This document shows positions 1 through 39,261 of a stretch of DNA of 39,261 bases, in pieces (positions within the stretch are counted from its first letter, which is position 1; the number at the start of each line of letters is the position of its first letter). The stretch covers positions 1 through 39,261 of the forward strand of contig JAUILT010000020.1 in assembly GCA_030432925.1 (NCBI GenBank), written 5' to 3'. This DNA is from Bdellovibrionia bacterium. GTDB taxonomy: Bacteria; Bdellovibrionota; Bdellovibrionia; Bdellovibrionales; UBA1609. The position numbers were made by a program, and so were the translations under genes. A model generated the notes under the pieces. The model did not search any database. It was given only the letters and a program-made list of their open reading frames with translations, and was not told where the DNA came from.

Positions 1-88
1 CCGGGGAAGTCTCCCCACCACCGGTGAGGTGGTTGCAGAAAAAATCAATACAATCTGAGAAATGCATAAAATCTATACGAATTTGTTG

Positions 89-694
89 CTAAACAACCGC
101 CTTTAACGCCGAACTTGCTCTATATATAGTCAGAAAAGTTTGAGTTGGAAAACATAGGGTAATGGATCCAGAAAAGTGATCGCTAATCAGACTAATGACT
201 CCGGCAATGCTGACCTGGTAGGGGCCGGATCCTTCTTTGACAAAGGGTTTCAGGGGTTGGATTTCAGTCTCGGCTTGAACAGCTAGCGTATTCTTTGTAG
301 CCGAGAGGAAGGGGTTGATAAACTCCACATCAATTTTTCCTTTGGCTCTGAGGCCAGCTTTTCTTTTGGCTTCATTGAGTGAGCTGACAGGAGAAAAAAT
401 TTGCTCCAGACCGCGGTTTTTTATGTCTTCAATCAGTGAAGCATTTAAACCTATTGAAAATAGATGTTTGTTATCATTTTTTAGCATTTGCTTGAAGAGC
501 ACAAAGGGTTGGAAGGCGTTGGGTGAAATTTCTTGAGTCTTCCCAAAGTTAAAAATATGAACAGTGACAGGCTCGAGAGCCCAGTTTTTAGAGAGGCTTT
601 TGAAGTCTTCGATAGTATCAGTGCCTACCTTCATTGGGCAGTGAATGACGTTGACGTTATCTTGTTTTTCAGTGGTGTAGCTTCCCATACCCAA
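89..694 (-). CDS. STAS domain protein with N-terminal half of a CheX-like domain
   Basis: Residues about 10-110 read as a STAS-like fold (alternating hydrophobic strands, 'IFNFGKTQEISPNAFQPF', 'NRGLEQIF'). Residues about 115-185 match the start of a CheX/CheC-type domain: 'IDVEFINPFLSATKNTL', then 'VSIAGVISLISDHFSGSITLCFPTQTFLTIY'. CheX proteins dephosphorylate response-regulator receivers, so a cytoplasmic signalling role is likely. The start is well supported by AAGGAG about 7 nt upstream of ATG. The protein stops after the first half of CheX, and the helix carrying the family's catalytic ExxN motif is missing. The frame stays open beyond the TAG stop to the window edge, so a nonsense mutation is possible. 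A natural short form without phosphatase activity is the alternative. It is transcribed divergently from the hydrolase gene. Confidence 0.7.
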   Translation of the reverse strand: MGMGSYTTEKQDNVNVIHCPMKVGTDTIEDFKSLSKNWALEPVTVHIFNFGKTQEISPNAFQPFVLFKQMLKNDNKHLFSIGLNASLIEDIKNRGLEQIFSPVSSLNEAKRKAGLRAKGKIDVEFINPFLSATKNTLAVQAETEIQPLKPFVKEGSGPYQVSIAGVISLISDHFSGSITLCFPTQTFLTIYRASSALKAVV

Positions 695-988
695 CTCCTT
701 AGTTTTCTTGTCGAAATAAAATCAAGAAAACTAGAGTTAAGTTTTGGCAAAAACTCTAAATTGTTACAACTTGAGTCGCAGGTGTTTTGGATAGAGGCAG
801 AAGCGCAGGGATCGAGATGCAAGTATATTTTTCAATATGAGACAGAGTTATTCATGGCGGAGTGGATAATATTTTCTACAGGAGTCATGTCATTGCGATA
901 TATCATGAGTTTTAACCTGAGCCGGTATAACAAAGACTACGAGACTCAAAATTCAAATCAGATTGATACAAAGGCTTGTGGAGGGGTT
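695..988. other. Divergent intergenic region, no gene seen
   Basis: About 294 bases lie between the STAS-CheX gene (-) and the hydrolase gene (+). The ORF track extends the hydrolase frame through here, but the residues do not look like protein and precede a signal peptide with its own ribosome binding site. The region must carry promoters for both genes. I find no convincing -35/-10 pair on either strand. Confidence 0.5.
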
Positions 989-2119
989 ATGTATAAAATG
1001 TTTATTATTGTTTTAACGGCAATATCTTTTACGGCACTGGCTGTTCCAGAACATCAAGCTCTTGATTTTGTTAAAAATCTGATTCGAGAAAACGATGTCC
1101 ATGGAAAGCCCTTTTTTCAACATGGGGTCTTTACAAGCTCTCATGGAGGAGCCGGTTTCCAAATTGGCTATACTAAGTTTGGAGCCGAAACGGGCGTAAA
1201 AGGTTCAATTGTTTTGGCTCCAGGGCGAACAGAATCTTCGATGAAGTATATCGAGGCCGCCTATGACCTTGTACAGTTAGGTTACTCTCCTATTTATGCT
1301 ATAGATCACCGTGGTCAGGGATTTTCTGATCGAATGCTTTCGAACCCTCACAAGGGTCATGTGGAAAAATTTGATGATTATGTGGATGATTTCACGCAAT
1401 TTGTAACCCATGTGGTTTTTTCAGATATTCATGTAGATAAAGATAATCTTTATTTAGTTTCTAATTCCATGGGTGGAGCTATTACCGTCAGATATTTTCA
1501 GCAGGTGCAAGAGGGCAACCCATTCAAGGCAGCCTTTCACTCAGGCCCTATGTTTGAAATTGAATTTCAAGACGGACTCACCGAAGGTAAAGCTCGGCGT
1601 CTGGGTTGGTTTTTATGTGTTACAGGCCTTGTTATTCAGGGGCGCTCTTGTGATGGTTATGCGACGCCCTCTCTTGACGGAAAGCCTGGTTGGGAGGATT
1701 ACGATGCCAGTCAACGGTCTATAGATCCCAATCATCCAAGCCCTCAAAATATGACCCATAGTGTGGCCCGCTATAAAATCAGAGATTTTTTGTGGAATGA
1801 AGTTTATCCATTTATTCCTCTTGGGGGACCAACAGTTCGTTGGGTCTGGCAGGCAACGAAAACCAATCAAGTAATGAGAGTTAAAAAGGAACTAAAAAAA
1901 ATCACTCTTCCAATGTTAATTATGACGGGAGAGTGGGATATTCGCGCGGACAACCCAAGGCATGCATGGTACTGTAGGCAACTCAAGCGTATGGGAAAAA
2001 CCTGTGAATACATTGAAGTACCAGGGGCCTATCACGAGTTATTGATTGAATCTGATCAATACAGAACTCCCGTTATGCAGAAAATGGTCGAATTTTTTGA
2101 TCGTTTTAGACATATATAA
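989..2119 (+). CDS. Secreted alpha/beta hydrolase (lysophospholipase/monoacylglycerol lipase-like)
   Basis: The ORF-track start at 533 is too early. ATG at 989 follows GGAGGGG and opens a signal peptide (MYKMFIIVLTAISFTALA), giving 376 residues. The fold is a serine alpha/beta hydrolase of the PldB/monoglyceride lipase group. The oxyanion strand is 'SIVLAPGRTESSMKY' and 'AIDHRGQGFSDR' is typical of the family. The nucleophile is Ser160 in 'SNSMGGA', with Ser replacing the first Gly of GxSxG. The acid is Asp in 'GEWDIRADNP' and the base is His in 'GAYHELLIES'. Lysophospholipids or monoacylglycerols are the probable substrates, acting in the periplasm or outside the cell. It faces the SDR gene convergently. 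Confidence 0.8.
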   Translation: MYKMFIIVLTAISFTALAVPEHQALDFVKNLIRENDVHGKPFFQHGVFTSSHGGAGFQIGYTKFGAETGVKGSIVLAPGRTESSMKYIEAAYDLVQLGYSPIYAIDHRGQGFSDRMLSNPHKGHVEKFDDYVDDFTQFVTHVVFSDIHVDKDNLYLVSNSMGGAITVRYFQQVQEGNPFKAAFHSGPMFEIEFQDGLTEGKARRLGWFLCVTGLVIQGRSCDGYATPSLDGKPGWEDYDASQRSIDPNHPSPQNMTHSVARYKIRDFLWNEVYPFIPLGGPTVRWVWQATKTNQVMRVKKELKKITLPMLIMTGEWDIRADNPRHAWYCRQLKRMGKTCEYIEVPGAYHELLIESDQYRTPVMQKMVEFFDRFRHI

Positions 2120-2127
2120 TCACGATG

Positions 2128-2147
2128 AACTGGATGAGTCAGTTTTT
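2128..2147 (+). terminator. Weak intrinsic terminator after the hydrolase gene
   Basis: AACTG, a 7-nt loop, then CAGTT merging into a short T-run lies 8 bases after the hydrolase stop and overlaps the stop codon of the convergent SDR gene. A five-pair stem is short, so this is only a candidate. Confidence 0.3.
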
Positions 2148-3023
2148 ACCCCAGCGTAGGATTTTGGGTAGAGAGTAGTAAAGAGCATTATGGTAGATCC
2201 AGCGTGGGAGTAGGCGCCTTAACACATAAAAGAATCGAGCGTCGACCGTCCCTGCCACCCTGAGGGGAGGGTTCTTTTGTCGAATCACTCTTAATACTTT
2301 TTTTGCCACACGTTCAGGTCCATCAGGAGAGAGCTTCATGATTCTCTCAATAAAGGGTATCATAGAGCTGTAGTGAGGGTAATAAGGGTCACTTTTATCC
2401 TCCTTGGCCCTGCGGCTCTCTCGGGTGAGTTTGACGTTGTGGTATGAGTTTGAGTTGATAAACCCTGGTTGAATTAGGGTGACCTTAATGTTCCATGGCC
2501 GAACCTCGTACCACAAAGCTTCAGAAGCACCTTCAAGGGCAAATTTGGATGCGCTGTAAACCGACATTGTGGGCATGGCCATCATTCCGCCAACAGAAGA
2601 GATATTAATAATTTTTCCAGAGCGTTTTCTTCGCATGGTTGGGAGTGCCCTTCGAATCAAAGCCATGGGCGCCCTGAAATTTGTATCCATTTGCTTAAAG
2701 CGTTCAATTTCGCCAACATGCTCTACAACAGCTCTTAGCATATAACCGGCATTGTTAATGAGAATATCAATGCCATCGAGTTTATCCTCAGCCTCTTTAA
2801 ACAGGGTATCTCTTTCAGTCTTAACAAGGACATCAAGAGGGCGCAGCCACAAATGCTCGGATTCTGCAAGGCCCTCCTCTTTAAAGCGGTGAAGTGACTC
2901 AGGTCTAGCCGTGGCAATAATATGGAAGCTATTATCTTTTAATAATAATTTGAGAATAGAAAGACCAAGCCCTCGACTGGCACCGGTAATCAGAACAACT
3001 TGTTTTTGATCACGATGATTCAT
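2139..3023 (-). CDS. SDR-family NAD(P)-dependent oxidoreductase
   Basis: A 294-residue classical short-chain dehydrogenase/reductase with a Rossmann fold. The cofactor loop is TGASRGLG (13-20), the structural motif NNAG (90-93), the catalytic Ser in 'ISSVGGM' (142-143), and the active-site pair Tyr156/Lys160 in YSASK. 'ATARPES' after strand 2 suggests NADP(H) preference. The extended C-terminus with many basic and aromatic residues is common in membrane-associated SDRs acting on lipids or retinol-like substrates, but the substrate cannot be read from sequence. It is a single gene, divergent from the radical SAM gene and convergent with the hydrolase. Confidence 0.85.
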   Translation of the reverse strand: MNHRDQKQVVLITGASRGLGLSILKLLLKDNSFHIIATARPESLHRFKEEGLAESEHLWLRPLDVLVKTERDTLFKEAEDKLDGIDILINNAGYMLRAVVEHVGEIERFKQMDTNFRAPMALIRRALPTMRRKRSGKIINISSVGGMMAMPTMSVYSASKFALEGASEALWYEVRPWNIKVTLIQPGFINSNSYHNVKLTRESRRAKEDKSDPYYPHYSSMIPFIERIMKLSPDGPERVAKKVLRVIRQKNPPLRVAGTVDARFFYVLRRLLPRWIYHNALYYSLPKILRWGKN

Positions 3024-3287
3024 CAGGTAAACAGAGGCAGTTATCTCCGCTCCTCACAGAGTCGTATTTGCAGAATGTATGCACACGACCTTTTTGGTTT
3101 TCATCTCGTTACAGTATCAAGCTCATTGATAATGTCAATCAGTCCTTGATCAAAGCCAACTCGATTGTCTCAGTCAAAACAAAATAGTGCGCGGATCGAT
3201 TCAAAAGCTGGAAAACTCAATGGCTTTGGGTATAAACTATTCGAAATTGGCTTTTGTAGAGACGTTAACATCCTGTGAACATGAGAT
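3024..3287. other. Divergent intergenic region
   Basis: 264 bases between the SDR (-) and radical SAM (+) genes. A TATAAA box near 3230 could be a -10 for the rightward gene, but no good -35 is paired with it. No small ORF or RNA is evident. Confidence 0.4.
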
Positions 3288-4472
3288 ATGTTAAGAGAAA
3301 ACACCATAAATAATAAAATATGTGTTCTTCCTTTTTCACATATTTTTGTTTCACCTCAGGGTAAATATAAACCCTGTTGTCGTTTTGACTTCAAGGATGA
3401 CTTGCCGAGTTTTAAAAATATTCAAGAGGCTTTTAATAGTGAAATTTGGAAGAGCCTTCGCAAGCAGATGCTCTCTGGGAAAAAGGTTGAGGCCTGTAAA
3501 AGATGTCATGCTGAAGAGGCTTCGGGCAAACTGAGCTTACGGCAGCAATACAATAGGCATCCAGAGTTAGGAGAGAGTAAAGTTTCTTATGATAACCCTA
3601 AAATGATATGGCTTGAAATGCCCTTTTCAAATCGTTGTAATTTGGCCTGCTCGATTTGTAGCTCAAGGTTTAGTACAAGGTGGATTCAAGATGAAATGAC
3701 CCTCTACGGAAAAAAATTTTCCACAGTAGATGTCTTTGATTTCCCAATAGAAAGCTTAAGCCCTTTAATTAATGAACTTGTTCACATTAAATTTACAGGG
3801 GGAGAGCCGCTTTTGGATCGTAAAAACAAGCAGGTTTTAAAACTAATTAGTCAAACAGGAAATTGTAAGAATATTTTTTTAAATTACTGTACAAACCTTA
3901 CTATTTTTCCTGATGACGAAACTATAAGTATATGGAAAAATCTTAAGGGGATTGAGATAACCTTAAGTTTAGACAGTGTTTTGCCGGATGAAATTTATTA
4001 TTTAAGGTATCCATCCAATGGAGAGGCGGTTCTTGAAAATACAAAAAAGTTTTTTGCTCTTTTCAATGAGATTCCTCAATTACGTCTGATATTGCGCTCA
4101 ACAGTTTCTGCATATAATATCTACTCAATGCCAGAGACATTAAGCTACTGGTCTCAATTAAAGAAAGAGTATGCTCAATTTGAACACTCTATTTTTGAAA
4201 GCCCTGCCCACTTGGACTATCCAAGAGAAATAGATGTGTCTGTTCTAAGCCTAACGCAAAAAAATACTGTATCAAAAAAATTTTACAGTTCGCAAGACCA
4301 ACTTCCTAAGAAGTTAAGGCATTTTCTCAGTTATTTAGAAAATTATATGTATTCAAAAAATGATTCTCAAATAACAAAGAGATTCATTGAGTTCACTGAA
4401 AAGCACGACCAATTAAGAAACTTAAGCGCCAAAAGTATTTTCCCCCATCTTGCTTATGCCGATCTGGTTTGA
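3288..4472 (+). CDS. Radical SAM protein of the twitch-domain type, unknown product
   Basis: A 394-residue radical SAM enzyme. The 4Fe-4S cluster motif CxxxCxxC is Cys117/121/124 in 'NRCNLACSIC', followed by the SAM-binding 'FTGGEPLLD'. N-terminal to the core lies a Cys-rich segment (C12, CC30-31, CKRC70-73) like the auxiliary-cluster cysteines of 'twitch'/SPASM-type proteins. The order, with Cys-rich segment first, matches twitch-domain radical SAM proteins linked to peptide or surface-polysaccharide modification. The Shine-Dalgarno before ATG 3288 is weak. The neighbour facing it is a membrane SGNH hydrolase, so a joint role in envelope glycan or lipid modification is possible but is only inference. 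Confidence 0.75.
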   Translation: MLRENTINNKICVLPFSHIFVSPQGKYKPCCRFDFKDDLPSFKNIQEAFNSEIWKSLRKQMLSGKKVEACKRCHAEEASGKLSLRQQYNRHPELGESKVSYDNPKMIWLEMPFSNRCNLACSICSSRFSTRWIQDEMTLYGKKFSTVDVFDFPIESLSPLINELVHIKFTGGEPLLDRKNKQVLKLISQTGNCKNIFLNYCTNLTIFPDDETISIWKNLKGIEITLSLDSVLPDEIYYLRYPSNGEAVLENTKKFFALFNEIPQLRLILRSTVSAYNIYSMPETLSYWSQLKKEYAQFEHSIFESPAHLDYPREIDVSVLSLTQKNTVSKKFYSSQDQLPKKLRHFLSYLENYMYSKNDSQITKRFIEFTEKHDQLRNLSAKSIFPHLAYADLV

Positions 4473-4481
4473 ATTTTTTAT

Positions 4482-5468
4482 TTAATTTTTTTCAATGCGA
4501 ATGATATTTGCAATCTCTTCTGCGACAAAAGATGAAAACAAAGAGTTTGGGTGAGTGTAATCTTGTTTATTTAAGCGCCAGTTTAAAATTTCTGTAGATT
4601 TTTGCAGATCTAAAAAATCACTGACTTGGTCCGTATTAAATGATTCAAGAACAATTTTCCGGATTTTTTTTGCTCTCAATAGATCAGATTTTTTTACAGG
4701 ACGTAAATAGGGAATTAAAACAACGTGAATTCTGAAGTTTTTTGATTGACTCAGGTTAGAGATTTTTTGCATTGATTTATGAACCTTACTCCAGTCAAAG
4801 TTATAATCAAAGGGTCTCCAGTTGAGATAAGAAAATAGCAACCTTTGAAAAATCTGACTTTGAGAGAGTGGACTGTTATTGAGGTACTTTCCAAGTTTTC
4901 CGGCATTAAAAGCTGCGAATTGACCGTCACGCATTCGAATAAAAATAGGTGAAGAGGAAAAATCATTCATGCAGAATTGTAAAATAACAAGATCAGGTTT
5001 GTATTTTAATCCATAAGTTTCTAGATAAAGGGCCTCTTGCTGCGTGTCCCAGCCTCCAACACCGGCATTAAAAAAGCTCAGTGAGACTCCAGGGTTTTTA
5101 TTTTTTAATGCTGATATGATGGGTTGAGAGAACTCTCTAGACTGCATAATTGAGTCTCCAAGCAACATCACTCGATAGTTTGTATTTAAATTTTTGTTAT
5201 TGTCTCTGGGAATGGCTTGCTTTGAAATGTATCCAAGTTTTTCATTATAAATATAAGTGCTGTTGTAGGCATTTGATAGCTCTTGAGTTTCTTGAGAGCT
5301 AGGTCGCGCCCAGTGATCCCAGAAGACCTGTGGATTCTTATAGTTTATTTTGAAGGGGAGTAGAAGGTAAAGAAGAAACTCTGCAATGAGAGTCATTGAA
5401 ACAATACTAAAAGTTATTAGGAGGAGCTTAGCTAGAATGCTTTTTGCCATCATTATATGTTCACCCAT
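4482..5468 (-). CDS. Membrane-anchored SGNH/GDSL-type hydrolase
   Basis: 328 residues. An N-terminal TM helix (about 12-36) anchors a periplasmic SGNH domain. Block I is 'VMLLGDSIMQS' (Ser106), the Gly block is 'NAGVGGWDTQQEALYL', the Asn block is 'LQFCMNDF', and the C-terminal Asp/His pair is in 'QDYTHPNS'. These enzymes are esterases or O-acetyl/acyl-transfer enzymes acting on lipids or polysaccharides. 'GVGGWDTQQE' resembles those near polysaccharide-modification loci. The start is uncertain: Met at 5453 or 5450 after GGGTGA is as good as 5468. It is convergent with the radical SAM gene (9-base gap) and divergent from the glycerophosphodiesterase gene. Confidence 0.75.
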   Translation of the reverse strand: MGEHIMMAKSILAKLLLITFSIVSMTLIAEFLLYLLLPFKINYKNPQVFWDHWARPSSQETQELSNAYNSTYIYNEKLGYISKQAIPRDNNKNLNTNYRVMLLGDSIMQSREFSQPIISALKNKNPGVSLSFFNAGVGGWDTQQEALYLETYGLKYKPDLVILQFCMNDFSSSPIFIRMRDGQFAAFNAGKLGKYLNNSPLSQSQIFQRLLFSYLNWRPFDYNFDWSKVHKSMQKISNLSQSKNFRIHVVLIPYLRPVKKSDLLRAKKIRKIVLESFNTDQVSDFLDLQKSTEILNWRLNKQDYTHPNSLFSSFVAEEIANIIRIEKN

Positions 5469-5645
5469 TAAATCAGTACCTTACGCATATTGATTTGCAG
5501 CCCTCAATGTGGCCCTTTGGGCACATCTCAGCCTGTTGGTTTAAAAATATTTTTAACTCTGTCTTCAACTCAATCCCAAAAATCCGGAAAATTCAAATTG
5601 GATGGGTATAAAAAAGTGCTTAGAGGAAAAATTAAATTCGATACA

Positions 5646-6515
5646 ATGTGCTTGATGCGTTCCAAGGTAAGGGTGGCTAGCGAGAGGTTTTTTTCTTTGA
5701 GAGAGCGTGATAATCTACTGCGCATGGTGAATCAGCTATTGGAAAAAGCGCAGCGATTGGTCGATGTGGCCTTTGATTATCTCCCTCGGCAAACGGTAGA
5801 CTTTAAGAGTCGAGAAAAAGTAAGAGTTATTTCTCACCGAGGGCGAGGAAGCTGGACACTGTTGGGTTGTGCAGAAAATACGCTTCCATCCTTTGAAAAG
5901 GCCATTGAGTGTGGAGTCTGGGGTATTGAGTGTGATTTACGCTGGACGTTAGATGATGTTCCAATCATTTTGCATGATTCAAATACAAATTTTGTATTTG
6001 GCAGGTCTTTAGAGGTGGCGACAAAACCCTTTAAAGAGTTAAGGGAATCTGTGCCGCAGGTCCCTCGGTTGGAAGAGGTGCTGGATGTATTGAAGGGCCG
6101 TGCTCACTTAATGTTGGAAATTAAAGAGCCAATAAAAGGGGGGCAAATGGGCTTATTGAGAGAGTGCTTCAGAGGCTGGACCCCCAAAGAAGAGTTTCAC
6201 TTGATGAGCTTGAGCCCTAAGATATTAAATCAAATTGAGGGTTTTCCCTCTGAGGCCTTGGTGTCTATTGCAGAACTGAGGACAAGGGCTATTATCTCAG
6301 AAACCCTTGAAAAATCCTGGGGGGGTTATACAGGTCACTATCTTTTGACGACCAACTCTATGTTGGGGATGTGTCAGAAGCGGGGTGTCTTGTGTGGGAC
6401 GGGGTTTGTGAACTCGAAGAATGTTTTATTGCGTGAAGTGTCTCGGGGGGTTCATTGGATTTTCACAGATAATACTGATAGGATCATGGGAATTCTTTCC
6501 TCCAAACTCGAGTAA
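5646..6515 (+). CDS. Glycerophosphodiester phosphodiesterase family protein
   Basis: A GDPD TIM-barrel protein. 'VISHRGRGS' carries the catalytic His, 'AENTLPSFEKAIECGVWGIECDLRWTLDDVPIILHDS' gives the Glu/Asp metal ligands and second His, and 'LMLEIKEP' is the next metal-binding strand. It hydrolyses glycerophosphodiesters to glycerol-3-phosphate and an alcohol. No signal peptide is evident, so it probably acts in the cytoplasm. The ORF-track start at 5490 is a TTG with no ribosome binding site. I chose ATG 5646 (289 residues), and GTG 5673 or ATG 5724 are also possible. About 55 residues precede the HRG motif, longer than usual. Family is certain, start is not. Confidence 0.75.
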   Translation: MCLMRSKVRVASERFFSLRERDNLLRMVNQLLEKAQRLVDVAFDYLPRQTVDFKSREKVRVISHRGRGSWTLLGCAENTLPSFEKAIECGVWGIECDLRWTLDDVPIILHDSNTNFVFGRSLEVATKPFKELRESVPQVPRLEEVLDVLKGRAHLMLEIKEPIKGGQMGLLRECFRGWTPKEEFHLMSLSPKILNQIEGFPSEALVSIAELRTRAIISETLEKSWGGYTGHYLLTTNSMLGMCQKRGVLCGTGFVNSKNVLLREVSRGVHWIFTDNTDRIMGILSSKLE

Positions 6516-6593
6516 ATATTTCAATAAAAACTTTTAGCTATGGGCAAGTGTATGAGTCCATTATTGTCGGGTTATAAAAAATGAGGAGATATC

Positions 6594-7178
6594 ATGTGTA
6601 AAAAAATATTGATTATTTGTAGCGTCATATTTTCTGTATCTGCGTTTGCGGGTAAGCAGTATGCGGCTCCCTTTTGGTTGGGTGAATACCCGACGGGATA
6701 TGAGTTAACTGCGAATATCTCTTTAAAGGGCAAAGCGTTTCCAAACAACATGCTGACTGACACAGTGATGTGTGAAATGTCCAAAGGGCAGGTCATTCAC
6801 CCATGGGCGCAAAAAACCAACTTTTCTTATGTGGCTGTTTCAGAAATTACAGTCTATCAAATCCTTAAAGATGTTTCTGAGTTTGAAGCCTCCTTTAAGG
6901 CCGGTGACATTGTAGAAGAGTTGACGTACCTTTCTGAAGGCTTTTGTTTGTATAGGAAGCAAGGGCTTATGAATACCGTGGATATGAGCTGTTTTGGAGA
7001 GGGCGATGCCCGTGTTAAAGTCATTGAAAAAGGCAATATCAACCAAGAGGTGTGGTTTCAAGCGACTTGTAAGAGTGGAGAAAAGGCTTGGGTGAGCACG
7101 GAAGCTTTTGAAAAGCAGGCTGCCGGTTCTTTTAAAGAGGCCCAAGTCACGGGGTACGGAGAGGTTTACGAGCCCTAA
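6594..7178 (+). CDS. Secreted protein of unknown function
   Basis: 194 residues with a clear signal peptide (CKKILIICSVIFSVSAFAG) and a strong Shine-Dalgarno (GAGGAG). The mature part has about five cysteines in three clusters ('VMCEM', 'GFCLY', 'SCFGEGD ... TCKSG'), which suggests disulfides in the periplasm or outside the cell. I do not recognise a family. The middle region ('SEGFCLYRKQG', 'QATCKSGEKAWVSTEAF') alternates short strands and loops and may be a small beta-rich domain. The next gene on the same strand is an unrelated cytosolic protein 49 bases downstream. Confidence 0.7.
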   Translation: MCKKILIICSVIFSVSAFAGKQYAAPFWLGEYPTGYELTANISLKGKAFPNNMLTDTVMCEMSKGQVIHPWAQKTNFSYVAVSEITVYQILKDVSEFEASFKAGDIVEELTYLSEGFCLYRKQGLMNTVDMSCFGEGDARVKVIEKGNINQEVWFQATCKSGEKAWVSTEAFEKQAAGSFKEAQVTGYGEVYEP

Positions 7179-7227
7179 TTGGCGAAACTATACTGATCTG
7201 GAAAATTCGAACCAAACCGGTATATGT

Positions 7228-8163
7228 ATGGCACAATTCATAGCAGTGACATTTACACCTCGCCCCGAGGAGAAAACACAAAGAGAGCCCTTCTCGCTGC
7301 GGTGGCGCTTGAGAGATCACTCATTGGCAGGCCGGTTTGCTAAAGTCCTTAAGGCTGCTTGTGATTTTGAAAGCGAAACAGGCTACATGTACAAGCGTGA
7401 ACGCTTTTATAACTTCCCTAGGGGTTATTTTACGAGAGATCGAGTGATCTCTCTCTTGCAAGAGCATATTGCAACAATCAACGAGGCTTATCCGGGCCTC
7501 GTTGATTATCCGGTTTATCGGCAGATGGGGCAAGAGGATATGAATCGCTTGCATACTTACTTTGAAAGGTTTCGAGGCCCTTTATTGGACCCATCTCCGT
7601 ATTACAAAGAGGGATCGCCAGAAGTGAAGTACGCATTTGATGAGGTCAATTTACTGATTCATCGTTTTGAAGATTGTGAGTTTGCAGATAATGAGAAGCC
7701 AAAGGGAAACCCTCGATTTGTTGCTGCCTTTGGTCTGGATAATAAAATTAAGCGTTATCCTTTGGAGGATAAAGATTACGAATTGTTTGATCTTGATGAG
7801 CCCTATGGGTGCCTACGCTTGAACTACTGTGAGGTGGGGAAGCACCTGATGGACGTATTCAATGACCGGGATCATGAGATTGGAGATGAAGCCATTAAGC
7901 CGTTGAGATATTACTCTGCGGACTTCTTTGTGGACTTTAATCCCAAGGCAAATAAAGCAGCATCGGAGAATTATTTAAAAGCTCTTTATCAATGGTGGGA
8001 TGAGAATGAGGAGAAGCTGGAAGGCTTGGGGTTTCATAAGCATGATCCCAAAAATGCTGTGGGAAATATCAAATTAGCAGACTTAGAGAGCAAAATGTCT
8101 CATGAACAAATTGTCGAAGAAATAAGCCTCCGTCAGTGGATTGGTAAGGTGGAGGTTCTTTGA
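7228..8163 (+). CDS. Cytosolic protein of unknown function
   Basis: 311 residues from ATG 7228. The track start at 7108 would overlap the previous gene by 71 bases and its extra residues look non-coding. No signal peptide, TM helix or cofactor motif is visible. The protein is rich in aromatic and charged residues ('YMYKRERFYNFPRGYF', 'DKDYELFDLDEPYGCLRLNYCEVG', 'LYQWWDENEEKL'). I do not recognise a family. The ribosome binding site is poor, so the start is uncertain. Codon use looks like its neighbours and the frame is open throughout, so it is very probably a real gene. Confidence 0.6.
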   Translation: MAQFIAVTFTPRPEEKTQREPFSLRWRLRDHSLAGRFAKVLKAACDFESETGYMYKRERFYNFPRGYFTRDRVISLLQEHIATINEAYPGLVDYPVYRQMGQEDMNRLHTYFERFRGPLLDPSPYYKEGSPEVKYAFDEVNLLIHRFEDCEFADNEKPKGNPRFVAAFGLDNKIKRYPLEDKDYELFDLDEPYGCLRLNYCEVGKHLMDVFNDRDHEIGDEAIKPLRYYSADFFVDFNPKANKAASENYLKALYQWWDENEEKLEGLGFHKHDPKNAVGNIKLADLESKMSHEQIVEEISLRQWIGKVEVL

Positions 8164-8175
8164 GACCGCTTCTAG

Positions 8176-8949
8176 TTAAGGGGCTGCGGAGTCCAAGGCT
8201 TTATTACAGTCCCTGAAATCTCGCCCAGCCTGAAGACAGATGGCAAACCCTAAATTCTCAGAACCCAAAGAGTGATCGCATTTCGCACGGCCGTAACCTT
8301 GGGCGATGCAAATGCTATAGCCAATGCTGTCTGCGGAGTGGCTGAGAGTGTCGTCACAGTCATTTTTTTCTTTTCCAGCAGCCATACAAATGCCGTATCC
8401 CAAATGATTTTTTGAATAGGCCAGGACATCGTCGCAATCTCTTAAAGTTCTTCCGGCAGCCATACAAAAGCCAAACCCCACTTGCTGGCTAGATCTGTCG
8501 AGTGCCTGCTTACATTCGCGCAGATCGTTTCCAGAGGAAAGGCAAAGGGCATACCCCATTTGTCCACTAGTTGCAGATAGAATGGGGTCACAGTCTTTTT
8601 CAGTGCGCCCTGATGCTAGGCAAATTCCATAGGCCATGTGACTGGCTTCACCCTTTAACTTTTGGCACAGTCGGTCTTCGTGGCCAGCCTCAAGACAAAG
8701 AGCATATCCAAGTAAAGGAGAGGGTGCCGGGCTCACCAGAAATAACATGTCTGCATAGGTGACAATTTTTCCGCTTTTTAAGTTCTCTACAAAACGAAGA
8801 GTGGCCTGCCCTGTCGGCTCACGGGTTTTTGTCGTTGAGTCTATCAGGCCAAAAGGGTTTTTGTTGTTATCGTCTTTTGGGTGACAGGCCGTGAGACCTA
8901 GGCTTAGACCCAGGAGGGCTTGTAAGAATAGGTGTGTTGCTTTTGGCAT
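8176..8949 (-). CDS. Lipoprotein with seven ~26-residue Cys-pair repeats
   Basis: 257 residues from ATG 8949, preceded by GAGGAGAAGAG. The track start five codons upstream lies inside that ribosome binding site. A lipobox (LTAC, Cys22) follows a lipoprotein signal peptide. From about residue 80 to the end there are seven tandem repeats of about 26 residues with the pattern G-Y/F-x-x-C-x-x-x-G-x(5)-C, for example 'MAYGICLASGRTEKDCDPIL' and 'LGYGICMAAGKEKNDCDDTL'. Each repeat has two cysteines, often followed by Asp, so each could form one disulfide. It probably sits on the periplasmic or outer face of a membrane as an elongated helical-repeat rod. The resemblance to Sel1/TPR-like solenoids is only in size. 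No known family is recognised. Confidence 0.8.
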   Translation of the reverse strand: MPKATHLFLQALLGLSLGLTACHPKDDNNKNPFGLIDSTTKTREPTGQATLRFVENLKSGKIVTYADMLFLVSPAPSPLLGYALCLEAGHEDRLCQKLKGEASHMAYGICLASGRTEKDCDPILSATSGQMGYALCLSSGNDLRECKQALDRSSQQVGFGFCMAAGRTLRDCDDVLAYSKNHLGYGICMAAGKEKNDCDDTLSHSADSIGYSICIAQGYGRAKCDHSLGSENLGFAICLQAGRDFRDCNKALDSAAP

Positions 8950-9031
8950 ATCTCTTCTCCTCATAAAGTAAAGAAAAAGCAGATATCGTGCCCTTGAAGG
9001 CCAACAGGTTGGATCTTAGGAGGCCTATCAG

Positions 9032-9043
9032 GCTTTATAAAGC
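9032..9043. repeat. 12-bp perfect palindrome GCTTTATAAAGC
   Basis: A perfect palindrome 82 bases upstream of the repeat lipoprotein start (minus strand). It contains TATAAA and could be a -10 element or an operator, but no -35 is correctly spaced. Functional status is unknown. Confidence 0.3.
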
Positions 9044-9096
9044 TAAAGTGACAATTTATGGAAACAGCCTGTTGAGAACTAAAGCACTTTTTGCGA

Positions 9097-10032
9097 CTAA
9101 AGATTCTCTAGAGCCCAGGGTATTTTTTCATTAGGGGAGAGGTTCAGAGGAGCGTCGGAAATAATTTTTTTTAAGAGAGGCTTCAGCCCACGGTTATTTG
9201 CCAGTTGGATGGAAAGGCCTGGCCGGGCATTCATCTCTAAAAGCAAAGGTCCCCTTGATTTATCAATGACAATGTCTACACCCAGATAACCGATACGGGC
9301 GAGCAGTGACGCCTTAGCCGATAGGCTCAGAACTGTGGACCAGTTTTCAATCTGAAAGCCTTTTAGTTTGAGGCGAGTGTCTGGATGATTTGTGACCTCT
9401 CTGTCAAATTGTATAGAGTGAAATATTAAGCCAGTTTTCAGATCGAGGCCACAACCAACAGCACCGAGATGAAGGTTACCCTTTCCTCCTGAAACATTTG
9501 TTGGAATTCGTAGCATGGCCATAATGGGAAAACCTTGAAAAACAATAATGCGAATGTCTGGCACTCCCAGTGGGGAAATACTGCTGATATTAGGGCTGTT
9601 AATAATAAGTTCCTGAATAATGGCTTCGTCAGCTTGATTATCTAAGGAGTATAATCCACTTAAAATTCCAGAGATATAATGTCGAAACCTGTACTCAGTC
9701 ATATCCTCTTTAGAGGTAATGAAGAGGGGGGAGCCCCCATGTTCAACAACGGCTTTGACAATGAGAATTCCCCCTCCCTGAGAACCACGTCCAGGCTTAA
9801 CGACAAATCCATTTTTGAACTCTCTGAGTTGGGTTATGGCGCCTCGGACTTCTCCGTGGAAACGGATATGTAGTAATGTATTGGGGGTGGGAATATTATT
9901 GGCCAGTGCCAACTGAGAGGTTTTCACCTTGTTGTCGACAAGTGGAAAATCACGACGGTGGTTGTGGGGTAGAATCAGATTTCTGATTCTAAAATTATTG
10001 CCCAGGATATCATTGATCGTAGAAAATTTCAT
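9097..10032 (-). CDS. ATP-grasp alpha-L-glutamate ligase-like protein
   Basis: 311 residues, RimK-related ATP-grasp ligase. The glycine-rich ATP loop is 'FVVKPGRGSQGGGILIV'. The adenine/Mg region ends in 'GVDIVIDKSRGPLLLEMNARPGLSIQLAN', with the E-x-N metal ligands of ATP-grasp enzymes. The family couples a carboxylate to an amine using ATP, often glutamate as donor, and the acceptor here is unknown. It is the last gene of a three-gene operon, starting 1 base after the stop of the transglutaminase/7TM gene. That trio is conserved in many proteobacteria, which supports the family call over D-Ala-D-Ala ligase or glutathione synthase. Confidence 0.8.
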   Translation of the reverse strand: MKFSTINDILGNNFRIRNLILPHNHRRDFPLVDNKVKTSQLALANNIPTPNTLLHIRFHGEVRGAITQLREFKNGFVVKPGRGSQGGGILIVKAVVEHGGSPLFITSKEDMTEYRFRHYISGILSGLYSLDNQADEAIIQELIINSPNISSISPLGVPDIRIIVFQGFPIMAMLRIPTNVSGGKGNLHLGAVGCGLDLKTGLIFHSIQFDREVTNHPDTRLKLKGFQIENWSTVLSLSAKASLLARIGYLGVDIVIDKSRGPLLLEMNARPGLSIQLANNRGLKPLLKKIISDAPLNLSPNEKIPWALENL

Positions 10033-10033
10033 A

Positions 10034-11623
10034 TTACCTATTGATATAAAGATCTTTGAAGCGAAAGAATTCTGTCAACCTGAAGCCAGAGTAGGTGCCG
10101 ATAAAGATATTGAGACCAATAGTTATCATTAGAAGTTCAGGATGATTAAAAACAGCCAGGCCCAGTGCTTCAATGGAAAATATCAAAAAACTGCAGATCG
10201 CCACAGTGACGGTTCCTAAAAAAGCTTTCGTTGTGTTTTTAATACCTTCCTCCTGTAGTTTGATGACAAATCTTTCTGTGAAAATTGTGATGATAACAAT
10301 TGGGAAGGCACTAATGACCGAGGCAGCCATTTCTACGAGGCCTAGCTGTTCTGAAATCAGCGCCACCACAATATAAATGATGACGACAAAAGTCAGTACT
10401 ATTGAAAGTCTCGGAACGGCCAGCAAGTAGAGGCGGTTCAAAGAGTAGTGAAGAGCAACTCCAAATAAACCCACAATTGTGGCCAGGATGAACCCAACAA
10501 GTAGGGAGGTTTCCAAAAAGAAAAGGCTCAAAAGAATAGGGGTAAAGACTCCAAAGGTAGTGATGCCCACAATATTCCGGAAAAAACAAAGGACAAGAGT
10601 GCCAATAGGTATCAGGAGGAGTGTGTAAAACACTTTTTGCAAAGGGAGTGGAAGTGTATAAAGGGAGATCACCGGCAAGACGTTGTTTTGGTTGACGATG
10701 TTTTCCACAGCTTCTCTGGAATCATAAAAGACCGTTTGATTGGGACGAACTGTGATTTTATAAACATCTCTGGAGGCCAGAAGGGTCAGGTTTTGATCAA
10801 TGTCTCGTTGTATGAGGAGAAAGTTATCGGGAGGACTATCCAAATCTTTAAATTCGGAGGAAAAAAGTTTCCAGGAGCCATTGATATAAACTTCATTGAG
10901 AAAGGCTCTAATGTGACGGACGTCTTTTTTATTGGATGTGTCAGTAATAAATGTGCCAAACGAAATCCGAGATGGAATCTTATTGAGGCGCAAAAGTGCT
11001 GTAAAAAGTCGGGCCTGGTCCAGAGAGTTTCCACTGAAAAGCCTGACAACATCTGAAAAGTTGGAGTCTCCCGGGGTGAGGACGAATTCATCAGTAATGA
11101 AGTAGCTAATTTTATTGATCTTATCTTTGATGCTCTCTCTTGGGCTCACTAGAGACTCGTTGAGCTTACTTAGGTCTTCAAACCCCTGTTCATCAACCCA
11201 TGAAATATCCAAGTAGGCCTTTCGTTCGCTTTTAGACAATTTATCTTTCTGTGTTTTCCTGGCATCTGTCCGTGTGATTATTGCTGCAGCTTTGATATCT
11301 CCGTTAATAATGACATTTTCTTTGGATATAGCTAAGTACTTGTCCTTTTTTCGGTAGACGGATGTCAGTTCTGGGTTTGGAGATATTTTATATGATTTCA
11401 CTGTCTGATAATCAGCACTCGGTGGAACTGGCAGGAACAGCTCATCTTGTAAGCTATTTTTCAATCGTTTCACTGCAGATTTTTTGATCTGAACTTCATA
11501 ATTCCATGTATCTGTAGATTTGAGAGGGAGAAATGGCATGTCTAAAACAAAAACTTTGTAGGTCACTATAACTATTGGTGTGATCACAAAAAATACACCC
11601 AAGTAGAGGGCTCGCATATTCAC
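10034..11623 (-). CDS. Inactive transglutaminase fused to seven transmembrane helices
   Basis: 529 residues. An N-terminal TM helix (about 5-25) leads to a periplasmic transglutaminase-like domain (about 30-330) with the family signature 'ARLFTALLRLNKIPSRISFGTF'. The position expected for the nucleophile Cys is in 'NSLDQARLF' with no Cys, so the domain is probably non-catalytic and may bind a substrate. Residues about 335-520 hold about seven hydrophobic helices. This architecture is known as a uniform family encoded beside a RimK-like ligase and a retropepsin-like protease, exactly as here. It overlaps the protease gene by 4 bases (ATGA), indicating translational coupling. Confidence 0.8.
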   Translation of the reverse strand: MNMRALYLGVFFVITPIVIVTYKVFVLDMPFLPLKSTDTWNYEVQIKKSAVKRLKNSLQDELFLPVPPSADYQTVKSYKISPNPELTSVYRKKDKYLAISKENVIINGDIKAAAIITRTDARKTQKDKLSKSERKAYLDISWVDEQGFEDLSKLNESLVSPRESIKDKINKISYFITDEFVLTPGDSNFSDVVRLFSGNSLDQARLFTALLRLNKIPSRISFGTFITDTSNKKDVRHIRAFLNEVYINGSWKLFSSEFKDLDSPPDNFLLIQRDIDQNLTLLASRDVYKITVRPNQTVFYDSREAVENIVNQNNVLPVISLYTLPLPLQKVFYTLLLIPIGTLVLCFFRNIVGITTFGVFTPILLSLFFLETSLLVGFILATIVGLFGVALHYSLNRLYLLAVPRLSIVLTFVVIIYIVVALISEQLGLVEMAASVISAFPIVIITIFTERFVIKLQEEGIKNTTKAFLGTVTVAICSFLIFSIEALGLAVFNHPELLMITIGLNIFIGTYSGFRLTEFFRFKDLYINR

Positions 11624-12288
11624 TGTTTACCTCCTAATACTCTGGACTGGGAGACATCCACAATATAGTCACCAATCAGAAGGTTGCGACCTACAAGAAA
11701 CTTATGCCGAAGGTTTGATCTGTCATTCAGGTTGACATTGGTTTCAATGGATCGGTCACCAAATAAGACATTCAACCGGATCACATAGCGGTTTCCGGAG
11801 ATGCCGCTGGTGCCTTTGACCTTTGATTTTTTTATAACTTTTTTTAGAAGCGTGTGTTTGTTTCCAGAGAAGTCTTTTGTGGTGAATTCCACATAAGATT
11901 CACCTTGTATCTGCTTTTCTTTGATATTTTCAGCGTGCATGGAGTTGGTTTGAGCCCCAGTGTCCACTCTTGCCTTGAACCTAACTTTTGGATTGTCGAG
12001 TTCAATCCACTCCACTCTGCCAACAATCAATTTTTCAAACTTTTTTCCTTTGAGTTGGATGTTCTTTTTTCGAACTTTTCGGGAAAGCAGCGAGAGCTCT
12101 CGAATTTCAGGCAGAATTTCACTTCGAAACCTTAAATAAATACGGTTGCTGATTTCATTGTAAAAACTCTCTGAAAACTCTCTTTCGGCCGGGGGAGTGT
12201 CGTTGGACGGCTTCTCGTTGGCGACGGAGGTGTTGAAAACCAGTATTGTGCTAATCAGGATACAGAGGAGGGGGGTGGTGAGTGTCAT
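11620..12288 (-). CDS. Retropepsin-like aspartic protease (ATP-dependent zinc protease/RimB family)
   Basis: 222 residues with a signal peptide (MTLTTPLLCILISTILVFNTSVA). The catalytic domain (about 75-215) has 'KLIVGRVEWIEL', then 'FKARVDTGAQTNSMHAENI', with the DTGA motif of retropepsin-type aspartic proteases, and 'HKFLVGRNLLIGDYIVDV' near the end. The family was long named ATP-dependent zinc protease, but the active-site motif is aspartic. It is first in the operon with the transglutaminase/7TM protein and the ATP-grasp ligase. The export signal places it on the same (periplasmic) side as the inactive transglutaminase domain, so it may process a substrate presented there. The substrate is unknown. 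Confidence 0.8.
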   Translation of the reverse strand: MTLTTPLLCILISTILVFNTSVANEKPSNDTPPAEREFSESFYNEISNRIYLRFRSEILPEIRELSLLSRKVRKKNIQLKGKKFEKLIVGRVEWIELDNPKVRFKARVDTGAQTNSMHAENIKEKQIQGESYVEFTTKDFSGNKHTLLKKVIKKSKVKGTSGISGNRYVIRLNVLFGDRSIETNVNLNDRSNLRHKFLVGRNLLIGDYIVDVSQSRVLGGKQ

Positions 12289-12672
12289 AAGTTCTCTATT
12301 TTTGTCAGATTATAGAAATATTCAAGAGTTATACCGATCTACTTTGAACTTTCCGAAAAATTTAAACTGGATCGATATGTGCCTCTGAGCTCTAGGGGTG
12401 CACAAACTATTAGCATTGAAACATAAGGTTGAGTTCACCCTTTTAAAGTCCGGGCCTTTGTTTTGGAAGGTATAAGAATAGCTTTTTGCATTATAACTCA
12501 GAGCGAATAAAAAAGTGGATTGTATTCCTTCAAACCCCCCTAACTTTGGTCTTGAATAAATTCTAACCTGCTTTTGAAAATAAACAGACTTTCTTTGTCC
12601 CTGAATTTGACAGCTCTCAAAATTAAAAGAGACGATTGTTTATCAAAAAACGGACTTTTTTTGGGGGGAAAA
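12289..12672. other. 384-base divergent intergenic region
   Basis: Lies between the retropepsin operon (-) and the S8 protease gene (+). Apart from the minus-strand TATAAT it holds an isolated TTGACA at 12607 with no matching -10 and TATAAC at 12492 with no matching -35. I see no RNA gene or small ORF with a ribosome binding site. Confidence 0.4.
12309..12337 (-). promoter_or_regulatory. Candidate promoter for the retropepsin operon
   Basis: On the minus strand a perfect TATAAT lies at 12309-12314, 17 bases from a weak -35 (TCGGTA, 12332-12337). Transcription would begin near 12302, giving a leader of about 14 bases before the ATG at 12288. Confidence 0.35.
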
Positions 12673-14748
12673 ATGGATTTTAAAAAAGTGCTCCTTGTTA
12701 TGGGGGCTATGCTTTTCGCAGCTCAATCCAATGCAAAAAAAATAGAGACAGTCGAATATGTACCAAATGAGCTTATTGTTAAGTTCAAGGAAGGTTCATT
12801 TCAGACAATGAGTGTTCTGAGTAGTATGCAGGCGCAGCCAGTAAAAACATTCCGAGCGAGTGGTGCCATGTTGGTGAGGTTGCCTAAAGTAATGGATGCC
12901 AAACAAGTGCTGCAGACAATGGTCATGAGTTCTGAAATTGAATATGTGGAACTCAATCAGGTGTATCATTTGAATGCAATTCCCAACGATCCTGATTTCG
13001 ATCAGCTTTACGGGCTGAACAATGAGGGAAAAACGGGGGGATCCGATGATGCCGATATTGATGCTCCAGAAGCCTGGGAAGTGACAAAGGGCTCTCGTGA
13101 TATTTTGGTGGGAGTGATCGATACAGGTGTTGATTACACTCACCCTGATCTTGTTGATAATATATGGACAAATCCTGGTGAAACAGGTGTGGATGCTGAT
13201 GGCAACGACAAAAGTACTAACGGAATTGACGATGATGGTAATGGCTATGTCGATGACTTTCGTGGTTGGGACTTTTTTAATAACGACAATGACCCCATGG
13301 ATGGTCATAGCCATGGAACACATGTTTCTGGAACCATTGGTGCTGTTGGAAACAATGGCATTGGGGTGGCCGGTGTGAATTGGGAGGTATCCATTGTTGG
13401 TCTAAAGATTTTTAGCGATTCAGGAAGAACCACTGCTGATGCCATTGTGAGCGCCATTGAGTATGGGACGACACTCGGAATTAACCTGTCCAATAACAGT
13501 TGGGGCGGTGGTGGATTTAGTCAGGCCATCAAAGCTGCCATTTCTGAGGCGAATGATGCCGGCATCTTTTTTATTGCAGCTGCTGGTAACTCTAGAAACA
13601 ACAATGATGCTCGAGCCTATTATCCTGCCAACTACGAGCTAGATAACATTATTACTGTGGCAGCTACAGATCACAATGATCGATTGGCAAATTTTTCTAG
13701 TTATGGCTCTAAAACTGTGGAAGTTGCAGCCCCTGGTGTGAATATTTACTCCACAATTCCTGGCGGCAGATATGGGAGTATGAGTGGAACATCCATGGCT
13801 ACCCCTCACGTAACGGGTTTGGTAGCCTTGGTGATGTCTAAGTACCCTGATGTGGGCATGACGGCCATTCGTGATCGTATAGTGAATACGGGAGACAGAG
13901 TTCCTGCTCTTTCCAATAAAGTTATTTCTGGTGCAAGAATCAATGCACTGAACTCACTGGAGGATGATACAACTCCTCCAAATGCTCCTTTAAACCTGGC
14001 TATTGATAGCTCTGGAATTCGTTCAGTGGGTCTTTCTTGGGATATTGCTGGAGACGATGGCAACGCCGGGCGTGCTGCCAGTTATCAGGTGCGTGTATCC
14101 AACCGACCCATGACCGATGAGAGCTTTGGTGAAGCCACTGTTGTTTCCATGAATATGGAGCAGAAATCTGAGAATAGAATGGCTGGAGTGATTTCTGGAC
14201 TGCCTTTGAATTATCAGGGATATGTAGCTGTTAGAGCTGTTGATAATATTGGTAATATTGGGCCTGTTTCAGAATCTTTACCCATTCGAACACAAGACGT
14301 TCAAATTCTGTTTGAAAATATGGGTGATAACCTGGATGGCTTTACCGCTGACGAGCCTTGGGGTGTGATGCAGATGGGTGAAAACTCTGTGCTGACAGAC
14401 TCTCCCGATGGTCGTTACTCTAATGGTGCAGACACATCTCTGACCTCAGGTGCTTTCAATAATGTGGGAGGTCACTTTGCAATCGCTTTTGATCACTCCC
14501 ATGAGTTGGAGAATGGCTATGACTATGGGAATCTTGAGATTTCTTTGGATGGCGGTGAGTGGAAACCAATGAAACGCTACACCAATAACCAAGATATGGT
14601 TTCTGTCTTCTATGATTTGACGGATCATGTCTCTGGGTCTCAGTCCTTTCAAGTCCGTTTCCGACTGACGTCTGATAATTCTTCTCAAAGAGAGGGTTGG
14701 GTGATTGATAATATTTCTATTCTTCACTCTTCAGAGTCTTTTAGGTAA
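12673..14748 (+). CDS. Secreted subtilisin-like S8 serine protease
   Basis: 691 residues from ATG 12673 after GGGGGG. The track start 33 codons earlier precedes the signal peptide (MDFKKVLLVMGAMLFAAQSNA). Order of domains: inhibitor-I9 propeptide (about 25-100, 'PNELIVKFKEG ... EIEYVELNQVY'), then an S8 catalytic domain (about 125-430) with Asp150 in 'VIDTGVDYTHPDL', His214 in 'HSHGTHVSGTIG', oxyanion Asn306 in 'AAGNS' and Ser374 in 'GTSMATPHV'. An insertion rich in Asp/Asn (about 170-200, 'DADGNDKSTNGIDDDGNGYVDD') looks calcium-binding. A fibronectin III-like segment (about 435-540) and a C-terminal beta-jellyroll of the kind seen in secreted metalloproteases (about 555-690) follow. It is likely an extracellular degradative enzyme. 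A terminator follows. Confidence 0.92.
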   Translation: MDFKKVLLVMGAMLFAAQSNAKKIETVEYVPNELIVKFKEGSFQTMSVLSSMQAQPVKTFRASGAMLVRLPKVMDAKQVLQTMVMSSEIEYVELNQVYHLNAIPNDPDFDQLYGLNNEGKTGGSDDADIDAPEAWEVTKGSRDILVGVIDTGVDYTHPDLVDNIWTNPGETGVDADGNDKSTNGIDDDGNGYVDDFRGWDFFNNDNDPMDGHSHGTHVSGTIGAVGNNGIGVAGVNWEVSIVGLKIFSDSGRTTADAIVSAIEYGTTLGINLSNNSWGGGGFSQAIKAAISEANDAGIFFIAAAGNSRNNNDARAYYPANYELDNIITVAATDHNDRLANFSSYGSKTVEVAAPGVNIYSTIPGGRYGSMSGTSMATPHVTGLVALVMSKYPDVGMTAIRDRIVNTGDRVPALSNKVISGARINALNSLEDDTTPPNAPLNLAIDSSGIRSVGLSWDIAGDDGNAGRAASYQVRVSNRPMTDESFGEATVVSMNMEQKSENRMAGVISGLPLNYQGYVAVRAVDNIGNIGPVSESLPIRTQDVQILFENMGDNLDGFTADEPWGVMQMGENSVLTDSPDGRYSNGADTSLTSGAFNNVGGHFAIAFDHSHELENGYDYGNLEISLDGGEWKPMKRYTNNQDMVSVFYDLTDHVSGSQSFQVRFRLTSDNSSQREGWVIDNISILHSSESFR

Positions 14749-14779
14749 CTCTGTATAAGTATTTGCTAGAATCAAGAAG

Positions 14780-14807
14780 GGCTGACCACATTGAGTCAGC
14801 CTTTTTT
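14780..14807 (+). terminator. Intrinsic terminator after the S8 protease gene
   Basis: A perfect 7-bp stem GGCTGAC/GTCAGCC with an 8-base loop is followed at once by six Ts. It lies 31 bases after the protease stop and before the ribosome binding site of the UbiB-like gene, so the two are separate units. Confidence 0.85.
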
Positions 14808-14843
14808 ATAGGTATAGATCATTGGTCTTTGAGGAGGCACACA

Positions 14844-16187
14844 GTGAAAAAATCTGTATTGGGGCGCTCTGCAAAGCTTTTGGGTATGGCCTCTCGTTTG
14901 GCGACCAGCGAATTGGGGCACAATATAAGAAGGTCCATTAAAAGTAAGGTGGAGGACATTGCTCCTGATTTGCTAGCAACCCGTTTGAGGCAGGCTCAGG
15001 TTTTGACAGAAAACCTCTCTCAGCTTAAGGGAGCCGCTATGAAGGCAGGGCAGCTTTTAAGTATTGACTCCAGTGATATTCTTCCAGAGCAAGTCACGGA
15101 AGTTCTCTCTCAGCTGCAAAATTCTGCGGAGCCCATCGACTTTTCGATGATCGACAATCTTCTCAAAACAGAGCTTCCTACTGAAAGCTATTGGAGCCTC
15201 CAGGACTTGGATACTCAAGCTTATGCAGCTGCGTCCATTGGGCAGGTTCACAGGGCTCACTTTAAAGGGCAAGATATTGTTTTGAAAGTTCAGTATCCTG
15301 GTGTTGCAGACGCGATTGATTCAGATTTAAAAATTCTCAAAAAAGTGGCGCAGGCTATGGTGGCCGTGGGAGGACGAAAAATTCCTCTGGACGAAACTTT
15401 TGAGGAGCTTTCGGTGATTCTTCATCAGGAAGCAGACTATCATCGGGAAATGGAAAACATGATTCGATTTTATCAGCTACTTTCAGGGAGTGACAAGTAT
15501 GTGGTTCCAGAGCCCATTCCTGAGCTATGTAGTAAGCACATTCTTGCTATGAGTTATGTTGAAGGGCAAGACCTTAAGGGGTGGATAGCCACTGGGCCCT
15601 CTACTGAAAACAAAGTTCGTGTGGGCAAAATGGTTTTGGACCTTTATTGTCGGGAATTTTTTGATTGGGGAATCGTTCAAACCGACCCCAACTATGGTAA
15701 CTTCATGATTCAGAAAGACCCTCTTCGGTTGGTTCTGCTAGATTTTGGAGCCACGATCACTTACGACAACGAGTTCAGGGCTTCTTATGTAAGGCTTTTA
15801 AAGGAGTTTGCCTCTTATGACCGTAGGCGTATGTTAGAGGCGGCACTGGCATTTGGCTTGTTAGATGAGCGAGAAAGCGATGAAACTCAATCTTTATTTG
15901 TAGAGTTTTTAAAAAGTGCTGTGGAGCCATTTTTGCCCCATTTGCAACCATTTCGCTTTCATGATCCCGGGTATTCGGCAAAGGCTCACAAAATAGGAAG
16001 AGACTTTACGTCCTCATTAAAGTACTCTCCGCCCCCTCGTCAGTTATTATTTCTTCATAGAAAATTGGGCGGAATTTTTAACATGCTTCGTAAAATGCAA
16101 GTGGAACTCGATCTCACCCCTTATTGGCAAAAAATGGTGGGAGAGGAGTTCCTTAAGTCCACTGGTGATCGGCTCACAGGTGAGTGA
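14844..16187 (+). CDS. UbiB/AarF (ABC1/ADCK) family atypical kinase
   Basis: 447 residues from GTG 14844, which follows GAGGAGG by 6 bases. The track start (TTG 14763) would lie inside the terminator. Family signatures: the KxGQ motif in 'LKGAAMKAGQLLSIDS', the Ala-rich loop 'AAASIGQVHRA' replacing the usual Gly loop, the Lys in 'IVLKVQYPGV', the catalytic-loop 'QTDPNYGNFMI', and the metal-binding 'LLDFGA'. UbiB proteins are ATPases needed for ubiquinone biosynthesis or lipid homeostasis. The typical C-terminal pair of TM helices of UbiB proper is not evident, so it is nearer to the soluble AarF/ABC1 group. No ubi gene is nearby. Confidence 0.88.
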   Translation: MKKSVLGRSAKLLGMASRLATSELGHNIRRSIKSKVEDIAPDLLATRLRQAQVLTENLSQLKGAAMKAGQLLSIDSSDILPEQVTEVLSQLQNSAEPIDFSMIDNLLKTELPTESYWSLQDLDTQAYAAASIGQVHRAHFKGQDIVLKVQYPGVADAIDSDLKILKKVAQAMVAVGGRKIPLDETFEELSVILHQEADYHREMENMIRFYQLLSGSDKYVVPEPIPELCSKHILAMSYVEGQDLKGWIATGPSTENKVRVGKMVLDLYCREFFDWGIVQTDPNYGNFMIQKDPLRLVLLDFGATITYDNEFRASYVRLLKEFASYDRRRMLEAALAFGLLDERESDETQSLFVEFLKSAVEPFLPHLQPFRFHDPGYSAKAHKIGRDFTSSLKYSPPPRQLLFLHRKLGGIFNMLRKMQVELDLTPYWQKMVGEEFLKSTGDRLTGE

Positions 16188-16247
16188 AAAGTATTTCTTT
16201 AATAATGTCTTACCCCTAATTTTCTCTCTCAAATCGGATCAGTATAA

Positions 16248-16688
16248 TTATTTGGTGCCCAGCTTCTTGATTTGAAATTTGAGGTCTTTTTTGGATTTGA
16301 TCCAGGGATCTTTTGGGCTGGAGTTTGGGGTGCAATGACTGGGCTGTATTTTGAACGCTGGAACTCTCACAATGTCAAAGCCCTGTCCGGATTCAAACAT
16401 CATCTTGAGTTCGCCACCACTGCAGGGGCTTTTGCAGGTCCAGTGCAGAGGGCGTTTTTCTCCCACCTTGCAATCGCGAATATATTGGCCACTGGTTGTT
16501 TTGTACTCAAGATGTTTTGAAAAGGGAGCTATGATGACTTTAAGTGAGTGAAATTCCTTGGTTCCACCACTATATTGTAGAGTTATCGCAGGAGCTTTAA
16601 TTTTTCCCTTAGATTTTTCTTCTGGAGCTTTGGTGTTTTTACCATGGGCGGTGAGGCCAGCCAAGATCAATACGAAAATCCACGTCAC
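16248..16688 (-). CDS. Secreted Cys-containing protein of unknown function
   Basis: 146 residues from GTG 16688, which follows GGGGGA by 7 bases and starts a signal peptide (TWIFVLILAGLTAHG). The track's TTG start lies in that ribosome binding site. The mature part is Lys-rich, with four Cys in 'DCKVGEKRPLHWTCKSPCSGG' and 'PSHCTPN', suggesting two disulfides in a short beta-rich domain. No family is recognised. It starts 23 bases after the stop of the L,D-transpeptidase gene, so the two are probably one operon acting in the envelope. Confidence 0.65.
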   Translation of the reverse strand: MTWIFVLILAGLTAHGKNTKAPEEKSKGKIKAPAITLQYSGGTKEFHSLKVIIAPFSKHLEYKTTSGQYIRDCKVGEKRPLHWTCKSPCSGGELKMMFESGQGFDIVRVPAFKIQPSHCTPNSSPKDPWIKSKKDLKFQIKKLGTK

Positions 16689-16711
16689 GGATATATCCCC
16701 CAAAAAACCTT

Positions 16712-17605
16712 TTAACAGGATGGATTCACTGTTAGGTCTTCTTGAATGGTGTGATTGTAAAATAAGGTTCCCTCAACGAGTTCATCTTTAATGTCTTCAA
16801 ACGTCTTTGGGTCTGTGGCAGGGCAGCCCCAGGTGTAACCACATCCCATAGTGGGAGCATCAGCGCCGGGTATGTAGCTGGATCTATGATAAATCACTTC
16901 TCTAGAGGCTGCCTTGCGAGTGCTTTTCACTGCTCCGTGTAGGATGATAGAGTTGTACTGCCCATCCGAGGGTGGTTGCCCTTGGTTGAAGGTGGCTTTG
17001 CCACTGTTGTTGGGGCCACCAGCAAGGAAGAATCCCGTCTGGGTTTTATGGCTTTCTGGGATATCGTCAAAACTGATAGGGATTGCGCAGCCAGTACCGC
17101 TTGGGCCACAGCGTATAACATGCTCTGGTGGACAAGCATCAACAGGGCTAGTGGATGAGGCAGAGTTAGAGCCCCCACCATGACCAGCATAGGCCTTTCT
17201 CACTTCACCTGTTCTGAGGTTGATATAAAATTGTCGAGGTACCGTCATGGGAAGTGTGTAGTCAGTAACAACAATCCAGTCTCCTTGTATGGGGTCCTGG
17301 GTCGTGCCACCACAGGAAACGGAAACACCTTCTTTATGTTTGGTATAAAAGGCTAAAGCTTTTTCCAGAGCAGCTGTTGATTGGCTGAGTTCAGGGTGGT
17401 TTGCGAACCGGTCAAAAAGGCGTTTGAACTTCCAGTATTTATTTTTGCCGACGGAACTGATATCACCTCGAAAATAGTCAGTACTGACTTGAGTCACACG
17501 ACTTCCAAAAAACTTCTGGTAGCTTTTGCGCCCATGGGCAATTTCTGCCATCGTGACATCTGAGAATACAAATAATGTGAGCACAAACACCTTGATCCAA
17601 TCCAT
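16712..17605 (-). CDS. Murein L,D-transpeptidase catalytic-domain protein (YkuD_2 type)
   Basis: 297 residues from ATG 17605, preceded by AGAGAG. The track start 6 codons upstream is the alternative. A signal peptide (MDWIKVFVLTLFVFSDVTMA) sends it to the periplasm. The catalytic domain is in the second half: 'FYINLRTGEVRKAYAGHGGGSN', 'GFFLAGG', 'YNSIILHGA', 'REVIYHRSSYI' and the Cys-containing 'MGCGYTWGCPATDP', which matches the conserved SWGCPA-type motif of PF13645. Extra cysteines ('VDACPPEHVIRCGPSGTGC') form a family-atypical disulfide-rich insertion. L,D-transpeptidases cross-link or edit peptidoglycan at meso-DAP residues. In predatory bacteria such enzymes modify prey wall, but that role here is inference. 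Confidence 0.85.
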   Translation of the reverse strand: MDWIKVFVLTLFVFSDVTMAEIAHGRKSYQKFFGSRVTQVSTDYFRGDISSVGKNKYWKFKRLFDRFANHPELSQSTAALEKALAFYTKHKEGVSVSCGGTTQDPIQGDWIVVTDYTLPMTVPRQFYINLRTGEVRKAYAGHGGGSNSASSTSPVDACPPEHVIRCGPSGTGCAIPISFDDIPESHKTQTGFFLAGGPNNSGKATFNQGQPPSDGQYNSIILHGAVKSTRKAASREVIYHRSSYIPGADAPTMGCGYTWGCPATDPKTFEDIKDELVEGTLFYNHTIQEDLTVNPSC

Positions 17606-17656
17606 TGTCTCTCTTTCGGACATTTTGAATCAAAAGATGAGGTTTTTTGCATACGC

Positions 17657-17740
17657 CTAATTTAGAAAACTGAAATTCTGATAGGCAAGCAGGAGAACTC
17701 CAAGGGCGATGATGGCGAAGGTGAAAAATTGTTTATTCAT
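17657..17740 (-). CDS. 27-residue single-pass membrane peptide
   Basis: Too short for the ORF track. On the minus strand ATG at 17740 follows AAGGAATAGAA and encodes MNKQFFTFAIIALGVLLLAY plus QNFSFLN, then TAG. A single hydrophobic helix (about 5-20) is followed by a short polar tail. Strong Shine-Dalgarno spacing and a clean TM helix support it as real. The 'IIALGVLLLAY' core resembles small DUF3185-like membrane proteins but is too short to assign. It lies upstream of the L,D-transpeptidase gene on the same strand and might be cotranscribed. Confidence 0.5.
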   Translation of the reverse strand: MNKQFFTFAIIALGVLLLAYQNFSFLN

Positions 17741-17848
17741 TTCTATTCCTTTTTCGCTCACGTTCTACGTATTTTGATTTGATGCATTTGTACCGATCCG
17801 GACTCATTAAATCTGCAGATCCATTGCAGATACTCTTTTCCTATCGGA

Positions 17849-17865
17849 AAGTCTGGTCCAGACTT
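17849..17865. repeat. Perfect 8-bp inverted repeat (AAGTCTGG-T-CCAGACTT)
   Basis: Eight-base arms with a one-base centre, between the small membrane peptide gene (-) and rnpB (+). Its symmetry is typical of a dimeric regulator's operator. It is about 108 bases before the peptide start and about 90 before rnpB. Confidence 0.35.
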
Positions 17866-17920
17866 AATACCAGCGAGGTCAAGAATTGGTAAAAATAACC
17901 TTTATGCCGAAGATTGTCTC

Positions 17921-17950
17921 TTGTGGAGACACCTTTTAAAGTGATATACC
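17921..17950 (+). promoter_or_regulatory. Candidate rnpB promoter
   Basis: TTGTGG at 17921-17926 and TATACC at 17945-17950 with an 18-base spacer, 7 bases before the inferred RNase P RNA start. It is a moderate match to sigma-70 boxes. The liu operon candidate promoter has the same TATACC -10. Confidence 0.35.
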
Positions 17951-17956
17951 AATCAG

Positions 17957-18320
17957 CGATTTGCGGGTGATTGCGGAGCTGACTTGTGTGGGCTTCGAGG
18001 AAAGTCCGGACTCCGTATGGTAGCGCAGTGGGTAACTCCCATCCGTCGTAAGACGAGGACCAGTGGAATAGAGAGAATGTCCAGGGCATTGAGCCTGAAG
18101 GTGGGAACGGGAGCCTTCAGGGGAGCTGCTGGAGTGAAAGCAGCCAAACTCTGCGCGGAGCAAGATCAAATAGGAGCACGTTTGAGCACGACCAGTGTGA
18201 GGTGTTCGGGTAGGTCGCTGGAAGATTGGGAGTAATCCTTTTCTCAGAGGAATGATCACTCAATCAGGGTGTTCTGCGGTGGAATCCCTGAGGTACAGAA
18301 TCCGGCTTATAGCAAATCAA
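17957..18320 (+). ncRNA. rnpB: RNase P RNA (class A, rnpB)
   Basis: The catalytic RNA that trims 5' leaders from tRNA precursors. The conserved CR-I sequence GAGGAAAGTCCGGACTCC is at 17997-18014, and the 3' conserved 'CCGGCTTATAG' is at 18302-18312. The ends were placed by P1 pairing: GATTTGC (17958-17964) with GCAAATC (18312-18318). 'GGTACAGAATCCGG' before the 3' end fits CR-V. Length is about 364 nt, as expected. An intrinsic terminator follows 12 bases later, and its arm lies inside the 3' end of the convergent methyltransferase gene. Confidence 0.95.
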
Positions 18321-18332
18321 AACCGTCTTTGT

Positions 18333-18365
18333 GGGGCTGCCTTTAGAGGGCGGCCCCCTTTTTTT
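18333..18365 (+). terminator. rnpB intrinsic terminator
   Basis: Stem GGGGCTGCC/GGCGGCCCC (nine pairs, one G-U) with a 7-base loop, then seven Ts. It overlaps the last codons of the convergent methyltransferase gene, whose stop codon lies within the loop region. Confidence 0.9.
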
Positions 18366-19419
18366 GCATATAGATCACCACCTCTTTGCCTACGCGACGG
18401 GGAAGGGAGTGTTGCCAGCGGGTCCAGTAGGTAAAATCAAAATGTTTTTTAAACCGTTCTCTCAGCTCCCACTCAGAACTCCCATGGGGAGGGCCAAAGC
18501 GCTTGTCCATGGCAAAGAAAATACCTAGTACGTGTCCTCCTTCTGCGAGTAGTTTTTTCCATACCTGCACAAGCTCATTACGTCGGGAAGGAGGGACAGC
18601 ACAGTAGCAAGTATGTTCAAACACAAGATCAAACTGTCCCCAAAGCTCCCGTCGCGGCTGGAAGACATCCATTTTTTCAACCTTGAGGTTTTTCAAGTGG
18701 CCATAGCACCTTTTTGTTTCTTCAATGGCGGGCTCACTAATATCAAAGGCCGTCACTAGGTGGCCTTGCCTTGCAAAGAATGCGGCATCATGCCCTTTGC
18801 CCGCGCCGAGTACAGCGACCCGGAGTTTGCTCAACTTCAGTTGTGAGCTGATATCTGACAGTGCTTTTGCCGGCTCTCCCAGGTCAAAAGGGGGAGAGGG
18901 CTCGGTGTTGTAAATATGAGTCCAGAATGTTTCACCTAAGGCATCGGTGTTATCTGGCAGCCAGGGCTCGAGTACATATTTGCAGCCCTTGATGGTTATA
19001 GAGTCGTCATCGAACTCATCGACAAGGTCAAAAAATGCAGCTTGGGCTTTCCGTGATAGGACAAAGGCAATTCCGTTATCGCAATGGCCATGGAACCGAT
19101 CCCACTCGTCCACAGACAGGGTCTCCGGAAGCAGTGCCTTGGTGACTCCGTAGGGCATTTGAATCAGCCACCGGCCTTGATCGTCAATAGTGACCATTTC
19201 GGCTACGTAGGGCTCATCAAAGGCCTCAACCATGGCCCAGACGCCACGACTTTCCACGAGAACTCGGTTTTTGTCATCGCGAACGAGGCTTTCCAGCAGT
19301 TCATGTCCATAGGCCTCATCGGTCGTTCGCACTCCTCCCAGCATAAAGCGGCCGTCCTCATCGATCTGAATGAATTTTTGCTGCCCAGGGGTGCTGTAAG
19401 GAAACTGAATGTCGTTCAC
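18343..19419 (-). CDS. TPMT-like SAM-dependent methyltransferase with an N-terminal extra domain
   Basis: 358 residues. The C-terminal half (about 165-355) is a class I methyltransferase. 'FWTHIYNTEPSPPFDLGEPAKAL' resembles the substrate-binding opening of the thiopurine S-methyltransferase family ('WE..Y..G..PWDLGEP'). The SAM loop is 'VAVLGAGKGHDAAFFARQGH', followed by 'VTAFDISEPAIEE' and 'FDLVFEHTCYCAVPPSRR'. The N-terminal domain (about 1-160) has repeats such as 'FIQIDEDGRFMLGGVRTTDEAYG' and 'VTIDDQGRWLIQMPYGVTKA' and is not recognised. DUF-like readings of this part are possible. It overlaps the preceding gene by 4 bases (ATGA). Its last codons lie in the rnpB terminator. Confidence 0.8.
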   Translation of the reverse strand: MNDIQFPYSTPGQQKFIQIDEDGRFMLGGVRTTDEAYGHELLESLVRDDKNRVLVESRGVWAMVEAFDEPYVAEMVTIDDQGRWLIQMPYGVTKALLPETLSVDEWDRFHGHCDNGIAFVLSRKAQAAFFDLVDEFDDDSITIKGCKYVLEPWLPDNTDALGETFWTHIYNTEPSPPFDLGEPAKALSDISSQLKLSKLRVAVLGAGKGHDAAFFARQGHLVTAFDISEPAIEETKRCYGHLKNLKVEKMDVFQPRRELWGQFDLVFEHTCYCAVPPSRRNELVQVWKKLLAEGGHVLGIFFAMDKRFGPPHGSSEWELRERFKKHFDFTYWTRWQHSLPRRVGKEVVIYMQKKGAAL

Positions 19420-19856
19420 TCGGAATCTGTCGCTTCCTCGGTGTCCCGTTCACCAGGGGAGACTTGCAAGGGGTCTTTGAATTCCACTTTGTTATTTAGA
19501 ATCTGCAGTTCATCAAAACTCCAGGTTTCGTAGGACTCACCCGTTGCGGCGACTTTATTTAAAACAGCATAACCCTCTACGTTCACTCGGGCAGCTCCGA
19601 CGGCTGCCGTGGAATCTTCAAAGGAGTAAGAAAACTTCACTTTAACCTGGTTTTTTTTGAGTTTTTCTGTCCAGAACTGGTGGAACTCTAGGTGGGTGGA
19701 TGTGGGCAGGTTTTCTGCGATGTAATCACCAATGATTTTTTTCATGTCGTTTTGAATCCCTACATGAACAGCTTCGGAGATCCCGCGGGACTCATGCACC
19801 AGGGACCAGGTCCAGTTCATGGCAACGACAAACAGGAGAACTCCAAAAAACTTCAT
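19416..19856 (-). CDS. Small membrane-anchored or secreted protein of unknown function
   Basis: 146 residues with an N-terminal hydrophobic stretch (MKFFGVLLFVVAMNWTWSLV), then a mixed domain ending in an acidic tail ('GERDTEEATDSE'). I recognise no family. It is translationally coupled to the methyltransferase gene by a 4-base overlap. The start follows GAAAAATCACT with no strong Shine-Dalgarno. Only 21 bases separate it from the earliest possible start of the divergent hotdog gene, though that gene probably starts further in. Confidence 0.6.
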   Translation of the reverse strand: MKFFGVLLFVVAMNWTWSLVHESRGISEAVHVGIQNDMKKIIGDYIAENLPTSTHLEFHQFWTEKLKKNQVKVKFSYSFEDSTAAVGAARVNVEGYAVLNKVAATGESYETWSFDELQILNNKVEFKDPLQVSPGERDTEEATDSE

Positions 19857-19946
19857 AGTGATTTTTCCTCGAAAACAATGTTACAAATGGGCTCAGGGTT
19901 TGAGTTCGTTTGTCTTGACCATACGAGAAAGTCAGCCCAGAAGCAA

Positions 19947-20585
19947 ATGAAGCTCGCGCAGTCAAAATTTTCGATGAGTGCCCGGCAGAGGGGAACAATC
20001 TTGAGTGAATCCCGAGTGACAGAAAAAGCTCTGCAGCTTTTGCGGACACTGGAATCTCACCGAGGGGTTCTTGAGTTCTACATGAAACATCCGCAAAGAC
20101 TGTTGTTTTTATTAGATGTTGCTCCCCAATGGGCCTCCCGGAAGATATTAAGCCTTGCGTCAGGAGTGGTAGATCCCCACCTGTTTGCAAAAGGACTGGT
20201 TGTTGAGGACTGGAGTCCTACTCAGGTGGGGGTGGCTTTGCCAAATCGTTGGATCCATCGTTGGGGTGGGAAAGCGGAAAATCTTTCTCATGTATTTTCC
20301 ATGGCTCAGCTCTCTTTGAGGCTGTATTGGGAATGGCAGCAGGGTTTGGATGCCGAACCCATGGAGATTAAGCAGTTCAACTGGGAGAGCTTGCAAAGGG
20401 GTGCGGGAGGCCTAAAAGCTCGCTATCGTGTGGAGCCAGAGGCCCGGGATCAGATCCTATTTTTTCTGCAGCGGGATGGTCATATGGAGTTTGACGTAGA
20501 AGTGCTTATTCTCGACCATAGAGAGGTAATTATTGGGGTTATCAGGGGCTTCATTGCTCTGAAGGGGCCCAAATACTTGCCGTGA
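19947..20585 (+). CDS. DUF4442-like hotdog-fold protein (putative thioesterase)
   Basis: 212 residues from ATG 19947; ATG 19878 is also possible, but the track start at 19692 runs through the divergent gene. The C-terminal part fits a hotdog fold: a long helix ('VFSMAQLSLRLYWEWQQ') is wrapped by strands including 'TQVGVALPNRWIHRW' and 'MEFDVEVLILDHREVIIGVIRGFIAL'. DUF4442 proteins are related to acyl-CoA thioesterases. The liu operon begins 88 bases downstream with its own candidate promoter, so a role in acyl-CoA metabolism is plausible. No catalytic residue can be confirmed by eye. Confidence 0.55.
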   Translation: MKLAQSKFSMSARQRGTILSESRVTEKALQLLRTLESHRGVLEFYMKHPQRLLFLLDVAPQWASRKILSLASGVVDPHLFAKGLVVEDWSPTQVGVALPNRWIHRWGGKAENLSHVFSMAQLSLRLYWEWQQGLDAEPMEIKQFNWESLQRGAGGLKARYRVEPEARDQILFFLQRDGHMEFDVEVLILDHREVIIGVIRGFIALKGPKYLP

Positions 20586-20605
20586 ACCTTTGATCGTTAT
20601 ATACC
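20577..20605 (+). promoter_or_regulatory. Candidate promoter of the liu operon
   Basis: TTGCCG (20577-20582) and TATACC (20600-20605) with a 17-base spacer. Transcription would start near 20612, about 62 bases before the liuB start. The -35 overlaps the end of the hotdog gene. Confidence 0.35.
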
Positions 20606-20673
20606 CAGACCAATTTGGGGAAAGCGTAAAAATTTCCGTATTTTAAAAGGGGTACTCCAGATGAGGCACAACC

Positions 20674-22284
20674 ATGCCGCGGCTTGAAAGCTCTATAAGC
20701 ACCTCCTCCGAGGGGTTTATCAACAATAAGACTCATATGCAGCAACTGGTGGCGGAGTGGCGAGAGCACCTCGCCAGAATTCGGGCCGGTGGGGGCGAAG
20801 AGGCTCTGAAAAGGCACAAATCTCGTGGCAAGTTTTCCGCCAGAGAGCGTATTGAAAGGCTGATTGACCCGGGCTCCAGTTTTTTGGAGTTCTCTCAGTT
20901 TGCAGCCTTTGGGATGTACAAAGATCAAGCTCCAGCGGCAGGTGTGATTACCGGAATAGGTATTATTGAAAATGTGGAGTGTATGATTGTGGCCAATGAT
21001 GCCACTGTTAAGGGAGGAACGTACTTTCCCATGACGGTAAAAAAGCATTTGCGGGCCCAGGAGATGGCCCAGGAAAACGGTTTGCCCTGCATTTATCTTG
21101 TGGACTCTGGCGGAGCCTTTTTACCTCTTCAGGCAGAGGTGTTTCCCGACAGGGAGCATTTTGGCAGGATATTTTACAATCAGGCACAAATGTCCGCTCA
21201 AGGGATTCCCCAGATCTCAGTGGTGATGGGCAGCTGTACGGCTGGTGGAGCTTATGTTCCGGCAATGAGTGATGAAAATGTGATTGTCAAAGGCAATGGA
21301 ACTATTTTTCTTGGAGGCCCCCCTCTGGTTAAGGCGGCTACTGGAGAAGAGGTGACAGCTCAAGAGCTGGGTGGGGCCGAAGTTCACTGTCAGTTGAGTG
21401 GGGTGACAGATCACTATGCCGAAGATGATGAACATGCATTGATTATTACCCGGGAGATTGTCAAAAACCTGAACTGGAAAACCGAAGTTCCTGTCAGTCT
21501 GAAACCTCCACAGGACCCGTTGTATCCCTCAGAAGATCTTTATGGAATTTTGCCCAAAGAGACTCGTCAACCTTTTGATATTCGGGACGTTATTGCACGT
21601 ATTGTGGATGCCTCAGAGTTTCATGAATTCAAAAAGAATTACGGCGACACCATTGTGACGGGTTTTGCCAGAGTCTTTGGGTACCCAGTGGGGGTAATTG
21701 CCAACAATGGTGTGCTGTTGAGTGAGTCGGCGTTGAAGGCGGCGCACTTTGTGGAGCTTTGTGATCAAAGGCGAATTCCTCTGGTGTTCTTGCAAAACAT
21801 CACCGGGTTTATGGTGGGTAAAAAGTATGAAAACGAAGGCATTGCCAAGCACGGCGCCAAAATGGTGATGGCCGTAAGCAATGCCACGGTTCCCAAGTAC
21901 ACGGTGATCATTGGTGGGTCTTACGGTGCTGGCAACTACGGCATGTGTGGCCGAGCCTTTCAGCCCAGACAATTGTGGATGTGGCCCAACGCCAGAATCT
22001 CAGTCATGGGCGGTGAGCAGGCGGCCAATGTTTTATTGACGGTCAAAATGGACCAGCAGGCAGCTAAAGGTGGCGCAGTCATGAGTGAGGTGGAGCAGGC
22101 CGAGTTTAAGGCCCCCATTCTTCAAAAGTATGAGACCGAAGGCAAAAGTTATTACTCCAGTGCTAGAATCTGGGATGATGGAATCATCGACCCAGTGGAT
22201 ACTAGAAAAGTTCTAGCCCAGGGGATAAAAGCCTCCTTCAACAAGCCATGGGAGCCTCTTAGGCATGGCGTTTTCAGGATGTGA
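20674..22284 (+). CDS. liuB: Methylcrotonyl-CoA carboxylase carboxyltransferase (beta) subunit
   Basis: 536 residues, the usual family length. It transfers carboxylate from carboxybiotin to 3-methylcrotonyl-CoA, giving 3-methylglutaconyl-CoA in leucine and isovalerate breakdown. Signatures: '[20 protein letters not shown]', '[27 protein letters not shown]' (the MCC-type form of the CoA-binding region), '[19 protein letters not shown]', '[23 protein letters not shown]', '[16 protein letters not shown]' and '[16 protein letters not shown]'. The start is supported by GAGG 8 bases upstream. The stop overlaps the hydratase gene start region. It is the first gene of a tightly packed operon. Confidence 0.92.
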
Positions 22285-22286
22285 TT

Positions 22287-23078
22287 ATGAGCTTTGTAAA
22301 GACGGAAACTGTTGATGATATTTTTAAAATCACTTTGGCTCGTCCCGAAGTCCATAATGCTTTTCATCCGGACATGATTCAAGAGCTGACCGAAGCTTTT
22401 AAGGCTGCCAGTGCTTCAGCGGCCCGATTAGTATTTCTCTCTAGTGAGGGAAAAAGTTTTTGCGCGGGTGCTGACCTTGAGTGGATGAAGTCCATGAAGG
22501 ATTTTTCTCTGGAGGAGAATCAAAAAGACTCTAAAAAATTATTTGAAATGTTTGAGGCCGGAAGAAACTGCCTTGTTCCGATTTTGGGGCGTCTTCGTGG
22601 GCACGTTATGGGAGGGGGCACAGGTCTTGTGGCCATTTGCGATTTTGCCTCGGCTGAGGAAAATACAAAATTTTGTTTCAGTGAGGTGAAATTGGGGCTA
22701 GTGCCGGCGGTGATTAGCCCTTTTGTGTTGAGAAAGATGCAGACATCTGCAGCGAGGGAGTTAATGATCAGCGGTCGGGTGTTTCAGGCTCCTGAGGCCG
22801 TACAAACTGGACTGCTCAATCACTGTGGTTCAGAGGAACAGGTCAGTGACTATATTAGGAATATTGTGAGCCATATTCTGGCCTCTGGACCAGAGGCGAG
22901 CAGGGCCACAAAGGCTTTGATCAACGAGGTTTCTCAGCCTTTATTTCACGGGTTGAAGGAAGAGACGGCGAGAGTCATTGCCGAAAGGCGGGTGAGCAAT
23001 GAGGGTCAGAGTGGGCTCCATGCTTTTTTCCAAAAAGCCTCGACTCCATGGAAGAAGGAGTTTGATGCAGAACTTTAA
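22287..23078 (+). CDS. liuC: Enoyl-CoA hydratase, probable 3-methylglutaconyl-CoA hydratase
   Basis: 263 residues from ATG 22287 (GTG 22281 is also possible). Crotonase fold: 'HNAFHPDMIQELTEAF', the oxyanion-hole strand 'SSEGKSFCAGADLEWMKSM', 'LRGHVMGGGTGLVAICDFASA' and 'FCFSEVKLGLVPAVISPFVL'. 'GADLEWMK' is typical of the methylglutaconyl-CoA hydratase group. It would hydrate 3-methylglutaconyl-CoA to HMG-CoA. It sits between the two carboxylase subunits and overlaps the following gene by 14 bases, which is the basis for the specific assignment. Confidence 0.85.
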   Translation: MSFVKTETVDDIFKITLARPEVHNAFHPDMIQELTEAFKAASASAARLVFLSSEGKSFCAGADLEWMKSMKDFSLEENQKDSKKLFEMFEAGRNCLVPILGRLRGHVMGGGTGLVAICDFASAEENTKFCFSEVKLGLVPAVISPFVLRKMQTSAARELMISGRVFQAPEAVQTGLLNHCGSEEQVSDYIRNIVSHILASGPEASRATKALINEVSQPLFHGLKEETARVIAERRVSNEGQSGLHAFFQKASTPWKKEFDAEL

Positions 23079-24555
23079 GAAAGTGGCGATTGCCAATCGA
23101 GGGGAAGTGGCCGTCAGGATCATCCGCGCTTGTCAGGAGCTGGGGATCAAAACCCTATTGCTTCATTCAGAACCCGACAGCAAAACCGTGGCCTGGAGAA
23201 TGGCTGATGAGACGGTTTGTATTGGGCCTGCGACAACAATAGAATCTTATCTGAATATCGAATCTAATATTGAAGCGGCTCGGTCCCACGGTGCTGATGC
23301 CATTCATCCTGGGTTTGGGTTTCTTTCTGAGAATGCAGCCTTTGCCAGGGCCTGCGAAGATGCCGGTATGGTATTTATTGGTCCAAGCTCTCAGAGTATT
23401 GATCTCTTTGGTGACAAGATCTCTGCCAAAAATCTGGTGGAAAAGGCAGGGGGTCCAGTGATTCCCGGATACCAGGGGGAAGATCAGTCAGAGGCCACAT
23501 TGCTGGAGAAAATTGCCGAGATTGGGTTTCCCTGTATTGTCAAAGCCGCCGCCGGAGGTGGTGGGCGTGGTTTGAAAGTGATCACTGCTATGGAGGAGGC
23601 TAAAGGTGCCATTGAGGCTTCCAAGCGTGAGGGCTTGAGTGCTTTTGGCAGCGATAAAGTTTTTCTTGAAAAGTACTTGGATGCGGCCAAGCATATTGAG
23701 CTTCAGATTTTTGGGGATGCCTCTGGCGAAGTATTTTGTTTGGGAGAGAGAGAGTGCTCAGTTCAGCGTCGTCATCAAAAAATCATTGAAGAGGCTTTGT
23801 CTCCAGCACTGGATGAAAAGCTTCGTAGAGAAATGACTGATGTGGCTGTTAAAATTGGTAAGGCTGCCAATTACAGAGGTGCGGGAACCGTTGAATTTTT
23901 ACTACAAGGCCAGGAGTTCTATTTTCTGGAGATGAATACCCGCTTGCAGGTGGAGCACCCGGTGACAGAGTTAGTTTGTGGTGTTGACCTGGTCAAAGCT
24001 CAAATCAACACAGCTCAAGGGCACAGTGTGAGCTGGGCCCAGCAGCCGACGTTTCATGGCCACTCTCTTGAGTGCCGACTTTATGCCGAAGACCCTTATC
24101 AAATGGGGATTCCCAGTACAGGCCTGTTGGGAAGTTGTCATTGGCCTCATGGTCCAGGACGTCGTTTTGAGGTAGGCTTTGAGCCCGGTGATGAGGTGAC
24201 AAGTTTTTATGACCCGATGATCGCAAAAATCATTGTTTGGGATGAAAGCCGTCCCAGGGCTATTCGCAAGATGAGGCAGGTTCTCAGGGAGACAGTCATT
24301 TTTGGAGTCAAAACCAATATTCCACTTTTAATTGAAATACTGGATCATCCTGAGTTTACGTCAGGTGAAATGACCACAAAATTTATTGAGAAAAATTTCT
24401 CCAAAACTTTGATAGACTACGGGTTGGATGACTCGCAAAAGCGGGCTGTTCAAGGGCTTTATCAAAGGGTTGGAGACAGTGGCCCCAATGAGTTCTCTGG
24501 ATCCACAAGCTTTCTTCCTAACCCCTTTCTGCAAAGTTGGGGGAGTCGTCGATGA
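23065..24555 (+). CDS. liuD: Biotin carboxylase subunit of methylcrotonyl-CoA carboxylase
   Basis: 496 residues from ATG 23065 (GAAGAAGGAG upstream). The track start at 22999 lies inside the hydratase gene. Order of features: N-terminal 'VAIANRGEVAVRIIRACQELGI' and 'ADAIHPGFGFLSENA'; the ATP-grasp loop 'KAAAGGGGRGLKVI'; 'GERECSVQRRHQKIIEEALSP'; 'FYFLEMNTRLQVEHPVTELV'; and a C-terminal domain ending about 470. It carboxylates biotin on the carrier protein using ATP and bicarbonate. Most LiuD/MccA proteins (about 650 residues) include the carrier; here it is a separate gene. Acetyl- or propionyl-CoA carboxylase subunit is the alternative, but the operon argues for MCC. Confidence 0.88.
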   Translation: MQNFKKVAIANRGEVAVRIIRACQELGIKTLLLHSEPDSKTVAWRMADETVCIGPATTIESYLNIESNIEAARSHGADAIHPGFGFLSENAAFARACEDAGMVFIGPSSQSIDLFGDKISAKNLVEKAGGPVIPGYQGEDQSEATLLEKIAEIGFPCIVKAAAGGGGRGLKVITAMEEAKGAIEASKREGLSAFGSDKVFLEKYLDAAKHIELQIFGDASGEVFCLGERECSVQRRHQKIIEEALSPALDEKLRREMTDVAVKIGKAANYRGAGTVEFLLQGQEFYFLEMNTRLQVEHPVTELVCGVDLVKAQINTAQGHSVSWAQQPTFHGHSLECRLYAEDPYQMGIPSTGLLGSCHWPHGPGRRFEVGFEPGDEVTSFYDPMIAKIIVWDESRPRAIRKMRQVLRETVIFGVKTNIPLLIEILDHPEFTSGEMTTKFIEKNFSKTLIDYGLDDSQKRAVQGLYQRVGDSGPNEFSGSTSFLPNPFLQSWGSRR

Positions 24556-24932
24556 AGACCTACTGGCTTGAGATCGATGGAAGGCCGGTGAAGGTTCTCG
24601 CTGAAAAGCTGGCCGGAAAACTCTGGTATCACATGGATGGTGAGACTCGGGTTTATGAGCCTGAGTCTAAATACGCTTCTGGGAAGTCTTCGCGAGCAAG
24701 TGCTACACCGGGAGTTATTGCTGCTCCGATGCCGGGAAAAATCATTAAGGTCTTTTGTGAACAGGGAGATTTTGTCAAAGTGGGACAAGTGGTTGTTACC
24801 ATGGAGGCCATGAAAATGGAATACTCTCTGGAGTCGAATATTGAGGGTGTTGTAACGGCTGCGAATTTTAAGTCTGGAGATCAGGTAGCGGTTGGACAGG
24901 AGATTGTCAAAGTTGAGGCCGCTGATGGCTAA
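24552..24932 (+). CDS. Biotin carboxyl carrier protein, separate subunit
   Basis: 126 residues from ATG 24552, after GGGGGAG. It overlaps the biotin carboxylase stop by 4 bases. The C-terminal 75 residues are a biotinyl/lipoyl domain: 'ASATPGVIAAPMPGKIIKVFCEQGDFVKVGQVVVTMEAMKMEYSLESNIEGVV', with biotin on the Lys of AMKM. The N-terminal 45 residues ('YWLEIDGRPVKVLAEKLAGKLWYHMDGETRVYEPE') resemble the region before the carrier domain in fused MccA/PccA proteins, consistent with a gene split. Confidence 0.9.
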   Translation: MKTYWLEIDGRPVKVLAEKLAGKLWYHMDGETRVYEPESKYASGKSSRASATPGVIAAPMPGKIIKVFCEQGDFVKVGQVVVTMEAMKMEYSLESNIEGVVTAANFKSGDQVAVGQEIVKVEAADG

Positions 24933-25851
24933 AGGAAAAATTAAAGTAGTTGAGGTGGGCCCTCGCGATGGTCTGCAAAATGAATCTCGTCAGCTGAGTG
25001 TCTCATTGCGATCTCAACTGGTGGAAAAACTTGTGGCAACGGGTGAACAATTTATTGAAGCAGGGTCTTTTGTATCACCTCAATGGGTGCCTCAAATGGC
25101 TGAAACAGAAAAAATTCTTAAGCGGGTTTATAAAAAACAAAGTGAAAGAAAAATATCCCGTCGGGCAGATATTTCTGTACTGGTCCCCAATGTCAAAGGT
25201 ATGGAGTTGGCTATCAGGGCTGGGGCCAAGCATGTGGCTATTTTTGCAGCCTGCTCAGAGAGTTTTTCAAAGAGAAACATTAATTGCACGATTGAGGAGA
25301 GTTTTCAAAGGTTTGAAGCCATCGTGAAAATGGCCCGTTCCCACAGGATTAAAGTGCGAGGCTATCTGAGTACGGCTTTTGGATGTCCCTATGAAGGGGC
25401 CGTGAGTAAGGCCGTGGTGATGCATCTGGCTGACAGAATATTAAAGCTAGGAGTTTATGAAGTGTCCATTGGAGATACCATTGGCGTGGCTACACCACTG
25501 CAAGTAGAAAAGCTGCTGAGCCAACTAGAGCGCAGGGTCTCCTTAAAAAAAGTGGCCATGCACTTTCATGATACTCGGGGAACTGCTTTAGCCAATGTTC
25601 TAAAAAGCTTGGAGAGAGGTGTTAGAACTTTTGATGCCAGTATTGGTGGCTTGGGAGGGTGTCCCTATGCCTCTGGAGCCAGTGGTAACCTCTCAACGGA
25701 AGACCTTATATATATGCTTCATGGGATGGGATACTCTACGGGTGTTGATCTAAAGAAATTGATCCAAGTCTCTCGCTGGATGAGTTCAAAAATGCAAAAG
25801 ACCCTTCCATCAAAAATGAGTCAGGCGGGTTCTGTGCCGGATTATATTTAG
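24925..25851 (+). CDS. liuE: Hydroxymethylglutaryl-CoA lyase
   Basis: 308 residues from ATG 24925, with GAGG 6 bases upstream and an 8-base overlap with the carrier protein gene. It cleaves HMG-CoA to acetyl-CoA and acetoacetate. Signatures: 'VEVGPRDGLQNES' (Arg and Asp of the active site), 'VSIGDTIGVATP', the metal-binding 'MHFHDTRGTALANVL', and the Cys loop 'FDASIGGLGGCPYASGASGNLSTEDLIYMLHGMG'. The Cys motif separates HMG-CoA lyase from related aldolases such as isopropylmalate synthase. It completes the lower leucine pathway in this operon. Confidence 0.93.
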   Translation: MAKGKIKVVEVGPRDGLQNESRQLSVSLRSQLVEKLVATGEQFIEAGSFVSPQWVPQMAETEKILKRVYKKQSERKISRRADISVLVPNVKGMELAIRAGAKHVAIFAACSESFSKRNINCTIEESFQRFEAIVKMARSHRIKVRGYLSTAFGCPYEGAVSKAVVMHLADRILKLGVYEVSIGDTIGVATPLQVEKLLSQLERRVSLKKVAMHFHDTRGTALANVLKSLERGVRTFDASIGGLGGCPYASGASGNLSTEDLIYMLHGMGYSTGVDLKKLIQVSRWMSSKMQKTLPSKMSQAGSVPDYI

Positions 25852-25864
25852 GAGGGAGTTGTGA

Positions 25865-26602
25865 TTGGATCGCCTTGGGTATAAATGGATTTTTGCCGTT
25901 GCTGGGCTAATGGTCATTGCGAGTTTATTTTTTGCTCTTAAATATGGCGTGGCTCCAAGGGCTGTTCCGCTGATCAAGGCAACAGCCGTGGATAGTCTGG
26001 AGGAGGCGGGTGTTCTTGTCTACAGGCGCCTTCGTCAAGATATTCGTGCTCAAAAAATAATTATAGCTGGAAGTCTTCCAGGGCAAATGAGCTATGAAAA
26101 ATTTTGGCAAGGTTTTGTGTTGGGGGCTCAAAATGATGGTGCCAATATTTCTAAAGTGCTGGCCGTTTCTGGAATGGTGCCCTTTCGGGAGTCTCGTGTG
26201 ATGAGGTATGAAGAGGTTTCCCTGGATTCCATTATTAGTCGAGCTCTTAAAAGAGATTCTAAAAAGGCGAATGGCCGTCAATTATTTTATCTCCCAACAA
26301 CAGTTATGTCTCACCTCAATCACAAAGGGCTCTCTGAGTCATTGGATCAAGCTCAGGTCAGTCGGGTCTCCATTGCTCTGCATACATTCCCTGCAACAAG
26401 TGAGCAAATCTCTGTGAGCTGTCCTGCAAAATCAGAGGAGTCTTTTCTAAAAAAAATGGACTGCCTTGGGGCCAAAGTCACTCACGATAACTATCGTAAA
26501 AAAGTAGACCCCACAAAAAAATACATTACGCTCTATCGTTATGGGAGGTTTGATTATATTGCCTTTTGGTACCAAGCAAGAGCTGGTGGACCTCCCCGAT
26601 GA
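25865..26602 (+). CDS. Membrane-anchored protein of unknown function
   Basis: 245 residues. TTG 25865 is 8 bases after GGAGGG, so the unusual start is well placed. An N-terminal TM helix (about 8-25) is followed by a periplasmic domain. 'QKIIIAGSLPGQMSYEKFWQGFVLGAQNDGANISKVLAV' looks like a mixed alpha/beta fold; the middle part ('ALHTFPATSEQISVSCPAK') has a Cys pair with 'KKMDCLGAK'. No family is recognised. It follows HMG-CoA lyase by 13 bases and is likely the last gene of the operon, but its tie to leucine breakdown is unknown. Confidence 0.7.
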   Translation: MDRLGYKWIFAVAGLMVIASLFFALKYGVAPRAVPLIKATAVDSLEEAGVLVYRRLRQDIRAQKIIIAGSLPGQMSYEKFWQGFVLGAQNDGANISKVLAVSGMVPFRESRVMRYEEVSLDSIISRALKRDSKKANGRQLFYLPTTVMSHLNHKGLSESLDQAQVSRVSIALHTFPATSEQISVSCPAKSEESFLKKMDCLGAKVTHDNYRKKVDPTKKYITLYRYGRFDYIAFWYQARAGGPPR

Positions 26603-26653
26603 GGTTACCGGATTTGGTATAACTCAATACTAAAGCCGACCAGTTCTGAGGTT

Positions 26654-28153
26654 TTATTGAGCCATTTCTATTAAAGTGTTGATAATGGGGGTCAGCACTT
26701 GTTTGTGGTTGTAGTGGCTGGCTGCGGAAGCTTTTGTCCACTGCTCTGGGAGGGGGCCCTCTCCAGACCATGTCGTCTGTTCGGCATAGTTATCATAGTG
26801 AGAATGGGTGCGAGTATTATCTTTGGGCGTCCACAAAAAGTCTGGATGTAAATTGGAGTACCATTCTCCACCGATAATATCTCCCTCCTTATTGAGCTCT
26901 AGATCGTATAAGTAATCCACCCATACAACGGAGCTATAGGGGGGAGGCTCTGTTTCGTGGTCATCGGCTTCTCGCTCTACAACATAGCCAAGACGCATAG
27001 CTACACCCACAATTTGAGTGGAGGCAGGGTTGCGATATTTAAAGAAGATATCGTTTTTAAGGTCTGTGCGCTGGGTGATGGCTGCTTGTAGATCATCTGT
27101 GACTTTTTTAGTGTTTGTATTGAAGTACTTAAAGTGGTAGGCGACAACGGGCTGGTTCCAGACTTCATAATCATAAGTGGCATCAATGATAAAGCTTTTC
27201 TTTTGCAGGCCCACCCTGTGTGTGACAGCTAAGTGCCAGGTTGCAGGGTTGGAGTCAAAACAGGTGTCTTCAGTGATTCGTCCATTTTTGTCTTTCTCAG
27301 GATCTTTGGTCTCACACCGCCCCCCCACGTAAGCAGACTCAAATGAACTTGTCGCCCATAAGTAGCTAGCTAGGCCCTTTAACTCATCAGGATAGATTTT
27401 AAACTCTTTGCTTTGATCATGGCTCTTCAGGTGAAGTGTTTTTTGAGGGCCCTTGAGCATATAAGACGCTGGAGCCCAACCATGGCAAATCCCCATCCAC
27501 TCTTCGACTTGGCCACTTTGATCATAATAGGCCTTTCCTTCTAGCCACATGTGTTGTGTCAGGAAGGAGTTCATATCACCAACAAAAAGTTCATATTTTT
27601 CTGAGGGACTCAGTTTTTTATTCAAGTCAATATTCTCTACTTGAATTAATTGATACATAGGTTTGGATTGAAAGTATTCGTTTCGTTCTTTCCAGCCCTT
27701 CTGGTTGACAAAGCCAAGGTCAAAGGGTCTTTGCCCAAGAACGCCTTTGGCAATGGGCCAGTAGTCTCCGGACCAGGGTATGTGTGGCAACTCGGCTTCT
27801 TGCAGGTTCATTGCATTCAATTCAAAAATATTTTTTGATCGCAGGGGTTTTTGTAATAGTACTTCGACATCGTCATTGGGTCGCGGAATGGCTAGGGGCG
27901 ACCATGTTTCCTCAAGAGAGGAGTCTCCCCTGGTACAGGCTTGCCGTTGCTGTGTTTTTTTCTTAACAAATTCTTGGGTGAGAATTTGCTGGTTGTCGAA
28001 CTTTGAAAGGTGTAGGGATTTGCGTGGTAACTGATTGAGAAATTTGTTGGGATTATGCTCAAAACTTTTCAGATCTTTTTGAATTTGTGCCCAATCGGCG
28101 ATGGCGAATTCACTACTCAATAAAAGTATTAAAGATAGAAATACGACGCGCAT
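26654..28153 (-). CDS. Secreted elicitor-type transglutaminase-like protein
   Basis: 499 residues with a signal peptide (MRVVFLSLILLLSSEFAIA) and a strong Shine-Dalgarno (GGGGGAGGGGG). The motif 'WMGICHGWAPASYMLKGP' carries a Cys in the setting known from the oomycete transglutaminase-elicitor family (PF16683), which also has bacterial members. Later blocks 'NPATWHLAVTHRVG' and 'FIIDATYDYEVWNQPVVAYHF' supply candidate His and Asp for a papain-like triad. Such enzymes cross-link protein Gln to Lys. Assignment is by motif memory, and a Cys protease is the alternative. It acts in the periplasm or outside the cell and is convergent with the liu operon. Confidence 0.6.
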   Translation of the reverse strand: MRVVFLSLILLLSSEFAIADWAQIQKDLKSFEHNPNKFLNQLPRKSLHLSKFDNQQILTQEFVKKKTQQRQACTRGDSSLEETWSPLAIPRPNDDVEVLLQKPLRSKNIFELNAMNLQEAELPHIPWSGDYWPIAKGVLGQRPFDLGFVNQKGWKERNEYFQSKPMYQLIQVENIDLNKKLSPSEKYELFVGDMNSFLTQHMWLEGKAYYDQSGQVEEWMGICHGWAPASYMLKGPQKTLHLKSHDQSKEFKIYPDELKGLASYLWATSSFESAYVGGRCETKDPEKDKNGRITEDTCFDSNPATWHLAVTHRVGLQKKSFIIDATYDYEVWNQPVVAYHFKYFNTNTKKVTDDLQAAITQRTDLKNDIFFKYRNPASTQIVGVAMRLGYVVEREADDHETEPPPYSSVVWVDYLYDLELNKEGDIIGGEWYSNLHPDFLWTPKDNTRTHSHYDNYAEQTTWSGEGPLPEQWTKASAASHYNHKQVLTPIINTLIEMAQ

Positions 28154-28207
28154 GTGTCCCCCTCCCCCAAAATGACGCCCCAGTGTTAGCAGACTGGCTT
28201 TGCTGAG

Positions 28208-29605
28208 TCAATGGGAGAGGCTTTCATCTGCTGCAGGAGCAATTTTTTGAAAATCATGAGCTAATGGACGTTTCATTGATCGAAAGTAAGTCCGTGGTGA
28301 CATGTTGAGAAGCTCAGACAGCTTGGACATGTAAACACAAGCAAAGCGTTCCACCTGGTGGGCAAAATAGCTCTCTTCGATTCCTACGCGCATGACTTCG
28401 CCCCATAGGGGATTGAAAACAGATTGTCTTTCACGAATGAGAGGAGACAACTGCTCGTCAATTTTTTTAACCTTGCTAATCAACTCTTCAATTTTCTTTT
28501 CATTTTTTTTACTATCGGTCTCAATATTTTCTGAGATAAGAGCATCAATTTCATATTCCAAGGGAATTTTTTGTTCCATCAAAGAGTCAATTTGGTCAGT
28601 GACTTCGCGTGTGGATTTTAGCTTCTCCACTTCTTGTTCTAACTCCTCTACAACAAGGGCTGTTCTCCATGCACAGTCTTTTTTAAGGCGAACAATATCT
28701 CCATAGATATGATCACCTATATAGAGAATTTCGTCAGGACTGAGGTCGAGATCATTTGTGAAGGTTGTGGCACAGCCTCCCTGGTAGATTCCGGGAGAAA
28801 TTTTAGAATTAAGATTAGTCATGGTGCCATCTTCTGGGTTTACTTTTAAGAAGCGGCGTTTTTCTGTAAAAAATGAAGGTTTTTGTGCGGCTGTGATAGT
28901 GAACTCAAAGAGTTCACTCCAGTGTTTGTGGTCTTTTAAAAACGGATTAATGGCGTAGTCCAACAGTATGCGGGTGTAGTGATAGTCGGAGTTGGTTACC
29001 ACAAATAATTTTTTGCCGTGCCTGACATACTTTTCCAATCCGCGCACACATTCTTCGTCTTTTATGACAAACTCTGATATTTTCTTTTCCACGACATTCT
29101 TGATAGAGCCATCGCGATGTCCACGATCAAGAACATAGTTTAAATCTTCTGCAATAATTTGGAAATCAGGCAAAGCGATTCCATTTTGCTTCATTTCTAC
29201 TAACTGCATAAATAGCCCGGCATAGGCTATGGAGAATGTGGTATCCACTGTATCGTAAGAGGGGTCGCTAAGATCAATATAGGTACTTTTATAAAGCTTG
29301 CGTTGCGCCCTAAAGTCCATGGCATTAGTACCATGATAGGCTGTCCGAATTGCAGAATGACGGCTGAGCTTGAGAACATTACCAAGTTTTCGGTCAATGA
29401 CCAAGCCGCGTATGGCTCGTTCAAAATCAAACTTGAGTTCAAGGACAGATTTTGGATAGTCTTTTACCTCTACAAGCTTTTGCAGCATAACTGTATGAGC
29501 CAGGTTTTCAAAGTTTGCACTGTTGTACCGGATGAGGGTGTGGTCCATATCGAATCCGATAGAACTGATTTTCTTGAGATTCAATGTACGGTTGACAAAA
29601 ACCAT
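28208..29605 (-). CDS. HAD-IG family 5'-nucleotidase
   Basis: 465 residues from ATG 29605. The track start lies inside the rhodanese gene. HAD motif I is 'IGFDMDHTLI' (Asp19/Asp21), motif II is in 'KLFVVTNSDY', and the C-terminal 'DEILYIGDHIYGDIVRLKKDCAWRTALV' carries the motif IV acids. Length and layout match cytosolic IMP-GMP specific 5'-nucleotidases (PF05761). Between about 320 and 400 the sequence is highly charged and heptad-like ('VEKLKSTREVTDQIDSLMEQKIP'), indicating a coiled coil. It starts 4 bases after the rhodanese stop, so the two are cotranscribed. Confidence 0.85.
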   Translation of the reverse strand: MVFVNRTLNLKKISSIGFDMDHTLIRYNSANFENLAHTVMLQKLVEVKDYPKSVLELKFDFERAIRGLVIDRKLGNVLKLSRHSAIRTAYHGTNAMDFRAQRKLYKSTYIDLSDPSYDTVDTTFSIAYAGLFMQLVEMKQNGIALPDFQIIAEDLNYVLDRGHRDGSIKNVVEKKISEFVIKDEECVRGLEKYVRHGKKLFVVTNSDYHYTRILLDYAINPFLKDHKHWSELFEFTITAAQKPSFFTEKRRFLKVNPEDGTMTNLNSKISPGIYQGGCATTFTNDLDLSPDEILYIGDHIYGDIVRLKKDCAWRTALVVEELEQEVEKLKSTREVTDQIDSLMEQKIPLEYEIDALISENIETDSKKNEKKIEELISKVKKIDEQLSPLIRERQSVFNPLWGEVMRVGIEESYFAHQVERFACVYMSKLSELLNMSPRTYFRSMKRPLAHDFQKIAPAADESLSH

Positions 29606-29609
29606 GGGC

Positions 29610-29978
29610 TTAGGACTTTCCTTCTGTATCAAACTTAAGTTCATTCCAAAGGAGCATTCCTCCTTGCATGTTGTAGACATTATTAAAACCATTTTCCTGA
29701 GCAAACTGCGCTGCTTGGCCAGAGCGATTGCCGCTGCGACAGATAAATACAATGGTTTTATCTTTTGGAAGCTCTGTAATTTTTTGTGGCAAAAAGTCGA
29801 GGGTGAGTAGCTCAGACCCAGCCACGTGTCCGAGCTCACCTTCCCACTCATCGGGGCGGCGCACATCAACCAAGTGCAAGTCCTCTTTTTTGTCGAGAAC
29901 CTCTTGGGGCGTAACGTCAGTAACGCCGGGGTAACTGGAGTTTACAATTTTACTTTCAAAGTCGACTTTTTCACCCAT
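29610..29978 (-). CDS. Rhodanese-like domain protein
   Basis: 122 residues from ATG 29978 (GAGGTG 6 bases upstream; GTG 29987 is less likely). A single rhodanese domain: 'LHLVDVRRPDEWEGELGHVAGSELLTL', then the active-site Cys in 'TIVFICRSGNRSGQAAQFAQENGFNNVYNMQGGMLLW'. The loop CRSGNRS is of the sulfurtransferase type. No signal peptide, so it is cytosolic. It may carry sulfur as a persulfide. It is coupled to the HAD nucleotidase gene, with no obvious metabolic link. Confidence 0.9.
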   Translation of the reverse strand: MGEKVDFESKIVNSSYPGVTDVTPQEVLDKKEDLHLVDVRRPDEWEGELGHVAGSELLTLDFLPQKITELPKDKTIVFICRSGNRSGQAAQFAQENGFNNVYNMQGGMLLWNELKFDTEGKS

Positions 29979-30110
29979 TTTGTTCACCTCTGTGTTATGT
30001 TGAAGGGCCGAGGAATATATGAGGCGGATTCTAAAGTTATTTTTGAGCCCGCTTCATCAGGGAGTCTATTCTTTTTTCGGTATTATGTCGAAAACATTTC
30101 TTAGGATCAG

Positions 30111-31370
30111 GTGCCAGCTTTGGAGACGGGTTGTCAATTATCAGATGAGCAAGCTTATGCTTTGGAGAGGCTCCAGGGGAGTCGTAACGTATTCCTTACC
30201 GGTGAGGCGGGAGCAGGGAAATCCTTTGTGATCCGAGAGTTCCGCAAAAGCCTGAAGGAAAAGTCTTTTCCCACTCTGGCGAGTACGGGTGCCGCGGCCG
30301 TTCTGGTTGGAGGACGCACTTTTCATAGTTTTTTTGGATTGGGAATTATGGAAGGTGGGGCTGAGGCGACGTTACAACGGGCTCTTGGGGACCGTCGTGT
30401 TGTTCGACGTCTACAAAATATGGAAGGTTTTATTGTTGATGAGATTTCGATGCTTTCTGCAGGTACTCTAGCTGTGGCTGAGCGTATTTGTCAGTTGGCT
30501 CGAGATGACTGTCGTCCGTGGGGAGGGGTTCAGGCAATTATGGTGGGAGATTTTGCCCAACTGCCTCCGGTCACTCGTTGGGGGCAGCAGAGGGTTTGGG
30601 CCTTTGAGTCTGAAGCCTGGTTACGATCTGAATTCGAATCGATCTATTTAAAAGAAAATCATCGGACTGGTGAGCGGGATTTTCTCAAAACTCTTAATGA
30701 TGTGCGAATGGGTGAGGTGCATGGAGAAACGGCTGAGTTCTTGAACTCTCGCTTGACGGCGGAAGGGGAGCAGGCAGCCTTTGGAACTCGCTTGTTTCCA
30801 AGAGTTGCGCAGACACAAAAATACAATGAACACAGGTTGTGTGACTTGGCCGGGACACCAGAGGAGTTTGAGTCTATTTATACGGGCCGGGCCAGCATGG
30901 TGGAAAAGCTCAAGAAATTAGCGCCTTTGCCAGAAAAAATTTTTCTTAAAAAAGATGCTTATATAATGATTCGCACTAATGACCCCAAAAAAAGGTGGGT
31001 GAATGGAACGACTGGCTATATTCGAGCTATGGATGTTGATGGGCTGGATGTGGAGTTAGAGAGTGGCCGTGTGGTCACTATAGAGAAAACAACTTTCTGC
31101 ATGTTAAATGCTGAAGGCGAAGCCGTTGCTTCGATCACAAACTTTCCCGTTTCATTGGCCTATGCCATCACTATTCACAAGGCCCAGGGGTTGACTCTCA
31201 GTCATTTATACGTGGATTTGCAAAACCTCTGGGAACCTGGTCATGCTTATGTGGCTCTTTCTAGAAGTACTTCGGCCCAGGGGTTGAATATTCTTCGTTG
31301 GAACCCGGAGTCTGTTAAAGTGGACTCAAAGGTCAAAGCATTTTACTCGAACCTTTCTGGAAGCTGTTGA
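30111..31370 (+). CDS. PIF1-like superfamily 1 DNA helicase
   Basis: 419 residues from GTG 30111, with AGGA 5 bases upstream. Motif I is 'FLTGEAGAGKSFVI' (31-38), Ia is 'LASTGAAAVLVGGRTFHSFFGLG', II is 'FIVDEISML', III is 'IMVGDFAQLPPV', then 'YLKENHRT', and V/VI are 'ITIHKAQGLTLSHLYVDL' and 'AYVALSRSTSAQGLNIL'. These match Pif1/RecD-like 5'-3' helicases, which unwind DNA at replication forks, recombination sites or G-quadruplexes. The bacterial single-domain form, with no accessory domain, is near minimal size. It is divergent from the rhodanese gene. Confidence 0.88.
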   Translation: MPALETGCQLSDEQAYALERLQGSRNVFLTGEAGAGKSFVIREFRKSLKEKSFPTLASTGAAAVLVGGRTFHSFFGLGIMEGGAEATLQRALGDRRVVRRLQNMEGFIVDEISMLSAGTLAVAERICQLARDDCRPWGGVQAIMVGDFAQLPPVTRWGQQRVWAFESEAWLRSEFESIYLKENHRTGERDFLKTLNDVRMGEVHGETAEFLNSRLTAEGEQAAFGTRLFPRVAQTQKYNEHRLCDLAGTPEEFESIYTGRASMVEKLKKLAPLPEKIFLKKDAYIMIRTNDPKKRWVNGTTGYIRAMDVDGLDVELESGRVVTIEKTTFCMLNAEGEAVASITNFPVSLAYAITIHKAQGLTLSHLYVDLQNLWEPGHAYVALSRSTSAQGLNILRWNPESVKVDSKVKAFYSNLSGSC

Positions 31371-31396
31371 GGCGCTACGATCTCAAAGGCAAGGGA

Positions 31397-32446
31397 TTAT
31401 TTTGTGAAAAAATAGGGAGGGATTTCTTTGGGCGGTTGACCTTTGAGTGCCCATTGGCTGACAAGTTTTGCCAGGTGAAATGCCATCCCCATCCCGTGAG
31501 CTGAGAAGCCAACTTGATAATAGACGTTGTCATTGATTTTTCCAACTTTTGGAACGCGGTCTTTAGAAAACCCCATAATGCCACTCCATGCCTGTTCCAC
31601 TTCAAGGGGGGTGCCAAGGCGCTCTTTTGCAAATTCAACAAGTGCCTTTTGAATTTTATTATTGGTACCCTCATCAAAAGTTTCCTCTTGGTCTGGGTCC
31701 AGCATTCGCTGACCACCAACGAGCACCCGGCCATCACTCTCCTGACGCATGTAAACGAGATCCTCGGAAAAGTAAAGATTGGCATCCCATTGGCGGGTTA
31801 AAGGCTTTGATCGAAAAATCTGTGCTCGAACGGGTTGAATGATCGGTGTCTGAACCAGCGTATTAAACCAGGCATTATTGGCAATAAAGAGTCGTTTAAA
31901 AGAAATGGTACTCTCGCCCAAAGAGAGCGTTGAGTTTTTTAAATCTATTTTGACGGAGGTTTCAAATAGCATATCGGCTTGTAGAAGCTGCTTTATTTTT
32001 TTCAAAAGTTGCGGTGCGCAGACGGAACCATCTAGGGCATAGAAGTAACTTTTTTCGCCATCTTTCAATAGGACTCCTGGGTCTGACACCTGTTGGTAGT
32101 GAGGGCTGTCAATACTTTTGGATGTGATAGAGTAGCTTCCAGCATAGCGGTAACTCACATCTTCAGAGAGTAGCCCCTCTTTATGAAGGAGCTCATGGTT
32201 TTCTTGGCAAAAATCTAGAATTTCATTGGCAGCATAAGTGCCCTTGGACTCCAGATTAGAATTATAAAAATTCAAGGAGCCAACAGTTAAAAAACCAGCG
32301 CTCTTTGCAGAGGCCCCTTCAAGAAACTTCTTGTTGTCAATGACAAGAAGGGAGTCGCGAGGTTTACTTTTTCGACACCACCAGGCCAGTGAAAGTCCAG
32401 AAATACCTGAGCCAAGTACAATAGATTTGTAAACCTTGGGTATCAT
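31397..32446 (-). CDS. FAD-dependent oxidoreductase (DAO family)
   Basis: 349 residues from ATG 32446, sharing its A with the GNAT stop (TAATG) and preceded by GGAG. The dinucleotide fold is 'KSIVLGSGISGLSLAWWCRK' with 'LLVIDNKK', followed by 'EGASAKSAGFLTVGSLNFY', a flavin-contact motif of D-amino acid oxidase/glycine oxidase-like proteins. The C-terminal 'QAWSGIMGFSKDRVPKVGKINDNVYYQVGFSAHGMGMAFHLAKLVS' is the second FAD-binding part. It oxidises an amine or amino acid, but the substrate is unknown. Translational coupling to an acetyltransferase suggests a shared small-amine substrate. Confidence 0.85.
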   Translation of the reverse strand: MIPKVYKSIVLGSGISGLSLAWWCRKSKPRDSLLVIDNKKFLEGASAKSAGFLTVGSLNFYNSNLESKGTYAANEILDFCQENHELLHKEGLLSEDVSYRYAGSYSITSKSIDSPHYQQVSDPGVLLKDGEKSYFYALDGSVCAPQLLKKIKQLLQADMLFETSVKIDLKNSTLSLGESTISFKRLFIANNAWFNTLVQTPIIQPVRAQIFRSKPLTRQWDANLYFSEDLVYMRQESDGRVLVGGQRMLDPDQEETFDEGTNNKIQKALVEFAKERLGTPLEVEQAWSGIMGFSKDRVPKVGKINDNVYYQVGFSAHGMGMAFHLAKLVSQWALKGQPPKEIPPYFFTK

Positions 32447-33012
32447 TAGATCTCCAAAATCATTTCTGTGGCAGAGCAGGTGCAGGGCTTGGTATTGCAC
32501 TCTACGCAGGCGTATGTGGCCTCGCCCCAAAATCCTGGAATTTTTCCTACTTGTTGGAAGCCAAGGGCTCGTAGGTATTTTCCGGAAGAGTCTCCGGGGG
32601 ATTCGTTCCAGGAGTGTGTTACAATGGCTGTACCACCTAGAGACTGGATCACTTCGATAGCTTTTTCTGCCATTTTGCGCCCCCAACCTTGCCCTCTCAG
32701 TGAACGGTCAACAAAGGCCGTTTTAAAGTACCCCACACCTTCTGGACTTATTGACCATCGGTTGACGAGACACTTTTTCGCCTCTTTCTCTTCAAGCCAG
32801 GTGCCGGGTAAAAATGTGATACGAAAGCCCAGGGGCTCTTCGTCGCTGTCTGTTAGTAAAAATGAAGCGGACTGATTCTCTTGAGTCATTAGTGGCCACT
32901 GCCTTTTGAGTTCGTCAGGTGTTATGTAGTTGTCTCCAAAGGCGGCGTCACTGAGTTTACAGATGGCTTTGAAGTCGCTGGGTAAAATGGGGCGCAGGCG
33001 GCAACTTTTCAT
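32446..33012 (-). CDS. GNAT acetyltransferase with C-terminal Cys motif
   Basis: 188 residues from ATG 33012. The track start 6 codons upstream lies inside the TATAAT promoter, so translation is probably leaderless. Acetyl-CoA binding motif A is 'TAFVDRSLRGQGWGRKMAEKAIEVIQ', with 'YLRALGFQQVGKIP' as motif B. The C-terminus 'YACVECNTKPCTCSA' has four Cys and could bind zinc; this tail is a known feature of some RimI-like GNATs. The protein acetylates a small molecule or a protein N-terminus. It is coupled to the FAD oxidoreductase gene by a TAATG junction. Confidence 0.85.
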   Translation of the reverse strand: MKSCRLRPILPSDFKAICKLSDAAFGDNYITPDELKRQWPLMTQENQSASFLLTDSDEEPLGFRITFLPGTWLEEKEAKKCLVNRWSISPEGVGYFKTAFVDRSLRGQGWGRKMAEKAIEVIQSLGGTAIVTHSWNESPGDSSGKYLRALGFQQVGKIPGFWGEATYACVECNTKPCTCSATEMILEI

Positions 33013-33019
33013 GGGCCCC

Positions 33020-33048
33020 ATTATACTCAAAGCTATTGAGTTTGCCAG
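33020..33048 (-). promoter_or_regulatory. Strong promoter for the GNAT gene, probably leaderless
   Basis: On the minus strand a perfect TATAAT (33020-33025) lies 17 bases from CTGGCA (33043-33048, 4 of 6 with TTGACA). Transcription should start about 7 bases on, at or next to the A of ATG 33012. Confidence 0.5.
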
Positions 33049-33191
33049 TTTTTGACATGATCTTTTTTGCCATTTTCTCCTTTGAATTGGCTTTGGCCTA
33101 CCCTTTGGCGCGACGGGCTTCAGTCAGGGGTTGTATTACACAGCAATTCATGGTTTTTAAAGGTGTTATAGACTTTAAAAGGAGTGACTAC

Positions 33192-34241
33192 ATGTCTCAG
33201 AAACAAGAAGTATGGGAAAACGTAGCTGGTCTCGATGGGATCGAGTTTGTGGAGTATGCCAGCAAGGAGCCGGCAAAACTGGAGAAATTATTTGAACAGT
33301 ATGGTTTTAAAAAAATTGGTAAGCACAAATCCAAAGACGTAACGCTATTTCGTCAAGGGGGGGTGAATTTTATTATTAATAATGAGCCGGGAACTTTTGC
33401 CACTCGCTTTTGTGAGCAGCATGGCCCCAGTATTTGTGCTATGGGTTTTCGTGTGAGGGATGCTGTACATGCTATGGAGTCTACTTTATCTCGAGGTGCG
33501 ACATCTATTGAGAATACGGACGATCCGCAAAGTCATTCTTTTCCAGGCATTTATGGAATTGGTGGGTCAGCTATTTATTTTATTGATCGCTATCAGGACA
33601 TGGAAAATTTTAAAAAAGACTTCGACTTTACTGACTCTTCTGATCAACCGGGCTTGAAGGTGGAGGTTGTGGATCACTTGACCAATAATGTCCCTGTGGG
33701 AGAGATGCAAAAGTGGTGTGATTTTTATTCCAATCTGTTTAATTTTAAGGAGGTTCGCTTTTTTGACATCAAAGGTCAGCAAACGGGTCTGATTTCAAAA
33801 GTGATGAAATCTCCTTGTGGAAAAATTATCATTCCTATCAATGAACCCACAGATAATAAATCTCAGATTCAAGAATACTTAGACGAATACAATGGATCTG
33901 GAATTCAGCACTTGGCCTTATTGACAAATGATATTGAGTACTCTGTTGGACAGTTTCGTGACAGAGGCATTGAGTTTCTTGATGTTCCTGACACGTATTA
34001 CGAGATGATTCCAGAACGCCTCCCTCATGTAAAAGAAAACCTAGAGAGCCTGAGAGAAAAGAAAATTCTGGTTGACGGTGATGATGATGGCTATTTGCTG
34101 CAGATTTTTACCAAAAACCAGATTGGTCCGATCTTTTTTGAAATTATCCAGAGAAAAGGCCATGATGGTTTTGGTGAGGGAAATTTTCAGGCCCTATTTG
34201 ATGCTATTGAGCGGGATCAGAAACAAAGAGGATATTTGTAA
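33192..34241 (+). CDS. hppD: 4-Hydroxyphenylpyruvate dioxygenase
   Basis: 349 residues from ATG 33192 (AGGAG 7 bases upstream); the track start at 33036 adds a non-coding-looking stretch. A two-domain VOC-fold enzyme. The Fe ligands are His in 'VEVVDHLTNNV', His in 'GIQHLALLT' and Glu in 'IGPIFFEIIQRKG', and 'DDGYLLQIFTKN' is a family motif. It converts 4-hydroxyphenylpyruvate to homogentisate in tyrosine breakdown. It lies directly before homogentisate dioxygenase, whose ATG follows the HPPD stop with no gap. Confidence 0.95.
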   Translation: MSQKQEVWENVAGLDGIEFVEYASKEPAKLEKLFEQYGFKKIGKHKSKDVTLFRQGGVNFIINNEPGTFATRFCEQHGPSICAMGFRVRDAVHAMESTLSRGATSIENTDDPQSHSFPGIYGIGGSAIYFIDRYQDMENFKKDFDFTDSSDQPGLKVEVVDHLTNNVPVGEMQKWCDFYSNLFNFKEVRFFDIKGQQTGLISKVMKSPCGKIIIPINEPTDNKSQIQEYLDEYNGSGIQHLALLTNDIEYSVGQFRDRGIEFLDVPDTYYEMIPERLPHVKENLESLREKKILVDGDDDGYLLQIFTKNQIGPIFFEIIQRKGHDGFGEGNFQALFDAIERDQKQRGYL

Positions 34242-35348
34242 ATGCACCATTTTACACAAGGCAAGCCCACTCGTCAGGGACATAAAGGCATTCCTGAGGG
34301 GCACTACGAAGAAGAGCAGGGGCTAAAAGGTTTTTTTGGTCCGGTATCTCATTTAATTAAAAAGCAACCCAGCACGCGTTGGACTGAAATTGACGGACCT
34401 TTAAAGCCGAGAATGTTTGATTTGGTGAAGCTGGACAGAAGCTCAGGTTCACAAAGGCTACTGTTTAATAAGTCAGTGGCTATTCACATGAGTTTTGTAG
34501 ATGTTTATTCGCCGGAACAGGCAACTTCAATGAGAAATGCTGATGCTGACTTACTTTATTTTTGTCATAAGGGCTCAGGTGAGGTTTTTACTGAGTATGG
34601 CTTACTCAATTACACTTCGGGACAGTACATTGTAATTCCTCGGTGCCTTCAACACACCATTTTTCCAGCAGAAATGTCAGAGTTTTTTGTTGTTGAAAAT
34701 AAAACGAGCCACTATGAGGAGCCCGAGCGTGGTCTTGTGGGGCGGCATGCTATTTATGATATTAATGCTTTGATCAAGCCGGATCTGGAACTCCAACATC
34801 AACGCTTAAAGGAGCTGCAACTTTCGGTCACTGAAATTGCTGTTAAACGTTTGGAGGCAATCACTCGGTTTCGCTATGACGATTGTGTTTATGCCGATGT
34901 TGTGGGCTGGAAGGGAGACCTTTATCCCTTTACGTTGCATATGGATCATATGATGCCTTTGATGAGTCACCGAGCTCATCTTCCACCAAGTGCACATACG
35001 ACTTTTGTAGCTAGAGATTTTGTGGTTTGTACATTTTTGCCTCGACCATTGGAAAAGGACAAAGATGCTCTGAAAGTGCCCTTTTATCATCAAAATATTG
35101 ATTATGATGAAGTGCTCTTTTATCACGATGGTGACTTTTTTAGCAGAGATAACCTACATGCTGGGATGATGAGTTTTCATCCACAGGGTTTTCCTCATGG
35201 CCCTCATCCTAAGGCTGTTCAGTCTGTGGACTCAAAAACGGAAACTTCAGAGTATGCTGTTATGGTTGATACACGATGGCCACTTGAGGTGGACCCTGGG
35301 ATCCAACCGACGGAGTCTGTGGAGTACTGGAAGTCCTGGAGGGGCTAA
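34242..35348 (+). CDS. hmgA: Homogentisate 1,2-dioxygenase
   Basis: 368 residues. It opens the homogentisate ring to maleylacetoacetate. Cupin-like protein with 'LLYFCHKGSGEVFTEYGLLNYTSGQYIVIPRCLQHTIFP' in the N-terminal barrel and the metal-ligand His/Glu residues in 'DYDEVLFYHDGDFFSRDNLHAGMMSFHPQGFPHGPHPKA'. Shorter than human-type HGO (about 440) but similar to bacterial short forms. Start: AGAGGA about 9 bases before ATG 34242, directly on the HPPD stop. Maleylacetoacetate isomerase and fumarylacetoacetase are not in the window. Confidence 0.88.
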   Translation: MHHFTQGKPTRQGHKGIPEGHYEEEQGLKGFFGPVSHLIKKQPSTRWTEIDGPLKPRMFDLVKLDRSSGSQRLLFNKSVAIHMSFVDVYSPEQATSMRNADADLLYFCHKGSGEVFTEYGLLNYTSGQYIVIPRCLQHTIFPAEMSEFFVVENKTSHYEEPERGLVGRHAIYDINALIKPDLELQHQRLKELQLSVTEIAVKRLEAITRFRYDDCVYADVVGWKGDLYPFTLHMDHMMPLMSHRAHLPPSAHTTFVARDFVVCTFLPRPLEKDKDALKVPFYHQNIDYDEVLFYHDGDFFSRDNLHAGMMSFHPQGFPHGPHPKAVQSVDSKTETSEYAVMVDTRWPLEVDPGIQPTESVEYWKSWRG

Positions 35349-35350
35349 AG

Positions 35351-36481
35351 TTGTCGGAGAATTCCGAGGATCAGGCATTCATGAGGCGGGCTCTCGAAGA
35401 GGGGCGTAAGGGCTTGGGGTTGACGGCTCCAAACCCTGCCGTGGGCTGTGTGATTGTTAATAGCCGTGGCCATGTGATAGGAAAAGGCTACCACGCCAAA
35501 GCTGGCGGAGACCATGCTGAGATAGCTGCTTTAAAGACTGTCACTGACTCTGCAGATTTAAAAGGATCTACAGTTTATGTCACACTGGAGCCTTGTGCTG
35601 CTGAGGGAAAAACTCCATCTTGTGCTCATACTTTGGCGGCACTTCCTATACAGCGAGTGGTCTTTGGCTGTCAGGACCCCAATCCAGCTATGGCTGGGGG
35701 ACAAAAGGTTCTTGTTGATGCAGGTATTCAGTGTGACCAATGGGGGCCTTTAAAGCGGGAGTGCTTGGAGCTTGCTGAGGTCTTTATTTGCAATCAAAGT
35801 GCTAAAAGAAGTTTTGTGCATGTAAAGGTAGGAGCCTCTCTGGACGGACAAATAGCGCTTAAATCTGGTGAGAGTCAATGGATCACCAGTGAGTCATCGC
35901 GAGAGCAGGTGCAGGTTTTAAGGGGGCAATCGGATGCTGTTCTTGTGGGACGAGGTACATTTGAGCAGGACAATCCAAGACTCAACTCCAGATCAGATCA
36001 GTTTATTAATAAAACAAATATTGCTGTTATAATTGATCCCAAGGGGGGAGTGATCAGTCAACTGTCAGAGTCTCGTTTACTTGAGGTCCGCCCTTCCGAG
36101 AAGGTTTTTGTTATTGTTCATGAGGGGTTTTTGGGGGAAAGCGAGAACTGTAAAATTTTGCGCTGTCCTGAGGTTCAAGGCCAGTTGGATTTAAAAGTGG
36201 CCATGCAGGCTTTGTTGGCAGAGGGCGTTCACTCTGTTTTAGTTGAGGGAGGGGGGACGACGATTTCCCAGTTTTTCAATCAAGGCCTTGTGGACCGGCT
36301 GACAGTATTTATGGCTCCAAAAATTATTGGGGCTGCTGGAGGGCAGAGCTGGACGAAGGGCTTAAGCATTGACGGGCTCGAAAATGCAATCTGCTTACCT
36401 GAAATGAAAATGACTCAACTTGGTTCAAACTTCTGTCTCTCTTCGGGAATGTTCACTGACACATGGCTTAAAGGCGATTAA
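35351..36481 (+). CDS. ribD: Bifunctional riboflavin biosynthesis deaminase/reductase RibD
   Basis: 376 residues. TTG 35351 is 6-7 bases after GGAGGGG and gives the family's usual 'DQAFMRRALEEG' N-terminus. The deaminase domain (about 1-145) has zinc ligands in 'GDHAEIAALKTV' and 'PCAAEGKTPSCAHTL', and 'APNPAVGCVIV'. The reductase domain (about 150-370) has 'VKVGASLDGQIAL', 'SDAVLVGRGTFEQDNPRL' and 'HSVLVEGGGTTISQFFNQGLVD'. It catalyses the second and third steps of riboflavin synthesis. It follows homogentisate dioxygenase by two bases. No other rib gene and no FMN riboswitch is present. Confidence 0.93.
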   Translation: MSENSEDQAFMRRALEEGRKGLGLTAPNPAVGCVIVNSRGHVIGKGYHAKAGGDHAEIAALKTVTDSADLKGSTVYVTLEPCAAEGKTPSCAHTLAALPIQRVVFGCQDPNPAMAGGQKVLVDAGIQCDQWGPLKRECLELAEVFICNQSAKRSFVHVKVGASLDGQIALKSGESQWITSESSREQVQVLRGQSDAVLVGRGTFEQDNPRLNSRSDQFINKTNIAVIIDPKGGVISQLSESRLLEVRPSEKVFVIVHEGFLGESENCKILRCPEVQGQLDLKVAMQALLAEGVHSVLVEGGGTTISQFFNQGLVDRLTVFMAPKIIGAAGGQSWTKGLSIDGLENAICLPEMKMTQLGSNFCLSSGMFTDTWLKGD

Positions 36482-36563
36482 GTTTTCTCAAAACTATTAG
36501 CTATTTACCAAAATATTCCGATTCATTTTGTGGATTTTTGTTTTTTTGAAAGGGACGACTAGA

Positions 36564-37484
36564 GTGTCCGCAGCGGAGCAAATGAATTATAACATTGAAG
36601 ATCTGATTTCAGCCATTGATAAGCGTTGGCGAGAAAAAGTTGAGCTGAGAGATCTCGATGAAAAACTATTTATTGCTCGGGCAGGAGATGCCATCATTGG
36701 TATTGCCAGTGATGCAGACCCTACGTTGCTACTTGATTTGGCTTTGAATAGTGGTTTAAAACACGTCTGTCAGTTCTCTAATTTGCATCTAGAAAGAGAG
36801 CTGAATACATCAGCCAGCATGTTGATTAGCCCGGAGGGGTTTTTACATCACCCGTTGTCGACGATTCTCAAGCCAACTCTTGCTAATATTCGTACGGAAG
36901 AGACTTTAAAGCAGTTTGAAGTCAAATTTTCTAAAGCAATAGAAAAACAAAATATATTGAGTCTTTTGGAAGGCTACCTCGGTCAACACATTCGAGCTGA
37001 GAGCCTTATAGATGAAATCAAATCTGTGGCAGATGAACTGTTTACTAATGCTATTTATAATGCTCCATTTTCAGATCAAAAAACGGGCGATCTTAATGAA
37101 ATGGATAGAACAGACAGCTCTGTAAAAATGCCAGATGGAAATGAGGGAGTTATTTTTGCGGGTACGCATGACAAACAAATTGTTATTGGCTGTAGAGATC
37201 CTTTTGGAAGCTTGAAAATCGACAATTTACTCGACAGAATTTTGAAGTGTTATCAGGAGGGCGTTGCCAACACTATGCGCATGGATGGAAAAGGGGGAGC
37301 TGGTATAGGGAGTTATATGGTGTATAACACGGCGGCCAGCTACTATGTTGGAGTTCAACCGGGGTGTTCAACAACTGTGTGTTGTTCTCTTCCTATAAAT
37401 ATGAGCAGTAGGAAAAGAGGACAAATCGCAAAGAATATGCATTTTTTTGAAATCAGGGGGGGAGGTAAAGATGAGCCAATTTAA
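36564..37484 (+). CDS. GHKL-type ATPase of the anti-sigma-factor kinase kind, with unknown N-terminal domain
   Basis: 306 residues from GTG 36564 (AGGGA 8 bases upstream; ATG 36582 is also possible). The C-terminal half (about 140-285) has GHKL ATP-binding motifs: the N box 'KSVADELFTNAIYNAPF' and a G box in 'MDGKGGAGIGSYMVYNTAASYYVGV', like RsbW/SpoIIAB anti-sigma kinases. The N-terminal half (about 10-125, 'LFIARAGDAIIGIASDADPTLLLDLALNSGLKHVCQFSN') is a receiver-sized domain that I do not recognise. It overlaps the STAS gene by 14 bases. An anti-anti-sigma partner-switch with that protein is a natural inference. Confidence 0.7.
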   Translation: MSAAEQMNYNIEDLISAIDKRWREKVELRDLDEKLFIARAGDAIIGIASDADPTLLLDLALNSGLKHVCQFSNLHLERELNTSASMLISPEGFLHHPLSTILKPTLANIRTEETLKQFEVKFSKAIEKQNILSLLEGYLGQHIRAESLIDEIKSVADELFTNAIYNAPFSDQKTGDLNEMDRTDSSVKMPDGNEGVIFAGTHDKQIVIGCRDPFGSLKIDNLLDRILKCYQEGVANTMRMDGKGGAGIGSYMVYNTAASYYVGVQPGCSTTVCCSLPINMSSRKRGQIAKNMHFFEIRGGGKDEPI

Positions 37485-37950
37485 GGTGGAGAAGAGTGAA
37501 GACGGCAATGCTGTTGTCCTCTCTTTTGAAGGGAGTGTGGACGAGGATGCTGTGTTTTCCGGTATCGAAGTGGGTGGTGGGGCGCAGAGTGTTGTTCTTG
37601 ATCTGGGTAAAATCAACTCAATCAACTCGTGTGGAATTCGTGAGTGGATCAAGTGGATTAAAACAATTCCAACATCTGCCTCTATTACATATAAAAACTG
37701 CCCTAAGGTGATCGTTGATCAAATTAATATGGTAGCTGGTTTTCTTCCGGACAATGCAAGTGTGGAAAGCTTTTATGTGCCTTATTATAGTGAAGATTCT
37801 GGAAATGAAAAAATGATTCTCTTCACTAAGGGCAAGGAGTTTACTGATGATGGAGTAGATGCTCCTGAGGAAATTACAGACAAAGAAACTGGTGAAGAGC
37901 TGGAGATGGACGTTATAGAGGCCAAGTACTTTAAGTTTTTAAATAAGTAA
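37471..37950 (+). CDS. STAS domain (anti-anti-sigma-like) protein
   Basis: 159 residues from ATG 37471, with GGGGGGAGG upstream. The STAS core is residues about 1-105. 'SVVLDLGKINSINSCGIREWIKWIK' is the region of the phosphorylatable Ser in anti-anti-sigma factors ('DSSG'), here NSCG with the Ser kept. A 45-residue acidic tail follows ('KGKEFTDDGVDAPEEITDKETGEELE'). It is encoded between a GHKL ATPase and a PAS-Hpt kinase, 7 bases before the latter. The ATPase could phosphorylate it or be bound by it. Confidence 0.8.
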   Translation: MSQFKVEKSEDGNAVVLSFEGSVDEDAVFSGIEVGGGAQSVVLDLGKINSINSCGIREWIKWIKTIPTSASITYKNCPKVIVDQINMVAGFLPDNASVESFYVPYYSEDSGNEKMILFTKGKEFTDDGVDAPEEITDKETGEELEMDVIEAKYFKFLNK

Positions 37951-37957
37951 GGGTAAA

Positions 37958-39261
37958 ATGGATTATAGTTTTTTTGATTCACTTTTGGATGCTATTTTTA
38001 TTCTCGATGAAAATCGAAGGGTGAAGTATTGCAATGAATCTGCGGCAACGCTGTGTCAGTCTTCTGTTCGCAGAATCACTAAAGGCGAAGGAGTCGAAAT
38101 TTATAGCCTTTTTAAGCTTTCGAATGAAGAGCTATTTGTTGGTCGTTGCGGTGAACTTGGAAAGGAGGCTCCTACCCCTTGGGAAGAGGTCGATATGGAG
38201 CTTCTGAAAAAAAACTGTAAACTAAAGATTCAGGTGGCGATACAGCCCTTTGGCTCCCCATCTGGAGAGAAGCGTTGGGTTGTGACCTTTCACGATGTGA
38301 CTCTTGAGGAGTCCTTGCACCAGAAATACCAAGGTGAACTGGAGCAAAAAGAGGACATGATTCAAGAGTTGAAAGAGGCACGAGCAACGCTTGAGAACTA
38401 CTCCAAAAATTTGGAGCAGATGGTGGAAGAACGGACTCTTGAGTTACGTCAAGCTAACACTATGCTGAAGGCTATTATGGATAGTCTTGGACAGGGTTTT
38501 CTTGTGTTTGATAGGTCTGGTTGGTGTGGGGAGATTTACACAAAAGCCTGTTTAGATGTGCTTGAGTCTGCACCTTTGAATCAAAATATTATTGATGTAT
38601 TGGGTCTTGAGGGAGCTGATAAAGAACAGTTTGAGAAGTGGTCTGCGGCGACCTTTTCTCAGGCACTCCCATTTGAATCCATGAAAGAGCTGGCCCCTCA
38701 GCGGTACGATCACTCAAAGAATAAGGTCATCTCTCTGGATTATTTTCCCATTGAAACGGAATGGGGGGAGCTTGGTAATATTGTATTGGTTGCCACTGAT
38801 AAAACATCTGAATACGAAGCGAATCAGGCTTTAGAAAAAGAGCGTTTATTTGCAAAAATGGTTGTGAAACTCATTAAAAATAGAAATCACTTTGCGGACT
38901 TTTTAAAAGGTGTTGAAGGTTTAATAAAAGAGGTTCGGTCAGAGCTTGATAAGGGGCCAAAAGAGCTGAATGTCGACTATTTGTTTAGAATTCTCCATAC
39001 GCTTGAGGGTGAGGCTGGGGCTTTTCATGTAGGAAAACTCCGAAAGGCTTCTCATGATTTTCAAGAAGAGATTGAGGGACTACGAAGTAACAGAGGTACT
39101 TTTAATACTGCAAAGTTGAATTCTTGCTTGAAAGATTTGGAGTCAGCTTATAAGGACTTTATCAGCGACAATAATGAAATTTTCTCGGTGGTTCTTTTTA
39201 ATAAGTCAGAAATGGTAGAGGTTTCGCTTCAGAGTGTGGATGCCTTTGCCCAGCTCTTGAA
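37958..39261 (+). CDS. PAS-PAS-Hpt domain kinase or phosphotransfer protein, partial at right edge
   Basis: The frame is open from ATG 37958 (AAGGG upstream) to the window end, at least 434 residues, and is not in the ORF track. It opens with a PAS-like domain ('SFFDSLLDAIFILDENRRVKYCNESAA', about 1-130). A coiled coil follows (about 135-175, 'NYSKNLEQMVEERTLELRQAN'), then a second PAS-like domain ('AIMDSLGQGFLVFDRSGWCGEIY', about 178-285). An Hpt-like helical bundle comes next, with the phospho-acceptor His347 in 'LFRILHTLEGEAGAFHVGKL', matching the CheA HTLKGxAxxF motif. The rest of the protein, probably a CheA-type kinase core, lies outside the window. It is the third gene of the operon with the GHKL ATPase and STAS protein. 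Confidence 0.85.
   Translation, partial: MDYSFFDSLLDAIFILDENRRVKYCNESAATLCQSSVRRITKGEGVEIYSLFKLSNEELFVGRCGELGKEAPTPWEEVDMELLKKNCKLKIQVAIQPFGSPSGEKRWVVTFHDVTLEESLHQKYQGELEQKEDMIQELKEARATLENYSKNLEQMVEERTLELRQANTMLKAIMDSLGQGFLVFDRSGWCGEIYTKACLDVLESAPLNQNIIDVLGLEGADKEQFEKWSAATFSQALPFESMKELAPQRYDHSKNKVISLDYFPIETEWGELGNIVLVATDKTSEYEANQALEKERLFAKMVVKLIKNRNHFADFLKGVEGLIKEVRSELDKGPKELNVDYLFRILHTLEGEAGAFHVGKLRKASHDFQEEIEGLRSNRGTFNTAKLNSCLKDLESAYKDFISDNNEIFSVVLFNKSEMVEVSLQSVDAFAQLL

Follow-up and report, generated by a model that had tools for sequence, protein, structure and literature searches.

Introduction

In mitochondrial CHCH proteins, which carry the twin CX9C motif, each C-x9-C runs along one helix and the disulfide bonds join two helices. 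HcpB and HcpC of Helicobacter, which consist of Sel1-like repeats (SLR; PMC2581425), are a known bacterial case of alpha/alpha units in tandem that are bridged by disulfides. The middle repeats of Helicobacter pylori CagY have two cysteines per helical module; the modules comprise 31 and 38–39 aa (PMC2581425) and a disulfide has been modelled that links a 10-aa helix to one of 17 aa (PMC10706595). A helix-loop-helix core is also found in Cin1 of Venturia inaequalis, a secreted protein made of Cys-rich tandem repeats (PMC4617103, PMC9632046).

Here we describe a protein encoded in a 39,261-nt stretch of DNA from a Bdellovibrionia bacterium (contig JAUILT010000020.1), which is called the window below. 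Like HcpB/HcpC it is made of tandem helix-pair units, the helices being predicted and the bond inferred, but in place of the 36-aa unit with TPR-like packing of Sel1/Hcp it has units of 24–26 aa (20–21 aa in most relatives) with the pattern C-x3-G-x5-C. As in the middle repeat region of CagY there are two cysteines per predicted alpha-helical unit, whereas CagY is a large type IV secretion protein with longer modules (31/38–39 aa) and the window protein has no Pfam match. Cin1 (PDB 2LHT) contains C-x3-G-x5-C, the motif of the window units, twice; unlike the window units with their two predicted helices, it is fungal and Venturia-specific, with units of 52–64 aa that form three-helix bundles. 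The Cys-x9-Cys spacing is shared with twin CX9C proteins, but in each window unit a helix break is predicted at the conserved Gly between the two cysteines. The length of its units, together with the outcome of the profile and fold searches, places the window protein outside Hcp/Sel1, CagY and Cin1. The best reading by analogy is that it works like these proteins, as helical units with Cys pairs that are arrayed in tandem and lie outside the cytoplasm, and is a member of none of them.

Results

A putative lipoprotein with seven cysteine-pair repeats

The open reading frame spans exactly 8176–8949 on the minus strand, has a product of 257 aa and is single-copy in its own genome. Since the Shine-Dalgarno sequence AGGAG lies 7 nt 5' of the ATG at 8949, we preferred this start over the in-frame ATG at 8964. 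Residues 19–22 read LTAC behind a hydrophobic stretch, as judged by eye, and match the lipobox pattern [LVI][ASTVI][GAS]C. The features are as follows:

8176..8949, minus strand: CDS of the putative 257-aa lipoprotein with seven Cys-pair repeats (ORF and translation, AGGAG before the start)
8884..8949, minus strand: putative lipoprotein signal peptide, residues 1–22, lipobox L-T-A-C22, His at +2 (pattern recognised by eye)
8713..8883, minus strand: linker, residues 23–79 (AlphaFold, single sequence)
8638..8712, minus strand: repeat unit 1, LGYALCLEAGHEDRLCQKLKGEASH (motif match)
8560..8637, minus strand: repeat unit 2, MAYGICLASGRTEKDCDPILSATSGQ (motif match)
8482..8559, minus strand: repeat unit 3, MGYALCLSSGNDLRECKQALDRSSQQ (motif match and AlphaFold)
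8404..8481, minus strand: repeat unit 4, VGFGFCMAAGRTLRDCDDVLAYSKNH (motif match and AlphaFold)
8326..8403, minus strand: repeat unit 5, LGYGICMAAGKEKNDCDDTLSHSADS (motif match and AlphaFold)
8254..8325, minus strand: repeat unit 6, IGYSICIAQGYGRAKCDHSLGSEN (motif match)
8179..8253, minus strand: repeat unit 7, LGFAICLQAGRDFRDCNKALDSAAP (motif match)

Residues 80–257 form seven consecutive C-x3-G-x5-C units of 24–26 aa, which start at residues 81, 106, 132, 158, 184, 210 and 234 (steps of 25, 26, 26, 26, 26 and 24). An earlier note on this DNA had described seven consecutive units of about 26 residues after a lipobox, and reading of the ORF confirms this. Its pattern G-Y/F-x2-C-x3-G-x5-C fits six of the seven units literally, while unit 2 has Ala at the first position; all seven fit [GA][YF]xxCxxxGxxxxxC. 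Every one of the 14 cysteines behind the lipobox is located inside a unit. When the mature sequence was shuffled 20,000 times, 19,982 of the shuffles contained no match, 18 contained one and none contained more; the regularity of the seven units is far beyond chance. The units are only 24–50% identical to each other in protein and 39–58% in DNA, which argues for an old array, unlike a fresh slippage array. What they conserve at the sequence level is the frame of Cys, Gly and hydrophobic residues.

Searches against known families

Searches of Pfam, NCBIfam, PHROGs, PADLOC and PDB sequences returned no convincing family for the window protein, in line with the earlier note, whose author recognised no named repeat family with this spacing; a check of the relatives supports this as well. 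Matches to Pfam TDBD, NCBIfam HAD and PDB zinc fingers were weak or below cut-offs and were rejected. In the Pfam scan at E up to 10, in which very weak matches may be hidden by HMMER filters, TDBD alone was listed, below its cut-off, and there was no match to CHCH, CagY or Sel1, the last having been named beforehand as an example of a known family that would speak against the note. As far as the libraries searched go, the family is undescribed.

When the unit profile was compared with the PDB, the sole match was Cin1 (2lht) at E = 3.6. This is not significant, and we treat it as a lead and make no claim of homology. We consider it very improbable that the protein is a strongly diverged true member of a Sel1-like or Cin1-like family lying below the sensitivity of the searches. 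The principle of tandem Cys-rich alpha/alpha units is the same and the one profile match does repeat the motif, but Sel1 is absent from the matches listed at E up to 10, the units of 20–26 aa compare with 36 (Sel1) and 52–64 (Cin1), and Foldseek with the predicted models found neither fold, nor any other PDB or viral match.

Predicted structure

AlphaFold run on the single sequence predicted 14 short helices arranged in pairs through the repeats, with a mean pLDDT of 58 over the whole protein and about 53–79 by blocks in the repeat region. The linker was predicted as a low-confidence tail followed by two weakly predicted helices (46–59 and 65–72). A second run covered units 3–5, using a 7-row alignment (A6) of window and locus sequences. 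It reached a mean pLDDT of 77 and a pTM of 0.59, with helices at 2–9, 14–23, 27–35, 40–49, 53–61 and 66–76, that is one hairpin per unit with the turn at the Gly. Two of its five models were good (pLDDT 77 and 71) and the other three remained below 50.

The two runs agree, at moderate confidence, on the helical hairpin per unit that the earlier note had supposed, and the regular fold it had asked structure prediction for is seen in the models as paired short helices. Its further proposal of a rigid surface rod does not follow from the models: pTM ranged from 0.47 to 0.59 across the AlphaFold runs, too low to fix the arrangement of units or the overall shape.

Relatives and their distribution

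A single-sequence search matched G019 alone, both within the family and across 144 genomes of the class. Profiles (A1, A2) run over 369 genomes of the phylum detected real relatives in G019, G217, G252, G308 and G337 in addition to the window's genome. Of the 369 genomes, 6 carry a member of the family, the window's own counted, as does one Bdellovibrionales MAG. The distribution is patchy, since the same-genus genomes G008 and G009 lack the gene by single-sequence search. The G252 protein is also present in the public MAG record SMWT01000017.1, 'Deltaproteobacteria bacterium N074bin46' (L153). The Bdellovibrionales MAG (L114) encodes a short three-unit relative with an odd number of cysteines, an irregular first unit and an uncertain start, which we left out of the Cys-spacing count. 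The same contig encodes a secreted 145-aa protein (L114 7111–7548, minus strand) in which a YKGRYGYDAxAR-type repeat of about 20 aa recurs about six times; it is almost Cys-free and looks like another repeat family.

We added the L114 and L153 proteins to the profile (A3). In 50 mixed genomes A3 recovered G404 and G415, the genomes of L114 and L153, and no others. Neither 189 genomes from the phylum of Enhygromyxa nor 299 from that of Thiothrix gave a match. A single borderline match came from each of two further samples, 198 genomes from the phylum of a Bacteroidetes MAG and 148 from that of a Desulfarculales MAG, and both matches were rejected on reading. Profile search of these four other phyla (834 sampled genomes) therefore gave no real match. 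Viral contigs, phages and plasmids contained no relative. Degenerate DNA pattern scans of genomes and viral contigs gave, among the matches listed, L153 and L114 as the only real ones; the remaining listed matches were almost all chance or low-complexity.

Several weak profile matches were rejected (G128, G299, G022, G028, G354, a second match in G337 (L035), and G1064 and G1110 from the other-phylum samples) because they lay in another frame of another gene, had a stop inside or nearby, or comprised a single unit. G214, G156, G190 and G318 gave weak partial matches, three of these four with stops or very short frames.

The earlier note had proposed looking for homologues with variable repeat number, and such homologues exist: relatives have 3–10 copies, mostly of 20–21 aa against 24–26 aa in the window. 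Copy numbers of 5, 6, 7 and 10 occur among members, and the signal type also differs. In G308 there are three tandem paralogues of 7 units each (L005 1405–1914, 1932–2435 and 2593–3096). Same-position units match better between the second and third paralogue (0.57 against 0.44), so the repeat array predates the duplication separating these two. The paralogues adjoin an ORF resembling translation initiation factor IF-3.

The relative in G337 (L024 1132–1617, plus strand) passes the Pfam zinc-knuckle cut-off with 31.2 vs 27 bits by summation of weak repeats; its zinc-knuckle annotation in public databases is likely spurious.

One might suppose that the Cys-pair repeats in other genomes arose by convergence and are no homologues, which would be compatible with the hairpin model of the window protein. 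Units of different proteins are on average 30% identical over 18 columns, much of this through Cys, Gly, Ala and Leu, and the carriers are scattered genomes whose proteins differ in signal type and context. We nevertheless regard convergence as unlikely, for a profile from the window and G019 units alone picked up the proteins of G308, G252 and G217 (E 3e-7 to 4e-4), every member is exported and almost wholly made of repeats, and the genomes sampled from other phyla contained no real match.

Unit anatomy and cysteine pairing

For the anatomy of the unit we counted 55 units from 8 proteins. Both cysteines are invariant, Gly occupies +4 in 43 and Ala or Gly position -2 in 53 of the 55. Position -1 is mostly aliphatic, +1 mostly hydrophobic and the third residue past the second Cys again mostly aliphatic. 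The position of the Tyr/Phe of the window is taken by Glu or Gln in most relatives. A conserved His or a C-x2-C pattern was not found in the units.

The spacing of the cysteines within a unit is 10 in 48/55, 11 in 6/55 and 12 in 1/55. Between units it is 10–11 in the relatives, with 10 in G308 and G252 and 11 in G019, and 14–16 in the window. All eight proteins have an even number of mature cysteines, none of them outside the units, and the arrays begin and end on whole units, so that pairing within units would leave no Cys unpaired. The near-fixed spacing within units, the variable spacing (10–16) between them and the whole-unit array ends suggest one disulfide inside each unit.

Alternatively, the second Cys of each unit could bond to the first Cys of the next and thereby create a continuous covalent chain. 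In the 20-aa relatives, where both spacings are 10, spacing alone does not decide. This arrangement seems distinctly unlikely to us, as the distance between units varies while that within units hardly does, the first and last Cys of each array would be left partnerless, and the models turn at the Gly within the unit.

Oxidation machinery and genomic context

DsbB was not detected in the window's own genome (96% complete), which counts against the disulfide per unit proposed in the earlier note; Cys parity and the spacing in relatives speak for it indirectly. Within the family DsbB was detected in only 6 of 47 genomes, the search being negative for the window's own and for 40 of the other 46, even though exported proteins rich in Cys occur. 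Helicobacter pylori, with its disulfide-rich repeat proteins, is also without classical DsbA/DsbB (PMC4597128).

The failure to detect DsbB, together with fourteen regularly spaced cysteines in one envelope protein, could also point to reduced or redox-active Cys pairs that serve in metal binding or as a thiol buffer, with no structural role. We rate this as quite improbable: the units have neither a conserved His nor C-x2-C, the nine-residue spacer with its conserved Gly and hydrophobic frame looks structural, and the zinc-knuckle match of the L024 relative has no stretch passing on its own and no CCHC.

Upstream of the lipoprotein gene, on the same strand, lies a set of ATP-grasp (PF14397), 7TM-transglutaminase (PF14402) and Zn protease (PF05618) genes (9097–12288, minus strand). 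The ATP-grasp and 7TM genes stay together in several genomes of the family; in G010, G024, G029 and G031 both are present and the lipoprotein gene is absent within the flank read. The gene set therefore gives no function for the lipoprotein, and we rejected the adjoining operon as functional context because it is not conserved together with the lipoprotein gene. No promoter-like site was found near the lipoprotein gene. On the plus strand, 6594–7178 encodes a 194-aa protein that has a signal peptide and belongs to no Pfam family. The end of this frame overlaps the listed start of the next ORF (7108–8163), likewise without Pfam family.

Discussion

In summary, we think it somewhat more probable than an even chance that the window encodes an exported, lipid-anchored protein that serves in the cell envelope as a scaffold of repeated, disulfide-locked helical hairpins. 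The protein would be exported and lipid-anchored via its lipobox-type signal and would belong to a small undescribed family. Each unit would consist of two helices with a turn between them at the conserved Gly: the first would be short, about 9 residues, and the second would have about 9–10 residues in the window protein and probably fewer in the 20-aa relatives. The first Cys, placed in the final turn of helix 1, would form a single disulfide within the unit with the second, which would lie in the opening turns of helix 2. Joined by loops of variable length, the units may form a string of individually locked hairpins on the membrane, most likely at the outer membrane, on its periplasmic side or at the surface. 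Most likely the protein would be stable and protease-resistant and would serve other envelope proteins as a binding scaffold or as a spacer, contacting them through those residues on the unit surfaces that vary. By analogy with the systems above, a binding scaffold is plausible.

The wider proposal, which we place slightly below even, is a new phylum-restricted family whose minimal helical hairpin of 20–26 residues, each with its own disulfide, would be among the shortest alpha/alpha tandem units, used in 3–10 copies for envelope scaffolds. For curators this would be a family absent from Pfam and NCBIfam. If the proposal is true, a compact, covalently locked hairpin unit would join the repertoire of repeat proteins and could be a template for stable designed binders, and the range found in nature, with units of 20 to 26 aa in 3 to 10 copies, would inform how envelope scaffolds evolve.
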